Source: Methylobacter sp. S3L5C (GTDB lineage Bacteria; Pseudomonadota; Gammaproteobacteria; Methylococcales; Methylomonadaceae). From it: DNA of 64,000 nt. This document shows, piece after piece, positions 1-64,000 of the stretch. Under the pieces are notes generated by a model. The model searched no databases and was not told the DNA's origin. It worked only from the letters and a program-made list of their open reading frames with translations. Numbering within the stretch: position 1 is the stretch's first letter; each line of letters opens with the position of its first letter. The translations under genes were made by a program, and so were the position numbers. Location of the stretch: NCBI RefSeq assembly GCF_022788635.1, contig NZ_CP076024.1, positions 4,689,503-4,753,502 of the forward strand. The letters are read 5' to 3'.

Positions 1-830
1 GCATTTTAGCGACCCTTTGCTTGGCTTGGTTGTTGGCCCGGCGGGTGACTGCGCCGGTAGCTAGGCTGGCAGAGGCTGCACTAAGAATCGGCAAGGGCGA
101 ACAAGCACCCTTGTTGTCAGAACAAGGTGATGCCGAATTCGCCGATCTGGCGCACGTTTTTAACGAAACCTCGCGTCAGCTCCAAGCGCAACGGGAGAAT
201 CAGACCACCCTACTGGCAGGGGTGTCTCATGACCTGCGTAGCCCTCTGGCACGGATGAAAATGGCTCTTGGAATGCTCGCCGAGGAGTATTCTTCACCGC
301 TGCTGGTACGCATAGAACGCGACATTGCGGAAATGAATGAGTTGATTGGCGACCAACTGGCACTGGCGCGGGCTCTAGAAGCTGAAGCCGCAGAAAATAC
401 CGATATTGATGCGCTGCTGGTCGATTTGATCGAAGCTGCCGACACCCAAGCGCCCGGCCGATTGCAATTGCGCGTCGACGGCTGCCGATGTGAAGCTAAG
501 ATAGCTCCGATGGCCTTACGGAGATGCATCGGTAATTTACTGGATAATGCCTTACGGTATGGCGGCGAACGCGAGATTCAAGTGATACGGAGGCGAATTC
601 ATAACACGATTTTTATCGGCGTACGTGATCGAGGCCCTGGCATTCCACCTCAGCTGAGGGAGGCCGTATTTCGCCCCTTTTATAGAATGGAACCCTCGCG
701 TAATCGCACCACCGGTGGCAATGGCTTAGGTCTGGCCATTACCCGGCGACTCGTCGAAACTCATGGTTGGCAAGTGGCTCTCAAATCGCGTATAGGCGGT
801 GGTACCTGTATCTGGCTGCTGATTTTCTAG
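1..830 (+). CDS. Sensor histidine kinase, 5' end outside the window
   Basis: The reading frame is open from the left edge, so the sensor part lies outside the window. Visible order: the end of a hydrophobic transmembrane helix, a HAMP linker (first ~55 residues), a HisKA dimerisation domain with the phospho-acceptor motif SHDLRSPLARMK, and a HATPase_c domain with N-box NLLDNALRYG, G1 box DRGPGIP and G2 box GNGLGLAI. It is therefore an inner-membrane kinase that autophosphorylates on His and passes phosphate to a response regulator, which presumably lies upstream. The layout resembles CpxA/EnvZ/RstB kinases, but the stimulus cannot be told from this part. Class is certain; identity is not. Confidence 0.9.
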   Translation, partial: ILATLCLAWLLARRVTAPVARLAEAALRIGKGEQAPLLSEQGDAEFADLAHVFNETSRQLQAQRENQTTLLAGVSHDLRSPLARMKMALGMLAEEYSSPLLVRIERDIAEMNELIGDQLALARALEAEAAENTDIDALLVDLIEAADTQAPGRLQLRVDGCRCEAKIAPMALRRCIGNLLDNALRYGGEREIQVIRRRIHNTIFIGVRDRGPGIPPQLREAVFRPFYRMEPSRNRTTGGNGLGLAITRRLVETHGWQVALKSRIGGGTCIWLLIF

Positions 831-839
831 TTCCAGCGC

Positions 840-922
840 GTAGGATGGGTAGAGGTGATAGCCGAAACCCATCATAATTGCTTCCTTATGCGATGGGTTT
901 CGCGCTGCTCTACCGATCCTAC
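840..922. repeat. Palindromic intergenic repeat
   Basis: Two long arms face each other just after the kinase stop. Outer arms at 840-854 and 908-922 match at 14 of 15 positions (GTAGGATGGGTAGAG). Inner arms carry GAAACCCATC (864-873) and GATGGGTTTC (892-901). The sequence resembles the dispersed GTAGGATGGG...GAAACCCATC palindromes found between genes in many bacteria. It may also act as a transcription stop for the kinase, although no T-run follows. Nothing else was recognised between 923 and 1049. Confidence 0.75.
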
Positions 923-1049
923 TCTTGGCAATCTACGGGCTACAAAAAAGATTTATCGTTAGGTTCATGCCGGTTGGTTTACTAAAATTGACTGGCAGTT
1001 ATAGGTGAGGAACCAGACACCCAGATAGTGGAGTTCAATGACCGTTATG

Positions 1050-1294
1050 GGTCCAGACTGTGTGAAAACTACAATCCAGCTATAATTATATTTTCAATTG
1101 AAAGTATATCAATATGAGCGGATTTATAACGGGCGAAGCTCGCACTCATGCGACTTTGTTTCCAGAAAAACTCGATGATTACATCTCGGCAGACAATGCC
1201 ACCAGAGTAATCGATATATTCATTGATGGTATTGATCTGTCGGCTACGGGGTTTAAAACCCTAGCGGCTGCCACTGGTCCAGACTGTGTGAAAA
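1050..1294. repeat. 19-bp direct repeat bracketing an IS fragment
   Basis: GGTCCAGACTGTGTGAAAA occurs exactly at 1050-1068 and again at 1276-1294. The second copy lies inside the frame of the IS1182-like transposase fragment, just where that fragment stops resembling the family. The repeat may be the terminal end of another insertion sequence that landed in, or recombined with, the transposase gene. The exact duplication is seen directly; its role is inferred. Confidence 0.5.
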
Positions 1295-1341
1295 ATCCAA
1301 TTTATGCAAAATATGGCCTTCGTAAGACTGCCAAGTTCTAG
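1114..1341 (+). pseudogene. IS1182-family transposase, N-terminal fragment
   Basis: The first ~50 residues read like the start of an IS1182-family transposase (GEARTHATLFPEKLDDYI, then a RVIDIFIDGIDL segment). Homology ends near residue 52, at the 19-bp repeat, and the frame stops at 75 residues instead of the several hundred of a full transposase. The catalytic region is missing, so it cannot be active. A C-terminal fragment of the same family lies in the opposite orientation at 1464-1820, so rearrangement or two separate insertions must have occurred. Confidence 0.75.
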
Positions 1342-1463
1342 GGTTACGATTTATCGACTATTTTGTGTGTGGTTTTATCCAGTAAAAACATAAAAATGCA
1401 ACTCAGCGCTGATAAAGACATAAATCCTGTTGAAGAATTCCTTTCTGCGACTAAAGAAGGCTT

Positions 1464-1820
1464 TTATGCCCTCAAAGCCTCTATGAGAGCCGCAGTGCCC
1501 ATGATATTCATGACTCGTTTCAAATTATAGGCAAGCACATGCAAGCTCATTTCTGCACTGACCTGATCCAATGTTCACATTTGGAAGTGCGTGTAACCCA
1601 TCCAGAGCTTAAGCGTTCCAAAAGGATGCTCTACGGTTTTTCGCCTGACCTTCATCATTTCCGGTGCTTGATTAATGCGCTTTTCTAAAGCATCTAATAC
1701 CGCTTCATGTTCCCAGCGACTAATGCGCCGATTGACACCGCTGGTACATTGCGGTTTCATGGTGCACTTAACGCAGGAAGAAGACCAATAACGCCGCATG
1801 GTTTTACCTTTAAAATACTC
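1464..1820 (-). pseudogene. IS1182-family transposase, C-terminal fragment with in-frame stop
   Basis: Read on the minus strand this gives the usual C-terminal signatures of IS1182 transposases: a Cys cluster (CVKCTMKPQCTSG), RRISRWEHEAVL, the VEHPFGTLKLWMGYTHF motif, and then MSLHVLAYNLKRVMNI. A TGA at 1575-1577 interrupts the same frame between the last two motifs, consistent with a CGA-to-TGA nonsense change. The N-terminal half is absent and the fragment meets the PEP-CTERM remnant at about 1815-1820. It is a dead remnant. Confidence 0.8.
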
Positions 1821-2041
1821 TTAATGCATGGCAAACATTTACCTTGTCATTTACTGCTGATTCTGCCAGTACTTTAGTTTCACTATTGGGAGCTACAGCA
1901 GGCGGTGGTGGTTATATCGGTCTCGACAAAGTTGCAGTCATTTCCGCCGTACCCGTCCCAGCCGCAATTTGGATGTTCGGAACTAGCCTGATTGGCTTGT
2001 GCGCAACAATGCGCAAAAAGACACAAGCTTCAATTTATTAA
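1814..2041 (+). pseudogene. 3' end of a PEP-CTERM (VPxxPA-type) exported protein
   Basis: About 75 codons remain. The C-terminus has the tripartite sorting signal typical of PEP-CTERM proteins: a VPVPAA motif, a hydrophobic helix (IWMFGTSLIGLC) and a basic end (MRKK). Upstream are a short beta-rich stretch and a GGGGYIGLDKVAV segment, common just before such tails. The frame opens right after a stop at 1811-1813, at the border of the IS1182 fragment, so the signal peptide and main domain were lost to the insertion. Such proteins are processed by an exosortase, which is not in this window. A good terminator follows. Confidence 0.7.
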
Positions 2042-2062
2042 AATTATTGCATCAATATAACC

Positions 2063-2094
2063 AAAGCCACTTCTTACTGAGGTGGCTTTTTTTT
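2063..2094 (+). terminator. Rho-independent terminator
   Basis: Arms AAAGCCAC (2063-2070) and GTGGCTTT (2082-2089) enclose an 11-base loop and are followed by a run of T. It lies directly behind the PEP-CTERM remnant and fits as the original terminator of that gene. Confidence 0.8.
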
Positions 2095-2802
2095 ACTCGG
2101 TCGTTTATAAAGTATGCGTAATCAGTGGATATTTCGGTACGGAATATTTAGCGTCAGGTATTTGCAGAAAATCGAAAAATACGCCCTTGCTAGCGATTTT
2201 TCATGAGGTTTACTGAATATTAAAACACTAAAACTTTAGACAAAACGTTAGAGCAGCAAGCTTTAGTCTATAGTGTCAGTTGAATTGCTAAAATCGACAG
2301 TCCGCATTCTGTGAGTAAGCTGTCATCCAAATATCATGGGTGAATGACAACTGTGGGTCTAAGCTTGTCCTTGGACAGTTCATAGAAGCATGTGTTCGCT
2401 ATAACAATTAACACTTTCTTGAAGGAGGTTTGGGTTCGGGGCAGTTTTTTTAATAAATTTGCCTTTGCCCCCTTACTTTACTCTACCCTTTTTCAAGAGG
2501 GAGATAGATACTTATGGTCGGGTTAGACATAAGTCGTAACCCGACCATAGACTTTAGAAAAATCTGGTTTTTGATTTTTGATTTTTGATTTTTGTAATTT
2601 CCCGGGAAATGCAAAGGTGATACAAACACACGAGGCTTGCTGATTAAAAAATCATCAAAGTTAACGTTGGGCTTCAAATAACAAAGGCTAACGGCGTTCA
2701 TAACAGGTTTGAGATCATACCTCACGTTTTGCAACGTAAAGCTAAGAAAATCAGCTACAGTAAGGGTAAGCCCTCACCTTTTATTTACGGCAAGCTTAAA
2801 AC
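2095..2802. other. Gene-free stretch with a palindrome and a 7-bp tandem repeat
   Basis: No convincing gene is seen. It holds a perfect 12-bp inverted repeat, ATGGTCGGGTTA at 2514-2525 against 2537-2548 with an 11-base loop, and about four tandem ATTTTTG heptamers at 2567-2594. An 83-codon minus-strand frame across 2483-2734 runs through both repeats and has no recognisable domain, so it is not called. Confidence 0.5.
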
Positions 2803-3417
2803 TTACACTACCACCTTTAACACTGGCGCACTAAAGTCGGCGGTACCGTCCGGCGTTACAGCGGCTACCCTAAAATAATACTTGCCGCCTACAGTAAGCC
2901 CGGTAATCTCATGATAAGAGCGGGTTCCCGTTGCAACCAATACCCATTCACTGTCTTCCACCGGTAAACTCTCTTTTGCAGATTGCCAAATATAAGCACC
3001 CGCTCTATCCACGGCTTTGGCAATCAACTTTATACTGCCGGTATTGGCACCGTCTGCTGCCGATAACTGGGGTTTTTGACGTGATATGGGTTGCCTGGAT
3101 TCATGAAAGCCGCTACTTAAAATTTTAGTTTCATCGCCTTCAGCAACTTTTTCGACATAGGCAGCCAATTTATAAAAAACAGCATTCGCTACAACTTCGT
3201 TATCGTGCATGGCAGAAATAGCGCTGTGACTACCATCACGCGAAGCGACAAAAGCCGCTTCCAATGCATCTACTGCCGCTTTAGCCTCCGTTAAGGGCAC
3301 CTCGGGCGTTGGATAGGTTGGATTATCGGTTAATTTGGCAATAATATTACGATAAAAAGCGATTTTTTCTGCTATTGATAATTTGATAAAATCCAATAGT
3401 ACTTTAATTTTTTTCAT
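2803..3417 (-). CDS. Fibronectin type III domain protein
   Basis: 204 residues, function not known. The first ~100 residues are helical and charged with no clear signal peptide. The last ~90 form one fibronectin type III-like beta sandwich: a VDRAGAYIWQ strand, a WVLVATGT strand, and the typical end YYFRVAAVTPDGTADFSAPV. Such single-FnIII proteins are common as small adhesion or spacer proteins, but no partner is visible. The start ATG has a good ribosome site (AAGGAGCTC) about 5 bases upstream. It stands alone, flanked by repeat-rich DNA. Confidence 0.7.
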   Translation of the reverse strand: MKKIKVLLDFIKLSIAEKIAFYRNIIAKLTDNPTYPTPEVPLTEAKAAVDALEAAFVASRDGSHSAISAMHDNEVVANAVFYKLAAYVEKVAEGDETKILSSGFHESRQPISRQKPQLSAADGANTGSIKLIAKAVDRAGAYIWQSAKESLPVEDSEWVLVATGTRSYHEITGLTVGGKYYFRVAAVTPDGTADFSAPVLKVVV

Positions 3418-4137
3418 ACTGAGCTCCTTTAAATAGTTAATTAATTAATTAATAAAAACAATTAAAGTGTGGTTAAATTATTTCATAGCTTTATGCGAGG
3501 TGTAAAATAATTTTTTATTGAATCCAAAGGTATTTTTTTATAAACATGCCTTTTGTTTCACTGGAAATCCGACCTGCTTTGCCTGGAATGTTTACTGTTC
3601 CCGTTAAAACAAGAATTATCACTATGGAAATACTTATTATTTGAACTTGCTTAAGGCGTGTTTTTATTGGAATACGACCGACTGCAAGTTACATGCAACG
3701 TATTTTTCTTGGAGAACAGTCTGTTTCTATTGGAGTACAACATATTTCTATCGGGATGCGATCTGCTCCATTTGTAATAGGGTACGTTTCTGTTGGTATA
3801 CGACCTACCTGCTATGACATAAGGTTGATGACACGCGGAATCTTCTTTTTATCACGTCGCGTAGCATATATGCCCGATGGGGTGCTACTTTTATTCCAAT
3901 GAATCAAGCTGGCTATCCCTTTGATAAAAAACCTTTTTAACAATAACAACCATTTTTTATACATAACCCGTTCAACACAAGATGAGCAAAAATCATGCAT
4001 CACATTGCCATATTTATTACTGGATATCGCTTAAAAACACAGGGCATTTTATTTTTTTCTATTGTTGGTGACTTGTGTTAACAATCCACTATAATCACAT
4101 CAGCTAGTATTCATAAAGATCAGGCCAGGGCAATAAA
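3418..4137. other. 720-bp region upstream of hoxF with degenerate short repeats
   Basis: No gene is called. At 3434-3452 there is a TTAATTAATTAA-type run, probably upstream DNA of the FnIII gene. Between about 3545 and 3812 a ~20-24 bp motif, roughly TTTCTATTGGAATACGACC, recurs about six times with drift (near 3550, 3662, 3703, 3721, 3749 and 3789). Several copies share one reading frame and give IGIRPT-like peptides, but that frame is short and broken. The last ~130 bp are AT-rich and should hold the hox promoter. Confidence 0.5.
4090..4095 (+). promoter_or_regulatory. Possible -10 box for the hox operon
   Basis: A perfect TATAAT lies about 43 bases before the hoxF ATG. The best -35 candidate, TTGGTG or TTGTTG around 4062-4070, has unfavourable spacing (19 bases or more), so an activator or another start site is possible. 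No clear sigma-54 GG/GC pair was seen. Confidence 0.3.
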
Positions 4138-5952
4138 ATGAAAAAATTTATTCAGGATCTCGCAGAAACACATCGCTATCAGCCAACGCATCTATTACAT
4201 ATTCTACGGTCAGTTCAATCACAGTATCATTACATTCCGCAAGAGGTGATAGAACAGTTAGCCGAGTTGTTAACTATTTCCCGCACCCAGATTATCGGTG
4301 TTGTTGAATTCTACAGTTTTTTTCATCTGTCACCGCGCGGACAATACGAACTGTTAATCAGTGATTCCATTACTGATCATATGTTGGGCAAGCAAAACCT
4401 GATCAGTTATTTAGCGGAAAAACTAAAAGTCGCTGTTGGTGACGTTCGGCAAGATGGCGTTGTCAGTCTGGACAATACGTCTTGTACCGGCATGTGTGAT
4501 CAAGGCCCGGCAGGCCTGGTTAATGGCTATGCCCTAACGCGCCTTGATCGTCCCCGGCTTGACCTGATCACTGATTTAATTAATCAACAAAAACCACTCA
4601 ATGAATGGCCCGCCGAGTTATTTCTTGTCGAAGATAATATTTATCAGCCGGGATTACTGCTGACTAATCCCGTCCAACCGGGTGCTGCCCTAAGAGCCAT
4701 GTATAAACGTGGCGTACAAGAAACGTTAGCCGAAATCAGCTTTGCGGAGCTACGTGGCCGTGGCGGTGCCGGCTATAACACCGCCTGGAAATGGCATCTT
4801 TGTTATGAAGGCCCTGAAGAAGATTCCTTTTGCGATATCGCTACACATAGGCAGCAACAACGCTATGTGGTTTGTAATGCTGACGAAGGCGAACCGGGTA
4901 CTTTTAAAGACCGGGTGCTATTAAATTCTTATGCCCATGAAGTGTTTGAGGGCATGACCTTATGTGCCGCCATTATCGGCGCCCAACAAGGCTTTTTATA
5001 TTTACGCGGCGAATACCTACATCTTTACGAGAAGTTGCAAGCAGTATTGGATGAGCGTCGGCAGGCTGGTTTATTAGGCAGCAATATTCTTAAAGAAGGG
5101 CTTAATTTTGATATTGAAATTTGCCTCGGGGCAGGTGCTTATATTTGCGGTGAAGAATCGGCATTGATAGAGTCCCTGGAAGGCAAAATGGGTATTCCTC
5201 GTAACCGTCCCCCTTATCCGGTTACTCAAGGCTATTTAGGTAAACCTACCGTAGTTAACAACGTTGAAACCTTTATGGCAGCCGCCAGTATTGCTGTAAA
5301 CGGCGGTGACTGGTTTGCCATCGTCGGTACAGAAAAATCAAAAGGCACCAAGATTTTAAGTATTTGCGGGGACTGCTCTCAACCCGGAATTTATGAATAT
5401 CCTTTCGGTACGACTATCCAGACAGTTCTTAATGATTGTGGAGCCAGCGATGTGCTGGGTGTACAAATAGGTGGCCCATCAGGTACGTTTATTTCTAATC
5501 AGGAGTTTAACCGGCAACTGGCTTTTGAAGATCTAGCCACTGGCGGCTCGTTTATTGTTTTTAATGACAGTCGAAACATTCTTGAAATTGTTAATAATTT
5601 CACCCATTTCTTTGCCCATGAAAGTTGTGGTTTTTGTACACCCTGTCGGGTTGGTACCTCGTTATTAAAAAAGCAGCTGGATAAAATTATTGGCGGTCAT
5701 GGCTCAGCGGGTGATGTGGTCGCACTTGAGGAGCTCTGTCAGCTAGTCAAGACTCAAAGCCATTGCGGCCTGGGACAGACCGCAGCTAATCCGGTACTAT
5801 CCACCTTGCAGCGCTACCCCGAATTATATCAAAGCCGGTTGAAAAAAATTAGTTATGAACCGGGATTTGATTTGGATGGCGCGCTGGAAACAGCCAGACG
5901 ATTGGCCAAGCGTAACGATGCCGGTGCGCATTTAGCCCAAGCAGAGGAATAA
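4138..5952 (+). CDS. hoxF: NAD-reducing [NiFe] hydrogenase, diaphorase large subunit HoxF
   Basis: Cytoplasmic diaphorase subunit that binds FMN and NAD(H) and passes electrons between NADH and HoxU. 604 residues, close to the usual ~600. Residues ~1-150 are a NuoE/HoxE-like thioredoxin-fold domain fused to the NuoF-like part, so no separate hoxE is needed. In that domain the second Cys pair is present (C116, C120), but the first pair is replaced by S75 and D80, so a normal [2Fe-2S] site is unlikely. The NuoF part has the FMN/NAD motifs GRGGAGYNTAWKW, NADEGEPGTFKDR (~246) and GAGAYICGEESAL, and the [4Fe-4S] ligands C497, C500, C503 and C543. hoxU follows after 2 bp. Confidence 0.95.
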   Translation: MKKFIQDLAETHRYQPTHLLHILRSVQSQYHYIPQEVIEQLAELLTISRTQIIGVVEFYSFFHLSPRGQYELLISDSITDHMLGKQNLISYLAEKLKVAVGDVRQDGVVSLDNTSCTGMCDQGPAGLVNGYALTRLDRPRLDLITDLINQQKPLNEWPAELFLVEDNIYQPGLLLTNPVQPGAALRAMYKRGVQETLAEISFAELRGRGGAGYNTAWKWHLCYEGPEEDSFCDIATHRQQQRYVVCNADEGEPGTFKDRVLLNSYAHEVFEGMTLCAAIIGAQQGFLYLRGEYLHLYEKLQAVLDERRQAGLLGSNILKEGLNFDIEICLGAGAYICGEESALIESLEGKMGIPRNRPPYPVTQGYLGKPTVVNNVETFMAAASIAVNGGDWFAIVGTEKSKGTKILSICGDCSQPGIYEYPFGTTIQTVLNDCGASDVLGVQIGGPSGTFISNQEFNRQLAFEDLATGGSFIVFNDSRNILEIVNNFTHFFAHESCGFCTPCRVGTSLLKKQLDKIIGGHGSAGDVVALEELCQLVKTQSHCGLGQTAANPVLSTLQRYPELYQSRLKKISYEPGFDLDGALETARRLAKRNDAGAHLAQAEE

Positions 5953-5954
5953 TC

Positions 5955-6674
5955 ATGAGCAAATCAATCACTATTGATGGTAATACTATCCCTTTTGAAG
6001 AGGGACAGACCATCATGGAAGCTGCAACAGCAGCCGGTGTTTATATTCCGCACCTATGCCACCATCCCGAATTTACGCCTCATGGCAGTTGCAAACTGTG
6101 TACGGTAAAAGTAAACGGGCGCACTTGTTCGGCCTGTACTTTTCCGGCTATGGACGGTCAAGATGTACTTAATAATACCCAGGAATTAACCGATGACCGG
6201 CGGCTTATTACCCAAATGCTGTTTGTGGAAGGCAATCATTTTTGCCCCTCTTGCGAAAAAACCGGTAATTGCCAGTTACAGGCCGTTGCTTATCATTTAA
6301 ATATGCTCGACAACCATTTCCCGCTGTTTTATCCCAACCGGGAACTGGATGCTTCTCATGCGGAGGTCATGATTGATCATAATCGCTGCATTTTTTGTAC
6401 GCTTTGCGTTAGGGCCAGTCAGCAAAAAGATGGTAAAGATGTGTTTGCCATTAGTGGGCGCGGACTTAATAAACATTTAATTGTTAATGCCCAAAGCGGA
6501 CTATTAAAAGATACCGATATGGAAGCTACGGACCAAGCGGCACATATTTGTCCAACCGGCGCGATTTTGATTAAGCGAACCGCTTATCAAGTACCTATTG
6601 GTGAACGTATTTACGATCATCAACAAATTGATCAAGTCAGTTTAGCTTCGGAGAATTCTCAACATGACAAATAA
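5955..6674 (+). CDS. hoxU: NAD-reducing hydrogenase, diaphorase small subunit HoxU
   Basis: Ferredoxin-like electron wire between HoxF and the hydrogenase half HoxY, matching the N-terminus of NuoG. 239 residues, normal for HoxU. The N-terminal [2Fe-2S] domain has C35, C46 and C49 with a later Cys (C58 or C61). Next comes the His-ligated [4Fe-4S] motif HFCPSCEKTGNC (H95, C97, C100, C106). A third site has C145, C148, C151 and C199 (HNRCIFCTLC...CPTG). Its stop overlaps the hoxY start by 11 bp, so the two are translationally coupled. Confidence 0.95.
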   Translation: MSKSITIDGNTIPFEEGQTIMEAATAAGVYIPHLCHHPEFTPHGSCKLCTVKVNGRTCSACTFPAMDGQDVLNNTQELTDDRRLITQMLFVEGNHFCPSCEKTGNCQLQAVAYHLNMLDNHFPLFYPNRELDASHAEVMIDHNRCIFCTLCVRASQQKDGKDVFAISGRGLNKHLIVNAQSGLLKDTDMEATDQAAHICPTGAILIKRTAYQVPIGERIYDHQQIDQVSLASENSQHDK

Positions 6675-7203
6675 AATTAGAGTCGCAACCACGTCTTTGG
6701 CAGGTTGCTTTGGCTGTCACATGTCATTTCTTGATATTGATGAGCGCATGTTGCAGCTGGTAGAACACGTTGAATTTGACCGCTCACCTATTACCGATAT
6801 AGAACACTGCACAAACTGCGATATTGGTTTAATTGAAGGTGGCGTATGTAATTCTGAAAACGTTCATGTATTACGCGAGTTTCGAAAAAACTGCAAAATT
6901 CTGGTTGCGGTCGGCGCTTGCGCTATTAACGGCGGACTACCGGCAATGCGTAATTTCATACCTCTCGAAGAATGCCTGAATGAAGCTTATATTAATGGTA
7001 TAGGCGTTGAAAATGCACAAATCCCCAGCGATCCTGAACTGCCCCTATTACTGGATAAAGTTCGTCCGATTCATGAAGTAGTGAAAATAGATTATTTTTT
7101 GCCCGGTTGTCCGCCTTCAGCCGATGTATTCTGGAAATTTTTGACTGATTTGATTGACGGTCGCGAACCTTCGTTACCTTATGAGTTGGTACATTATGAT
7201 TGA
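6664..7203 (+). CDS. hoxY: NAD-reducing hydrogenase small subunit HoxY
   Basis: Hydrogenase small subunit carrying the [4Fe-4S] cluster nearest the active site. 179 residues, the short form typical of group 3d enzymes with no Tat signal and only the proximal cluster. Cluster ligands fit C15, C18 (LAGCFGCHM), C86 (VGACAINGG) and C149 (LPGCPPSAD). It pairs with HoxH, whose gene follows after an unusual ~320-bp gap holding a small Cys-rich gene. Confidence 0.95.
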   Translation: MTNKIRVATTSLAGCFGCHMSFLDIDERMLQLVEHVEFDRSPITDIEHCTNCDIGLIEGGVCNSENVHVLREFRKNCKILVAVGACAINGGLPAMRNFIPLEECLNEAYINGIGVENAQIPSDPELPLLLDKVRPIHEVVKIDYFLPGCPPSADVFWKFLTDLIDGREPSLPYELVHYD

Positions 7204-7204
7204 G

Positions 7205-7308
7205 TGAGTTCTGTAGAATGTGCCGACGAAGAAGGCGCGTCAGTCAGGAACGATGAGCTTTGTACCTCAGCGCATCCTGCGGTGCTAAACAGAATATGAC
7301 AGAACTCA
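7205..7308. repeat. 10-bp inverted repeat bracketing the hoxY-small gene spacer
   Basis: TGAGTTCTGT at 7205-7214 and its exact complement ACAGAACTCA at 7299-7308 enclose an ~85-bp spacer. The second arm overlaps the first codons of the small Cys-rich gene. Pairing could hide that gene's start in the mRNA, or the arms may mark an inserted segment. The repeat is seen directly; the role is inferred. Confidence 0.4.
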
Positions 7309-7517
7309 TTTTAAAATCAATCATTAAATGCCCTGAATGTAGCTTTGAAAAACAGGAGATCATGCCAACGGATGCTTGCTTGTATTTTTACCAATGCACC
7401 CATTGCCAGACATTATTAAAACCTAAACAAGATGATTGTTGTGTTTTTTGTTCTTATGGGACATTCGCTTGCCCTCCGATACAAGCTGGACAGTCTTGTT
7501 GTTCCAACCAACTTTAG
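7296..7517 (+). CDS. GDCCVxC-domain small Cys-rich protein
   Basis: 73 residues from the in-frame ATG at 7296; a TTG start at 7260 would add 12 poorly coding residues. It has eleven Cys: a zinc-ribbon-like CPEC (C12, C15), C28, CTHC (C34, C37), the family core DDCCVFCSYG (C48, C49, C52), C59, and a terminal CC. The core matches the family known as GDCCVxC domain (seleno)proteins, with Asp in place of the first Gly. All Cys codons here are ordinary TGT or TGC, so this is the cysteine form. Biochemical role unknown. Its place between hoxY and hoxH suggests a metal, redox or assembly task for the hydrogenase. Confidence 0.75.
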   Translation: MTELILKSIIKCPECSFEKQEIMPTDACLYFYQCTHCQTLLKPKQDDCCVFCSYGTFACPPIQAGQSCCSNQL

Positions 7518-7526
7518 AGAATTATC

Positions 7527-9029
7527 ATGTACGAACATTTAGAAACCGCCAAAAATACAGAAAACCTGAAGCGAGTCGTTGTTGATCCGGTCTCTCGTGT
7601 TGAAGGACATGGCAAGGTCACTTTATTATTGGACGCTGATAATAAAGTCCGGCAAGCCAGATTACATATCGTTGAGTTTCGTGGCTTTGAGCGTTTTATA
7701 CAAGGACGACCCTATTGGGAGTTGCCGGTTTTGGTGCAGCGTTTATGCGGCATTTGTCCGGTAAGCCATCATTTAGCCGCCGCTAAAGCCATAGATCAAC
7801 TGGTTGGGATTGACCCCGAAAATTTACCGGTATCCGCCGATAAATTGAGACGTTTACTGCATTTTGGACAAGTGCTCCAATCTCACGCCCTGCATTTCTT
7901 TCATTTATCCAGCCCTGATTTGTTATTTGGTTTTGAAAGCGATATTAGCAAACGTTCTGTTATTGCAGTACTAAGTGAATACCCCGACCTTGGTGTGCAG
8001 GGAGTAAAGCTTCGCAAATATGGCCAAGAAGTGATACGTATGGTCTCCGGAAAACGCATTCACGGTAGTTGTGCTATTCCTGGCGGCGTGAATAAATCTT
8101 TAAGCAAAGCGGAACGTGATTATTTACTGGAAGATATCGGCCAAATGATTGAGTGGTCGGCAGCGGCGGTCGCACTTATTAAAAAAGTACATTGCTCCAA
8201 CCTTCCCTACTATGATGACTTTGGCACCATACGTACCAATTACCTGGGCTTAACCAAACCCGATGGCGCCTTGGAACTCTATCATGGCGGCATTCGTGCG
8301 AAAGATGCTGATGGCAAAACGATTATGGATCATGTCGATTATTGCCAATATAACGATTATATCCATGAAGAAGTTCGCTCATGGACTTACATGAAATTTC
8401 CTTACCTGTTATCCATTGGGAAAGAAAACGGCTGGTATCGTGTAGGGCCGTTAGCCAGGGTCAATAACTGTGATTATATTAATACGCCATTAGCAGAAGC
8501 TGCTCGCGTAGAATTTAAAGCGCACAGCAACGAAGCGATGGTTCATAGTACACTGGCTTTTCATTGGGCACGTTTAATTGAAACCCTGCATTGCGCCGAA
8601 AGCATTAAAACACTGCTCCATGACGCTGACATCATGGGCCATGATTTAGTGGCGCAAGGTGAGAAACGTTATGAAGGTGTCGGCGTTATTGAAGCACCAC
8701 GTGGCACGCTGTTCCATCATTATCAAGTCGATGAGAATGATATTGTCACCAAAGCCAATTTAATCGTTTCGACCACCAGCAATAACATGGCGATGAATGA
8801 ATCCGTTCGGCAAGTGGCGGCAGAATACTTATCGGGTCGGGAATTAACCGAACCATTGTTAAATAATCTGGAAGTAGCTATTCGCGCTTATGATCCTTGC
8901 TTGTCCTGCGCGACCCATGCGATGGGAAAAATGCCGTTACAATTGGAATTAATTGATGCTGAAGGTAACCTGATTGATAAACTGGTCAAACACAGTAGCG
9001 GTCAAATTGAACGGCCAAATAATGCTTAA
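7527..9029 (+). CDS. hoxH: NAD-reducing [NiFe] hydrogenase large subunit HoxH
   Basis: Catalytic subunit holding the NiFe(CN)2CO site where H2 is split or formed. 500 residues. The N-terminal Cys pair is C74 and C77 (RLCGICPVSHH) and the C-terminal pair is C458 and C461 (DPCLSCATH), the four Ni/Fe ligands. After H464 a 36-residue extension (from AMGKMPL) follows, which the HoxW protease should remove once nickel is in place. The gene starts 9 bp after the small Cys-rich gene and its stop overlaps hoxW by 8 bp. The hypABCDEF maturation genes needed to build the site are not in the window. Confidence 0.97.
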   Translation: MYEHLETAKNTENLKRVVVDPVSRVEGHGKVTLLLDADNKVRQARLHIVEFRGFERFIQGRPYWELPVLVQRLCGICPVSHHLAAAKAIDQLVGIDPENLPVSADKLRRLLHFGQVLQSHALHFFHLSSPDLLFGFESDISKRSVIAVLSEYPDLGVQGVKLRKYGQEVIRMVSGKRIHGSCAIPGGVNKSLSKAERDYLLEDIGQMIEWSAAAVALIKKVHCSNLPYYDDFGTIRTNYLGLTKPDGALELYHGGIRAKDADGKTIMDHVDYCQYNDYIHEEVRSWTYMKFPYLLSIGKENGWYRVGPLARVNNCDYINTPLAEAARVEFKAHSNEAMVHSTLAFHWARLIETLHCAESIKTLLHDADIMGHDLVAQGEKRYEGVGVIEAPRGTLFHHYQVDENDIVTKANLIVSTTSNNMAMNESVRQVAAEYLSGRELTEPLLNNLEVAIRAYDPCLSCATHAMGKMPLQLELIDAEGNLIDKLVKHSSGQIERPNNA

Positions 9030-9534
9030 ACCGGTACTTGTATTTGGCTATGGCAACCTTAGTCGTGGCGATGACGCACTAGGGCCGTTATTACTGGAAT
9101 ATGTTGAAAGCCACTGTAATTTGCAAGACATTGAAATACTGAGTGACTTTCAGCTACAAATTGAACATGCGCTGGATTTGGAAAACAGATCGCTGGTATT
9201 GTTTGTTGATGCCTCGGTTTCTTGTGTCGAGGCGTTTGACTTTGCCCAACTTGAACCTGCCAGAGATAAAAGCTACACCACTCACGCCATGAGCCCTGCG
9301 GCGGTTTTAGCCGTGTATCAGTCAATAAAAAAACAAATGCCACCGCCGTGTTTTTTACTGAGCATCAAAGCCGAAAAACTTGAATTGGGTGAAGGTTTAA
9401 GTACGCCGGCCAAAAGTCATCTGGCTCAGGCCTGTGAGTTTGCGGAAAAGTTATTGCAAAATCCTGACCTTAACCTGTGGCTGCAACAAACCAATGCAGT
9501 GCAGCTAATGCCTACTGAGCTGTGTAAATTGTAA
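9022..9534 (+). CDS. hoxW: Hydrogenase maturation endopeptidase HoxW
   Basis: Nickel-sensing endopeptidase (HyaD/HybD/HycI family) that trims the HoxH C-terminus. 170 residues from the ATG at 9022, chosen because the core FGYGNLSRGDDALG should lie at the very N-terminus; an earlier frame start would add 16 residues inside hoxH. D17 and/or D18 of GDD and the later His in QIEHALDL fit the metal-binding residues of the family. It closes the hox operon; its start is inside the hoxH stop region, indicating coupled translation. Confidence 0.9.
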   Translation: MLKPVLVFGYGNLSRGDDALGPLLLEYVESHCNLQDIEILSDFQLQIEHALDLENRSLVLFVDASVSCVEAFDFAQLEPARDKSYTTHAMSPAAVLAVYQSIKKQMPPPCFLLSIKAEKLELGEGLSTPAKSHLAQACEFAEKLLQNPDLNLWLQQTNAVQLMPTELCKL

Positions 9535-9600
9535 TTTCAACTATAGTTTTCAGAAATTAAATGTCTAATTAGCGTCGCTGTAAGCGCATTCAGATAATAA

Positions 9601-9634
9601 CCCTTAGAGCATAGATATCTATACTCTTAAAGGG
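9601..9634. terminator. Hairpin after the hox operon
   Basis: CCCTTAGAGC and CTCTTAAAGGG flank a perfect 12-bp palindrome, ATAGATATCTAT (9611-9622). The whole can fold into a long imperfect hairpin 67 bp after hoxW. No T-run follows, so termination is possible but unproven; it could equally be an operator for the gene at 9815. Confidence 0.35.
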
Positions 9635-9814
9635 ATGGTATCTGTTAGCATCGAAATTATTTACCGGTGAATCTGTGTATAGATTTATTGTGTGAATCAA
9701 CATTCAGCCTGAGCAGAATGATGACAGCTTATATGATCGTTTACGATAATTTGCTAAACTTGGAGTCTGTAACCAATGAGCAATGACACAAAACAAAAAT
9801 AGAGAGACTCAGCA

Positions 9815-10192
9815 ATGAAATCATACAAAACATTATGGCTGGTGACGTTAATGATTATTAGCGGTAACGTCTGGTCTTATGGCAGCAGCAGTAGCGCAAA
9901 AGCCTGTGACAAACCAAAATTTAGCGAATTTAGCCCGGTCAGCAATGCTGAAGTTGCGCCAAAATCAGCTTTTTCTTTTATCGCCTCCGCAAATACCAAC
10001 CCTGACAGCATTATCGTTACGGTAAAAAATCAGCCGGTAGAGGTCACAGTTACGCCTAAAAACCAGAGTTTTCTGGTAACAGGAACACTACCCGATACCA
10101 TAAAAAAAGACTTTGCCAGAATTAGTATTGCTGCCGATGGCCCAAATCAATGTAAAGGCACTGACGGCTGGCTGGTAAAAATAATCGAATAA
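9815..10192 (+). CDS. Small exported protein, unknown function
   Basis: 125 residues. A clear Sec signal peptide spans about residues 1-21 (basic start, hydrophobic LWLVTLMIISGNVW). The mature part begins with a Ser-rich patch, has two Cys (around 31 and 113) that could form a disulfide, and then alternating beta-strand segments (SIIVTVKNQPVEVTV, SFLVTGTL) like a small Ig-like or copper-resistance-type fold. No motif identifies it. It is probably periplasmic. The ATG has an AGAGAGAC sequence upstream as ribosome site. Not clearly part of the hox operon, being 280 bp away. Confidence 0.65.
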   Translation: MKSYKTLWLVTLMIISGNVWSYGSSSSAKACDKPKFSEFSPVSNAEVAPKSAFSFIASANTNPDSIIVTVKNQPVEVTVTPKNQSFLVTGTLPDTIKKDFARISIAADGPNQCKGTDGWLVKIIE

Positions 10193-10246
10193 AACCGGTG
10201 ACCGGTGAGCTTTAACAACAATTTATTTACAGACAAAAACAATTTT

Positions 10247-10630
10247 ATGACATTAAAAAAGACAGCACTCGATAAAGATAAACTAAACCAGATTGTTACC
10301 GATGCCCGACGTAACCAGGAAATCAGGGAGCAATCTTATCGTGGTCAGGCACTTAAACTCTATCCTTGGATATGTGGTCGTTGTACCCGTGAATTTACCC
10401 ATACCAATCTGACTGAGTTGACTGTTCATCATAAAAATCACAATCACGATGATAATCCTGCCGATGGCAGTAACTGGGAATTATTATGTCTTTATTGTCA
10501 CGACAATGAGCATTCACGCTACGAAGAAACCCGCTTCGGTAATTTGCAAACCAATAATCGAACCAGTGTCTCGATGGGTAGTCACAATCCATTTGCAGAC
10601 CTGAAAAACCTGATGGGCAGTAAAAAATAG
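10247..10630 (+). CDS. YajD-like HNH nuclease family protein
   Basis: 127 residues from the ATG at 10247; a GTG at 10205 would add 14 residues without family support. The core has CGRCTREF, then LTVHHKNHNHDDNP and NWELLCLYCHDNEHSRY. This is the zinc-binding Cys pair plus the HNH beta-beta-alpha metal site shared with E. coli YajD. The family is annotated as HNH nuclease but its substrate is not established. It sits 12 bp after the preceding exported protein gene (measured to the GTG), so co-transcription is possible; no functional link is evident. Confidence 0.85.
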   Translation: MTLKKTALDKDKLNQIVTDARRNQEIREQSYRGQALKLYPWICGRCTREFTHTNLTELTVHHKNHNHDDNPADGSNWELLCLYCHDNEHSRYEETRFGNLQTNNRTSVSMGSHNPFADLKNLMGSKK

Positions 10631-10656
10631 GCCATAAACCTAAGGATGGTGCAAGA

Positions 10657-10701
10657 GGTTAAAATGTGACTGAGTTGAAGGTTATTCCTTCACCTTTAAC
10701 C
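10657..10701. terminator. Hairpin between convergent genes
   Basis: GGTTAAA (10657) and TTTAACC (ending 10701) form outer arms, with an inner TGAAGG/CCTTCA hairpin at 10676-10692. It lies between the converging ends of the HNH gene and rnhA. There is no strong T-run, so this is a weak call. Confidence 0.35.
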
Positions 10702-10712
10702 CTTTCATCTGA

Positions 10713-11147
10713 TTACAAGGTATCGATACCAAGATTAGCCAAAGCATCAGCGCGGTCATTACCAATATCGCCAGAATGACCTTTTACCCACTTCCATTCA
10801 ATCTTGTGTGTAGCGATGGTCGCATCCAGTCTACGCCACAAATCTTCGTTTTTAACCGGTGTTTTTGCAGCCGTTTTCCAGCCTCTTTTTTTCCAGTTGG
10901 GCATCCAGTCAGTAATACCTTTTAATACATAACTTGAGTCGCTATTAAGCTGAACGGAGCAGGATTTTGTTAATAATTCCAATGCCTGTATGGCAGCCAT
11001 TAGTTCCATGCGATTATTGGTCGTATGTTTTTCTGCTCCATAAAGTTCTTTTATAATGCCTTTATAGTCAAGAATCACTCCCCATCCACCCGGCCCTGGA
11101 TTGCCACGACATGCTCCATCGGTATAAATAATTACGGTACTACTCAT
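10713..11147 (-). CDS. rnhA: Ribonuclease HI
   Basis: Cuts the RNA strand of RNA:DNA hybrids (R-loops, replication primers) in the cytoplasm. 144 residues, slightly shorter than E. coli RNase HI (155). Catalytic residues D10, E48, D70 and D134 are all present, with the [14 protein letters not shown] start motif, the basic handle region ([12 protein letters not shown]) and the mobile-loop His at 124 (VKGHSG). Its start overlaps the upstream methyltransferase gene by 8 bp, as in the yafS-rnhA pair of E. coli. Confidence 0.96.
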
Positions 11148-11856
11148 GTTTTTTTATCTGTGCTGTTGGATTTAGTGAATTAATTAAAGACAGTCGAGGA
11201 TTTGCATTTTTCACTGGCGTTAACGGAATAATATTGTAGCGCCGCTTTATGGCTTTAACCGCATAAGCTGTAGAAAAAAATGATTGCCCATAGCTTATTA
11301 ATTTACCCTGCTTGGAACTGATAGAGTCCAAATTAAACTCGGACGATACAGTCACTTCAAAATTTAACAACTTTAACCAGTCCATGATTCTTGATCGGGA
11401 AATGAAGTGCCCTCCCCAGGAATCAGCCATTTTTTTATCCCATAAAAATTGATACCTGACCCAAAAACTCCAAGGATTAAAATTTAATACCACTAATAAT
11501 CCTTCGGGCTTTAAAACGCGCTCAACCTCTCGCATGGTCTGAAACCGATGGGTATCAAACTCCAATAAATGCGGTATTATAATCATATCGACACTGTCAC
11601 TTTGAAATGGCAAACTATAGGCTATCGCCCTGATTTTTATTGCCTCATCGCAGCCCATTCCTTTGGTATCCAGTATTGTATAATTTTTGTATAAAGTACA
11701 ATCAATAAAGTCATTCTCCCAGCCCAAGCCACCAATTTGTAAAATAATTTGTTGACAACTTACGGTAATGGATTTCTGTATATAGTCAGCTTCAAGCTCT
11801 TTTAACAGCTTACCTCTTGGGGTTTGGTACCAAGCAAATAAAAAATTTCGTTTCAT
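11140..11856 (-). CDS. SAM-dependent methyltransferase, YafS-like
   Basis: 238 residues from the ATG at 11856 (a TTG one codon earlier is also open). Class I methyltransferase fold of the Methyltransf_11 type: a degenerate glycine motif [10 protein letters not shown], an [13 protein letters not shown] motif IV segment, and [18 protein letters not shown]. The stretch NPWSFWG-type, the gene order methyltransferase-rnhA and the divergent mltD match E. coli yafS, whose substrate is unknown. gloB, normally between mltD and yafS, is absent. Cytoplasmic; substrate cannot be inferred. Confidence 0.8.
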
Positions 11857-11948
11857 CAATCACACTCAACACAACATACGTTAATGATTTTCATCCAGAA
11901 AAATGATACAATTCCGCTAAAATAATAACTATACCCTTAGGCTTCAAG

Positions 11949-13622
11949 ATGACACGCGTTAATTTTAACAGGTCGGTTAATTTTTTATTAATTTCGATAT
12001 CTTTAATTGTAACCGGTTGCTCAGATACACCGAAAGAGCCTCTGGTCGTTAATGATCAAATGCCTGTCAAATCCACTCAAAATGACGGCTATGTGTACCA
12101 TCCTACCCTGCGCAAACATAAATTCAAAACCGCATCAACACACAAAGACACCGTTTGGGAGAGGTTATTATCACTCTATTCGTTACCTGATATTAAAAAC
12201 CCACGTATAGACCGTGAATTATACTGGTATCTGGAACATCCGGCATCCCTTGCGATAATTCAACAACGGGCAGAACCCTATCTACACCATATTCTTGATG
12301 AAATTGAAGCCAAAAACATGCCCGGCGAACTGGCTTTATTGCCCGTTGTAGAAAGTGCTTTTGTACCGGATGCCTATTCAAAAGCTGACGCATCAGGACT
12401 TTGGCAATTTGTGCCTGCCACGGGAAAAGAATATGGTCTTCAACAAAATGCCTGGTATGACGGTCGGCGCGATATTTACGCCTCCACAAAAGCGGCAACC
12501 ACTTATTTAAAAGAATTAAGTGAAAATTTTGATGGCGATTGGTTGCTGGCACTTGCTTCTTATAATTGCGGGAAAGGCCGGGTAAGAAAATCCATTGAAA
12601 GAAATGAATATCTCAATCTGCCTACTGATTATTGGTCCTTAGACCTCCCTCAAGAGACCGATGACTATGTGCCAAGATTACTGGCTATTGCCAGATTATT
12701 TGCCCATGCCGACGAATACAATATTCATTTACAACATATTCCCAATAAACCTTACTTTGAAGTCGTTGATATTAAATCCCCATTGGATTTGCACAAAGCG
12801 GCAAAACTGGCCAATACACCGCTCTATGCCTTTTTAAAATTAAATCCGGGCTTTAACCGCGCCAGCACAGCTCCTGAAGGTCCGCATCGACTGCTGGTTC
12901 CGGCAGCTCAAGCGCAAGCATTTAAAAATAATTTGGCGACACTTCCCTATTCTGAAAGAGTCGCTATAAAACAATACAATGAAAAGCGGACAACCGAGCC
13001 ACGCTTCCAAGACAAAGATCAGGAGCAGGTACAAACAGCCCAGCTTGGCGGTGACAAAACCAGAACAAACCTGGCGCAATACAAAGTTAGATCAGGAGAC
13101 AATTTGTCTGCTATTGCCAATAGAAACAATACAACTGTTCAATCATTACGCCAAGTCAATCATTTAACCAGCAATACCGTTAATTCCGGTATGCGCTTAC
13201 AAATGCCTTCAGAAGCAAAATCAAATAGTACTCCGCTACTTGCCAGCATATCAAAACCTAAAGCCACCAGCACTCAAGTCTATACAGTAAAAAAAGGTGA
13301 TACTTTCTTTAACATTTCTCAACGATTTTCTGTCACTCCGAAAGACATTGCTAACTGGAACAGCGCTACTTTAAAAACAGCATTGATTCCAGGTCGAAAA
13401 CTGACTATCAATAGCATCAATCCACAACTTGCCAGCGTATCATCGTCAATCCGCCTAATCAGTTACAAGGTCGGGCAAGGCGACTCGCTGACACAAATTT
13501 CCAGAAAGTTTAACGTCTCTGTTGCCGATTTGCGTAAATCTAACGCTGCCACATTGGTTAAAGGTCTTCGTCCAGGCCAAACACTCAAGATCATCGTCGA
13601 TAACAATCAATCCTCAAGCTAA
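11949..13622 (+). CDS. mltD: Membrane-bound lytic murein transglycosylase D with three LysM domains
   Basis: Lipoprotein that cleaves the MurNAc-GlcNAc bond of peptidoglycan to 1,6-anhydro products. 557 residues. Lipobox IVTGC puts the lipidated Cys at 24. The SLT domain (~residues 105-245) has the catalytic Glu135 in LLPVVESAFVP, then SKADASGLWQFVPATG and ALASYNCGKGRV. Three LysM peptidoglycan-binding domains follow, each starting Y(K/T)V..GD (about residues 378, 444 and 506). E. coli MltD usually has two, so this is the longer form. Transcribed divergently from the yafS-like gene with 92 bp between. Confidence 0.93.
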   Translation: MTRVNFNRSVNFLLISISLIVTGCSDTPKEPLVVNDQMPVKSTQNDGYVYHPTLRKHKFKTASTHKDTVWERLLSLYSLPDIKNPRIDRELYWYLEHPASLAIIQQRAEPYLHHILDEIEAKNMPGELALLPVVESAFVPDAYSKADASGLWQFVPATGKEYGLQQNAWYDGRRDIYASTKAATTYLKELSENFDGDWLLALASYNCGKGRVRKSIERNEYLNLPTDYWSLDLPQETDDYVPRLLAIARLFAHADEYNIHLQHIPNKPYFEVVDIKSPLDLHKAAKLANTPLYAFLKLNPGFNRASTAPEGPHRLLVPAAQAQAFKNNLATLPYSERVAIKQYNEKRTTEPRFQDKDQEQVQTAQLGGDKTRTNLAQYKVRSGDNLSAIANRNNTTVQSLRQVNHLTSNTVNSGMRLQMPSEAKSNSTPLLASISKPKATSTQVYTVKKGDTFFNISQRFSVTPKDIANWNSATLKTALIPGRKLTINSINPQLASVSSSIRLISYKVGQGDSLTQISRKFNVSVADLRKSNAATLVKGLRPGQTLKIIVDNNQSSS

Positions 13623-13630
13623 AAACCTGA

Positions 13631-13683
13631 CTAAATCAGGCTTATTTGCCAATGCCAAGCACTGCCAGATAAGCCTGATTTAG
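13631..13683. terminator. Bidirectional terminator-like hairpin
   Basis: Perfect 14-bp arms, CTAAATCAGGCTTA at 13631-13644 and TAAGCCTGATTTAG at 13670-13683, lie between the converging mltD and metallophosphoesterase genes. A-rich and T-rich flanks fit termination in both directions. Confidence 0.7.
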
Positions 13684-13699
13684 CAAGAACTATTTTAAG

Positions 13700-14380
13700 T
13701 CATTTTTCACTTAGCATATTACCAAACAAATTTGTTACCGCACCGTTAGCGACGCCACTGACTTTAATATTATTTCTAATAATACTGGCATAATTCTCAT
13801 GGAGATGGCCATGAAATATATGCTTTACCCCCATTGCCGCCGCTAATTCACCAATCACCTTAAAACCATGTCGATGAGACCCCGGCGCTTCATGTGATAC
13901 TAAAATGTCTGCTTTCAGAGCCTTTAATGCCTCAAATTCATCATGCCAAATAGCTGATTTATACTTTAGCGCCATCTCCGAACTCTGCATACTAGCGGAC
14001 TGATTATGCAAGTAATGCTGCTTACCCAACCATTTGGGTTGTTGCGGTGGATACCATACCCTACCAAGAAAAACACCACTTAATCCGGCGACTCTAAGCC
14101 CTGCTATTTCAGTAACTTTTAAGTGTAAATCTCTATCAGAAAAAGCCGAGTTAAATAAATTGTTGTATTTTTCAGGCGATTCAAAATCATGATTTCCGGC
14201 AATCCACCAAATTTCAGTGACGCCATCAATTTCCTCTAAACAACTTTCTAACGGCATATCCAGATCATAATCACCCAGTAAAATGATAGCTTCCGGCCGG
14301 TATTTATGAGCAGCGGCTATCAAAGGCTTAAAATTTCCATGCGGATCACCAGCAAACAAGATTTTATTCTGTTGGTTCAT
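13700..14380 (-). CDS. Metallophosphoesterase
   Basis: 226 residues from the ATG at 14380, chosen because the purine-rich GGAAGG ribosome site lies just upstream; an ATG 8 codons earlier would place that site inside the gene. All five calcineurin-like blocks are present: GDPHG, GDYD, GNHDFE, SHEAP and HGHLHE, giving a two-metal phosphoesterase centre. GDPHG instead of GDxHG with a following NF is as in family members of unknown substrate. No signal peptide; cytoplasmic. It stands alone, so the substrate (nucleotide, protein or sugar phosphate) cannot be inferred. Confidence 0.85.
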   Translation of the reverse strand: MNQQNKILFAGDPHGNFKPLIAAAHKYRPEAIILLGDYDLDMPLESCLEEIDGVTEIWWIAGNHDFESPEKYNNLFNSAFSDRDLHLKVTEIAGLRVAGLSGVFLGRVWYPPQQPKWLGKQHYLHNQSASMQSSEMALKYKSAIWHDEFEALKALKADILVSHEAPGSHRHGFKVIGELAAAMGVKHIFHGHLHENYASIIRNNIKVSGVANGAVTNLFGNMLSEK

Positions 14381-14872
14381 GTTGTTACCTTCCTTTCTTT
14401 TCATGATGAGATGAAAACCAACAATTTGTCAATTTTCGCTAGAGATGAAGATAAAATATGAATATCACTCGGACAATCCGTATTGATTTGGTGACATCCA
14501 AGAATTAATAGTCCCAAGTGGCGCAGGATTTTTGTTTATTTACACGACAAAACAGGGACATAGCTGACTACGTAACTATTTTGACAACGCAGTAAATGAA
14601 TAAAAAAACCGGTAAGCCGGGTATATTATTCTCAGGAAATTACCTTATACAAATCATCGCCCAACACTCTTAAATGCTCATCGTGATTAAGGCCTTTTAA
14701 CAACACACCCGCACGTCGATAATAAACCTGATCAACTGAGGAGAAATGAAAACAGATATAACTGGGACTACTGCATCAGGTTAAATCATTAAACACTACA
14801 CCATTCAAACAAAAACCATCATATGGTAGCAAACACTTCTTTTGCAGCTAAAATTTACTAGCTTATGTAAAA
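14381..14872. other. Intergenic region with one possible coding remnant
   Basis: AT-rich stretch between the metallophosphoesterase start and the end of the mtdB pair. The part 14632-14775 on the minus strand reads as plausible protein (see next entry). A CCGGTAAGCCGG hairpin-like sequence lies around 14609-14620. Nothing else was recognised. Confidence 0.4.
14632..14775 (-). pseudogene. Possible coding remnant downstream of the mtdB pair
   Basis: A 47-codon open frame with no ATG, ending in TGA at 14632-14634. Its composition looks protein-like (for example YYRRAGVLLKGLNHDEHLRV) rather than random, suggesting the C-terminal end of a lost gene on the same strand as mtdB. No family was recognised, and chance cannot be excluded at this length. 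Confidence 0.25.
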
Positions 14873-15778
14873 CTAAACTATATCCCTGGCCTTATTAAAG
14901 GCTTCTCTAAAATCAAGATATAATGGCTTATCCGTTTCAAGCATTAATTTTAACATCTCATTCTGAAGCTTGTATTTAACATTGCCCACGGCCAAGGCTC
15001 CGACACCTACTGCGCCTTGTGCATTGATTGCATGAATTAAAGGCGCGCCTAAATCACTGCGCTTGATACCTTCTATACCCATTGGCGGAACCGCATTAAC
15101 ATCACCAGCCACTTTTAATTGCCTGGCCTCTTTTAAAACAGCCAAACTGAGTACCTGAACACCCGCTTTGGCGACACAAAAAATAATATCAGCGGTAGCC
15201 ACCAATTGGGCTTTATCAGCTTCAGAACTAGCACAGGCACCTTTCAGCGTACAACCAAACCGACGATTATAAGCCTTGGCGACATCTTCGGCCGTCTCAA
15301 GCAATAAATGGTCGACCAATGCTGTCTTGGCACCCGCCAAGGAAGCGATAATTCCCGTAGCAATACCGACAGGTCCCGTTCCACCAAAAACCAGTGCAGT
15401 ACAGTCTTTTAATTCTTTACCATGTGTTACCTTTAACTCTTTTTCTACACAGGCAACCAATGCTGCCGCTGTAGTAAATGCACCACTAGGATCGGCAAAA
15501 ACAGATACTTCAAAAGGCGGAACCATAGCTTGTTGACTGGCATCCAGCATATCCATAGCCAACCCTAAATCACGGCCACCAATAAAGATTCCGGTGCGCT
15601 TGACACCTGTTGGACCACGGGAAAAAATAGCATCCTGAGTGAGCCTGTAAATACTGTCTAATTTGACATTACTATAAGGCATAAGCACATCAAATCCTGC
15701 GTCCATCGCCATGTTAATATCAAATGGACTATTGTTTGGCATGGGGTCAAGCATGTGAAGAATGCTACGTTTCTCCAT
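14873..15778 (-). CDS. Methylene-tetrahydromethanopterin dehydrogenase (MtdB-type), second copy
   Basis: Oxidises methylene-H4MPT to methenyl-H4MPT with NAD(P)+ in the H4MPT-linked formaldehyde oxidation pathway. 301 residues, the usual length. The N-terminal domain has the family motifs DAIFSRGPTGVKRTGIFIGG and PPFEVSVFADPSGAFTTAAA; the Rossmann part has VFGGTGPVG for NAD(P); near the C-terminus are AGDVNAVPPMGIEG and GVGALAVGNVKYKLQN. It follows its paralogue (15825-16733) after 46 bp with its own ribosome site (AAGGAGC). The two share these motifs but are clearly diverged, so they may differ in cofactor preference or expression. Confidence 0.88.
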   Translation of the reverse strand: MEKRSILHMLDPMPNNSPFDINMAMDAGFDVLMPYSNVKLDSIYRLTQDAIFSRGPTGVKRTGIFIGGRDLGLAMDMLDASQQAMVPPFEVSVFADPSGAFTTAAALVACVEKELKVTHGKELKDCTALVFGGTGPVGIATGIIASLAGAKTALVDHLLLETAEDVAKAYNRRFGCTLKGACASSEADKAQLVATADIIFCVAKAGVQVLSLAVLKEARQLKVAGDVNAVPPMGIEGIKRSDLGAPLIHAINAQGAVGVGALAVGNVKYKLQNEMLKLMLETDKPLYLDFREAFNKARDIV

Positions 15779-15824
15779 TAGAGATGCTCCTTATAATGAG
15801 TGCGGGGTAAACTTAATATTGAGT

Positions 15825-16733
15825 TTAAGCTTTTGACTTAACATAAGCTCTGGCTACTTCAAAGGCATGTTCAAAATGCAAATAAACCGGCTTATCGCAT
15901 TCGATCATTTTTTTCAACAAGCGATTCTGTGCATGGTATTTAATATTACCAATAGCCAGAGCGCCTATGCCAACAGCACCACTGTTCGAACCTTCAATAG
16001 GCTTGCCATTATGAAATGCATCAACACCGGCTATGCCTGAGGGCGGCACCGCATTAACATCTGCAGCAACTTTCAACTGTGGAGCTGAGGCAATTAACTC
16101 AGCGCTCAGCAACTCAATACCTGCTGCACCGGTTGCAAAAACAACATCAGCAGTTTTCATATATTCAGCTTTGTCAGCATCAGCACCTGCGGTAATGGTA
16201 ATTTTACCGTCACCAAATTCATTGCTACACAGTTCAGCAATATGCTGAGCTTTTTCCAGTTGTCTACCAATTATCCTTACGTTGGCACCTGCCTGAGCCG
16301 CAATGACTGCTGCGGCTTGACCAACAGGACCTGTTCCACCTAAGGCAAGAATATTTTTACCTGCCAAGGTCGTGTTAAATTTTGTAATTAACTCATGCTC
16401 TACAGCGGCAACCATTCCAGCAGCAGTTGTAAAAGCACCGCTAGGATCAGCAAAAACAGAAACTTCAAAAGGTGGAACCATTGACCGCTTGGCTGTTTTC
16501 AACATATCCATGGCTTGTTTGGTATCGCGGCCGCCGATAAAAATACCGGTGCGTTTTAAGTTTTTTGCACTGCGCGAAAAAATAGCATCTTGTACAAGTC
16601 CTTGAACTTCGCTGGCTTCAACGTTTATATAAGGTAATGCAGAAACCCATCCTGCATCCAGCGCCATATTGACGTCAAAAGGACTTAAGTTTTTAGCAGT
16701 GGTTAGCATGTGTAAAATAAATGGTTTTTCCAT
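15825..16733 (-). CDS. mtdB: Methylene-tetrahydromethanopterin dehydrogenase MtdB
   Basis: First gene of the mtdB pair in transcription order, ribosome site AAGGAG 6 bases before the ATG. 302 residues. Conserved blocks: ILHMLTTAKNLSPFDVNMA at the N-terminus, KRTGIFIGGRD, PPFEVSVFADPSGAFTTAAG, the nucleotide-binding LALGGTGPVGQAAAVIAAQAG and ADVNAVPPSGIAG. It is the MtdB type rather than MtdA, which has a different N-terminus and works with methylene-H4F or H4MPT. Cytoplasmic. Presence of H4MPT enzymes outside archaea points to a methylotroph. Other pathway genes (fae, mch, fhc, mptG) are not in the window. Confidence 0.88.
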   Translation of the reverse strand: MEKPFILHMLTTAKNLSPFDVNMALDAGWVSALPYINVEASEVQGLVQDAIFSRSAKNLKRTGIFIGGRDTKQAMDMLKTAKRSMVPPFEVSVFADPSGAFTTAAGMVAAVEHELITKFNTTLAGKNILALGGTGPVGQAAAVIAAQAGANVRIIGRQLEKAQHIAELCSNEFGDGKITITAGADADKAEYMKTADVVFATGAAGIELLSAELIASAPQLKVAADVNAVPPSGIAGVDAFHNGKPIEGSNSGAVGIGALAIGNIKYHAQNRLLKKMIECDKPVYLHFEHAFEVARAYVKSKA

Positions 16734-16961
16734 GGTATCTCCTTGATGTATTTAGCCGGTCAGTATAAAAGAAAAAATAGCAGAATAACAATGGTCTTGC
16801 GTAATTGACCCTAAAAATCGAAAAACCGCATTAACGATAATTCCATGAGTCACAACCATGATAAAAGTATCCACAAAGATAATGTAAAGGCCAACTTATC
16901 GGCCCAAGGCGAATGAATTACCTATAGAAATCCCCAGCAGGATACTTATTTTAATAGGACC

Positions 16962-18899
16962 TTATTTATTGGCGCGATGATCAATAATTTCTTCAACTAC
17001 CGACGGATCCGCCAGTGTGGAGGTATCGCCCAGATTATCCAGTTCATTAGCGGCCACTTTTCGCAAAATACGGCGCATGATTTTACCTGAGCGGGTTTTG
17101 GGTAAACCGGGAGCCCATTGAATAATATCAGGATTGGCAATGGCACCAATTTCTTTTCTAACCAAATCAACCAACTCTTTTCTCAGTGCTTCCGAGGGCT
17201 CAATGCCAACATTCAACGTCACATAAGCGTAAATTCCCTGACCTTTAATATCATGCGGATAACCGACAACAGCAGCTTCTGCGACTTGTTCATGCAACAC
17301 CAAGGCACTTTCAATTTCTGCCGTACCCATTCTGTGGCCCGACACATTAATCACATCATCGACACGCCCGGTAATCCAGTAATAACCATCTTTATCCCGA
17401 CGTGCACCATCACCGGCAAAATAATAACCGGGATAGTTTTTAAAATACGTATCAATAAAGCGAGGATGATCCCCATATATTGTCCGTGCCTGACCTGGCC
17501 ATGGGCTACTGATGACCAAAATACCTTCTGCGACACCGTCCATAATGGCACCCTGATTATCCATGATTTCCGGCTTGATACCGAAAAATGGCAAGGTTGC
17601 CGAACCCGGTTTTAAAGCAGTAACACCGGGCAACGGGGTGATTAATATGCCACCCGTTTCAGTTTGCCACCAGGTATCCATGACCGGACATTGCCCGTTA
17701 CCAACGACGTGGTAATACCATTCCCATGCCTCCGGATTAATAGGCTCGCCGACACTACCCAAAATACGCAGACTGCTACGATCCGTGCGGGTAACAAAGT
17801 CATTACCCTGAGCCATTAATGCACGAATTGCCGTTGGTGCGGTATAGAAAATATTGACCTGATGCTTATCAATCACTCGCCAAAAACGATCTGCTTCAGG
17901 ATAAGTAGGTACACCTTCAAACATCAAAGTGGTCGCGCCGTTGCACAAGGGCCCGTAAATCATATAAGAATGCCCGGTAATCCAACCTATGTCGGCAGTA
18001 CACCAATAGATATCACCGTCATGATAATCAAACACATACTTATGGGTCATGGCCGCATATAACAAATACCCCCCGGTGGTATGCACAATACCCTTGGGTT
18101 TACCCGTCGAACCGGATGTATACAAGATAAACAAAGGATCTTCAGCATCCATAGCTTCAGCGGGACAGTCAACTGAAGCCTTTGCCATTGCCTCGTGATA
18201 CCAGATATCACGGCCATTCTGCCAGTCAATGGTGCTGGCGGTATTTTTTATAACAATGACTTTTTGAAGCTGTGGACAAGAAGTCGCTGCCAGGTCAACA
18301 TTGGCTTTAATCGGTGTCGTTTTACCGCCACGATAACCTTCATCCGCGCAAACGACATACTTGCAATTTGAATCCAGTATCCGGTCTTTTAAAGCATCCG
18401 CCGAAAATCCGCCAAAAACAATCGAGTGCACGGCACCAATCCTTGTACAGGCCAGCATTACCGTTGCCGACTCGCTAATCATGGGCAAGTAAATACAAAC
18501 CCGGTCACCTTTTTTAACACCCTGCGTTTTTAAAACGCTGGCAAATTTACAAACGTCCTCATGCAATTGCCTATAAGTAATTTTTTTATCATGAGAAGGG
18601 TTATCGCCTTCCCAGATAATAGCCACCTGATCACCGCGCGTTTCAAGATGACGATCAATGCAGTTGACACTCACGTTAAGTTTCCCGCCGGCAAACCAAC
18701 GTATAATGCCTTTTGAATAATCACAATCCATAACGCTATCCCAGCGCTTGCTCCAAACTAAAAATTGCTCCGCCTGCGCTGCCCAAAAAGCTTCCGGCTT
18801 ATCAATCGAATGTTGATACATAGTTTTATAGGTTTCGGCAGTAATATGCGCCTGAGCGGCCATGGCTGGTTTTACATCATAAATCTTAAAGTCTGACAT
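16962..18899 (-). CDS. acsA: Acetyl-CoA synthetase
   Basis: AMP-forming ligase that converts acetate, ATP and CoA to acetyl-CoA through acetyl-adenylate. 645 residues, the usual ~650. Motifs: P-loop-like [14 protein letters not shown], substrate and adenylate-binding [10 protein letters not shown], the hinge region [18 protein letters not shown], and the C-terminal [13 protein letters not shown] whose Lys is the conserved catalytic and acetylation-regulated residue. It lies upstream of mtdB on the same strand but 228 bp away, so a separate promoter is likely. In a methanotroph it would let the cell use or recover acetate. Confidence 0.95.
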
Positions 18900-18937
18900 T
18901 TATAATTCCGGTGATGTCTGAAAGCAGAGCTAACTCT

Positions 18938-19099
18938 AGGAGGCTGTCCGAGCATAGAGAACCTACTGCGGAAAAGCTGTTTTGGCTATATTTTCCGCTC
19001 ATTTTCGTTTAATAGAACAACTATTTGCCTCAACTGACCAAAAAATTTGACTCAAAATAGCTTCCCCTCGCTACAGTTCCTATTCTCGGACAGTCTCCT
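18938..19099. mobile_element. 162-bp fold-back (MITE-like) element, copy 1
   Basis: Terminal inverted repeats begin AGGAGGCTGTCCGAG at the left and end CTCGGACAGTCTCCT at the right; similarity between the halves extends ~50 bp inward. A 162-bp element of the same sequence family lies at 57871-58032 in the opposite orientation, and a decayed copy lies at 49258-49375. The left end abuts TA and the right end TG, whereas copy 2 has TA on both sides. It encodes no protein. TA targets and long inverted repeats fit a non-autonomous relative of an IS630/mariner-type element, but no such transposase is in the window. Confidence 0.8.
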
Positions 19100-19262
19100 G
19101 GTAAATTGAATGCCTGATTGCACAGTTGTTTATTTACAATCATAAGAACGAGCTTATGTATTCATCCTGTTCAAAAGATTCGAATAATTTTGGGCGGACA
19201 CATAAGTCAGCCCCTACGGTTAATTTGATAATACCGATATTTTGCGACTTGTTCCGCTTTAA

Positions 19263-20681
19263 TCAGCGCACTTGGCCAGATTTCGCCAATTTGCTGTGCT
19301 GCATTGAATAACCAAAATAGACAATCAAACCGATAACCAGCCAGATAAGGAAACGCAGCCAGGTGATACCCGGCAGAAATGCCATTAGGGCTCCACATGA
19401 CAGCATACCCAACACAGGAAACAAGGGACTGAGTGGCGAACGAAAAGGCCGCACCATGTCCGGTTTGGTAATACGCAGAACGATCACCCCTAAACACACC
19501 AGCACGAATGCTGCCAAAGTACCAATATTAACCAGTTCGGCCAAATCGCCCAACGGCATAAAACCTGCAACAAGGGCCATAATAACGCCGCAAAGCACAA
19601 TAACACGTACCGGCGTTTGAGTATCGGGGTCAACTTTGTTAAAAAAAGATGACAACAAGCCATCCCGCGACATCGCGAAGATAATACGTGTCAAGCCGAA
19701 GTACAACACCAACATAACCGTAGTAAGACCTGCGATAACACCGGTTGAAATCAGTGCCGATGCCCAGTTGTAACCCAGCAGAGTTAGTGCATGAGAAACA
19801 GGAGAGGAAACATTCAGATCAGAATAGTGGACGATACCGGTCAGTAATCCCGCGACTATAATATAAATAACGGTACAAAAAACCAGTGAGGCAACGATAC
19901 CAAAAGGCAGGTCTCGTTGCGGATTTTTGGCTTCTTCAGCGGCAGTAGACACCGCATCAAAACCCACATAAGAAAAAAACACCAGCGATGCGCCTGCCAA
20001 AACGCCGGTTGTTTTTCCGTCAGGCAAGGTTTGAAACCAGCCAAACGGCATAAAAGGATCCCAATTTGCCGGGTGAACATTGAATACCGCAACACCGATA
20101 AATACAGTGATGGTAATGAGCTTAACAACGACCATGACATTATTGGCTTTGGCGCTATGTTTTACCCCCACAATTAACAGGCACATTAACAGCAGGATAA
20201 TAGCGAAAGCCGGTAAATTGATAATGCCACCAAGCTTGGGTGCTTTTGTAAGTACCTCCGGTAATGGCAGTCCGATTGCCGTGAGTGCATTATTAAAATA
20301 ACCGGACCAGCCGTTGGCGACTGCTGCCACTGAAATACCATATTCCAATAACAAATCCCAACCGATAATAAAAGCAATCAACTCGCCAAAAGCCGCATAA
20401 CTATAACCATAAGCACTACCACAACCACCGACAGACGATGACAACTCGGCATAAGAAAGTGCCGCGAAGGCGCAGGCAATACCCGCAATAATAAACGATA
20501 AAATGACAGCAGGACCGGCTTGCGTTGCGGCAGCAATACCCGTCAAGACAAAAATACCCGTGCCTATAATCGCACCTACGCCGAGAAAAGCCAGATCCCA
20601 TGCCGACAGGCAACGCTTAAGTACGTGATCCTGATCATCATGCGAAACGACTGGTTTTGTACGAAAAATTTGCAGCGACAT
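19263..20681 (-). CDS. APC-superfamily amino-acid permease
   Basis: Inner-membrane secondary transporter, 472 residues with about 12 hydrophobic helices. The first helix has GVGAIIGTGIFVLTG, the substrate-binding unwound segment of APC permeases, preceded by a short charged N-terminus. Later GFDAVSTAAEEAKNPQRDLP is the typical helix 6-loop signature, and DPDTQTPVRVIVLCG follows helix 8. These features match the cationic amino-acid transporter (CAT/YfnA-like) group, which imports amino acids with protons; the exact substrate cannot be told. It stands alone, with the MITE copy 1 downstream between it and acsA. Confidence 0.85.
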   Translation of the reverse strand: MSLQIFRTKPVVSHDDQDHVLKRCLSAWDLAFLGVGAIIGTGIFVLTGIAAATQAGPAVILSFIIAGIACAFAALSYAELSSSVGGCGSAYGYSYAAFGELIAFIIGWDLLLEYGISVAAVANGWSGYFNNALTAIGLPLPEVLTKAPKLGGIINLPAFAIILLLMCLLIVGVKHSAKANNVMVVVKLITITVFIGVAVFNVHPANWDPFMPFGWFQTLPDGKTTGVLAGASLVFFSYVGFDAVSTAAEEAKNPQRDLPFGIVASLVFCTVIYIIVAGLLTGIVHYSDLNVSSPVSHALTLLGYNWASALISTGVIAGLTTVMLVLYFGLTRIIFAMSRDGLLSSFFNKVDPDTQTPVRVIVLCGVIMALVAGFMPLGDLAELVNIGTLAAFVLVCLGVIVLRITKPDMVRPFRSPLSPLFPVLGMLSCGALMAFLPGITWLRFLIWLVIGLIVYFGYSMQHSKLAKSGQVR

Positions 20682-21029
20682 GTTTTAAGATCTCTCGTGT
20701 GTAGTTGAACAAGAATTTAGAAGTAGCGAATAAATATCACCCATTTATATAGCGCCAGATTATAACGCACACACAGTTAATCGCGGTAATACTCAAAAAA
20801 GCCGTTAAGCATCAGAAAAACTGACAACAAACAGGCTATTTACATAGCATGCAGAGGTTTTATTTTGAATTTTTTTATTTTATAGTTGTAAATTTCTGTT
20901 AATGGTTTATTGAAGCAGCCCATGATAAAATATAACCCTACAAATTGGCATTAATCGTGATGTAGTATTAACCAATGCTGATTATTAAACCACGCGTTAT
21001 TTTATAGTGTTACTGAGAAAATTATTTTA
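20682..21029. promoter_or_regulatory. Divergent promoter region, permease and L,D-transpeptidase
   Basis: About 350 bp of AT-rich DNA between two divergently read genes, so it must hold both promoters. TATAAC- and TATAAT-like sequences are frequent and no single -35/-10 pair stands out. No hairpin leader or recognised operator was found. Confidence 0.35.
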
Positions 21030-22298
21030 ATGAAAATCCGTACCCTCTTTGTTTGTTCATTGTTATTGCTAGCTGTCGTTGGTAATGTTTGTGCTGCAAC
21101 TTATAATTTGCCGGAAGTTAACGGTGACAGAGTTGTTGCTTCGTCAACAGGAGATACTGTCACAATAACAGTAGATCATGACCAAACGTTATTAGATATT
21201 GCCAGACATTTTAATCTGGGACAAACAGAAATAGTCACTTTAAATCCCAATCTTGATCGCTGGCTTATTAAAAAAGATACTGTTGTACGCTTGCCAAATC
21301 GACGTATTTTACCGGACAGCCCTCATGAAGGTATTACGTTAAATATTGCTGAATATCGCATGTACTATTATCCTGCCAACCAACCAGGCACAGTAAGATC
21401 TTACGCACATGGCGTAGGCAGACAAGACTGGCAAACCCCATTGGGTAAGACCACTGTTTCAAAAAAAGTGAAAGATCCCTCATGGCATCCACCTGAATCA
21501 ATCAGACGCGAGCATGCGGCAAACGGCGATCCTTTACCGGTTGTCGTCCCACCTGGCCCCAACAACCCTTTAGGCGCTTACGCCTTGTATCTCAATCTTC
21601 CAGGGGATTATCGAATTCATGGAACTGACGTTGATAAAATTTTTGGCATAGGTATGCAAATAACGCATGGCTGTGTACGGATGTACCCTGAAGATATCGA
21701 AGCTTTATATAATTCAGTTCCGCTGGGAACTTCAGTTTATATTGTTAAACAACCCGTCAAGGTTGGCTGGTTAAATAATACCCTTTATGTTGAAGCCCAT
21801 CCTGATTTGGAAGGTGAAGAAAAAACTCAGGATCAACGCTATGCAGCCGCTTTAAGCCTTATTCAAAAAGCCAATAATGATGAGCTTCCAGAGTTTGACC
21901 AGGTAGCTTTAAACAAGGCACTTAAAGATTTGGATGGAACACCTGTACCTCTTTATGAAAGATTACCTCCATTGGAAGGAGAAATACCCTTCATTGAACC
22001 AGAGCCTATTCCAGAACCCATCGCTAAAATCAAAAAGCCGACTCCAGTCATTGTGACTAAAACTAAAAAACCGGCGGCAACAATAACGACCAAGAATTCA
22101 AAACCCGGATCAGTAACCACAACTAAAAACACTAAAAAATTACCGGCAATTACCGTTAAATCGAAAAAACAAGAACCAGTAACAACCGCTAAAAGTAAAA
22201 AGCAAGTAACAACGACTACCAGTAAGACCAAGAAAGCAGTGCCTAAAACAGTCACTAAAAGCCAGAACAATCAGGCTGGTTATTATCGTGGATCTTAA
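21030..22298 (+). CDS. L,D-transpeptidase (ErfK/YbiS/YcfS/YnhG type) with Lys/Thr-rich tail
   Basis: Periplasmic enzyme that makes 3-3 peptidoglycan cross-links or attaches lipoprotein to peptidoglycan. 422 residues. Signal peptide ~1-23; a LysM-like segment (~50-90: DHDQTLLDIARHFNLGQTE); YkuD catalytic domain (~100-250) with YRIHGTD and the catalytic Cys in QITHGCVRMYPEDIE. The last ~90 residues are an unusual low-complexity tail of KKP, TKTKK and TTTKS repeats, strongly basic, which could bind anionic wall or lipid polymers. ErfK-type enzymes normally end near residue 310-330. A strong terminator follows. Confidence 0.9.
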   Translation: MKIRTLFVCSLLLLAVVGNVCAATYNLPEVNGDRVVASSTGDTVTITVDHDQTLLDIARHFNLGQTEIVTLNPNLDRWLIKKDTVVRLPNRRILPDSPHEGITLNIAEYRMYYYPANQPGTVRSYAHGVGRQDWQTPLGKTTVSKKVKDPSWHPPESIRREHAANGDPLPVVVPPGPNNPLGAYALYLNLPGDYRIHGTDVDKIFGIGMQITHGCVRMYPEDIEALYNSVPLGTSVYIVKQPVKVGWLNNTLYVEAHPDLEGEEKTQDQRYAAALSLIQKANNDELPEFDQVALNKALKDLDGTPVPLYERLPPLEGEIPFIEPEPIPEPIAKIKKPTPVIVTKTKKPAATITTKNSKPGSVTTTKNTKKLPAITVKSKKQEPVTTAKSKKQVTTTTSKTKKAVPKTVTKSQNNQAGYYRGS

Positions 22299-22314
22299 GC
22301 TTTAATCGTGCTTG

Positions 22315-22358
22315 AAAAGTCCGTAATTCGCTATCTGAATGATGATTTACGGACTTTT
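22315..22358. terminator. Terminator-like hairpin, bidirectional
   Basis: Perfect 12-bp arms AAAAGTCCGTAA (22315-22326) and TTACGGACTTTT (22347-22358) with a 20-base loop. It lies between the converging L,D-transpeptidase and rlmA genes; A and T tails fit termination on both strands. Confidence 0.75.
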
Positions 22359-22384
22359 ACCCTTCGCAAAAAAATATGTTTTAC

Positions 22385-23254
22385 TTAAGTGGTTTCAATA
22401 TCTACTGTTTTTGCAAACAACGTCAATATAAAGTCGGTTTCAATTTCCAGTTCTGAAATGGCGCTTAAGGCTTGCTGAACACTTGCATTAGCTCGCCATG
22501 CAAAAGGTGTCATTTGTAATAGAGCCATTCTTTGCTGAGCATTTGGGGTAATCTTGTAACTAATCCTCTGTGTGACCAATTGATCAAAACCTTGTAAAAC
22601 CAAACTTTCTGAGGAATGTTCTTTTACCTCTGTATAGATAGATTTTTTTAACTGCCATAAATGACGAGGGCCAGGTGTGACAATAAGCAAATACCCGGAA
22701 GCTTTTAGCACCCGCTTAAGCTCGTCATCAGCTGATGGCGCAAATACCCTCAAGATAAAATCAAAACACTGATCTATATAGGGTAGTCGGTTTGAACTGG
22801 CAACGACAAATTGTGCTTCAGGCTGTTTTTTAGCAGCGGCGGCTACGGCAAACTTGGCAATATCAATACCATGTAAAGCAATCTTTTCACTGTGTTTATA
22901 ATGGCAGGCAATTTTCCGACTGTAATACCCTTCACCACAACCCAAATCCAAAAACTGCATACCCTCGCCTTTTGTGTTGTTGGCATCAATCATCATAGCC
23001 ACTGCTTTAGCTATCGGTTCATAAAACCCTGCCTCTAAAAACAGACGTCTGGCCATCATCATTTCCTTGCTATCGCCAGGCTCTTTAGAATGTTTATCTT
23101 GTACAGGTAACAGATTCAGATAACCTTCTTTGGCCAGATCAAAGCTATGTCGATTCTGACAGGCATAGTTTTTACCTGATTGATTTAGTTGCAGTGGCTC
23201 TCTACAAACCGGACAGAGATACAGGGTATTTGGCACTTCTATTACTTGTTGCAC
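22385..23254 (-). CDS. rlmA: 23S rRNA (guanine745-N1)-methyltransferase
   Basis: Methylates G745 of 23S rRNA with SAM. 289 residues from a GTG start. The N-terminal zinc ribbon has CPVC (near residue 14) and C..RH (NYACQNRHSFD), followed by the signature KEGYLNLL. The methyltransferase domain has motif I LDLGCGEGYYSR and the SDDELKRVLKASGYLLIVTPGPRHLWQLK stretch, here split by family-typical residues. Length and both domains match E. coli RlmA (269 residues). Downstream of the lipid operon but separated by a 180-bp repeat-bearing gap. Confidence 0.92.
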   Translation of the reverse strand: MQQVIEVPNTLYLCPVCREPLQLNQSGKNYACQNRHSFDLAKEGYLNLLPVQDKHSKEPGDSKEMMMARRLFLEAGFYEPIAKAVAMMIDANNTKGEGMQFLDLGCGEGYYSRKIACHYKHSEKIALHGIDIAKFAVAAAAKKQPEAQFVVASSNRLPYIDQCFDFILRVFAPSADDELKRVLKASGYLLIVTPGPRHLWQLKKSIYTEVKEHSSESLVLQGFDQLVTQRISYKITPNAQQRMALLQMTPFAWRANASVQQALSAISELEIETDFILTLFAKTVDIETT

Positions 23255-23361
23255 AGGAAAAAATTCGGTAGTTGCTAAAGGGATGCGGGTTACGATTTAA
23301 AACAATTATATTTTTAACCCGACTCATTAAAAACGGTAAATAGACAAAATTTTTATGAAAA

Positions 23362-23413
23362 CTTCGACACGAAAACACGAAGGACGACAAACTTTTATCT
23401 TCATGTCCTTCGT
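23362..23413. repeat. ACGAAG palindromic repeat, copy A (degenerate)
   Basis: TTCGACACGAAAACACGAAGG faces CTTCATGTCCTTCGT. One of five copies in this window of an imperfect palindrome whose consensus arm is TCACCACGAAGACACGAAG. This one lacks clean outer TCACCA ends. Confidence 0.6.
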
Positions 23414-23434
23414 AATAAATAAAAAGACTCAAAA

Positions 23435-24031
23435 TTAGCGACTATTTCGTACAGAACGCTTTAATACATCCCGGACTGAGCGCACATTTGACTCGGGTTC
23501 GGACAAAAGTAAGGTAAGTACGATTTCTTCAATAGCGGCAAGTATACAGATAACAGCGGCTAATCGAAATGGCCATGCCGGACCACCGAGAAACAACACG
23601 TACAATGATAGACCCATAGAGGCGACTGCAATCTTGACTCCCCAAGTATGGTAACTAGTAAAGCGCCCAAACTTGCTAAAACCTGCAATGGCCGGTAACA
23701 AGCAACTGGCGACAATCAAGCAGACAAAAACCAGCTCTCTACGAACGATCTCCGGCCATAACCACCAGCAACAAACAGCAATCGTTAGATAGGTAATGAC
23801 ATCCGCCCAGCTATCCAAGGTAGCACCAAACTGGGACACTTGCCCTGTCAACCTCGCGGCCAGACCATCCAATAAATCAGTTAAAAAAGCAATCGCCAAT
23901 AGCACCATAAAAGCAATGCCATAACCGTACCATGCCAGCAGCAACAAGCCGGGAGCAGCTACAAAACGAAATCCTGTCAGCAAATTAGGCAAGGTTAACC
24001 TCGACTGCGCTGTAAACAGTTTACTGTTCAT
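23435..24031 (-). CDS. CDP-alcohol phosphatidyltransferase family protein
   Basis: Integral membrane enzyme, 198 residues from the ATG at 24031, whose ATGA overlaps the stop of the upstream gene by 4 bp; an earlier in-frame start lies inside that gene. The active-site signature D-G-x2-A-R-x8-G-x3-D-x3-D is seen as DGLAARLTGQVSQFGATLDS followed by WAD. Five or six hydrophobic helices. The family moves a phosphatidyl group from a CDP-lipid to an alcohol (glycerol phosphate, serine, inositol phosphate); the acceptor is not evident here. Third gene of an operon with a CarS-like CDP-lipid synthase. Confidence 0.85.
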   Translation of the reverse strand: MNSKLFTAQSRLTLPNLLTGFRFVAAPGLLLLAWYGYGIAFMVLLAIAFLTDLLDGLAARLTGQVSQFGATLDSWADVITYLTIAVCCWWLWPEIVRRELVFVCLIVASCLLPAIAGFSKFGRFTSYHTWGVKIAVASMGLSLYVLFLGGPAWPFRLAAVICILAAIEEIVLTLLLSEPESNVRSVRDVLKRSVRNSR

Positions 24032-24780
24032 AAAGCAAATGAGGCGGCAAGTGGTGCATGATCGGAAAGCATGTGCCAAGGTGAATGAGTCAACCGGTCA
24101 CACGACACCGGAATTAGGCCACGATAATAAATACGATCCATCTGAAAAAAAGGCAACCAAACCGGAAAGGTACGGGCATGGTGTCCATGAGTTTGTAAAA
24201 AAATCTCATTTAAATCCAGATGATCGTGAAAAAGTCGCCCGGCTTGTCCCCGCCAATCGTTAAAGTCACCCGCGACAATTAATGGTGCGTCATGCGGCAC
24301 ATGACTGTCAATACGATCACACAATTTTCCTATTTGCAGGCGACGCTCTTTACCCATCAAACCAAAATGAATACACACAATATGGATATCCTGGCTGCTC
24401 TCAGGTAGGCGGATAATACCATGCAGAAGACTACGGCTGGCCCAGGGAAAGGGGGATACATTGATATTTTCCCAGCTCTCAAAAGGGTATTTGCTTAAAA
24501 GCGCATTACCATGATGGCCGGCATTATAAATTGCATTTTTTCCATAGGCAAAATGCGGCCAAACGCCTTCAGCAATAAACTCAATTTGTGACTGATCAGG
24601 CCAATGTTCGATATTTTTTTTATGACGACGATGCTCGCCTTGCATCTCTTGTAAAAACAACAAATCGGCATCCGCAGCGACCAACGCTTCACGAATCTGA
24701 TGTAAGACAAAGCCCCTGTTGCCGACATTAAAGCCTTTATGAATGTTATAAGTAAGTACCTTCAATTCTTTCTTTTTCAT
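24028..24780 (-). CDS. Endonuclease/exonuclease/phosphatase family protein (YbhP-like)
   Basis: 250 residues, cytoplasmic by sequence. DNase I-like fold: VLTYNIHKG at the start, the metal-binding Glu in LFLQEMQGE, HFGLMGKERR, the VAGDFNDWR motif and the final SDHAPL. The family covers Mg-dependent phosphodiesterases and phosphatases, including lipid phosphodiesterases. E. coli YbhP sits beside clsB (cardiolipin synthase), so its position between two phospholipid genes here is suggestive. Middle gene of a three-gene operon: 44 bp after the CarS-like gene, 4-bp overlap with the next. Confidence 0.85.
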   Translation of the reverse strand: MKKKELKVLTYNIHKGFNVGNRGFVLHQIREALVAADADLLFLQEMQGEHRRHKKNIEHWPDQSQIEFIAEGVWPHFAYGKNAIYNAGHHGNALLSKYPFESWENINVSPFPWASRSLLHGIIRLPESSQDIHIVCIHFGLMGKERRLQIGKLCDRIDSHVPHDAPLIVAGDFNDWRGQAGRLFHDHLDLNEIFLQTHGHHARTFPVWLPFFQMDRIYYRGLIPVSCDRLTHSPWHMLSDHAPLAASFAL

Positions 24781-24824
24781 AGCGACTTTACTATTCCTTG
24801 GAAGTGAGACAATTGGAGCTGTTT

Positions 24825-25328
24825 TTAATAGGGCTTATTACGAATATGTAACCGGTAAAGAATGGGTGAAAAAAATTCCTCACACAGAAAAAAAAGCACG
24901 ACAACCAAGGTAATATCAATAAAATCCAACCCTAACGGTTCTTTTAACAGATATAACGGCAACAATGTCTCCGGTATCGTATCAAACCCTCGCGCCTGAC
25001 TACTTTCAACCTTACCAAGTCGGCGCTTAACAAAGCTGGCCAGCATATCACCCAGCATTGAAAGCATACCAAACAATACCCCCGTTAAAGGTTCAAGCCC
25101 ACATAAAATTGCTATAACAGTCGTAATAAAAATGGCTGAAAAAAAACCTCGCCAAGTTTTAGTAATGCCTAACAAACGCTGACCATCACCTAAATAAAGC
25201 CCGTTATCTATTGGCATTGCCAAGCGGTTACCCAGAACTCTACTGGCAATAACTGGCGCACCATTAGCGACAAGAAGCAAAACCAAAGCCTGAAAAAGGC
25301 AATACCAACACAGTGACTGCAAAGGCAT
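24825..25328 (-). CDS. CarS-like CDP-archaeol synthase family (CTP:lipid cytidylyltransferase)
   Basis: 167 residues from the ATG at 25328 (a TTG two codons earlier is closer to the AAGGATAGGG ribosome site). Four or five membrane helices. The conserved centre has NGAPVIASR, DNGLYLGDGQRLLG, KTWRGFFSAI and a SMLGDMLASFVKRRLG block, as in the DUF46/CarS family. Archaeal CarS activates archaetidic acid with CTP. Bacterial members have no settled role and probably activate phosphatidic acid or a related lipid. First gene of an operon ending in a CDP-alcohol phosphatidyltransferase, which would use such a CDP-lipid. Confidence 0.8.
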   Translation of the reverse strand: MPLQSLCWYCLFQALVLLLVANGAPVIASRVLGNRLAMPIDNGLYLGDGQRLLGITKTWRGFFSAIFITTVIAILCGLEPLTGVLFGMLSMLGDMLASFVKRRLGKVESSQARGFDTIPETLLPLYLLKEPLGLDFIDITLVVVLFFLCEEFFSPILYRLHIRNKPY

Positions 25329-25767
25329 ATTCAACCCTATCCTTTTAACCTGGTTAAAATCCGGAGAGCGATAACTTAAACAATAATCATAAAAATTGAT
25401 TATCGGCTATATTAATATTAATTGCACTGTTACCAGTGTATTTACTGATAACCAACCCACCAGCACTTGCTCTTTAGCATTAGTTTCTCAAGGAGAACAT
25501 ATTGTAACCGTGACCATAACGACAAAATTTCCTGCTATATAAGTCTAATGATAAGTCTATTTATTGTGTATTAATTATAGCTAAAACGTTTGATTACAAC
25601 TGTTTCAAAAATACTTAAAATAGCCGCTATTTTTTAGTTGCTGCCAACCACAAAAAACATCAGGTATTACCTTGAATATAATAGTTTTCTAATATAAACT
25701 CACTGTCGCTCCATCATTATAAAAACTAGTATTATTAAACGGGGCAATTCTATCTTGAGGAGGATTT
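25329..25767. promoter_or_regulatory. AT-rich divergent promoter region before the multicopper oxidase
   Basis: About 440 bp between the CarS-like gene and the oxidase gene, read in opposite directions. The oxidase has a strong GAGGAGG ribosome site 6 bases before its ATG. TTGAAT and TATAAT-like boxes occur around 25672-25705. No clear CueR- or CopR-type operator palindrome was found. Confidence 0.35.
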
Positions 25768-27588
25768 ATGTCTAGTCTTAAAAATTATTCCCGTCGTCGC
25801 TTCCTGACCCAATCTGGCTTAGGCTTGGTTGCTTTTGCGGGTATGCCGGGCTTTTTGCAAGCGATGGAAGGTATGCATGGCATGCCAAAATTAACACCCA
25901 ACAAAGCCTCACCCAATTTTAAACCGGATGTTGAATTCGATCTGTTTTGCCAATCCGGTTCTGTATCTATCCTGTCCGGCCAACAGACTCAGGTGCAACA
26001 ATACACGGCGTTGTTAAAAACAGGACCAAAAGAGACCCTCACAAACATAGCAGGATCTTATCTTGGGCCGTTAATCAGTTTACAAAAAGGCCAGAAAGTA
26101 CGCATTAATTTGTACAATAAACTGACCGAACCCACCGTTACCCATTGGCATGGCTTGCATGTCCCCGCTAATATGGATGGTCATCCCCAGTACACCATCG
26201 ATCCCGGTGAAATCCTGGTGTATGAATTTGAAGTGCTAAATCGGGCAGGTATGAATATTTACCACCCACATCCGCATGAAGCCACTGCCAAACAGGTTTA
26301 TCATGGCCTTGCTGGCGCATTATTCGTTCATGATGATGAAGAAGCAAAACTGGAATTACCTGCCGGCGAATACGAAATCCCGATAGTGATTCAGGATCGT
26401 CTCTTCGATGAACAAAACCAACTCATTTATGCGCGTAACATGCATGATCGGATGACAGGATTCTATGGCAATCGTATCCTGGTCAACGGTCGTCCGGATT
26501 TTCAGATTGATGTTGCCAGCCGCGCCTATCGCTTACGTATTTTAAACGGCTCAACAGCACGTATTTACAAACTGGGTTGGGATGATGGCACTCCCATCAC
26601 AGTAATTGGTGTTGATGGCGGCTTGTTGGAACAACCGGAAGTCAAACCCTACGTCATGCTGGCTCCCGGTGAGCGTTTAGACGTCTGGGCCGATTTTAGC
26701 GGTCGTAATGAAGGTTCGCAGTTAGTCATGCGCAGTCTGGATTTTTCAGGCGTATTACCAAAAATGGCAGGACGCATGGGTGGTATGATGCATGCCAATA
26801 CCTTGCCTGTCGGTAGTAATTATCCCATTTTTACTGCACGGATTACCAAAAAAGTCAGTGACAGCCCTAAACTGCCGTCACAGTTATCAAAAATCAACTG
26901 GCATCCAATTAGTGCGACGGCCAATCCTGACAAACCACTCCCCATCGGTATTTCTGAAGGCCCCATGGCCATGCTGCTTAATAGTCGCCCCTACAAGTTC
27001 GACGATATTCAAGACTTTGAACGCATCAAGGTTAACACTATCCAACTCATGGAAATTTTCCATGCGCACGGCGGTAGTGGCGGTCATGGTAAAGAATCCG
27101 CACCGGCAACTGAAGAACATGGCGGTATGGGTATGATGGGCGGTATGAAACATGGTAACGACGACCAGAAAGGTAGTGGCCAAAGCATGATGGGTATGGG
27201 TCACAAGGGTGGCATGGGGATGATGAGCGGCATGAAGCATGATGACGACGATCAGAAAAGCGGAGGTCAAGGCATGATGGGCATGGGCGGTGGTATGGGA
27301 GGTATGGGAGGTATGGGCATGATGATGACCATGGCGCATCCCATTCATCTACACGGACAACAGTTCCAAATTGTCAGTCGCAGTGTCAGTGCAGATAATG
27401 CGGCAGACTATGCCACCGTGCGTGATGGCTTCATCGAAAGCGGCCTGAAAGATACCGTACTGGTGATGCCGGGCGAGAAGGTTCGCATCATAAAACCCTT
27501 CCAGGATTTTAAAGGCTTGTTTATGTACCACTGCCACAATCTTGAACATGAAGATATGGGTATGATGCGTGACTTTTTGATTGAATAA
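25768..27588 (+). CDS. Multicopper oxidase with Met/His-rich insert (CueO/CopA-like)
   Basis: Periplasmic copper enzyme, 606 residues, Tat signal with RRRFLTQ at the start. Copper sites: HWHGLH (H126, H128), HPHPH (H166, H168), HPIHLHG (H524, H527, H529) and HCHNLEHEDMGMM (H588, C589, H590, H594, with axial M599), so T1, T2 and T3 centres are all complete. Residues ~435-522 are an insert right before the third His motif, made of Gly-Met-His-Lys-Asp runs; two ~28-residue halves are near repeats. Met-rich inserts in CueO bind Cu(I). Likely role: oxidising Cu(I) and protecting from copper, relevant to a copper-hungry methanotroph (inference). Confidence 0.92.
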   Translation: MSSLKNYSRRRFLTQSGLGLVAFAGMPGFLQAMEGMHGMPKLTPNKASPNFKPDVEFDLFCQSGSVSILSGQQTQVQQYTALLKTGPKETLTNIAGSYLGPLISLQKGQKVRINLYNKLTEPTVTHWHGLHVPANMDGHPQYTIDPGEILVYEFEVLNRAGMNIYHPHPHEATAKQVYHGLAGALFVHDDEEAKLELPAGEYEIPIVIQDRLFDEQNQLIYARNMHDRMTGFYGNRILVNGRPDFQIDVASRAYRLRILNGSTARIYKLGWDDGTPITVIGVDGGLLEQPEVKPYVMLAPGERLDVWADFSGRNEGSQLVMRSLDFSGVLPKMAGRMGGMMHANTLPVGSNYPIFTARITKKVSDSPKLPSQLSKINWHPISATANPDKPLPIGISEGPMAMLLNSRPYKFDDIQDFERIKVNTIQLMEIFHAHGGSGGHGKESAPATEEHGGMGMMGGMKHGNDDQKGSGQSMMGMGHKGGMGMMSGMKHDDDDQKSGGQGMMGMGGGMGGMGGMGMMMTMAHPIHLHGQQFQIVSRSVSADNAADYATVRDGFIESGLKDTVLVMPGEKVRIIKPFQDFKGLFMYHCHNLEHEDMGMMRDFLIE

Positions 27589-27615
27589 TCCAGGCACTTC
27601 TTTAGCCGGCTAAAC

Positions 27616-27646
27616 AAAAAACGGGTGCATTAAGACACCCGTTTTT
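27616..27646. terminator. Bidirectional terminator
   Basis: Arms AAAAACGGGTG and CACCCGTTTTT with a short loop, followed by T on one strand and preceded by A on the other. It lies between the converging multicopper oxidase and IMPase genes. Confidence 0.85.
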
Positions 27647-27669
27647 ATTTTCAACCGATAACGATCCCA

Positions 27670-28434
27670 TTACATCAATGGCAGAATTTGAGCAAGAACC
27701 TTACCATTAGTTACCAAAACCTCTTTGGGGAAAAGCCCTTCATTGCCTTTAAAATCTGTCACGCTTGCGCCTGCTTCCTTGGCTATTAAAGCACCGGCAG
27801 CAACATCATACAGATTTAATTCCTGCTCCCAGAAGGCATCAAGCTGACCATCCGCAACCAGACATAAATCTACGGCCGCCGAACCAAAACGCCGCTGACC
27901 CGTGGTGTTTTGCGCAATTCTGCCAAAGCGCTCCAGGTTATTGTCTTCCAGATAAGAACGCAGACAGGCAAAGCCTGTACCCACCATCGCATCGGCCAGA
28001 TTACTTTCTGGGGAAACCGTAATTGGCATAGCATTTTTAAAAGCCCCTTTGCCCTTTTTGGCACAGTAATAATCATTTAAAGCCGGCGCATAAACCGCAC
28101 CCATCATCAGTTCTTGATCAATTTCCAGAGCAACACTGATACCCCAAAAATATTGCCCTCTTGAAAATGAATGGGTACCATCGATAGGGTCGACTATCCA
28201 CCGATTGGTTTGGTTAGCACTTTGACCAGTCTCTTCGCCCCAAAAACCAAATTCGGGGTACTTTGTGGTGAGCGTTTCTTTTAGAAAAGCCTCAACCGCA
28301 ATATCCGCCGCAGTAACAAAGTCTCGTGGGCTTTTTTTGTTAACTTCAATATTTTTTAAGTCTTTAAAGTAAGTCAATGCAATTGATCCTGCTTCACGGA
28401 CCACATCTTCAAGTTCAGCAAGCGAAATGGACAT
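27670..28434 (-). CDS. Inositol-monophosphatase family phosphatase (HisN-like)
   Basis: 254 residues, cytoplasmic, Mg/Li-type sugar phosphatase fold. Metal-binding blocks: GEETG with the Glu, WIVDPIDGTHSF (DPIDGT signature) and the C-terminal LYDVAAGALIAKEAG, where the family has the last Asp. GTH rather than GTxN and overall sequence are closer to histidinol-phosphate phosphatase (HisN) and related sugar phosphatases than to SuhB. Either histidinol phosphate or inositol phosphate could be the substrate. It stands alone. Confidence 0.85.
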   Translation of the reverse strand: MSISLAELEDVVREAGSIALTYFKDLKNIEVNKKSPRDFVTAADIAVEAFLKETLTTKYPEFGFWGEETGQSANQTNRWIVDPIDGTHSFSRGQYFWGISVALEIDQELMMGAVYAPALNDYYCAKKGKGAFKNAMPITVSPESNLADAMVGTGFACLRSYLEDNNLERFGRIAQNTTGQRRFGSAAVDLCLVADGQLDAFWEQELNLYDVAAGALIAKEAGASVTDFKGNEGLFPKEVLVTNGKVLAQILPLM

Positions 28435-28581
28435 CTGGGATAACCTTATAAGTCAAAAGAACCAATTATACGGCAAGAAAGTTAAGTCGTTGAAAAATGG
28501 CTATCGCTAAGGTGATGACTCTCAATTAATTAGAAGCGTTGTACTTAACGTAATAAGTTTTACAAATTTTATAAAAAGCTG

Positions 28582-28636
28582 TTCACCACGAAGACACGAA
28601 GATCACGAAGTTTTTACCTTGTTTTTTTTCGTGGTT
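28582..28636. repeat. ACGAAG palindromic repeat, copy B
   Basis: TTCACCACGAAGACACGAAG begins at 28582, and a reduced right arm (TTTTTTCGTGGTT) ends near 28635. Lies between the IMPase start and the end of the interrupted gene. Asymmetric, so probably a decayed copy. Confidence 0.6.
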
Positions 28637-28648
28637 TTACACATTAAA

Positions 28649-29146
28649 TTAATACTGATCGCGAGTCGGCAAATACCGATCACGGTCATAGGGTGGAGCT
28701 TCATGCGCCGGAATAATATCGTTCGGCCAGTCTTTAGCCCACTGATTCCGGGTTTCTTCATCAGCGTAGTAGCGCAGATAAAGTTCGGCATCCTCCTCGC
28801 TACCACTACCTACCAAGTCGATGTGACAAGCATAGTTTTTATCGATTGGCATATCCGGATTTTCCACCCGCAACTCCTCATGCCATAATTCCTCATACAG
28901 TTCGCGATCACTGAGATGGTTGGTACTATAAAGAAATATACGCAGCAAAGCCAAGCCGCGTATCACTTCCCACAACTTGGCGTTCAGTTGCATCTCATCC
29001 AATGCTTCCGGAGCTGGCAACGCCAGACCGCCTTGCACCAGCAAGTCAAAAGACGTGATTCTTTCAGATTTCTCGTAGGCCACTACATACTCCCAAAACT
29101 GTTCTCTCAATTCCTGTGACATGTCTTCTGACTCAAAAAATGACAA
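28649..29146 (-). CDS. Unknown acidic protein, main part of an interrupted gene
   Basis: 165 residues from a TTG at 29146; the first ATG is 8 codons later. Function unknown. It is acidic and mostly helical, with conserved-looking blocks: LYEELWHEELR, HIDLVGSGSEED, LRYYADEETR and a final PPYDRDRYLP. No catalytic motif is evident. Codons in the same frame continue upstream (HRLDEFVRRE) to a TAA at 29177-29179, and beyond it the frame runs on as a 45-residue ORF. This suggests one longer original gene broken by a stop codon, or a truncated start. Confidence 0.6.
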   Translation of the reverse strand: MSFFESEDMSQELREQFWEYVVAYEKSERITSFDLLVQGGLALPAPEALDEMQLNAKLWEVIRGLALLRIFLYSTNHLSDRELYEELWHEELRVENPDMPIDKNYACHIDLVGSGSEEDAELYLRYYADEETRNQWAKDWPNDIIPAHEAPPYDRDRYLPTRDQY

Positions 29147-29176
29147 TTCACGACGAACAAACTCATCGAGCCTATG

Positions 29177-29314
29177 TTACAAATATTGAATAGGTTCCTT
29201 TCTATCAATTTCTTCTTTTGCTTCTACCGGCTTTTTTGGCATTGCGATGCCCTCAAAATCATTATCGATCATGTTGGATAACATGATCTGCGGTAAATAG
29301 TCATACAGAAGCAT
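29177..29314 (-). pseudogene. 45-residue ORF in frame with the following gene
   Basis: Starts at the ATG at 29314 and stops at TAA 29177-29179. The next gene's coding frame resumes in the same phase immediately after this stop, with 10 sense codons before its TTG start. The peptide is charged (segments such as MPKKPVEAKEEIDRKEP) and reads as genuine protein. It may be the 5' part of one gene now split by a nonsense mutation, or a separate small gene. Confidence 0.4.
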
Positions 29315-29556
29315 GCCTGAAACACTTGTTCTCGTTTAGGCTCAAAAAGACATATTCCCGCCGACGAGACTATTAACGTTTTTTTCATTCCGGAATAAAT
29401 GTCTTATAAAAATAATCCACATCACAAAATGATTGCGTTAGAATTATCAATCAGCAATTTTTTTAAATATATAGTCTTGGTCATTTATATTTTTTCAGCT
29501 TTTTATAAAAGCTGCCAACTTCTCTTATCCCGCATCCAGGTTATCTCATAAAGAGC

Positions 29557-30708
29557 ATGAATCATTTAAAGTTAAATAAATCCGATTATTACGTAATAGT
29601 ACCTTTTGCTACTGTTTTGATTTTAACTATTATATTAATGGTATTAATTCAATTAAATTATTTTGACGCACATAAAATTCAATCCAAGGATCAAATAATA
29701 TCGGTTGTTGCAACTTCACCCAGATCCCCTGACTCATCTATTCAGATCGGTAGTTATATCGATAACATTTATAACCTTTCTATTGATAATAAAACATTCG
29801 ATGCCAACGGTTGGGTTTGGGTTACATGGTCTGAAAAAGCAGAAGAATTTTTTCAATCTCGAAAACTAACGCCTGATAAATGGTTAAATTTTGCTAATCA
29901 AATTGATAATTGGGACTTCAAATTGGAGCAATTTCATGATGACCCTATCAAACTAAAAAATGGCCATTATCGTCAAGGCTTTAAATTCTCAGGTCATTTT
30001 TATATAAATGATATTTCTTTTTATAAATTTCCATTCGAGACCTTAAAAATACCTGTTATATTTGAATTGACTGACTTGAATGAAATCAAAACAGACAAAA
30101 GCATTCATGATTTATACTTGGAACCAGATCAATTGGCATCAGGTATCGGGAACTATATTGACCTGACTGGTTACAATACTATTGCTTTTAATGTTTTTTC
30201 TAAAACACATGTATACGGCAGTAGTTTTGGCTCGACAATCATGGAGACAAAGCCTATCAGTACCAGTCAAGTAATATTTCAGACCACTTATAAACAATCT
30301 GTCAACTCAGGATTGTTATCACAGTTTTTACCATTAACAATTGTCATGTTATTGGTTCTTTTATCACCCACGTTATCTTCATCCCTTTGGGATGTTCGTC
30401 TGGGAGTACCACCGACAGCATTACTTACGTTAATCTTTCTGCAGCAAGGTTATAGAGAAAAATTGCCGGATATCGCTTATATTACCTTTATAGATTCGGT
30501 TTATAACTGTTGTTACTTCGCTATATTAATTACATTCATACTTTTTCTGTGGGGATCCAATAAAATAAACCTTGCTCCGGAATCCGAGAAAGCACTGCTT
30601 ATTGATAAAATTGACCTGATAGATAAACGGTTTCAGCTATTTATTCCCACAATAATGATTGCTATCATTGTACTTACCTGGATAAAAATTAATTATTTTC
30701 ATCCTTGA
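29557..30708 (+). CDS. Pentameric ligand-gated ion channel homologue
   Basis: 383 residues. The end has four membrane helices in Cys-loop receptor spacing: M1 ~252-274 with the conserved Pro (FLPLTIVM), M2 ~280-298 (RLGVPPTALLTLIFLQQ), M3 ~306-333 after a LPDIAYITFIDSVY loop, and M4 ~359-378. Before them, ~55-250 look like the beta-sandwich ligand domain: IGSYIDNIYNLSIDNKTF, WVWVTW and the FPFE loop (usually FPFD). The Cys loop disulfide is absent, as in prokaryotic channels. An extra helix at ~11-33 replaces the usual signal peptide. Ligand and ion are unknown. It stands alone. Confidence 0.7.
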   Translation: MNHLKLNKSDYYVIVPFATVLILTIILMVLIQLNYFDAHKIQSKDQIISVVATSPRSPDSSIQIGSYIDNIYNLSIDNKTFDANGWVWVTWSEKAEEFFQSRKLTPDKWLNFANQIDNWDFKLEQFHDDPIKLKNGHYRQGFKFSGHFYINDISFYKFPFETLKIPVIFELTDLNEIKTDKSIHDLYLEPDQLASGIGNYIDLTGYNTIAFNVFSKTHVYGSSFGSTIMETKPISTSQVIFQTTYKQSVNSGLLSQFLPLTIVMLLVLLSPTLSSSLWDVRLGVPPTALLTLIFLQQGYREKLPDIAYITFIDSVYNCCYFAILITFILFLWGSNKINLAPESEKALLIDKIDLIDKRFQLFIPTIMIAIIVLTWIKINYFHP

Positions 30709-30769
30709 ACAGATTAACTTACTTTCAAATAATGGTGAATTACCCACTTCATTAATAATAAACCAAAAA

Positions 30770-31783
30770 CTACCTCAACACGCCCGCAGGGCTGGAATAA
30801 CTATCCAGGATCTGCACATAATTGGCACGTTCATAAGCGGCGGGATCAATGGCGTGTTGCTGGCTGACGCTGCCCTTTAACTGGTTGATTGACTCATATT
30901 CATGCTCAGCCAACCACTGTTCCATTTCAGTCAACATTTCAGTTAAACGACCCACGCCTTGTTTGAGTAATACGCTGCAAAGATGCACGACATCGGCTCC
31001 CGCCAATAACGCTTTCAATATATCCGGTGTTTCGTGAAAACCACCGGTAACCGCCAGAGAAAGCTTGGTGCGACCATACAATAAAGCCGTCCAGCGTATA
31101 CGCAACAAAGCTTCTGATGACGTTGACAGCTCCAGCTTGGGTAGTACTTCCAGCGTTTCCAGATCAATATCGGGCTGATAAAAACGATTAAATAGCGCAA
31201 TCCCATCGGCACCCGCAGCTTCCAATCGTCGTGCAAAATGAATGGGCGAACTAAACTGGGAAGACAATTTCATCGTGATCGGTAAATTGACGTGACCTTT
31301 TAACTCCCGCAATATATCCAGATAACGATTTTCGACAGCATCGCTACTTTCTTCGATATTGGCTGCAACATGATAAACATTTAATTCCAAGGCATCAGCA
31401 CCGGCCTGTTGCAATTGCTTGCCGTATTCAACCCAGCCACCCAAAGACGTACCGTTTAAACTGGCAATAACCGGAATCGCCAGCGCTGACTTAATTTTTT
31501 GCAGTTGCTCCAGATACTGTTCCTGATAAGTTTGAATATTATCCGGTACGGGGTGAAACGAGTCTGCTTCACCATGTCCCAAGGATTGTTGATAAAAAAA
31601 CCGTTCCATTTGCTGTGCTTCAGCTTCGATTTTTTCTTCGAACAGCGAATACATAACCAACGCCGAGGCACCGGCATCTTCCAGTCTACGGGCACTCCCC
31701 ACATCTTTACTCAATGGCGATGCTGACGGGACTAACGGATTCGCCAGTTTTAAGCCTATGTAATTTGTCGTTAAATCAACCAT
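30770..31783 (-). CDS. Dihydroorotate dehydrogenase-like flavoprotein
   Basis: 337 residues from the ATG at 31783, overlapping the nifJ stop by 8 bp, with an AAGGAG ribosome site just upstream. FMN-binding TIM barrel: NPLVPSASPLSKD, PVIASLNGTSLGGW, ALELNVYH (Asn in the active region), ITMKLSSQFSS and LAVTGGFHETPDILKALLAGADVV near the phosphate site. Resembles DHODs of the PyrD 1A/1B groups, but translational coupling to nifJ is typical of paralogues that serve another reaction. Whether it makes orotate is uncertain; another pyrD would be expected elsewhere. Confidence 0.8.
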   Translation of the reverse strand: MVDLTTNYIGLKLANPLVPSASPLSKDVGSARRLEDAGASALVMYSLFEEKIEAEAQQMERFFYQQSLGHGEADSFHPVPDNIQTYQEQYLEQLQKIKSALAIPVIASLNGTSLGGWVEYGKQLQQAGADALELNVYHVAANIEESSDAVENRYLDILRELKGHVNLPITMKLSSQFSSPIHFARRLEAAGADGIALFNRFYQPDIDLETLEVLPKLELSTSSEALLRIRWTALLYGRTKLSLAVTGGFHETPDILKALLAGADVVHLCSVLLKQGVGRLTEMLTEMEQWLAEHEYESINQLKGSVSQQHAIDPAAYERANYVQILDSYSSPAGVLR

Positions 31784-34700
31784 TGTCACTCTCCTTGGCA
31801 GTATCGTTTTTAAGTTGCGCTTTTACCGCTGAAACACTGGTAGCTTCGTTCCATTCCAGCTCGGATAATTGTTTGTAGTAACGATAGCGATTTTTAACAT
31901 CTTGCTGTGCCTGTGCCAGAAAACGCTCGGCCGCTTCCGGATGCGTTTGCCACAACATGCTAAATCGGGTTTCAGTTTTTACAAAATCGCGGTAAGGGAT
32001 TGACGGTTCCGCAGAATCAAGATGCATCGGGTTTTTACCCGCTTTGGCTTTGCCGGGGTCAAAGCGAAATAACGGCCAATGTCCACTTTTAACCGCTAAA
32101 TTTTGCTGCCTGTGATTATTGGACATATCCACGCCGTGAGCGATACAAGGTGCATAAGCGATGATAATAGACGGTCCATCGTGAGCTTCGGCCTCCAAAA
32201 ACGCATTGAGGGTTTGGGTATCTTTACCGGCATAGGCAACATGGGCGACATAGACATTACTGTAATCCATCGCTAGTAAGGCCAAATCTTTTTTGGCTGT
32301 TGCTTTACCGCCAGCCGAGAATTTTGCCACGGCACCCAACGGCGTTGATTTTGACGTTTGCCCACCGGTATTGGAATAAACCTCGGTATCAAGAACCAGA
32401 ATGTTAACATTACGGCCACTGGCCAACACATGATCGACCCCGCCAAAACCGATGTCATAAGCCCAACCGTCACCACCAATAATCCAGACACTTTTTTTGC
32501 TTAAACTGTCCGCTAACTGGAGCAAGGTTTGGGCAGATTGCCCAACCTGATCGACCTGATTAATCAGGGACGGCAACTTTTGTTTAAGAATCGTAACCCG
32601 CTCGCGCTGTTCGTAAATTCCTGCTTCATCAGACTGGTCGGCGTTTAAAATGGCATCAACCAACTCACTACCTAACTGATCGCGCAGAGAGGCCACCAGT
32701 TCTTTGGCATAGTCGTTTTGTTTATCCAAAGCGATGCGCATTCCCAAACCAAATTCGGCATTATCTTCAAATAACGAATTGCTCCACGCAGGACCACGAC
32801 CTTCCGGATTTTTGGTCCACGGCGTTGTTGGCAAATTACCGCCATAAATTGAAGAGCAACCCGTTGCATTGGCAATCACCATACGATCACCAAACAACTG
32901 CGAAGCCAATTTAATGTAAGGCGTTTCACCACAACCGACGCAAGCACCCGAAAATTCAAACAATGGCTGCAGAACCATTGCCCCTTTGATGGTATTGGTT
33001 TTTAACAAGCGTCGATCATATTCAGGTATCGATAAAAAGAAATCCCAGTTGTCCCGCTCGGCTTCCCGTAGCGGTGGCTGAGGCTGCATATTTAAGGCTT
33101 TACGACTGGCATTGGATTTATCACGAATCGGACAAATATCAACACACAAGGTGCAACCGGTGCAATCTTCCGGTGCAACCTGATAGCTCATTTCCAAACC
33201 GGCCGGAAAGTCTTTACCCAACATTGGCGTATGTTTAAAAGTTTCAGGCATATCAGCCAAAGCATCTGTTGAAAAAATCTTGCTGCGAATAACCGAATGT
33301 GGACACACCATCACGCATTTTCCACATTGGGTACATAAATCGGTTTCCCAAACCGGAATTTCCAGGGCTAAATTGCGTTTCTCAAAAGCCGCCGTACCGG
33401 TTGGAAAAGTACCATCAATCGGCATAACACTCACCGGTAAGGCATCCCCTCTACCGGCAATAATTTCACCGGTTACCCGTTTAACAAAATCGGGCGCAGC
33501 ATCGGTAATAGTCGACATAATATCGAACAGACTGCTAACCGTTGTGGGCAATGGAACGGGATGCAAACTGGCCAGTGTTTCATCAATAGCCTTAAAATTA
33601 AGTTCAACAACACGCTGACCTTTTTTGCCATAGGTTTTTTCGACAGCATGTTTAATCGCAGTAATGGCATCGGTCTGCGGTAACACACCAGATATTGCAA
33701 AAAAACAAGTCTGCATGATGGTATTAATGCGCTTGCCCATGCCGCTTTTTTCAGCGACCGCATAACCGTCAATGACATAGAAGCGAATTTTTTTGGCAAT
33801 CATCTGCTGCTGCATTTTGGCAGGTAGCGATGCCCAAACCTGTTCGACCGACTCAGGAGTATTCAGTAAAAACACTGCGTCATCGGCTGCGTTAGCGAGC
33901 ATGTCGTAACGCTCCAGAAAAATCGTCTGATGACAGCCAATAAAATTGGCATCGTTTTCAGCAATCAGATAAGTGGAGCGTATCGGATTAGGGCCGAAAC
34001 GTAAATGCGAGACGGTAATCGCACCGGATTTTTTCGAGTCATAAACAAAATAACCCTGTGCATACAACTCAGTTGCTTCACCGATAATTTTAATGGTATT
34101 TTTATTGGCGCTTACGGTACCGTCACTGCCCAAGCCGTAGAACATGGCCTGAAAAGTATCGTCAAGGGCATCGGTACGATAACTCGCATCCCAATCCAGA
34201 CTGGTGTGCGTAACATCATCATGGATACCGATAGTAAAATTGTTTTTTGGTTGTGGTTGTTTCAACTCATCAAAGATTGCCTTGATCATGCCGGGCGTAA
34301 ATTCTTTGGAAGACAGACCATAACGGCCACCCACCACTTTCGGCAATACCGAAAACCGGGCCGTACCGCTAATATAGTCCTGCGCGATGACACTCAAAAC
34401 ATCCTTATACAGGGGTTCACCATCTGCACCCGGCTCTTTGGTACGATCCAAAACAGCAATGGCATGGCAAGTCTCCGGCAATGCCGCAAGCAGACTTTTC
34501 GCATCAAAGGGCCGATATAATCGCACTTTAAGCAAACCGACTGATTCACCCTGACGATTAAGATAATCGATGGTTTCCGCTACCACTTCGGCCCCAGACC
34601 CCATAATGACGATAACGCGTTTGGCCTGTGGCGAACCTGAATAGTCAAACAAGCGATATGAGCGGCCTGTCAGCTCGGCAAAGCGATCCATTGCATTCTG

Positions 34701-35432
34701 TACGATGCCCGGCATCGCCTGATAATAAGCATTAACCGATTCCCGTGCCTGAAAATAGACATCAGGATTCTGGGCAGTACCACGCAGCACCGGCTTATCG
34801 GGCGTTAAAGCTCGGCTTCGATGGGCGGCAACCCATTCTTCCTTAATCATGGCCCGCAACACCGTATCATCCAGTATTTTAATTTTGGCCACTTCATGAG
34901 AGGTTCTAAAACCGTCAAAAAAATGCATTAGCGGAATACGGCTTTCCAATGCTACCGCATGCGCGATCAGTGCAAAATCCATCACTTCCTGCGGCGAATT
35001 GGAACACAGCATCCCAAAACCGGTCATCCGTGCCGACATGACATCGCTGTGGTCACCAAAAATAGACAAGCCCTGACAAGCCAACGAACGGGCGGCAATA
35101 TGAAATACCGTCGGCGTTAACTCACCGGCAATTTTGTACATATTAGGCAACATTAACAGCAAACCTTGGGAGGCGGTAAAAGTCGTCGCCATTGAACCTG
35201 CCTGCAAAGCCCCATGAATAGCTCCGGCGGCTCCGGCCTCACTTTGCATTTCAGTCACTTGCGGCACTGTGCCCCATAAATTGACCTGTCCGCGAGAAGA
35301 CCATTCATCAGCCCATTCCCCCATATTGGACGACGGAGTTATCGGATAAATGGCGATGACTTCGTTAAGCTTATGGGCTACTGTTGCGGCAGCCTGATTT
35401 CCATCAATCGTAAGTGTTTGCTGATTTTTCAT
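31776..35432 (-). CDS. nifJ: Pyruvate:ferredoxin (flavodoxin) oxidoreductase
   Basis: Single-chain PFOR converting pyruvate and CoA to acetyl-CoA and CO2 while reducing ferredoxin or flavodoxin. 1218 residues from the ATG at 35432, chosen since MKNQQTLTIDGNQAAATVA is the conserved N-terminus. Domains: TPP-binding pyrimidine domain with YPITPSSNMGEWADEW; CoA/domain II; a two-[4Fe-4S] ferredoxin insert (CTQCGKCVMVCP and CTGCTLCVDICP); and the C-terminal PP domain with CVGCGETPY, GDGWAYDIGFGG and TEVYSNTGGQTSKSTP. O2-sensitive in most hosts, so a role in low-oxygen metabolism is likely. Coupled to the DHOD-like gene. Confidence 0.95.
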   Translation of the reverse strand: MKNQQTLTIDGNQAAATVAHKLNEVIAIYPITPSSNMGEWADEWSSRGQVNLWGTVPQVTEMQSEAGAAGAIHGALQAGSMATTFTASQGLLLMLPNMYKIAGELTPTVFHIAARSLACQGLSIFGDHSDVMSARMTGFGMLCSNSPQEVMDFALIAHAVALESRIPLMHFFDGFRTSHEVAKIKILDDTVLRAMIKEEWVAAHRSRALTPDKPVLRGTAQNPDVYFQARESVNAYYQAMPGIVQNAMDRFAELTGRSYRLFDYSGSPQAKRVIVIMGSGAEVVAETIDYLNRQGESVGLLKVRLYRPFDAKSLLAALPETCHAIAVLDRTKEPGADGEPLYKDVLSVIAQDYISGTARFSVLPKVVGGRYGLSSKEFTPGMIKAIFDELKQPQPKNNFTIGIHDDVTHTSLDWDASYRTDALDDTFQAMFYGLGSDGTVSANKNTIKIIGEATELYAQGYFVYDSKKSGAITVSHLRFGPNPIRSTYLIAENDANFIGCHQTIFLERYDMLANAADDAVFLLNTPESVEQVWASLPAKMQQQMIAKKIRFYVIDGYAVAEKSGMGKRINTIMQTCFFAISGVLPQTDAITAIKHAVEKTYGKKGQRVVELNFKAIDETLASLHPVPLPTTVSSLFDIMSTITDAAPDFVKRVTGEIIAGRGDALPVSVMPIDGTFPTGTAAFEKRNLALEIPVWETDLCTQCGKCVMVCPHSVIRSKIFSTDALADMPETFKHTPMLGKDFPAGLEMSYQVAPEDCTGCTLCVDICPIRDKSNASRKALNMQPQPPLREAERDNWDFFLSIPEYDRRLLKTNTIKGAMVLQPLFEFSGACVGCGETPYIKLASQLFGDRMVIANATGCSSIYGGNLPTTPWTKNPEGRGPAWSNSLFEDNAEFGLGMRIALDKQNDYAKELVASLRDQLGSELVDAILNADQSDEAGIYEQRERVTILKQKLPSLINQVDQVGQSAQTLLQLADSLSKKSVWIIGGDGWAYDIGFGGVDHVLASGRNVNILVLDTEVYSNTGGQTSKSTPLGAVAKFSAGGKATAKKDLALLAMDYSNVYVAHVAYAGKDTQTLNAFLEAEAHDGPSIIIAYAPCIAHGVDMSNNHRQQNLAVKSGHWPLFRFDPGKAKAGKNPMHLDSAEPSIPYRDFVKTETRFSMLWQTHPEAAERFLAQAQQDVKNRYRYYKQLSELEWNEATSVSAVKAQLKNDTAKESDNG

Positions 35433-35685
35433 TAGACTGCCCTGTGATGAACAAAAAAAGTGTAACAACCTTATTCTTCGTAATTGATTTAGAGAATGAG
35501 TGATTTTACCCCTAATCACGCATACTGACATCACCATTTTTTTTGTGAGGTTATAAGTTACCTTATAAGCTGGACTACCGTTTTTTTGCGCATAAGCAAA
35601 AGCAAACGTTTTCGACATGCCGTACAAGTGCACAGGAAACCAACATTCCCTTCGATAAAATCAAGTGCATGCCCGGAATCAGCCA

Positions 35686-36837
35686 TTAACCTTTCTCCAA
35701 CATCTCCAAGGCTAGTTGCGCCATATTTTTTGAACCACCGCCCTGCCCTAATTGCTGTTTTACCAAAATCAAATTGGCACGTATTTCATCAGCATACGTC
35801 TTGTCCGTTAAAATTCGTTTAACCTCTGCGGCCAAATTATCGGCCGTCGCCTCATGCTGAATAAGTTCTTTGACAAAGGCCTTACCCAAAATAATATTCG
35901 GTAAACCTATAAAAGATATGTTCACCAACCAGCGTCCCAACCAATAAGTTAGCGTGGAAAGTTTGTAGGCAATCACCATAGGTACCGTTAATAAGGCAAT
36001 TTCAAGGGTTGCAGTTCCTGAAGTTGTCATCACCGCATCGCAACATTGAATAACGTCATAAGGCTGGTTTTTTATCACCGTTATTTTAAGCGATGACAAA
36101 CGCAAGTAACCTTGAAGTAATTCATCACTGATTGAATCCGCTTGGGGCAATATAAACTGACTATCCGGCAAACTGGACTGTAACTTTTCAGCCGCCGCTA
36201 ACATGACCGGTAACATCCGGTTAATTTCGTTGGCACGACTACCCGGCAATAAACCAACCACCGGTTTTTTTTCATCCAAACCAAAAAGTATTCTGTCTTC
36301 CGCTTGGCTACGCTGAGGATGGACTTTATCAACAGAAGGATGACCCACATAACGCACCGGCACATTCTCGGCATCATAATAAGCGGTTTCAAACGGAAAG
36401 ATCACCGCCATCATATCAATCGCCTTGCCATAAGTCTTTACTCGACCCGGCCGCCATGCCCAGACTTGCGGACTTACATAAAACAATACTTTGATGCCGC
36501 ATTGCTTGGCGTAACGCGCCAATTTAAGGTTAAATTCTTTATAATCGACACACACCAGTAAATCAGGTCGTTCAGTTGAAACCAGCTGTTGCATCAACTT
36601 TAACGCCCGACGAATTTCACCATAGTGCCTGATCACTTCAACCACGCCAATAACACCGATAGACCCTGAGTCATAACGAATATCGATACCCGCCTGCGCC
36701 ATTTTTGCACCCCCCATACCCAAGCCATTAAGGTTCGGCTGATGTTTTTTCAGTTCCAGAAACATATTGGCAGCGTGTTGGTCACCGGAAGATTCTCCAG
36801 CGCTGAACATTATCGTTAAAGGGGATTTTTGAGACAT
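35686..36837 (-). CDS. lpxB: Lipid-A-disaccharide synthase
   Basis: GT-B glycosyltransferase at the inner membrane that joins lipid X and UDP-diacyl-GlcN to form the lipid A disaccharide. 383 residues, normal for LpxB. Signature parts: SAGESSGDQHAANM near the N-terminus, GLGMGGAKMAQAG, VLFYVSPQVWAWRPGR, GLLPGSRANEI and MTTSGTATLEIALL. The RAYT remnant, gnnB-like and gnnA-like genes lie directly upstream on the same strand, as in the gnnAB-lpxB neighbourhood described for Acidithiobacillus. Confidence 0.96.
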   Translation of the reverse strand: MSQKSPLTIMFSAGESSGDQHAANMFLELKKHQPNLNGLGMGGAKMAQAGIDIRYDSGSIGVIGVVEVIRHYGEIRRALKLMQQLVSTERPDLLVCVDYKEFNLKLARYAKQCGIKVLFYVSPQVWAWRPGRVKTYGKAIDMMAVIFPFETAYYDAENVPVRYVGHPSVDKVHPQRSQAEDRILFGLDEKKPVVGLLPGSRANEINRMLPVMLAAAEKLQSSLPDSQFILPQADSISDELLQGYLRLSSLKITVIKNQPYDVIQCCDAVMTTSGTATLEIALLTVPMVIAYKLSTLTYWLGRWLVNISFIGLPNIILGKAFVKELIQHEATADNLAAEVKRILTDKTYADEIRANLILVKQQLGQGGGSKNMAQLALEMLEKG

Positions 36838-36965
36838 AAGTAAGTTTCTCTGGGCTATAAACTAATTAATAGCCAATTCATTGGCAATCATTTCTACTTG
36901 CTTGAGCACGTTTTCACTGACAAGTAATTGCATATCAGGGGGATGATGGTCGTATTAATTTACTG

Positions 36966-37643
36966 TTAAATTGACGATGCATAATATTTATCTACTTGCC
37001 ATTTCCGTGGGTTATTTTGAATATATTCAGCAATTTTTAAATAATCCTCTTCATTACGAATAACATGTTCAATAAAACGTGGCTGCCAGAAAAACTTTGT
37101 ATTAATCTTTCTCATTTCAAAAGTACATCTACCCTTATACCAGTTCATACAACGAGACAAATTTTCATGCAACATTGGGTTATTATTTCCCGTAACTCCG
37201 CCAATTTTTCTGACCGTAGAGACGCGATTTATCGCGTCTGAATTATCAACGCCATCTGGATTATAAGTACTATTTGAGACGCGATAAATCAGATCTGGAT
37301 TGTCAACGCCGTCTGGATTATCAGCACTATTTGAGACGCGATAAATCGCGTCTCTACTGTCAGAAAGGGGGTTATCAATATTTATTATTCCATGCACATG
37401 ATTCGGCATGACAATAAAATGGTCTAAAATGACAAATGGAAATTGTTTTTCCATTTCCAACCAATATTTATTTGCCAACTGCCCCAAATCCGACAAGTAC
37501 ATTTTTCCTTCTTTAACATTACCGAAAAAACAGATTTTATTGTCCGTACAAATGGTTACAAAATAAGGGGCATTCAAGCCATAATCCTAGTTTTTTAATC
37601 GGGCAGAAGAAATTCTATATTTGCCTTTATACCTATCAACCAT
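36966..37643 (-). pseudogene. RAYT (REP-associated Y1 transposase) with amber codon
   Basis: Family that processes REP palindromes with a catalytic Tyr and HUH site. From the natural start at 37643 the frame reads 18 codons, ending RLKN, then TAG at 37587-37589 where family members have a Tyr (RLKNYDY), and continues in frame. A downstream TTG at 37577 could restart it. HUH motif: PNHVHGI; a Tyr candidate lies in YLKIAEYIQNNP near the end. Between them sits a foreign ~50-residue insert encoded by the REP palindromes themselves, three times giving D(A/L)I(Y/N)RVS. Probably inactive, unless the amber is bypassed or the internal start used. Confidence 0.75.
37220..37354. repeat. REP-like palindromes inside the RAYT coding frame
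   Basis: AGACGCGATTTATCGCGTCT at 37220-37239 and GAGACGCGATAAATCGCGTC (continuing TC) at 37333-37354 are perfect palindromes, with a damaged third copy around 37274-37297. A 57-bp tandem unit links them (for example AACGCC at 37248 and 37305). The unit is exactly 19 codons, so the protein frame is kept. Confidence 0.8.
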
Positions 37644-37658
37644 AAATCAATCCCGGTG

Positions 37659-37778
37659 GAGACGCGATTTATCGCGTCTGGATTTATCGCGTCTAAATAA
37701 TACCTCATGCATTTTACAGATGTAGAAACACGATAAATAGAGACGCGATAAATAGAGAGACGCGATAAATCGCGTCTC
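37659..37778. repeat. REP-like palindrome cluster upstream of the RAYT gene
   Basis: The same GAGACGCGAT(T/A)(T/A)ATCGCGTCT palindrome occurs at 37659-37680 and 37757-37778, with partial half-sites (TTTATCGCGTCT near 37683, ACACGATAAATAGAGACG near 37729) between. It lies between the gnnB-like stop and the RAYT start, and matches the copies inside the RAYT gene. Confidence 0.8.
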
Positions 37779-37793
37779 TACTATCATAACCAA

Positions 37794-38891
37794 CTACACC
37801 GTCAATACACCTCGAATAACTCCAACAATTTCCCTGATCGTATCGTCTTCAAGAAACGGACAAATCGGCAAGGAAAAACAAGTAGCTGAAACCGCTTCGG
37901 TAACAGGCAAGCTTAAACCTGCACATGCTTCTTTAAAAACATTTTGTTGATGCAAAGGCACCGGATAATAAACCGCACAGCCAATTTGTTTATCCTGCAG
38001 AGCTTTTAAAATGTCATCACGACGATCCGATAACAAGGTGTATTGATGATAAACATGCTCACCCAAACCATCTTCATACGGCGTAATCAACGGTAAATCT
38101 GCCATTAGCTCTGAATAAAGATGGGCAACATGACGGCGCGCCTGATTGTATTGATCGATGCGTTTTAATTTTGCTCGTAAAATCACTGCCTGCATTTCAT
38201 CAAGGCGACTGTTATAACCAATCACATCATGATAATAACGAACATCCGAGCCATGATTACGCAGTTGTTTAATTTTTGCCGCCGTTTCATCCGAGTTGGT
38301 AACCACCAAGCCGCCATCACCAAAAGCACCCAGGTTTTTACTGGGGAAAAAACTGTATCCCCCTGCATGACCTATCGCACCGGTTTGTTGACCATTAATG
38401 CGTGCGCCAAAGGACTGACAAGCATCTTCAATTAACTTTAAATTATGTTGCTCACAGAGTTGCATAATTTCAGTCATGTCTGCCGGTTGACCAAATAGAT
38501 GCACCGGCATGATGGCTTTGGTTTTTGAAGTAATAGCCTGTTCTATAGCGAATGGTGAAATATTAAAGGTTCTGGGATCTATATCCACAAAAACAGGCGT
38601 TGCACCAACATATTTAATAGCTTCGGCTGTCGCAATAAAAGTAAACGCGGTGGTAATCACTTCATCACCAACACCTATGCCTTCGGCAATTAACGCCAAA
38701 TGCAATGCATCGGTACCTGAAGCGACACCAATGGCATGTTTAACACCCAAATACTCAGCCGTTTCTTTTTCAAAAGCCTGTACATTAGGACCTAATATAA
38801 AAGCACAGTTTTCTATTGTTTCAGCCAAGCCTCGCTCAACTTCATCTTTGATTTCTACGTATTGAGCCTTCAGGTTTACCATCGGTATCAT
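37794..38891 (-). CDS. DegT/DnrJ/EryC1/StrS sugar aminotransferase (GnnB/WbpE-like)
   Basis: PLP enzyme that transaminates a keto-sugar nucleotide. 365 residues, typical of the family. The PLP lysine is K185 in FFPSKNLGAFGDGG; other blocks are GVASGTDALHLAL, EDACQSFGA and the RNHGSDVRYYHDVIGYNSR substrate region. The upstream Gfo/Idh gene would supply a 3-keto-UDP-GlcNAc, so the pair should make UDP-GlcNAc3N (3-amino). Next to lpxB this fits GnnB of lipid A biosynthesis; WbpE of O-antigen synthesis is the alternative. Confidence 0.82.
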   Translation of the reverse strand: MIPMVNLKAQYVEIKDEVERGLAETIENCAFILGPNVQAFEKETAEYLGVKHAIGVASGTDALHLALIAEGIGVGDEVITTAFTFIATAEAIKYVGATPVFVDIDPRTFNISPFAIEQAITSKTKAIMPVHLFGQPADMTEIMQLCEQHNLKLIEDACQSFGARINGQQTGAIGHAGGYSFFPSKNLGAFGDGGLVVTNSDETAAKIKQLRNHGSDVRYYHDVIGYNSRLDEMQAVILRAKLKRIDQYNQARRHVAHLYSELMADLPLITPYEDGLGEHVYHQYTLLSDRRDDILKALQDKQIGCAVYYPVPLHQQNVFKEACAGLSLPVTEAVSATCFSLPICPFLEDDTIREIVGVIRGVLTV

Positions 38892-38999
38892 AATTGTTAT
38901 TACCTTTTTTATTTATGTATGTAGAAACGCGTTTCTAATAGTGAAAATTGTATAACTATACAGCCAGGTACAAGGCAAAGATCGGCCATTATAGGGATT

Positions 39000-39054
39000 A
39001 CCTTTAACCTTTAACCTTTAACCTTTAACCTTTAACCTTTAACCTTTTAACCTT
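39000..39054. repeat. Heptamer tandem array (TTTAACC)n
   Basis: About seven head-to-tail copies of ACCTTTA/TTTAACC lie between the gnnA-like stop and the start of gnnB, with one copy carrying an extra T. A simple minisatellite; slipped-strand changes here would alter the spacing between the two genes but not a reading frame. Confidence 0.8.
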
Positions 39055-39060
39055 AAATAC

Positions 39061-39996
39061 TTATTTATCGCCTAATAATCTTGTGATTTGTATCGCTGTT
39101 GCCAATGCACGTCGTCCGGCCTCGCCAGAAACCAAAGGATTTTCGCCGGTTTGGATACAGTTGACAAAATGTTTAATTTCTTCAAGCAGTGCGTCACCAC
39201 CCTCAAAAACAGATTCTTCAGTGAGTATTTCAGGAATGCCGGGAAACATTTCTTTTTCACCGGTGCGATATTTGGTTAAAACCCGATTTTGAAAATCAAC
39301 AGAAATATAGGAACTCGGTCTAAACAGTCGCATTTTGCGCTCCATCTTCATACTAATTCGACTGGCCGTTACATTAGCCACACAACCATTTTTAAATAAC
39401 AACCGGGCATTGGCAATGTCCGTACCTTGCGTCAGCACTGCCGTGCCACTGGCGTCAATACGCTCGACTTCTGAATCCACCAAAGCCAAAATAATATCAA
39501 TATCATGAATCATTAAATCCAGCACAACGCTCACATCATTGGCGCGGGGATTAAAAGGCGATAAACGGTGCGATTCAATAAACAGCGGTTTTTCATCGTT
39601 ATCCAAACCTAATACGGCCGGATTAAAACGCTCCAGATGTCCCACCTGTAAAATCAAACACTTCGCTTTGGCAATGGCTATTAACTCATCCGCCTCGGCA
39701 ACCGTTACCGTAATCGGCTTTTCAACCAGAACATGTGCCCCTGCATTAAGAAAGTCTTTGGAAACAAGGTGATGCAATGTAGTAGGCACAACAATGCTGA
39801 CTGCATCGACTTCGCCCAGCAAGGCTTGGTAATCTGTCAGGGCTTTCGCACCATGCTTGTCCGCTACCGCTTTTGCAGCAACCTCGTTAATGTCAACGAC
39901 GGCAACCAATTCACAATCAGGTAGTGAGGCATATTTTTCAGCGTGGAATTTGCCTAAATAACCGGTCCCGATAACAGCGCATTTTAATTTTTTCAT
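39061..39996 (-). CDS. Gfo/Idh/MocA oxidoreductase (GnnA-like UDP-GlcNAc 3-dehydrogenase)
   Basis: 311 residues. Rossmann fold at the start (AVIGTGYLGKFHAEKY), VVPTTLHH, the catalytic-lysine block HVLVEKPITV and a dimer domain with DLMIHDIDIILAL holding the usual Asp/His. The family oxidises sugar hydroxyls with NAD. It lies 169 bp upstream of the gnnB-like aminotransferase on the same strand, with lpxB two genes further on. This order supports GnnA, which oxidises the 3-OH of UDP-GlcNAc; WbpB of O-antigen pathways is the alternative. Substrate is inferred from context. Confidence 0.78.
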   Translation of the reverse strand: MKKLKCAVIGTGYLGKFHAEKYASLPDCELVAVVDINEVAAKAVADKHGAKALTDYQALLGEVDAVSIVVPTTLHHLVSKDFLNAGAHVLVEKPITVTVAEADELIAIAKAKCLILQVGHLERFNPAVLGLDNDEKPLFIESHRLSPFNPRANDVSVVLDLMIHDIDIILALVDSEVERIDASGTAVLTQGTDIANARLLFKNGCVANVTASRISMKMERKMRLFRPSSYISVDFQNRVLTKYRTGEKEMFPGIPEILTEESVFEGGDALLEEIKHFVNCIQTGENPLVSGEAGRRALATAIQITRLLGDK

Positions 39997-40298
39997 TTGC
40001 TTAACTTTGCATGGTGTTCGATTTAGTCCGAAGATAGCCTGATAAAAATAAATTATCAGCCAAGAAACTGTCCGGACATGGATAATGCCTGATATTGTAA
40101 TCTATCAAAATGTATTCAGAAACTTTTGTGGAGTTGGCGGCCGAAATCGCTACTTACCCGGCATCTTTTTTAAAAGATTATCACCATGAAGACACGAAGA
40201 AAGAAAACTTCATGTCTTCATGGTGAATTAAAAACAATTGCTGAAGTCTGGCTTCTCGGGTATTATGTGCCTACTGAACGTTTGTTAGGTACATTTTT
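39997..40298. promoter_or_regulatory. Divergent region, gnnA-like gene and tetR operon
   Basis: About 300 bp that must drive the gnnA-like gene leftward and the tetR-efflux operon rightward. It contains ACGAAG palindrome copy C at 40181-40226. No clear TetR operator palindrome was recognised near the TetR start. Confidence 0.35.
40181..40226. repeat. ACGAAG palindromic repeat, copy C (nearly perfect)
   Basis: TCACCATGAAGACACGAAG and CTTCATGTCTTCATGGTGA match at 18 of 19 positions, with an 8-base loop. The cleanest of five related palindromes in the window; this one has CCATGAAG in place of CCACGAAG. Confidence 0.75.
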
Positions 40299-40883
40299 TT
40301 GAGCTCTAAAGAAAAAATATTAAGTATGGCGATTGTTTTATTCGCTCAAAAAGGCTATTCGGGCTTGTCTATGAGGCAGTTGGCTCAGGCAGTTGATATG
40401 AGTGTTGCGGCGATTTACCATCATTTCCCCGATAAAGATGCCCTGTATCTGGAATCAGTTCGCTTTGCTTTTTCAGGTAAAGAGCAAATTTTTTGCCAGG
40501 TCTGGCAATCTGACTGTTCCCCGGAAGAAAAATTGCGGTTGTTTATTCATTCATTAATTGAAGTCATGCTTAATGACCAGAATTTCTGTCGTCTGATGCA
40601 GCGTGAAATTTTGGAAGCTAATCCCGAAAGAATGCAGCTATTGGCGCAAGGCATCTTTAAAAGCCAGTTTTCATTATTAATGCAATTGGCTACTGAATTG
40701 GCACCGGAGCAGGATGCTTATCTGGTTGCAACCTCCATTATAGGTTTAACTCAATACTATGTTGAGTACCAGCCTCTACTCAAAAATCTTACCGGCTGGA
40801 AACCTGAATACGAGATGCCCGAAGTTATTGCAACCCACGTTACCAACCTTTTAATAAACAGCTTAAAGACAAAGACTGCATGA
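40299..40883 (+). CDS. TetR-family regulator of the efflux operon
   Basis: 194 residues from a TTG start; the next ATG is nine codons later and would remove part of helix 1. The N-terminal helix-turn-helix has FAQKGYSGLSMRQLAQAVDM and AAIYHHFPDKDALY, typical TetR. The ligand domain is helical with no recognised effector pocket. Its stop overlaps the start of the outer-membrane channel gene (ATGA), so it is the first gene of the efflux operon and probably represses it, with relief by a pump substrate (inference). Confidence 0.88.
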   Translation: MSSKEKILSMAIVLFAQKGYSGLSMRQLAQAVDMSVAAIYHHFPDKDALYLESVRFAFSGKEQIFCQVWQSDCSPEEKLRLFIHSLIEVMLNDQNFCRLMQREILEANPERMQLLAQGIFKSQFSLLMQLATELAPEQDAYLVATSIIGLTQYYVEYQPLLKNLTGWKPEYEMPEVIATHVTNLLINSLKTKTA

Positions 40884-42460
40884 AAAAAATAGCCAGTCTT
40901 TTACCCTTAACCTTATCTATTGATAAACTCAACTTGCGAACAACTACTATTGCCAGTGCCTTAATCACACTGTTGGCTTCCGGTTGTATGCTGGGGCCTG
41001 ACTTTACCAGCCCCTCAAGTCCTGACACAAAAAGTTATACCACCGATAAACCATCAAACCGTATTACCACAACTTCATCAGAGTCCGGTTCCGCACAATC
41101 GTTGGCATTGGGAAAAGATATTCAAGGACAATGGTGGACGTTATTTCGCTCCCCAGCCTTAACCAAATTAATTGAACAAGCAATGAAGCATAATCCTGAT
41201 TTACAGGCCGCTTCATCGGCATTAACCGAAGCCCAAGAAAAGGCTTCCGTACAGGAAAGCTCCTTATTCCCTACCTTGGACGCAACATTTTCAACCAAAC
41301 GTCAAAAAATTTCCGGTGCGCAATTTGGTAATCCCGAGTTTGAAGCGCCTGCTTACAATCTCTCAACAGGATCGGTTCAGGTTGCTTACACCCTGGATGC
41401 TTTCGGAGCTATTCGAAGGCAAATTGAGGGCTTTGAGGCTCAAGCAGAATATCAGCGCTTTCAACTTGAGGGGACTTTCCTGACACTGGCGTCAAACGTC
41501 GTCACCACCGCCATACAAGAAGCGTCTTTAAGAGCTCAAATTAAGGCAACTGAAGAAATTATCGTCGCTCAAGCCAAGGGGCTTGAACTGATCAAACAAC
41601 AGTTCGAATTTGGGGGAGCATCGAAAGTCGATGTTTTGTTACAGCAAACCACACTCGAACAAACGCAAACAACCTTGCCGCCGTTACAACGGCAACTGGC
41701 TCAAAACCGTCATCGATTGACGGTTTTAACCGGCGAATTACCCAGCACCGAACTGGCCGCTCAATTCACACTCTCCGACCTGCACCTACCAGAAGGATTA
41801 CCGCTCAGCTTGCCATCCAAACTGGTGCAACAACGCCCCGATGTTCGTGCCCAAGAAGCTCAGTTACATGTCGCCAGTGCACAAATCGGCGTCGCTACCG
41901 CCAATATGTTGCCTGATTTCACCATCAATGCCAATGTAGGCAGCATTGCCACCCGAATGGGCGATTTGTTTGTTCCCGGCAGCGCCATCTGGAGCGTTGG
42001 CGGAAACCTGTTGCAACCCATCTTTCATGGCGGCGGACTAATCCATCAACGGCGTGCAGCAATAGCAGCCTACGAACAGGCCGCAGCGCAATACCGAAGT
42101 ACGGTATTACAGGCCTTCCAAAACGTCGCTGATACTCTGAGCGCATTGGAGTTCGATGCCACTGGTTTGAAAGCGCAAGATGCAGCCGTAAAGGCCGCGT
42201 CTGACAGCCTGGAACTGAGTCAATTGCAATATAAAATCGGCGCTATCAGCTATTTACCGCTACTTATTTCAGAGCGCAATTACCACCAGGCACGTATTAC
42301 CCAAATAACTGCGCAAACCAGACGTTATGCCGACACCGCCGCCTTATTTCAGGCACTGGGCGGCGGTTGGTGGAACCGTGAGAAGTTATATACCACTTTA
42401 TTGGCGAACCAGGATAAGAAAGAAAAAAAGTATGAATGCTTTTTTTGTCTTAACCCTTGA
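40880..42460 (+). CDS. RND efflux outer-membrane lipoprotein (NodT/OprM type)
   Basis: Trimeric TolC-like channel, 526 residues. A basic start, a hydrophobic segment and a lipobox LLASGCML mark a lipoprotein. Two OEP repeats follow: one around NPDLQAASSALTEAQE and a second around RPDVRAQEAQLHVASAQIGVATANMLPDF, with GGGLIHQRRAA as typical tail motif. The last ~20 residues (KKEKKYECFFCLNP) are odd and Cys-bearing, unlike usual ends. Start overlaps the tetR stop by 4 bp; the adaptor gene follows after 55 bp. Confidence 0.92.
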   Translation: MKKIASLLPLTLSIDKLNLRTTTIASALITLLASGCMLGPDFTSPSSPDTKSYTTDKPSNRITTTSSESGSAQSLALGKDIQGQWWTLFRSPALTKLIEQAMKHNPDLQAASSALTEAQEKASVQESSLFPTLDATFSTKRQKISGAQFGNPEFEAPAYNLSTGSVQVAYTLDAFGAIRRQIEGFEAQAEYQRFQLEGTFLTLASNVVTTAIQEASLRAQIKATEEIIVAQAKGLELIKQQFEFGGASKVDVLLQQTTLEQTQTTLPPLQRQLAQNRHRLTVLTGELPSTELAAQFTLSDLHLPEGLPLSLPSKLVQQRPDVRAQEAQLHVASAQIGVATANMLPDFTINANVGSIATRMGDLFVPGSAIWSVGGNLLQPIFHGGGLIHQRRAAIAAYEQAAAQYRSTVLQAFQNVADTLSALEFDATGLKAQDAAVKAASDSLELSQLQYKIGAISYLPLLISERNYHQARITQITAQTRRYADTAALFQALGGGWWNREKLYTTLLANQDKKEKKYECFFCLNP

Positions 42461-42515
42461 GCCCTAACACTTTTTAAAAATTCATGTTTAAACAAACCCC
42501 CGGCAGGAAACAGCA

Positions 42516-43646
42516 ATGATTAAACGTATGCTCATTATGCTCATCATGGTAGGCATTGTACTCGGAGGCATTTTTGGTTTCATTAGCTTCAAGGGGCGCA
42601 TGATCAAGCAATTTATGTCGTCGCAGGGGGTGCCGGTGCAAACTGTTTCCTCCATAACAGCCAACTATTTGGAATGGTTACCAAAACTGGAAGCTGTCGG
42701 TAGCTTGCAAGCGGTTCAAGGTGCCAGCATGAGTGCAGAAGTAGCAGGTATCGTAGAAAAAATCTACTTTAACCAAGGCGATAATGTAAAGATTGGAACG
42801 CCTTTGTTGCAATTACGCGCCTATGACGATATTGCCAAACTGGAATCGTTAAAAGCTACCGCGCAACTAACTCGTGTTACTTATAATCGTGACCTGGCAC
42901 AATTTAGTGTCAATGCCATCAGCAAGCAAGTACTGGATATAGACAAGGCAAACCTGGATATAGCCATTGCCAATATTGCCCAACAGCAAGCACTGGTCGA
43001 TAAAAAACTGATTCGCGCTCCCTTTACCGGTCGTTTAGGGATTCGACTTGTCGATATTGGTCAATATCTTGCGGTAGGTACCGCAATTACTACCCTACAG
43101 GCTCTGGATACCGTTTTTGTAGACTTTTATCTGCCTCAACAAGCATTAAAATCACTGGCAATCGGTCAACAAGTCACTCTCAATACGGACGTTTATCCCG
43201 CACAGACATTTACTGGCGGCATTACGGTGATTAATCCAAAAGTCGACATCAACACCCGTAATGTGCAGGTCAGAGCCACACTGAATAACCTCGATCATAA
43301 ACTACTGCCCGGTATGTACGCCACCGTAAATATTGCCACGGGACTCGCGCAACGCTATATCACGCTGCCGCGTACCACCATTACTTTTAACGCCTTCGGT
43401 TCTACCGTTTATCGGATAGATAACGATGGTCTGGACGCAGCAGGTAAACCCAAACTGATTGCCAAACAAAGTTTTGTTACCACCGGTGATACGCGCGGTG
43501 ACCAAATCGCCATCCTTACCGGTGTTAAAGAAGGTGAAACGATAGTCACTACCGGGCAGATTAAATTACGCAACGGCTCACCCGTTATCGTCGACAATAC
43601 CATTCAACCCAGCAACGACGCTACTCCGCAACCTAAAGACCAATAA
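42516..43646 (+). CDS. RND efflux periplasmic adaptor (HlyD/MexE-like)
   Basis: 376 residues. An N-terminal membrane anchor (~1-25) with no lipobox, then a biotinyl-lipoyl domain, a short alpha hairpin and beta barrel. Visible blocks: AVQGASMSAEVAGIVEKI, FNQGDNVKIGTPLLQL, LIRAPFTGRLGIRLVDIGQY and NTRNVQVRATL. It links the inner-membrane pump to the outer-membrane channel. Good ribosome site AGGAAACAGC before the ATG. 55 bp after the channel gene, 6 bp before the pump gene. Confidence 0.93.
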   Translation: MIKRMLIMLIMVGIVLGGIFGFISFKGRMIKQFMSSQGVPVQTVSSITANYLEWLPKLEAVGSLQAVQGASMSAEVAGIVEKIYFNQGDNVKIGTPLLQLRAYDDIAKLESLKATAQLTRVTYNRDLAQFSVNAISKQVLDIDKANLDIAIANIAQQQALVDKKLIRAPFTGRLGIRLVDIGQYLAVGTAITTLQALDTVFVDFYLPQQALKSLAIGQQVTLNTDVYPAQTFTGGITVINPKVDINTRNVQVRATLNNLDHKLLPGMYATVNIATGLAQRYITLPRTTITFNAFGSTVYRIDNDGLDAAGKPKLIAKQSFVTTGDTRGDQIAILTGVKEGETIVTTGQIKLRNGSPVIVDNTIQPSNDATPQPKDQ

Positions 43647-43652
43647 TACACC

Positions 43653-46600
43653 ATGAATTTTACTGATATTTTTATCCGCCGGCCCATCCTGGCTACGGTA
43701 GTCAGCATGATGCTGTTAGTCTTGGGTTTGCGTGCACTAAGTGAATTACCCGTTTTGCAGTATCCACGTACCGAAAATGCCATCGTTACCGTTACTACGG
43801 CTTACTATGGTGCTGACCCGGACATTATCGCGGGCTTTATCACGACGCCACTGGAAAACAACATCGCTCAGGCAAACGGCATCGACTATATCACTTCGAC
43901 CAGCCAGAATAGTGTCAGTACGATAACGGCCAATCTGCGACTCAATTTTGATCCCAACAAAGCCCTGACGGAAATCAATGCCAAGGTTAATGCTGTGCTC
44001 AATCAGTTACCGCCAGAATCACAAACACCGGTTTTGAGTGTAAAAATCGGCGAAACCATTGATGCAATGTACATCGGTTTTTCCAGCGAAAACTTGCCCG
44101 CCAACAACATCACGGATTATTTAATTCGCTCGGTACAGCCGAGGTTACAGGCAGTAGAAGGTATCCAGACTGCCGAGTTATTGGGTGGTAAAAACTTTTC
44201 CCTGCGTGCCTGGCTAGACCCCAATAAACTGGCGGCTTACGGACTCACGGCATCTGATGTCAGCGCGGCATTAACCAAAAACAACTTTATCGCCGGACTT
44301 GGCACCACCAAAGGTCAAATGGTGCAAGTCAACCTGACCGCATCAACCAGTTTGCATTCGGTTGCTGAATTTGAACAATTAATTATCAAGCAAAAAGACG
44401 GCGCGATCATTCGCTTAAAAGATGTCGCCAATGTCTCTTTGGGCGCCGATGATTACGAGTCCAGCGTCTCTTTCGATGGCAACAAGGCCGTTTATATTGG
44501 ACTTCAGGTCGCTTCAAGTGCCAATCTGCTTGAAGTTATCGCAAGAGTGCGTGAAGTATTTCCTGACATCCAGGCGCAACTACCGGAAGGAATCAGCGGT
44601 AAAATTGTCTACGATTCAACGAAATTTGTTGATAGCTCTATCAATGAAGTCGTCCATACGCTTATTGAAGCATTATTAATTGTTACTCTCGTTGTCTTCG
44701 CATTTTTGGGCTCGCCCCGTTCAGTATTAATACCCGTTATAGCCATACCGCTTTCGTTGATCGGCACCTTTACCATCATGTTGATGCTGGGGTTCTCCAT
44801 TAATTTGCTGACGCTTTTGGCCTTGGTGCTTGCCATTGGCCTGGTCGTTGACGATGCCATTATTGTGGTCGAAAACGTCAACCGACATATTGAAGACGGT
44901 ATGCAACCGATTCCTGCTTCACTACTGGCGGCAAGGGAGTTGACCGGCCCCATTATCGCCATGACCATCGTGCTGGTCGCGGTCTATGTTCCGGTAGGCT
45001 TTCAAGGTGGACTGACGGGAGCCTTGTTTTCGGAATTTGCTTTTACCGTAGTCGCTGCAGTGACCGTATCCGCCATTGTCGCGTTAACGTTGTCGCCCAT
45101 GATGTGTTCGCGATTACTAAAATCACATACGACCAACCGTGACGGCTGGGAAGAACGTATCGTCGATTTTATTGACCGCAGGGTTTTTGCCTTGCAGCGT
45201 ATCTATTCACGAACATTACACGGCTCACTTAACTATTTACCCGTAACCAGTACCTTTGCGGTCATCATACTCGGCAGCATTTACTTTCTTTATACCAGCT
45301 CCAACAGGGAACTCGCGCCACAGGAAGATCAAGGCGTCATTATTACCATGTCTACCGCAGCACCGGATGCTACACTTGAGCAGCGTCTGGTTTATGCAGC
45401 TGAGGTGTTTAAAAAATTTATGGAGCACCCTGAAAGCGATCACGTTTTCCAGCTCAATGTACCCGGGCAGTCCATTGCCGGTGCCGTTCTTAAACCTTGG
45501 GATGAACGAACCCAAACGGCAAGCCAACTACAACCCATCATTCAGAAAGAAATGAATGATATTGCCGGGGTTCGTGTTGCGGCTTTCCAACCGCCACCAT
45601 TACCGGGGAGCAGTGGTTTACCCATGCAGTTCGTAATCGGCACGACCGAATCATTTGAGCAATTAAACACCGTGACCCAACAATTTATGCAGGAAGCCCA
45701 AAAAAGCGGCATGTTCATCTTCCTTGATACGGATTTAAAAGTTGATAAACCACAATCACAAGTGGAAATTGACCGTAATAAAACGGCTCTGCTGGGTCTT
45801 AGCATGCAAGATGTCGGCTCGTCGCTGGCATCGATTCTGGGTGGTGGTTACGTCAACTATTTCAGCATGACAGGAAGATCCTACAAAGTGATTCCGCAAG
45901 TACAGCAAACATCCCGGCTTAATGCTGACCAGTTACTTAACTACTATATTCGTGCAGCTGACGGCTCGACTGTTCCCTTATCAACCATCGCAACTATCAG
46001 CACAAAAACAGTACCGCAATCACTGAACCACTTTCAGCAATTAAACGCAGCAGTTGTTTCCGGTGTGCCCTTTCCGGGTGTGACGTTGGGAGATTCAATC
46101 AATTCGTTAAAAGAAATCGCCGCCAAAGTATTGCCGCCTGGCTACTCGATAGACTACGCAGGACAATCACGACAACTGGTTAACGAGTCCAGCGGTTTTA
46201 TTTTTACTTTTGCCTTCGCTTTGATCATTATTTTTCTGGCTCTGGCCGCGCAATTTGAAAGCTTCCGCGATCCGCTGATTATTCTGGTATCGGTGCCCAT
46301 GTCGATTGCAGGAGCACTTATTTTTATTGCCTTAGGTGTCGGTGGTGCGACACTTAACATCTATACTGAGGTTGGCTTGGTCACCTTAATGGGCTTAATC
46401 AGTAAGCATGGCATCTTGATTGTCGAATTTGCCAATATCAAACAAAAAGAAGGCATGTCCAAACGTGATGCAATAGAATCAGCAGCGGGTATCCGGCTAC
46501 GACCCATTTTAATGACCACCGCCGCGATGGTACTGGGTGTATTACCGCTTATTTTTGCAACCGGCGCAGGTGCCGTATCTCGTTTTAACATAGGACTGGT

Positions 46601-46709
46601 TATAGCTACCGGCATAGCCATAGGCACCTTGTTTACACTATTTGTAGTCCCTGCTGTGTATCTACTGATTGGACAAAACCATTCCAAGATAGCAGCAAAT
46701 ACCCCATAG
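43653..46709 (+). CDS. RND multidrug efflux pump, inner-membrane subunit
   Basis: Proton-driven exporter of the HAE1 (AcrB/MexF/MdtBC) group, 1018 residues with 12 membrane helices and two large periplasmic loops. Helix 4 has the proton-relay Asp pair in GLVVDDAIIVVENVNRHIEDG, here preceded by LALVLAI. The pore domain has FNRGTAAPDATLEQR-like features and FPxG in VPFPGVTLG. The C-terminal helix 10-12 part has GLISKHGILIVEFAN, where other pumps have N. Substrates cannot be inferred. Last gene of the tetR-channel-adaptor-pump operon. Confidence 0.94.
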   Translation: MNFTDIFIRRPILATVVSMMLLVLGLRALSELPVLQYPRTENAIVTVTTAYYGADPDIIAGFITTPLENNIAQANGIDYITSTSQNSVSTITANLRLNFDPNKALTEINAKVNAVLNQLPPESQTPVLSVKIGETIDAMYIGFSSENLPANNITDYLIRSVQPRLQAVEGIQTAELLGGKNFSLRAWLDPNKLAAYGLTASDVSAALTKNNFIAGLGTTKGQMVQVNLTASTSLHSVAEFEQLIIKQKDGAIIRLKDVANVSLGADDYESSVSFDGNKAVYIGLQVASSANLLEVIARVREVFPDIQAQLPEGISGKIVYDSTKFVDSSINEVVHTLIEALLIVTLVVFAFLGSPRSVLIPVIAIPLSLIGTFTIMLMLGFSINLLTLLALVLAIGLVVDDAIIVVENVNRHIEDGMQPIPASLLAARELTGPIIAMTIVLVAVYVPVGFQGGLTGALFSEFAFTVVAAVTVSAIVALTLSPMMCSRLLKSHTTNRDGWEERIVDFIDRRVFALQRIYSRTLHGSLNYLPVTSTFAVIILGSIYFLYTSSNRELAPQEDQGVIITMSTAAPDATLEQRLVYAAEVFKKFMEHPESDHVFQLNVPGQSIAGAVLKPWDERTQTASQLQPIIQKEMNDIAGVRVAAFQPPPLPGSSGLPMQFVIGTTESFEQLNTVTQQFMQEAQKSGMFIFLDTDLKVDKPQSQVEIDRNKTALLGLSMQDVGSSLASILGGGYVNYFSMTGRSYKVIPQVQQTSRLNADQLLNYYIRAADGSTVPLSTIATISTKTVPQSLNHFQQLNAAVVSGVPFPGVTLGDSINSLKEIAAKVLPPGYSIDYAGQSRQLVNESSGFIFTFAFALIIIFLALAAQFESFRDPLIILVSVPMSIAGALIFIALGVGGATLNIYTEVGLVTLMGLISKHGILIVEFANIKQKEGMSKRDAIESAAGIRLRPILMTTAAMVLGVLPLIFATGAGAVSRFNIGLVIATGIAIGTLFTLFVVPAVYLLIGQNHSKIAANTP

Positions 46710-46778
46710 CGATGCCGGATAAGATACAATCAATACTTACGAGCTACCCAAAGCCTCCCAATAACGAGTAACCAAACA

Positions 46779-47132
46779 ATGAAAATCACACACTCTTGGA
46801 CCAAACACACGGCTAAATTACTACGCCCGCTACTGCTGCTTTTACCTCTATCAATGCTCCTATTATCTTCAGGGTGCGCTACTGTAGGCCATGAGTTTCC
46901 AGCCGGACAGGTATCTTCTATCCACATAGGCGCAACTACTCAAAGCGATGTTTACACCACATTTGGATCGCCTTGGAGAACCGGCATAGATAACGGCATG
47001 AAGACGTGGACTTACGCCAAATATTACTATAGCCTTTTTAGTGACGGTAGCACTGAAGACTTGGTCATTAAATTTGATAAACGCGGAGTCGTTGCAGCTT
47101 TTGTATTTAACACCACCAAGCGCGCCAAATAA
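46779..47132 (+). CDS. BamE/SmpA-like lipoprotein
   Basis: 117 residues. Long basic and hydrophobic signal with a lipobox (LLSSGCATVG) for outer-membrane lipid anchoring. The mature part has the SmpA/BamE-like IHIGATTQSDVYTTFGSPWRT and a beta hairpin (WTYAKYYYSLFSDG, DLVIKFDKRGVV). True BamE belongs to the Bam complex; small paralogues have unknown roles. It lies 69 bp after the pump gene on the same strand and may be transcribed with it. Confidence 0.75.
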   Translation: MKITHSWTKHTAKLLRPLLLLLPLSMLLLSSGCATVGHEFPAGQVSSIHIGATTQSDVYTTFGSPWRTGIDNGMKTWTYAKYYYSLFSDGSTEDLVIKFDKRGVVAAFVFNTTKRAK

Positions 47133-47291
47133 GCCTGTCAGCGTTGATGCTTTGGCGACCAAATAGATCGGAAATCCTATTACTCCAAATCAAAATGCCG
47201 GGATGCGACTTAATATAACTTTTACCTGCGCCTTACCGGTTATTATGAACAGAGCTAATTGATCCTACCCATAATAATGTCGGTGGTAAAA

Positions 47292-48293
47292 TTAAAATCG
47301 GTAACCCAGTTTTACCTGTAACCCTATCTGTTCAGACCAGACTTTTACACCGTTTGACCAACTCTGATTAACCCCTGTATCACGCCAGATATGTGTTCCA
47401 CTGGTCTGAATATACAGGTAGTCGGCAGTCAGTCCCAGCTCTATATTTTGGGTCAGACCCATTATTACTCCTAAAGAACCATGCCAAGCATCACCGGTTG
47501 TATCTTCAAAGGTTACCCTATCCCCACGCAGTAAGTGACGATCCACATTATTTCCCTGCACATAACTCCAATCCGCTTGCGTCTGCAATTTCACGTGATG
47601 CAGATAAGGCAACGATGTCCACTGATAACCAAATCGCAGCCCCAAAAAATATCGATACCAATCCTGCTTAAAAGAGATTGTGCTTCCCGGCAACGAGATA
47701 ATAATTGGTGGGGCCCCTGCAGTATCATAGTTATACTGGGCTCCATCATGAACTAGCAGTGAAAGCTGCTGCCAGTTGAAGCCGACTACCGGCCGGAGAT
47801 CAAAATGTTCCGGCAGGCTCAGCAGATCAGCAACCTGTATATCAATATTAGCCCCGACCTGATAACTTGGATTCAGCCGGGTATCAGTCTCGCCGTAATT
47901 GGTTAAACGCCCAGGCATACTATCATCAGCCCAGTCAGTGTCCTTGAATCTACCCGTCTCCTGATCAGCAACAGTGGTCAAAAACTCTATTTCACCGGAA
48001 AAACGTGACAGACGCTTCCTTATCTCAAACCCGGCCCAAGCTGAATTAACAGGAAACTCAAGACGACTGAGTGGATCCTGATAAGGAGGCAATGGATTGG
48101 CAAACTGATAGGAAGTATGGCTATTAAATAAGGTTTTTTCCTTAATCTCAAATTGCCAAGACGGCTCCATAGAATTTGTCTCTGTCCCGGCACAAACTGT
48201 TGGCGTAATAATGGCAGCGGCCAGTAACAGTACCTTTACTATCGCTGTAAAAACAATACCGGAGGCCGGTGGTAGAGCTTGCATACTAATCAT
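47292..48293 (-). CDS. Omptin-like outer-membrane protease
   Basis: 333 residues with a signal peptide (~1-35) and amphipathic beta strands ending in a C-terminal Phe, as for a 10-stranded barrel. The four omptin catalytic positions appear conserved: D118 and D120 in KDTDWADDS (OmpT D83, D85 in DQDWMDSS) and D251-x-H253 in NVDRH (OmpT D210, H212). Spacing between the pairs is similar (133 versus 127). Overall similarity is low, so it is a divergent member; related Pom-type proteins are the alternative. Omptins cleave between basic residues and depend on lipopolysaccharide. Confidence 0.65.
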   Translation of the reverse strand: MISMQALPPASGIVFTAIVKVLLLAAAIITPTVCAGTETNSMEPSWQFEIKEKTLFNSHTSYQFANPLPPYQDPLSRLEFPVNSAWAGFEIRKRLSRFSGEIEFLTTVADQETGRFKDTDWADDSMPGRLTNYGETDTRLNPSYQVGANIDIQVADLLSLPEHFDLRPVVGFNWQQLSLLVHDGAQYNYDTAGAPPIIISLPGSTISFKQDWYRYFLGLRFGYQWTSLPYLHHVKLQTQADWSYVQGNNVDRHLLRGDRVTFEDTTGDAWHGSLGVIMGLTQNIELGLTADYLYIQTSGTHIWRDTGVNQSWSNGVKVWSEQIGLQVKLGYRF

Positions 48294-48829
48294 GGTTTAT
48301 TACCTCTTCTGACCAACCGGTCAAAATAATTTTCACGAAGACCCCAGTGGAACTGAGTTTACAGACCCTCTCAAACGTTTTGACACAGCCACTGACGCTG
48401 ATATTTGTTCTTATCGCACTGTGCGTCAGCTTGTTTTAGAATTAGGAAAGTTAATGACGTTTCCTTTCATAGTGGAAGTAGCAATAATATCCGATGCTGC
48501 TTTACCGTCCCATTGACAAATTTTTTGTCGCCTGCTGCCTTGAATTTTAATTTGAATGTCGTAATACCCTTGAGTATTTGTTCGGCAGAAAGGAAATCAT
48601 GTTCTGTCCTTCATAAAAATCATGGTCAGTTTAATAAATTAAAACTTTTGTGGAATGACTTGGCTATGATGACTGATGGACTATATGGTCAAAATTCTCC
48701 ATATAAGCCCGACATGATTAAGCGAATCAATGTGTTCGCGCGGCTAAACAGATTCATATAATCAGGGCAGGCACGTACACTTGCCCCTCCAGTTACTTTA
48801 ATTATTGGCTTTCATTATTCACGGTGACT

Positions 48830-48973
48830 TTATTGTATAAGCCTGAGGTTAGTCAGCCCTCCCCCAACTACCGCACCAATGGCTGTCGCAACCAAAGATA
48901 CTTCGCTCGAAAAAATCTGAAAAATAAGAAACCCACCTATCAAACCGCCTACTGCACTAATTATGTCTATTAG
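48830..48973 (-). pseudogene. GlsB/YeaQ-like small membrane protein remnant
   Basis: About 47 codons without an ATG. The text reads like a transglycosylase-associated (GlsB/YeaQ/YmgE) protein: ISAVGGLIGGFLIF, a short loop, then VATAIGAVVGGGL, two Gly-patterned membrane helices. The N-terminus is missing behind a stop at 48974-48976. Probably a decayed gene; the Gly pattern alone is weak evidence. Confidence 0.35.
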
Positions 48974-49055
48974 CTACCACGGTTCTGGAGGTGGATTTGG
49001 TGGCGGAGGTGGTTTTCGCCACCATCTCCACCACCACTACTCGTTACCGCAGTAA
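48963..49055 (+). CDS. Possible 30-residue Gly/His-rich peptide
   Basis: ATG at 48963 to TAA at 49055. A block of Gly with aromatic residues is followed by a His-rich end (HHLHHHYS). His-rich short peptides can bind metals, but there is no ribosome site in front of it and the frame overlaps an opposite-strand remnant. It may be chance. Confidence 0.2.
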   Translation: MSISYHGSGGGFGGGGGFRHHLHHHYSLPQ

Positions 49056-49257
49056 CCGATAAGCATAAAAAAACACGTAAGACAGAGAAAAGACAAAAGG
49101 TGTATTAATAACTTCTACTGCTCCCATAAAACCTCCAATGATATTCGTCGGTTCAATATCAGTCAGGCTTGACCCCAAGGAACAATATAAAGCCCAATAC
49201 TAACATTGACCTTCAGTCTTTCATGTTTTATTTACCGTTTCAATACGTATAAATACC

Positions 49258-49375
49258 TAGAAGGCCGTCCTAGAATATTAATCGTGGCGAGGAAAAGTCA
49301 TTTTTAGTCAGATTTTCTGGTTATTTGATATAAATAATTTTTCCGTGTAACGAAAATGAGCGGAAACTCTGGCTC
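49258..49375. mobile_element. Fold-back (MITE-like) element, copy 3, decayed
   Basis: Aligns with copy 2 from its left end (GAAGGCCGTCCTAGAATATT, preceded by TA) through the middle (GGTTATTTGATATAAATA, TAACGAAAATGAGCGGAAA). The right third is missing or unrecognisable after about 49375. Heavily mutated, so older than the other copies. It abuts a coding remnant. Confidence 0.65.
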
Positions 49376-49572
49376 CTCCTCGTGAAGATATCGAAGGCGA
49401 AACCACCGATATAAACTTGAGTGAAAATAGTAGACGTAGTATTACCAATACTGCATTTTCAGATGAAATCACCTCACTGTCTTACACGTTTACTCGAACA
49501 GATTTTCTAACATTAAGAGCAACAGTATCACTTCTTGACGCTGTTACTATTGACACGGGGGTATCACCGTAA
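49360..49572 (+). pseudogene. Coding remnant beside MITE copy 3
   Basis: A 70-codon frame opening at a stop inside the MITE copy and ending in TAA at 49570-49572. The sequence reads as plausible protein, rich in Thr and Ser (RRSITNTAFSDEITSLSYTF, LRATVSLLDAVTIDTG). No family was recognised. It looks like the 3' end of a gene cut by the element. Confidence 0.3.
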
Positions 49573-49906
49573 ATGATTACAATCAATGGTATTACTATGT
49601 CATCTACAAAGTTTAAATATACACTTCGCGCAGATTATCTACTGCTATCACCCTGACAAGCCTAGATTTTATTGGCTTCTCGGCTTCACGAAAAATAAAA
49701 TCCAGCTTAAGAGCAATATCTGCATGACTGATTGGTTTTAAGGAAAATTAACCTGCTGTTGATTCTTCCTGATAGGAAAAACCTAAAAAATTCTCGCCCG
49801 GATTTTCCAAGCGTGGCTTCTTTATGTTCTATTTTTTGCTGTGTTATGTCGTATAAGACATTAATTTTAATGTGATTAGCCGGTTTCATCATGTAAATGC
49901 TGAAGC

Positions 49907-49991
49907 GTAACGAGGTTTATAACCCCGTTACTCAGGCTTTGAAAGCCATTGAAGTCTTCAAACATTTTGATCAGAGTTACAAACTCTGATC
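49907..49991. repeat. Two adjacent hairpins
   Basis: GTAACGAGGTT/AACCCCGTTAC at 49907-49931 (10 of 11 paired) and GATCAGAGTT/AACTCTGATC at 49969-49991 (perfect, 3-base loop). They stand 65 bp before the end of maeB (minus strand), so they could act as its terminator. Confidence 0.5.
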
Positions 49992-50055
49992 GGCGTCGTT
50001 ATTGATGTTATGTATTGTCCACTCATTAAATGGTACATCAAAAATATAAATCGCC

Positions 50056-52365
50056 TTAGTATTCCTTCACTGCATCCAACACACATAGCGCTGTCATATT
50101 AACAATACGGCGCACGGTGGCAGAGGACGTGAGGATATGTACCGGTCGGGCACAACCCAGCATGATAGGGCCTATCGCAACACCATAGCCGGCTGCGGTC
50201 TTAAGCAGGTTATAGGAAATATTAGCGGCTTCAATATTGGGAAAAACCAGCAGATTGGCACTGCCTTTCAACGTTGTATCGGGCTGCATCTTTTTTAGCA
50301 GATCATGGTTTAACGCGGCATCGCCATGCATCTCGCCATCAACCTCCAGTTCTGGCGCCTGTTGATTAATAATCGCCAAAGCAGCACGCATCTTTTGCGC
50401 TGACTCACTGTTACTTGAACCAAAACTTGAATGAGACAGCAAGGCAACACGCGGCAGCATGCCTAAATTACGCATTTTTTCTGCGGCTAACAAAGTAATT
50501 TCAGCGATCTGCCCGGCCGTTGGATTTTCATTAACGTGAGTATCCACCAAGAGTATCTGCCGTTCCGGCAATACCAGCACGTTCATGGCCGCATAGATAT
50601 TGGCTCCGGCGCGCTTGCCCAAGACCTGATCAATATAATGCAGATGCTGAATATTATCGCCAAAAGTACCACAAATCATGCCGTCAGCATCGCCTTTATG
50701 AACCAACATGGCACCGATTAAACTGTTGCGACGACGCATTTCCAGCTTGGCATATTGCTCGGTGACGCCTTTGCGATGAGTCATTTGCAGATAAGTCTCC
50801 CAGAAATCTCGATAACGTTCGTCAAGTTCAGGATTAACAATCTCAAAATCGACGCCGGGAGTGAGCCGTAAACCAAACTTTTCAATGCGAAATTGCAATA
50901 CGGCCGGACGGCCAATCAAAATAGGCGTAGCGATTTTTTCATCGACAATTACCTGTACGGCACGCAATACACGCTCTTCTTCACCTTCGGCAAAGACAAT
51001 CCGTTTTTTATTGGCGGGTGTATTTTTGGCAATCTGAAAAATCGGCTTCATGAAGGTGCCGCTGTGATAGACAAATTGCTGCAAGCGGTCAATATAAGCC
51101 TGCATATCTTGTATGGGACGCGCAGCAACCCCCGACTCTTCGGCAGCTTTGGCAACCGCAGGTGCAATTTTTGTCATCAGACGAGGATCAAAGGGCAACG
51201 GAATCAGGTAATCCGGACCAAAAGACAAGTTGGCGATGCCGTAGGTGCTGGCAACAATATCCGATTGTTCCGCCTGCGCCAACTCGGCAATGGCTCGCAC
51301 GGCAGCAATTTCCATTTGACGGGTGATGGTGGTCGCACCACAATCCAATGCGCCCCGAAAAATATAAGGAAAGCATAAAACATTGTTAACCTGATTAGGA
51401 TAATCAGAACGTCCTGTGGCAATAATGGCATCTTCGCGTACCGCCTTGGCATCTTCCGGCAAAATTTCCGGCGTCGGATTGGCCAGCGCCAATATCAAAG
51501 GTTTTGGTGCCATGGTTTTAACCATGTCTTGCTTTAAAATACCACCTGCCGATAACCCTAAAAAAATATCGGCGCCGGGCATAACCTCAGCCAAGGTTCG
51601 CGCACTGGTTTGCTGGGCAAAACGGGCTTTATGAGCATCTTTTTCAATGCGACCTTTGTAAATAACACCGGCGTGATCGGTAACAAAGATATTTTCAATC
51701 GGAAAGCCCAACTCTACCAGTAAATCCAGACAGGCAAATGCCGCAGCACCGGCACCAGAGACGACCAACTTACAATTTTTAATATCCTTACCGACAACTT
51801 TCAGGCCATTTAAAATAGCCGCACCGACAATAATCGCCGTGCCGTGCTGATCGTCATGAAATACCGGAATATTCATCCGTTCGCGTAATTTACGCTCGAT
51901 ATAAAAGCATTCCGGGGCTTTAATATCTTCCAGATTAATACCACCAAACGTTGGCTCCAAGGAGGCAATAATGTCACATAATTTATCAGGGTCCAGCTCA
52001 TTAATCTCAATATCAAAGACATCAATACCGGCGAATTTTTTAAACAATACACCCTTGCCTTCCATGACCGGCTTCGCTGCCAAAGGCCCAATATTACCCA
52101 AGCCCAACACCGCTGTACCATTGGAAATAACAGCGACCAGATTGCCGCGCGACGTATATTTAAAAACGTTGGCAGGATCAGCAACAATTTCTTCACAAGC
52201 CGCCGCAACTCCCGGTGAATAAGCCAGGGCCAGATCACGCTGATTGGTCAGTTGCTTGGTAGGCGTAACACTGATTTTTCCTGGTGTAGGAAACTGGTGA
52301 TAGTCGAGCGCCGCATCATGTAACTGCCGACTGATTTCTTCTTTTGGATCAATAGGGGTATTCAT
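50056..52365 (-). CDS. maeB: NADP-dependent malic enzyme with phosphotransacetylase-like domain
   Basis: Decarboxylates malate to pyruvate with NADP+. 769 residues, the long MaeB form. Malic domain ~1-430: [14 protein letters not shown], the catalytic and metal region ([25 protein letters not shown]) and the Rossmann [15 protein letters not shown]. Residues ~435-769 match phosphotransacetylase ([32 protein letters not shown]) and are known in MaeB to sense acetyl-CoA rather than catalyse. Stands alone. With nifJ and acsA it links C4, C3 and C2 pools. Confidence 0.95.
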
Positions 52366-52746
52366 GTTCTGCCTTGTGCATAACGATTATTTTAACGATC
52401 AAAGCCAAGGTTATCACAGTTGTGATCATCCTAGCATGACCCGGGATTTATGTAACAATTAACGGCGAAAAAAGCGGTGTATTATAAGTTTCTTAATCAC
52501 TACCCGGATAACCTGAGGCCATTAACCCAAAGCATAACAGGGTATTTATCTCCTGACCATAGTTGATAAAATCATATGGCCACCCTATCGAGACTGTATT
52601 AAGTATTCGTTTTTTGTACAGCATTAAAAAACTCACCACCAAAGACACGAAGCTTTCAAGACATTAAATAAAAGCAATTATTTTTCTTCGTGTCCTTCGT
52701 GTCCTTCGTGGTGAAGGATATTTTCAACCTGTCTTTCGATAAAAAA
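52366..52746. other. Intergenic region between nadA and maeB
   Basis: About 380 bp with no gene. It includes the upstream region of maeB (minus strand) and ACGAAG palindrome copy D at 52633-52714. No riboswitch was recognised. Confidence 0.4.
52633..52714. repeat. ACGAAG palindromic repeat, copy D (expanded)
   Basis: Left arm TCACCACCAAAGACACGAAG; right arm CTTCGTGTCCTTCGTGTCC then TTCGTGGTGA. The right arm carries one extra TGTCCTTCG unit compared with copy C, and the loop is ~30 bases. It lies 33 bp after the nadA stop. Confidence 0.7.
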
Positions 52747-53844
52747 CTAATTAATCGCCAGCATGTTATCCAATGCCCGCTTAGCCAATCCGACCTCTTC
52801 AACCGGTACTGAAATCCGGTTAATCACATTACCCGCAGCGAGATTTTCCAACACCCACGCCAAATGTTGCGGATCCGTTCTAAACATGGTTGAACACATG
52901 CACAGCGTCGGCGACATAAAGTGGACATTTTTACCCTGCGCTTTACATTCTTCATGCAAACGATTGACCAAATTTAATTCAGTCGCAACCAACCAACGGG
53001 TATTGGGTTCAGCTTCACGAACCGTTTTTAAAATGTATTCAGTAGAGCCGACATAATCGGCTTTCTCGCAAACTTCAAAACAGGCTTCAGGATGCGAAAT
53101 CACTTTGGTTTCCGGAAAACGTTCCAGAAAGTTATCAATTTGTTCCGCTTTAAAGACTTGATGCACCGAACAATAGCCATTCCAGAGTATGATTTTAGCC
53201 TTACGGATTTGTACTTCCGTTAAACCGCCCATGGGTTTATTAAAATCCCAGGTAACCATATCTTCCAACCCAATACCCATGCGATAACCAGTATTACGAC
53301 CTAAATGCTGATCAGGGAAAAACAGCACCTTGGAGCGTTTGGAAAAACTCCATTCCAGAATTTTTTGGGCATTGGAAGAAGTACAAACAATACCGTCATG
53401 CTTGCCACAAAACGCTTTTAAATCAGCCGCTGAATTAATGTAAGTAACTGGTGTTACTTCATTTTCCACATCAATAACTTGTGCCAATTCCTGCCAACAT
53501 TTCTGCACTTTTAATAAATTGGCCATATCTGCCATGGAGCAACCTGCCGCCAAATCAGGCAAGATGGCTATTTGTTCGGGACGGGACAATATATCGGCAA
53601 CTTCTGCCATAAAATGCACGCCGCAAAAAACAATATATTCGGCTTCCGATTGTGCCGCATCTCTGGAGAGCTTTAAGGAATCGCCGGAATAATCGGCATG
53701 TTTAAACACTTCATCGCGCTGATAATGGTGTCCCAGTATGACACAACGCTTACCCAATTTGGCTTTGGCTGAAATAATGCGGGCATCGCATTCCTCATCA
53801 TCGAGTAATGCGTAATCTTGAATGGGAAAGGCTGTTGAAGTCAT
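52747..53844 (-). CDS. nadA: Quinolinate synthase
   Basis: Condenses iminoaspartate with dihydroxyacetone phosphate to quinolinate in NAD biosynthesis. 365 residues. Three-fold repeat architecture with a [4Fe-4S] cluster; likely ligands are C74 (FCGVHFMAE), a Cys in GIVCTSSNAQ and one in HPEACFEVC. Other signatures are ILGHHYQRDEVFKHAD, GDSLKLSRDA and MSPTLCMCSTMFRT. No nadB or nadC lies nearby. The long N-terminal extension (~30 residues) is common in proteobacterial forms. Confidence 0.95.
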   Translation of the reverse strand: MTSTAFPIQDYALLDDEECDARIISAKAKLGKRCVILGHHYQRDEVFKHADYSGDSLKLSRDAAQSEAEYIVFCGVHFMAEVADILSRPEQIAILPDLAAGCSMADMANLLKVQKCWQELAQVIDVENEVTPVTYINSAADLKAFCGKHDGIVCTSSNAQKILEWSFSKRSKVLFFPDQHLGRNTGYRMGIGLEDMVTWDFNKPMGGLTEVQIRKAKIILWNGYCSVHQVFKAEQIDNFLERFPETKVISHPEACFEVCEKADYVGSTEYILKTVREAEPNTRWLVATELNLVNRLHEECKAQGKNVHFMSPTLCMCSTMFRTDPQHLAWVLENLAAGNVINRISVPVEEVGLAKRALDNMLAIN

Positions 53845-54030
53845 ATTTTTTCCACTAGACAGACGTTAAAAAGTTAAAGAGCTTTAGTATGGCTGGCCAT
53901 TGCCAGTTCATAAAACACGCTCCAGGAATTAATTCTACTCAATCAGTCGGTTTTGACACCTTAAAACACGATAACCGGTTTATAAATAACACAGGGGAAT
54001 GAGCTATTGATAAACTGTATAGCGGTTTCA

Positions 54031-54390
54031 TTACTGTAGACGTGCAATAACTGAAGGTAATTTTTTCGGCGCTTTAATACGCAATTGCTTGTTAATGTTC
54101 ATACGTCCAAATACGACGGCAATATCGGCAGTCGCAACATCGAACTCTTTGGCTAAAAAACGCACCATATAATCTGTAGCCTTTCCTGCACGGGGTGCTT
54201 CGGTGACACTGATTTTAAGTTGGTTGCCTTTTACTTTGCCAATAACATCATGCTTTGCACCAGGTGTACCCAGTATGTTGAGTATGAGTGTATCGCCATC
54301 CCAAGCAAAGAAAGAGCTCATTTTTTTAGGATTGGTCGATATTTTAGGGTCTTTTTTTTCTTTACTTGTTGTTGTTTTTTTTTCTGCCAT
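54031..54390 (-). CDS. DUF167/YggU family protein
   Basis: 119 residues from the ATG at 54390; an earlier in-frame start would add 27 residues of improbable sequence. The first ~25 residues are a Lys-rich tail. The core (~30-119) matches the DUF167 family: LILNILGTPGAKHDVIGKVKGN, LKISVTEAPRAGKATDYMVRFLAKEF and RMNINKQLRIKAP. Function of the family is not established. The N-terminal KKTTTSKEKKDP stretch is not usual. Alone, between nadA and aspS. Confidence 0.82.
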   Translation of the reverse strand: MAEKKTTTSKEKKDPKISTNPKKMSSFFAWDGDTLILNILGTPGAKHDVIGKVKGNQLKISVTEAPRAGKATDYMVRFLAKEFDVATADIAVVFGRMNINKQLRIKAPKKLPSVIARLQ

Positions 54391-54490
54391 AGTTCCAATT
54401 TTATTTTTTGATTTCCAGTTAACACCGAAAAATCTGATATATAATTTTTTTGTTATAACTGATAAATCCACAAAAAACTTAAAAACAGGA

Positions 54491-54552
54491 TCATCACAAA
54501 GACACGAAGGATAACAAGAAAAAACTTCGTGTCCTTCGTGTCTTCGTGGTGA
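54491..54552. repeat. ACGAAG palindromic repeat, copy E
   Basis: TCATCACAAAGACACGAAGG pairs with CTTCGTGTCCTTCGTGTCTT then CGTGGTGA. As in copy D the right arm has an extra TGTCCTTCG unit. It lies directly after the aspS stop (12 bp), where it could serve as transcription end. Confidence 0.7.
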
Positions 54553-54563
54553 ATAAAAACAGC

Positions 54564-56366
54564 TTAATCCTGCTTAATCTTTTCTTTGGGCTCTTTGCCT
54601 GCCGGTCTGATCAAGCGAATCCCCAACTCTTTCAATTGCTCGTCAGTAACCACCGCAGGCGCACTAACCAATGGACAGGCAGCTGACTGGGTTTTAGGGA
54701 AAGCAATGACATCACGGATAGAGCTTGAGCCGGTCATCAACATAACCAAACGATCCAAACCAAACGCCAAACCACCATGAGGCGGCGCACCGTATTTTAA
54801 GGCATCCAATAAGAAGCCGAATTTTTCTCTGGCTTCTTCTTCGCCAATACCTAAAATGCCAAACACGGTTTGTTGCATGGAGGTGCGGTTGATACGAATT
54901 GAACCGCCACCCACTTCAGTACCGTTTAACACTAAGTCATAAGCGCGTGACAACGCCACCCCCGGATTGGCTACCAAGTCTTCTACCGAACAACTAGGTG
55001 CGGTAAAAGGGTGATGAATGGCATTAAAACGGCCACTTTTTTCATCCCAGTCAAACATTGGAAAATCAACCACCCAAACCGGTTTCCATTCACCTTCCAG
55101 CAAATTAAGGTCATGTCCCAATTTAACGCGCAACGCGCCCATGGCTTCATTAACAATGCTGGCTTTGTCCGCACCAAAGAAGATTAAATCGCCATTTTGG
55201 GCATTTGTTTTAGCCAGCACGCTATCCCAAACTTCTTTGGGAGCAAATTTAACAATCGGTGATTGTAAGCCTTCAAGACCGAGAGCCAGATCATTAACCT
55301 TAATGTAAGCCAAACCTTTGGCACCGTAAATGCTGACAAATTTAGTTAATTCATCAATGTCTTTACGACTTAAACCACCGGCATTGGGGACGCGCAGAGC
55401 GACAACACGGCCTTTAGGGTCATTGGCTGGCGCTGAAAACACTTTAAAATCGACATCTTTCATGTCATCGCCAATATCGATTAATTCCAACGGAATTCGC
55501 AAATCAGGACGATCAACGCCGTAGCGTGACACAGATTCCTGATAGCTGATGCGTGGAAATTCGGCATCCAACTCGACATTAATTACTTTCGCAAATAATT
55601 GACGAATCATTTCTTCCATAACTTCCATGATTTCGTTTTCATCCATGAAAGACGTTTCTATATCCAATTGAGTAAATTCAGGCTGTCTGTCAGCACGTAA
55701 ATCTTCATCGCGGAAACAACGCACGACTTGGTAATACCGATCCATACCGGCAATCATCAACATTTGTTTATACAGTTGCGGTGATTGAGGCAGCGCAAAA
55801 AAGGCGTTTTCGTGAGTACGGCTAGGCACGATATAATCACGTGCGCCTTCCGGTGTTGCTTTGGTCAGGTAAGGCGTTTCAATTTCAAAAAACTCATTAT
55901 CATCCAAAAAGTTTCTTAAAACCCGCGTAACATCACGGCGAACTTTCATTTTTTCCTGCATCACCGTCCGACGCAAGTCAATATAACGATAACGTAAACG
56001 CAGCTCTTCGTTGACTTCAATATCACTTTCTATCGGAAACGGCGGCGTTTCAGATTCGTTTAAAACTTCAATCTCGCCAGCCAGTATTTCAATAGCACCA
56101 GAGTGAAGATTAGTATTGACTGTACCTGTCGGACGATCACGGACAACGCCCGTTATTTTTAATACATATTCACTGCGGACATGTTCAGCAATAGCAAAAG
56201 TGTCAGCTACGTCGGGATCAACCACGACTTGCACCAAACCGGCACGGTCTCTAAGGTCGATAAAAATAACGCCGCCGTGGTCGCGACGTCTATGTACCCA
56301 ACCGCAGATTGAAACGGTTTTGCCTAACTGTTGTGTATTTAATTCTCCGCACTTGTGGGTACGCAT
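54564..56366 (-). CDS. aspS: Aspartyl-tRNA synthetase
   Basis: Charges tRNA with aspartate, cytoplasmic class II synthetase. 600 residues from the ATG at 56366, chosen because [10 protein letters not shown] is the conserved bacterial N-terminus; an earlier frame start would add 54 junk residues. Anticodon-binding OB fold with [20 protein letters not shown]; motif 2 [18 protein letters not shown]; bacterial GAD insert; motif 3 [15 protein letters not shown]. Whether it is discriminating cannot be decided here. FmdB-like gene precedes it. Confidence 0.96.
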
Positions 56367-56460
56367 AAATTTTCCCTGTGGATTAAAAAGTTGTTTATTG
56401 ATATTTATTAATGAGATAAAGATATTAGGCGCAAAGTAATAGCACGCCCTGATACCATTA

Positions 56461-56733
56461 TTAATCTTTTTTACTGCTGGCAGGAGTCGAACTGCCGGCT
56501 TTTGGAGTGCTGGGAGTTGGCGAAACATCGCCCGCTACATTTTTCTTGTTGCCGCTCTTAAAATCGGTTTCATACCAGCCGGTGCCTTTTAATCTGAATC
56601 CGGCAGCAGAGATTTTTTTCATTAATTCCGGCTTGGTGCAGGCCGGACAGACCAATAAAGGATCAGCACCCAGTTTCTGTAACGCTTCGTGCTCATGCCC
56701 ACAGGACTGACATTGGTATTCGTAAATTGGCAT
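56461..56733 (-). CDS. FmdB-family zinc ribbon protein
   Basis: 90 residues from the ATG at 56733 with GGAG ribosome site. N-terminal MPIYEYQC start, then CQSCGHEHE and CPACTKPEL giving a four-Cys zinc ribbon, and a [12 protein letters not shown] block. The tail is low-complexity Ser/Pro/Thr/Lys. Family members are small putative regulatory proteins of unknown function. It lies 94 bp upstream of aspS on the same strand, a pairing common in proteobacteria. Confidence 0.88.
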
Positions 56734-56840
56734 TAACCACTCCGACAACAAAAAATAATAACTATAAATAAGGTCTGTATTTAGCTTTTCCAGATACTTA
56801 CTATAAAATGACTCCCTATTTTACAGACACACCGCCAACA

Positions 56841-57872
56841 ATGAAAACATTAACCATAACCCGCCCCGATGACTGGCACTTACATGTACGAAATGGCGCC
56901 ATTTTAAAAACCGTGTTACCGCATACGGCCCGTCAATTTGCCCGTGCCATTATCATGCCTAATCTTAAGCCTCCCGTGACCACGGTGGCTCAGGCTATCA
57001 CCTATCGCGAAGAAATTTTAAAAGCGGTGCCTGCCGGCATAGATTTTACACCATTAATGACCTTATATTTAACCAGCGCCACGACAGTCGCGGAAATAAA
57101 AGCCGCAGCCGGGTCTGACTATGTTTATGCCTTTAAATTATATCCGGCAGGCGCTACCACCAATTCGGATTCAGGTGTTGCTGATATTAAAGCTATTTTT
57201 CCGCTACTGGCAGAAATGGAAAAACAAGACATTCTCTTACTGATTCATGGTGAAGTGACCGACGTACACTGCGACATTTTTGACCGTGAACGGGTGTTTA
57301 TTGACACCAGCTTGGCTGATATTGTCGATAACTTCCCCGGCTTGCGCGTAGTCGTTGAGCATGTTACCACCACTGAAGCTGTGCAGTTTGTGCAAGCTGC
57401 CAGCAATCAGGTCGCCGCAACCATTACCCCCCAACATCTCCTGTTTAACCGTAACGCCCTACTGGCAGGCGGCATACGACCCCATTATTATTGCTTACCG
57501 ATACTCAAGCGTGAATCGCATCGTCTGGCATTGGTTGCAGCCGCGACCAGTGGCAATCCAAAATTCTTCTTAGGTACCGACAGTGCGCCTCACACGACTT
57601 TATCAAAAGAAACCAGTTGCGGTTGCGCCGGTTGTTACAGTGCTCACGCCGCGCTGGAACTTTATGCAGAAGCCTTTGACCGTGCCGGGTCATTAGACAA
57701 ACTGGAAGGCTTCGCCAGTTTTTATGGTGCGGATTTTTACCGCTTACCCAGAAATTTAAACACGATTACCTTAGAAAAAACCGCCTGGACAGTGCCGGCC
57801 AGTTACGGAGAAAACGACACACTTATAACACCACTTAAATCAGGTGAAGAGCTGAGTTGGAAAATACGTTAG
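56841..57872 (+). CDS. pyrC: Dihydroorotase (dimeric, PyrC type)
   Basis: Closes carbamoyl aspartate to dihydroorotate in pyrimidine synthesis. 343 residues from the ATG at 56841, chosen from the conserved MKTLTITRPDDWHLH start (E. coli PyrC 348). Zinc ligands: H13 and H15, carbamylated K99 (YAFKLYPAGATT), H136, H174, and catalytic D247 (LGTDSAPH). The stop TAG overlaps by 2 bases the left end of MITE copy 2, so the element sits exactly at the end of the gene. Confidence 0.95.
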   Translation: MKTLTITRPDDWHLHVRNGAILKTVLPHTARQFARAIIMPNLKPPVTTVAQAITYREEILKAVPAGIDFTPLMTLYLTSATTVAEIKAAAGSDYVYAFKLYPAGATTNSDSGVADIKAIFPLLAEMEKQDILLLIHGEVTDVHCDIFDRERVFIDTSLADIVDNFPGLRVVVEHVTTTEAVQFVQAASNQVAATITPQHLLFNRNALLAGGIRPHYYCLPILKRESHRLALVAAATSGNPKFFLGTDSAPHTTLSKETSCGCAGCYSAHAALELYAEAFDRAGSLDKLEGFASFYGADFYRLPRNLNTITLEKTAWTVPASYGENDTLITPLKSGEELSWKIR

Positions 57873-58032
57873 GAAGCTGTCCGAGAATAGGAACCATAGC
57901 GAGGGGAAGCTATTTTGAGTCAAATTTTTTGGTTATTTGAGGCAAATAGTTGTTCTATTTAACGAAAATGAACGGAAAATATGGCCAAAATAGCTTTTCC
58001 GCAGTAGGTTTTCTATTCTCGGATAGTCTCCT
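57871..58032. mobile_element. 162-bp fold-back (MITE-like) element, copy 2
   Basis: Left end AGGAAGCTGTCCGAGAATAG, right end CTATTCTCGGATAGTCTCCT; the two halves are inverted over about 50 bp. TA occurs at both outer borders, suggesting a TA target duplication. It is inverted relative to copy 1 and has the same length. The insertion lies at the pyrC stop codon; the TA at 57870-57871 is part of that TAG. Confidence 0.82.
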
Positions 58033-58116
58033 AGAGGCACAAAATATTGCCTCTCTAGGGCTAACTTGGCGTAACATGTTTTATTTTTTTACTATTTTTG
58101 GATACCACCCAACCTA

Positions 58117-58740
58117 ATGGATACACCTGCAATTCCGCTGGCCCAACGCTTTAGAGGCTACCTTCCTGTCATCGTCGATATCGAAACAGCCGGCTTTAAT
58201 GCCAAAAAACATGCTTTACTGGAAATTGCTGCCGTTATTGTTGAGCTTGACAGTAACAATGATTTGGAAATCACCGAACGCTATACAACGCATGTTGTAC
58301 CCTTTAAAAATTCCGAACTGGATCCGGCTGCCCTCAAATTTAACGGCATCGATCCGTACCACCCTTTTCGTATGGCAATAGATGAAAAAGATGCGCTGGA
58401 AATGCTCTTTAAGCCCATTAAACTGGCCGCAAAGCGTAACAATTGTACGAGGGCAATTTTAGTGGGTCATAATCCTGCTTTTGACATTGCGTTTTTAAAT
58501 GCTGCTATCCAGCGAACCCAAATAAAACGCAGCCCTTTTCATCCGTTTAGCACGTTTGATACGGCGACACTGGGAGGCTTGGCTTATCAGCAGACGGTAC
58601 TGGCAAAAATTGCTCAGGCCGCAGGTTTGGAATGGGACAATGAAAAAGCGCATTCTGCATTATATGATGCCGAACAGACAGCCCAACTGTTCTGCATGAT
58701 CGTCAATAAATGGAAACGACTTGAAATGCTGGATGTGTAG
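58117..58740 (+). CDS. rnt: Ribonuclease T
   Basis: 3'-5' exonuclease that trims tRNA 3' ends and other small RNAs; works as a dimer. 207 residues, close to E. coli RNase T (215). DEDDh motifs: VDIETAGF (D21, E23), GHNPAFDIAFL, and HSALYDAEQTA with the His and last Asp. The substrate-gripping basic patches are near GRGYLP-type N-terminus and Lys/Arg helices. Alone on its strand. Confidence 0.93.
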   Translation: MDTPAIPLAQRFRGYLPVIVDIETAGFNAKKHALLEIAAVIVELDSNNDLEITERYTTHVVPFKNSELDPAALKFNGIDPYHPFRMAIDEKDALEMLFKPIKLAAKRNNCTRAILVGHNPAFDIAFLNAAIQRTQIKRSPFHPFSTFDTATLGGLAYQQTVLAKIAQAAGLEWDNEKAHSALYDAEQTAQLFCMIVNKWKRLEMLDV

Positions 58741-58778
58741 AACCTTCAATAACGTTCAAAAAAGGACAGGTTTTTTGT

Positions 58779-58842
58779 AGGAGCGACGCCCTCGTCGCGA
58801 TTTGAGGCGTTAGTCGTTAATCGCGACGAGGGCGTCGCTCCT
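58779..58842. repeat. GC-rich palindromic repeat
   Basis: Perfect 22-bp arms (AGGAGCGACGCCCTCGTCGC with GA, 58779-58800, and its complement 58821-58842) separated by 20 bases. More GC-rich than its surroundings. It resembles the TAGGAGCGACG...-type dispersed palindromes seen in many bacteria. It lies between rnt and grxD and could end both transcripts. Confidence 0.8.
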
Positions 58843-58927
58843 TCCAAACACAACGGTATTAACTAATTTATCCCTTTACAGCAGGCTTGGACATTTTTAC
58901 AATAGCCGGGAGCTACCAACAGGAATT

Positions 58928-59251
58928 TTATTCCTCGACAACACCAACAGCTGTCAGCATTGTCAGCAACTCGCCTTTTTTATACAAATCGATAATGATG
59001 TCACAACCACCGACTAATTCTCCATTGATATACAATTGCGGATAAGTAGGCCAATTTGAATAATCTTTAAGTGCTTCACGCAGCTCTGCATCTTCAAATA
59101 TATTGACGTACATATATTTTGCCTGACAGGCATTTAATATCTGTACAGATTGGCCGGAAAAACCACATTGTGGAAAATCTGGTGAACCTTTCATGTATAA
59201 AACGACCGGATTGTTTTCAATCTGGTCTTTAATTCTTGCTATAACGGTCAT
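58928..59251 (-). CDS. grxD: Monothiol glutaredoxin (Grx4/GrxD)
   Basis: Binds and transfers [2Fe-2S] clusters with glutathione. 107 residues, normal. Active-site CGFS with C29 (FPQCGFSGQS), conserved K21 (VVLYMKGSP), the WPTYPQLYINGELVGGCDII glutathione-binding block near the end. Alone, minus strand, 137 bp from the start of argD read the other way. Confidence 0.95.
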   Translation of the reverse strand: MTVIARIKDQIENNPVVLYMKGSPDFPQCGFSGQSVQILNACQAKYMYVNIFEDAELREALKDYSNWPTYPQLYINGELVGGCDIIIDLYKKGELLTMLTAVGVVEE

Positions 59252-59422
59252 AATAATTACTCAATTAGATTAAAACTGAGTAATTTTATCAACTTTATGC
59301 CACTAAAAAAAGCAAATTTTCTAATCCTTCACTTGCCTGAGACCAGATAGGTACTTATAATCGAACATTTTTTATCAGGTAATCGATAGATGCCTGTTTT
59401 TCGTTTGCAGGCAGAAGAAACC

Positions 59423-60619
59423 ATGACCAGCCATATTATGCCAACTTACAATCGCTTACCTGTCACTTTTGAACGGGGAGAAGGCGTGTGGTTGTTGGAT
59501 GAAGATAACAATCGTTATCTGGATGCCCTGTCCGGCATCGCCGTATGCAATTTAGGGCATGCTCACTCCGCTGTTCATAAGGCTATCTGCGAGCAAAGCG
59601 AAAAACTGCTGCATACCTCCAATATTTATAAAATCCCCAATCAGGAACGTCTTGCCGATAAACTAACAGAAAAAAGCGGCATGGATAACGTGTTTTTCTG
59701 TAATTCGGGTGCTGAAGCAAATGAAGCGGCTATCAAACTGGCACGCAAATACGGCCATGAAAAAGGCATAGAAAATCCGGCCATTATTGTCATGGCGAAA
59801 AGCTTTCATGGCCGTACTTTGGCAACGCTAAGCGCGACCGGAAACAGCAAAATACAACAAGGCTTTGCACCACTGGTTGAAGGTTTTGTGCGGGTTCCTT
59901 ACAACGATATCAGTGCCATCAAGCAAGCAATTGAGCACAATAAAAATATTGTCGCCGTGTTGGTTGAACCCATCCAGGGAGAAGGCGGTATCAATATCCC
60001 CGCTACTGATTATCTTAATCAGATACGTAGCCTGTGTGACGAGCATGAGTTACTCATGATGCTGGATGAAATCCAGTCAGGCATAGGCCGTACCGGAAAA
60101 TTTCTTGCCTTTCAGTACAACAATATTATTCCCGATGTCTGTACTTTGGCTAAAGCACTGGGCAACGGCGTACCTATTGGTGCCTGTCTTGCGCGTGGTA
60201 AAGCCGCCCAACTACTGACTGCAGGCGCACACGGCTCTACCTTTGGCGGCAATCCGTTGGCTTGCAGCGCCGCTTTAGCGGTACTGGCGACACTGGACGA
60301 GGAAAACCTGATTGAACAGGCCGGGCAAAAAGGCCAGGCTATTTGCGCCGGATTTATTAAGCACCTGCAGGGTAACCCGCATATTGTCGATATCCGCAAT
60401 AAAGGCTTGATGATCGGTATCGAACTCGACAGTCCTTGCGCCGATTTGGTTAAATTGGCCTTGCAACAGCGCTTGTTGATTAATGTCACCAATGAAACAA
60501 CCATTCGTTTGTTACCGCCCTTAATCATCGACGAGCAACAAATCAAACTACTTGTAGAAACTTTGTCGACTATCATTACAGATTACACAAAAAAAACTAC
60601 ACAAGAAACACTATCATGA
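59423..60619 (+). CDS. argD: Acetylornithine aminotransferase
   Basis: PLP class III aminotransferase making N-acetylornithine in arginine synthesis; often also acts on succinyl-diaminopimelate. 398 residues from the ATG at 59423 (an ATG 11 codons earlier is possible). Blocks: [21 protein letters not shown], cut here in the middle of the family helix; [49 protein letters not shown] with the PLP Lys; [12 protein letters not shown]. The argF start lies within the last codons (ATGA overlap). Confidence 0.93.
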
Positions 60620-61518
60620 ATTCCAAACATTTCACCAGCTTGCTGGACTTATCCAGCGAAGAATTTCGTTGCATAATCCATAGGGCCATAGAACTTAAAA
60701 ATAATCGTGACCCTGATTACCAGCCTTTAAAAGGTCAGGTGCTGGCGATGATTTTTGAAAAATCATCGACTCGTACCCGCATTTCCTTTGAAGCGGGCAT
60801 GACCCATTTTGGCGGCAACGCCCTGTTTTTATCGCCCAGAGACACCCAACTGGGTCGTGGTGAACCTTTGCATGACAGTGCCAAAGTAATCTCCAGCATG
60901 GTCGATTGCATCATGTTGAGAACTGACAAACACGAAACGGTAACCACTTTCGCGCAGCACTCCAGCGTCCCGGTTATCAACGGCTTAACCGATCAAGAGC
61001 ATCCCTGTCAGTTGCTGGCTGATATGCAAACGTATTTTGAATTTCGCGGCGACATTAAAGGTAAAACAGTTACCTGGATTGGCGACGGCAATAACATGTG
61101 CCATTCTTATATTCATGCCGCCATGCTGCTTGATTTTAATTTGAACATTGCTTGCCCGGTCGGGTATCAACCACTAATAGAATATGTTTTACCTGCAGGT
61201 GATCGCGTCAGGTTTTTTGATACGGCATTGGCAGCTGCTAAAAACACTGACCTTTGTGTCACCGATGTATGGGCCAGTATGGGCCAGGAAGAAGAACAAA
61301 AACATCGCGAAATAGCATTTAAAGACTTTCAGATTAATGCAGAAATCATGAAGGCAGCGCACGATGATGCACTATTTATGCATTGTTTACCCGCACATCG
61401 GGGTGAAGAAGTGACTGCTGAAGTGATAGACGGTCCACAAAGCGTTATCTTTGCCGAAGCTGAAAATCGCCTGCATGCACAAAAAGCGCTACTGGAATTT
61501 CTCCTCTGCAAAAAATAA
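60616..61518 (+). CDS. argF: Ornithine carbamoyltransferase
   Basis: Makes citrulline from ornithine and carbamoyl phosphate. 300 residues. Carbamoyl-phosphate motif [24 protein letters not shown], and the ornithine-binding [12 protein letters not shown] near the end; [11 protein letters not shown] is the SMG loop. Bacterial anabolic OTC length. Coupled to argD by a 4-bp overlap, so the two are co-translated. Confidence 0.95.
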
Positions 61519-61561
61519 CGTTAAAATTGTCATCACCCGGCAACTTACACAAAAACTACCT

Positions 61562-62227
61562 GTGAAAAAAATATTCAGTACTTTTTTTATCTTGATGCTT
61601 ACTTTAGGTTCTGCTCAAGCTGAAACAGTCTATGTGGCAGATGATGTTAATTTATCCCTAAGAAGCGCCGCCAGCATTAAAGGTAAAGTTTTAAAATTGC
61701 TTTCTATAGGAACGCCGTTAACACTTATCGACAAGTCAGGCAAAGCTGAATTTATCCATGTTCGCCTATCTGATGGTACAGAAGGTTATATTAAATCCCG
61801 ATACACACAGCAACAGGCGCCCACTATTGATACTAAAGATAGCGCCAGCAAAGCCTTGGCACTACTCCAATCGGATAATATGGCATTAAAGGCACAATTG
61901 ACGACGTTGAAAGACTCAACACCTGGATCAGTTACGGAAAAATCCATCGCCATAGAACGTGATCAATTAGCCCGCGAACTTAGTGAACTAAAAAAAACGG
62001 CAGCCAGTACAATTCAATTAAAAAATGAGCGCGACGAACTTCAAGAGCGCGTTGTTAGTGTTGAACGCGATTTGCAACAATACAAACTTGAAAATCAGGC
62101 GCTAAAAGGCACAGCCAGTCAAGACTGGTTTTTGTACGGCGGTTTACTATCGCTGGTCGGCGTTGTTTTAGGATTTATCCTGCCCAAACTTGGCTGGCAA
62201 AGAAAAAGCAGCTGGGATTCATTTTAA
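61562..62227 (+). CDS. SH3-domain membrane protein (TIGR04211-type)
   Basis: 221 residues from a GTG start that begins the signal peptide (KKIFSTFFILMLTLGSAQA). A bacterial SH3-like domain (~20-85: VYVADDVNLSLRSAASIKGK, SDGTEGYIKSRY), a coiled coil (~100-180) and a C-terminal membrane helix with a short basic tail (FILPKLGWQRK). The layout matches the TIGR04211 family, thought to be periplasmic with an inner-membrane anchor. Function unknown. It follows argF by 44 bp, so probably same transcript. Confidence 0.85.
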   Translation: MKKIFSTFFILMLTLGSAQAETVYVADDVNLSLRSAASIKGKVLKLLSIGTPLTLIDKSGKAEFIHVRLSDGTEGYIKSRYTQQQAPTIDTKDSASKALALLQSDNMALKAQLTTLKDSTPGSVTEKSIAIERDQLARELSELKKTAASTIQLKNERDELQERVVSVERDLQQYKLENQALKGTASQDWFLYGGLLSLVGVVLGFILPKLGWQRKSSWDSF

Positions 62228-62316
62228 TTTAAGGCAAAAGGCTCCGCATATTTTGCACCCTTCGTCTTTCGTCTTTTGCATTTCGCTTTTTATCTTAAAC
62301 ACCAGGAATCAATTAC

Positions 62317-64000
62317 ATGCCCCACTCAGACGACCACAACACCCGCCCCTTTTCTTCTCTTGTTGTTGACGGCATGGAGCGGGCACCGAGTCGTGCCATG
62401 CTCCACGCGGTTGGCTTTAAAAGTGAAGACTTTAAAAAACCGCAAATCGGCATTGCCTCAACCTGGAGCATGGTCACTCCGTGCAACATGCACATCAACA
62501 AACTGGCTGATGCTGCAGCGTCTGGTGTTGATAATGCCAATGGTAAAGCCGTTATCTTTAATACCATTACCATATCTGACGGTATATCAATGGGCACCGA
62601 AGGCATGAAATATTCGCTGGTATCCCGGGAAGTCATTGCTGATTCCATTGAAACCGTGGTTGGCTGCCAAGGCTTTGACGGCATTGTTGCGATTGGCGGC
62701 TGCGATAAAAATATGCCCGGCTGCATGATTGGCATATCACGCCTGAATCGTCCTGCCATTTTTGTATATGGTGGCACTATTATGCCGGGCTGCCATAAAG
62801 ACAAAAAACTGGATGTGGTTTCCGTTTTTGAAGCCGTTGGTGCCAGAGCCAATAACCAGATTGATGATGCCGAACTGGCTGAAATTGAAGCCAAAGCGAT
62901 TCCTGGTGCCGGTTCCTGCGGCGGCATGTACACGGCCAACACCATGGCTTCGGCAATTGAAGCACTGGGTATGAGCCTGCCTAACAGCTCTGCCCAAGCC
63001 GCTATTTCAAACGATAAAAGACTGGACTGCGAACGTGCCGGCGCGGCTGTACTGGAATTAATAAAAAACAATATCAAACCCAGCGACATCATGACCAAGG
63101 CTGCTTTTGAAAACGCGATAACCATTGTTATTGCACTCGGCGGTTCAACCAATGCCGTATTACATATACTGGCGATGGCCAATGCCGGTAATGTCGACAT
63201 TACCCTGGATGACTTCACCCGCATCGGTAAGCATGTACCATTATTGGCAGATTTAAAACCCAGCGGCCACTACCTGATGACTGAGTTGATTGAAATCGGC
63301 GGTATTCAACCGTTGATGAAAATTCTGTTAGACCAAGGTTTACTAAACGGTGACTGTTTAACCGTTACCGGCAAAACTCTGGCGGAAAATCTGGCCGATG
63401 TTGAGCCTTATCCTGAAGATCAGGATGTGATTCACTCACTGGATAACCCCATTAAAAAAGACAGTCATTTAGTCGTGTTATATGGCAATCTTGCACCGGG
63501 TGGCTCAGTTGCAAAAATCACAGGTAAAGAAGGTTTACGTTTTATCGGCACCGCCAAAGTATTTGAGGCAGAAGAACAAGCTCTGCAAAGTATCTTAAAC
63601 GGTGATATCGTTAAAGGCGATGTCATTGTAATTCGCTACGAAGGCCCTAAAGGCGGTCCAGGCATGCGTGAAATGCTCTCCCCGACTTCGGCAATTATGG
63701 GCAAAGGTTTGGGTAAAGAAGTTGCGTTAATTACCGATGGTCGTTTTTCCGGCGGTACGCACGGCTTTGTGGTCGGACACATCACACCGGAAGCCTATGT
63801 CGGTGGCCCGTTAGCGATCATTGAAAATGGCGATACCATCATTATCGATGCAGAAACCAACGAACTTAGATTAGTTATCGATGAACACGAAATAGCCCAG
63901 CGCCTTGAAAAATGGACACAACCTGCCCCGCGTTATACCCGTGGCGTGTTGGCAAAATATGCCAAACTGGTAAGTTCAGCATCACTGGGTGCGGTTACGG
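62317..64000 (+). CDS. ilvD: Dihydroxy-acid dehydratase, 3' end outside the window
   Basis: Dehydrates dihydroxy acids in valine, leucine and isoleucine synthesis, with an Fe-S cluster. 561 codons visible from the ATG at 62317 and still open at the right edge; most family members are ~560-620, so only a little is missing. Fe-S ligands lie in [18 protein letters not shown] and [14 protein letters not shown]. The C-terminal part has [18 protein letters not shown] and [17 protein letters not shown]. The shorter IlvD type with a [2Fe-2S] or [4Fe-4S] cluster cannot be decided. Confidence 0.95.

Follow-up and report, generated by a model that had tools for sequence, protein, structure and literature searches.

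In the window, a stretch of 64,000 nucleotides from Methylobacter sp. S3L5C, the gene of a RAYT (TnpA-REP, a Y1 transposase) carries in its own reading frame an insert derived from a REPIN, and related species carry such an insert at the same site. A mobile palindrome has thus long been resident in the gene for the enzyme presumed to move it, where it takes the form of a changeable protein loop. We consider it very probable that, in an ancestor of these species, the RAYT placed a REPIN in a permissive disordered linker of its own gene, that the insert was tolerated, inherited and resized, and that in the window it now sits in an enzyme that is probably decaying.

The gene lies on the minus strand between what we take, from their sequences, to be a DegT-like aminotransferase gene and an LpxB-like gene. 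Its full frame (36966..37643) holds 225 codons before the final stop, but codon 19 is itself a stop (37587..37589), so that the uninterrupted part, as given by the frame list and translation, is limited to 203 amino acids starting at TTG (36966..37577). This open part matches the Y1_Tnp domain PF01797 with 24 bits against a cut-off of 23, and contains the HUH motif (H-V-H of MPNHVH, 37392..37400) and the presumed catalytic Tyr codon of the YIQNNP motif (37023..37025), with the two H columns and the Y invariant across 12 sequences. A search of the genome with this RAYT gave one match at E ≤ 0.001. The stop codon falls within a conserved N-terminal motif at a place where six orthologues are open, which suggests that the enzyme has probably been lost or shortened in the window and has been decaying since the stop was gained.

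The insert comprises 57 codons (37203..37373, minus strand) and lies in frame between the HUH and Tyr motifs, just where the first-pass annotation had located it. A REPIN consists of two REPs in inverted orientation with their GTAG feet outward, and the two perfect REPs inside the gene, both on the minus strand, are the ends of a single one: GAGACGCGATAAATCGCGTCTC-TAC at 37333..37357, with its outward foot reading GTAG on the minus strand, and GTAG-AGACGCGATTTATCGCGTCT at 37216..37239, with its outward foot reading CTAC on the minus strand. The former is identical in all seven orthologues and the latter in its outer 23 bases, and all seven inserts have the ends GTAG-AGACGCGAT...ATCGCGTCTCTAC, inverted and with outward GTAG feet. 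Sequence comparison reveals a third, decayed REP within the insert (37276..37296, minus strand). A tandem unit of 57 bp was detected by TRF in 2.4 copies (37219..37353, minus strand); the copies at 37219-37275 and 37276-37332 are 82% identical and, at 19 codons each, preserve the reading frame. Directly upstream of the RAYT start there is a REP cluster (37656..37781, minus strand) with perfect palindromes at 37660-37679 and 37757-37778 and partial copies between them. The earlier description of a palindrome lying twice upstream and at least twice inside the gene, within a frame-keeping 57-bp unit, is therefore borne out, with two perfect copies and one decayed copy inside and two perfect copies upstream.

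The genome-wide mapping proposed in the first-pass annotation was carried out on the single contig of 4,815,745 bases and gave nine perfect REP sites (19 with at most two mismatches), while the REP pattern read backwards has no site in the genome. Four of the nine perfect sites lie within about 560 bp at the RAYT locus, for which the post-hoc binomial chance is about 2e-14. An origin of the palindromes by chance was rejected on the genome REP counts, the clustering at the locus and the comparison of surveyed linkers with codon shuffles given below. The association of REPs with this RAYT extends to other genomes: counting the exact pattern with in-gene copies included, and with several of the genomes incomplete, the seven bearers have 9 (the window genome, G000), 9 (G034), 15 (G028), 67 (G022), 27 (G055), 61 (G001) and 18 (G004) perfect sites, and among the 94 genomes without this RAYT, several of them likewise incomplete, 89 have none and five have 10, 4, 3, 1 and 1.

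How old is the insert? A search of 101 genomes yielded close orthologues, 70-92% identical, in the six genomes named besides the window's own. The first-pass annotation proposed looking among such homologues for ones lacking the insert, but all seven copies, the window's included, carry it at a common site between HGIINID and GG[VI]TG, and since none of the orthologues of this clade proved to have an empty linker, the insertion event itself was not caught here. The RAYT frame is open in six of the seven, the window copy being the sole exception. The insert measures 51 amino acids in G034, 45 in G028, 42 in G022, 70 in G055, 51 in G001, 32 in G004 and 57 in the window. The shortest (locus L022, G004) is a single REPIN, made up of GTAG-REP, spacer and REP-CTAC, and its spacer is nearly the same as that of the REPIN that G004 and G028 have upstream of the gene. 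The longer inserts contain in addition the 57-bp units (window), shorter relatives of those units (G034 and G028) or 15-bp units (G022, G055 and G001). A pattern combining a REP half with the spacer, two mismatches being allowed, occurs in 10 places in the 35 genomes of the genus, a set to which G055, of another genus, does not belong; eight of these places are in the RAYT gene (G000, G034, G028, G022 and G004) and two just upstream of it (G028 and G004), and the G001 insert has a different spacer with no match to the pattern.

The anatomy of the insert and its common site are thus directly visible, and from them we infer that the RAYT was the agent of the insertion. Since two of the three phases in which a REP can be read are open and the linker is predicted to lie outside the fold as a loop, the protein would have stayed functional and the insert would have been inherited. 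The insert would then have grown and shrunk through its internal 57-bp and 15-bp repeats, a size change that the seven lengths document, and it may also have exchanged sequence with the REPIN just upstream, as suggested by a spacer that occurs at this gene alone.

The surroundings of the gene vary within the genus. The DegT-like gene is present in 33 of the 35 genomes, and among 30 such loci compared it is followed by the RAYT in four (G000, G034, G028 and G004), by an LpxB-like motif without a RAYT motif in 19 and by neither in six, one of which (G021) has by eye an LpxB-like start with a changed motif; the G022 locus was not parsed. The orthologues of G022 (L019) and G004 (L022) have the same 3' neighbour sequence and different 5' neighbours, owing either to rearrangement at the RAYT or to faulty assembly.

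The orthologous cores evolve under purifying selection, with dN/dS of 0.08-0.31 over the 21 pairs of the seven. An AlphaFold2 model of the G034 protein (L017), built from a 12-row alignment, has core block means of 74-96, mostly 81-96, and the insert, residues 93-153 between the HUH strand and the helix that follows it, falls below pLDDT 50 (block means 26-42), as do the first 23 residues. Among PDB structures the model best matches 4ER8, the RAYT of E. coli (E 1.1e-5), and then the IS608 and ISDra2 transposases; a sequence profile finds 4ER8 (E 1.9e-9) as its sole match with E below 0.4. Purifying selection on the core and the predicted disorder of the insert together indicate that the latter is an old, tolerated linker of variable length rather than a self-limiting event.

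The first-pass annotation had regarded the insert as the element inserting into, or expanding within, its own enzyme gene, possibly limiting itself by doing so. The location inside the gene and the expansion (32-70 amino acids) hold; a recent or self-limiting event is not supported. A recent insertion inactivating the enzyme would accord with the in-frame stop of the window copy and with the mere nine perfect REPs in its genome; however, the stop lies outside the insert, 72 codons ahead of it, G034 has an open frame and likewise only nine REPs, and the insert is present in six orthologues with open frames and conserved cores. We regard such an insertion as very improbable, and inactivation by the insert itself is rejected on the six open-frame orthologues under purifying selection.

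Equally, one might suppose that the insert is a native protein domain whose coding DNA is palindromic by happenstance, as its presence in all seven orthologues of the clade would allow. Its length nevertheless varies more than twofold and it is predicted to be disordered, on which grounds a native folded domain is rejected, and the same REP is found elsewhere in the genomes. A survey of the wider family also speaks against this supposition. It covered 110 loci, the best 80 of 460 confirmed in a contig scan together with those of the relatives, and kept 93, the other 17 being dropped for want of the three motifs in one open frame. With a palindrome taken as a stem of at least 8 in the linker, 77 of these 93 RAYT frames (best 80 of 460 plus relatives) have one and 16 have none, in a sample biased by a full-length ranking query that itself has linker palindromes and by the origin of some loci from one genome. 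The surveyed linkers carry different palindromes, and their GTAG-type feet stand in either of the two open reading phases (52 and 29 cases) and only once in the stop phase, again among the best 80 of 460 and the relatives. For these reasons we hold a native domain to be a most unlikely explanation. In the first-pass annotation, an insert carried by all homologous RAYT proteins as such a domain was to count against its reading; the insert is indeed common to the close clade, but the wider family has other palindromes or none, the latter in the 16 frames just mentioned and in three of the eight described next. This smaller sample, picked by the N-terminal core alone from 398 genomes, gave eight RAYTs besides the window's, of which five (one a truncated frame) have a linker palindrome.

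Within the survey of the best 80 of 460 and the relatives, the linkers hold 100 palindromes in 8,985 nt and the cores 17 in 38,505 nt (11.1 against 0.44 per kb, making the linker about 25 times denser), whereas 100 codon shuffles of the same linkers gave a mean of 1.85 palindromes and a maximum of 7. Without the seven loci of the window clade, the same sample has palindromes in 70 of 86 frames, with 86 in 7,752 nt of linker against 13 in 35,622 nt of core. In the same loci (best 80 of 460 plus relatives) the density is 2.9 per kb in the 300 bp before the core, 2.3 in the 300 bp after it and 0.47 in the farther flanks. The linker density may be a mere effect of REP-rich surroundings: it is about four times that of the 300-bp flanks, but these contain coding DNA, which lowers their density. 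The linker shares a 12-mer with its own flanks at 52 of the 93 loci, against 14 for the flanks of one random other locus and about 7 for core segments (best 80 of 460 plus relatives); when only the palindromes are considered, a 12-mer is common with the own flanks at 38 of 77 loci of this sample, so that, by this strict sequence test, about half of the linker palindromes are demonstrably cognate.

The nucleotide sequence of the REPs is conserved beyond what the protein would require. Although core dS between the two subclades is 0.81-1.26, all 14 codons lying wholly inside the two outer REPs of the insert are invariant as DNA in the seven orthologues, compared with 23 of the 53 core codons for invariant residues of like kinds (Fisher p 1.1e-4). 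Including the two codons at the REP edges, each of which varies in the base outside the REP, makes the count 14 of 16 (p 0.003). Such invariance of the outer REP arms at synonymous sites suggests either that this DNA still serves the enzyme or that it is recopied from other REPs. The former would fit an in-gene REPIN selected as a control element acting in DNA or RNA, where the RAYT binds its own gene or message and so limits its production, or where the hairpin limits translation or message stability. In favour of such control one may count, besides the invariant synonymous sites, the RNA fold of the window insert (-68.4 kcal/mol, z -8.8) and the surveyed linkers, with their palindromes in 77 of 93 and a density above that of the 300-bp flanks (best 80 of 460 plus relatives). 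Recopying from other REPs would, however, yield equal conservation, the flank density is lowered by the coding DNA counted in it, and a palindrome is dispensed with in 16 of the 93 frames (best 80 of 460 plus relatives) and in three of the eight, one of these frames being that of a close sister described below. We therefore think control by the in-gene REPIN rather unlikely as the explanation of its presence. The conservation nonetheless allows a possible role in self-control to be tested by recoding and, together with the sister pair, is what seems most worth following.

This pair consists of L128 (G180) and L129 (G204), from the same genus and identical at 728 of 765 aligned bases. They differ by 72 bp in the linker, with a REPIN in L128 and nothing in L129, and both frames are open. 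The gap has three placements, in one of which a CT stands before the GTAG foot and another closes the REPIN. Over its 26 letters the 3' in-gene REP of L128 is identical to the REP that precedes the gene in L129. The TnpA-REPs of E. coli and S. maltophilia (groups 2 and 3) are reported to cleave at CT beside the REP, and that of Marinomonas (group 3) at CT and CA, in the cited part of that study (PMC8266576); the enzymes shown there to cut at CT are purified proteins of groups 2 and 3 and not of subclass 2.4, to which the window RAYT is likened. The difference could be a loss rather than a gain of the REPIN, and the 2-bp repeat at its junction is also compatible with slippage. No further present/absent pairs were seen in the L128 family, for which six of 74 genomes matched. 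Among the titles and abstract openings listed by searches of open-access papers, none hints at such a present/absent pair or at in-gene REPs conserved at synonymous sites. The two sequences provide concrete material for testing REPIN movement. A broader proposition, that most enzymes across the RAYT family keep their own REP in the gene as a site of self-recognition or self-limitation, and that the enzyme continues to excise and reinsert the in-gene REPIN at CT dinucleotides, tying linker length and enzyme dose to REP activity, appears to us speculative and probably wrong.

In-gene REPs of this kind are already known. Quentin et al. 2018 (PMC6006769) describe, in the part of the article cited here, frame-keeping REPs in the tnpA-REP genes of subclass 2.4, generally between HuH and Y, and call them a unique feature of that subclass, where they predominate, with some also in subclass 2.8. 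The window RAYT agrees with subclass 2.4 (Bertels group 4; PMC6006769) in its motifs, with NHVH, WQ and YIQNNP all present as instances of NH[IFV]H, WQ and YIxNNP, and in having a highly variable insertion with in-frame REPs between the HuH strand and the helix after it (helix C); double-foot REPs outside the gene, as in that subclass, are clear here upstream of L017. Judged by its motifs and insertion, the window gene is an instance of the published phenomenon. It differs from the subclass as portrayed in the cited part (PMC6006769) in that a whole REPIN is inserted, with internal 57-bp and 15-bp expansions traced through seven orthologues, and in that the window gene has no 3' REP and carries a stop. 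According to the cited part of Nunvar et al. 2010 (PMC2817692), RAYTs are always flanked by two inverted REPs, forming a REPtron. Cognate REPs do occur elsewhere in the genome, with five further perfect sites here and as many as 67 in a relative, but in contrast to the REPtron (PMC2817692) the REPs of the window stand upstream and inside; a search for the exact 8-base half-site from the 3' end of the gene to the window start found none, and the window RAYT is hence not a canonical REPtron. REPs inside many genes were reported by Di Nocera et al. 2013 (PMC3733652), and these resemble the present ones as GTAG-tagged palindromes within coding regions, although in the cited part they concern many unrelated host genes rather than that of the REP-linked enzyme. 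Rickettsia palindromic elements (PMC3733652) are likewise palindromes in frame in protein genes, but they are CGTC-tagged instead of GTAG-tagged, and the CGTC repeats are described in that part as found without association with a transposase gene.

Several further repeats were observed along the way. In the same genus, a second group of RAYTs (L027, L030, L031 and L033) has another palindrome, GGGCGTATTGCATACGCCC, in frame in the linker; ahead of this palindrome L030 and L033 have a 66-bp stretch that L027 and L031 lack, and a 12-bp difference after it runs the opposite way. The five perfect palindromes of the window genome that lie off the RAYT locus are all within 3.43-3.69 Mb of its contig (G000:C1), and four of the five have the centre TA, not TT/AA. 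The palindrome AGACGCGATTAATCGCGTCT stands in frame (VETRLIAS) in two near-identical copies of a 533-residue frame (L003 and L005, near 3438267 and 3629156 of the same contig), and because this frame presumably resembles a Mu-like phage portal protein, the REP-like palindrome may be riding in two prophages. In the window itself, positions 27127-27317 hold 1.9 copies of an 87-bp tandem unit, with 81% matches, and after them a 9-bp repeat, and the heptamer ACCTTTA is repeated 7.7 times at 39000-39054, in an apparently intergenic position, as a possible slippage tract.
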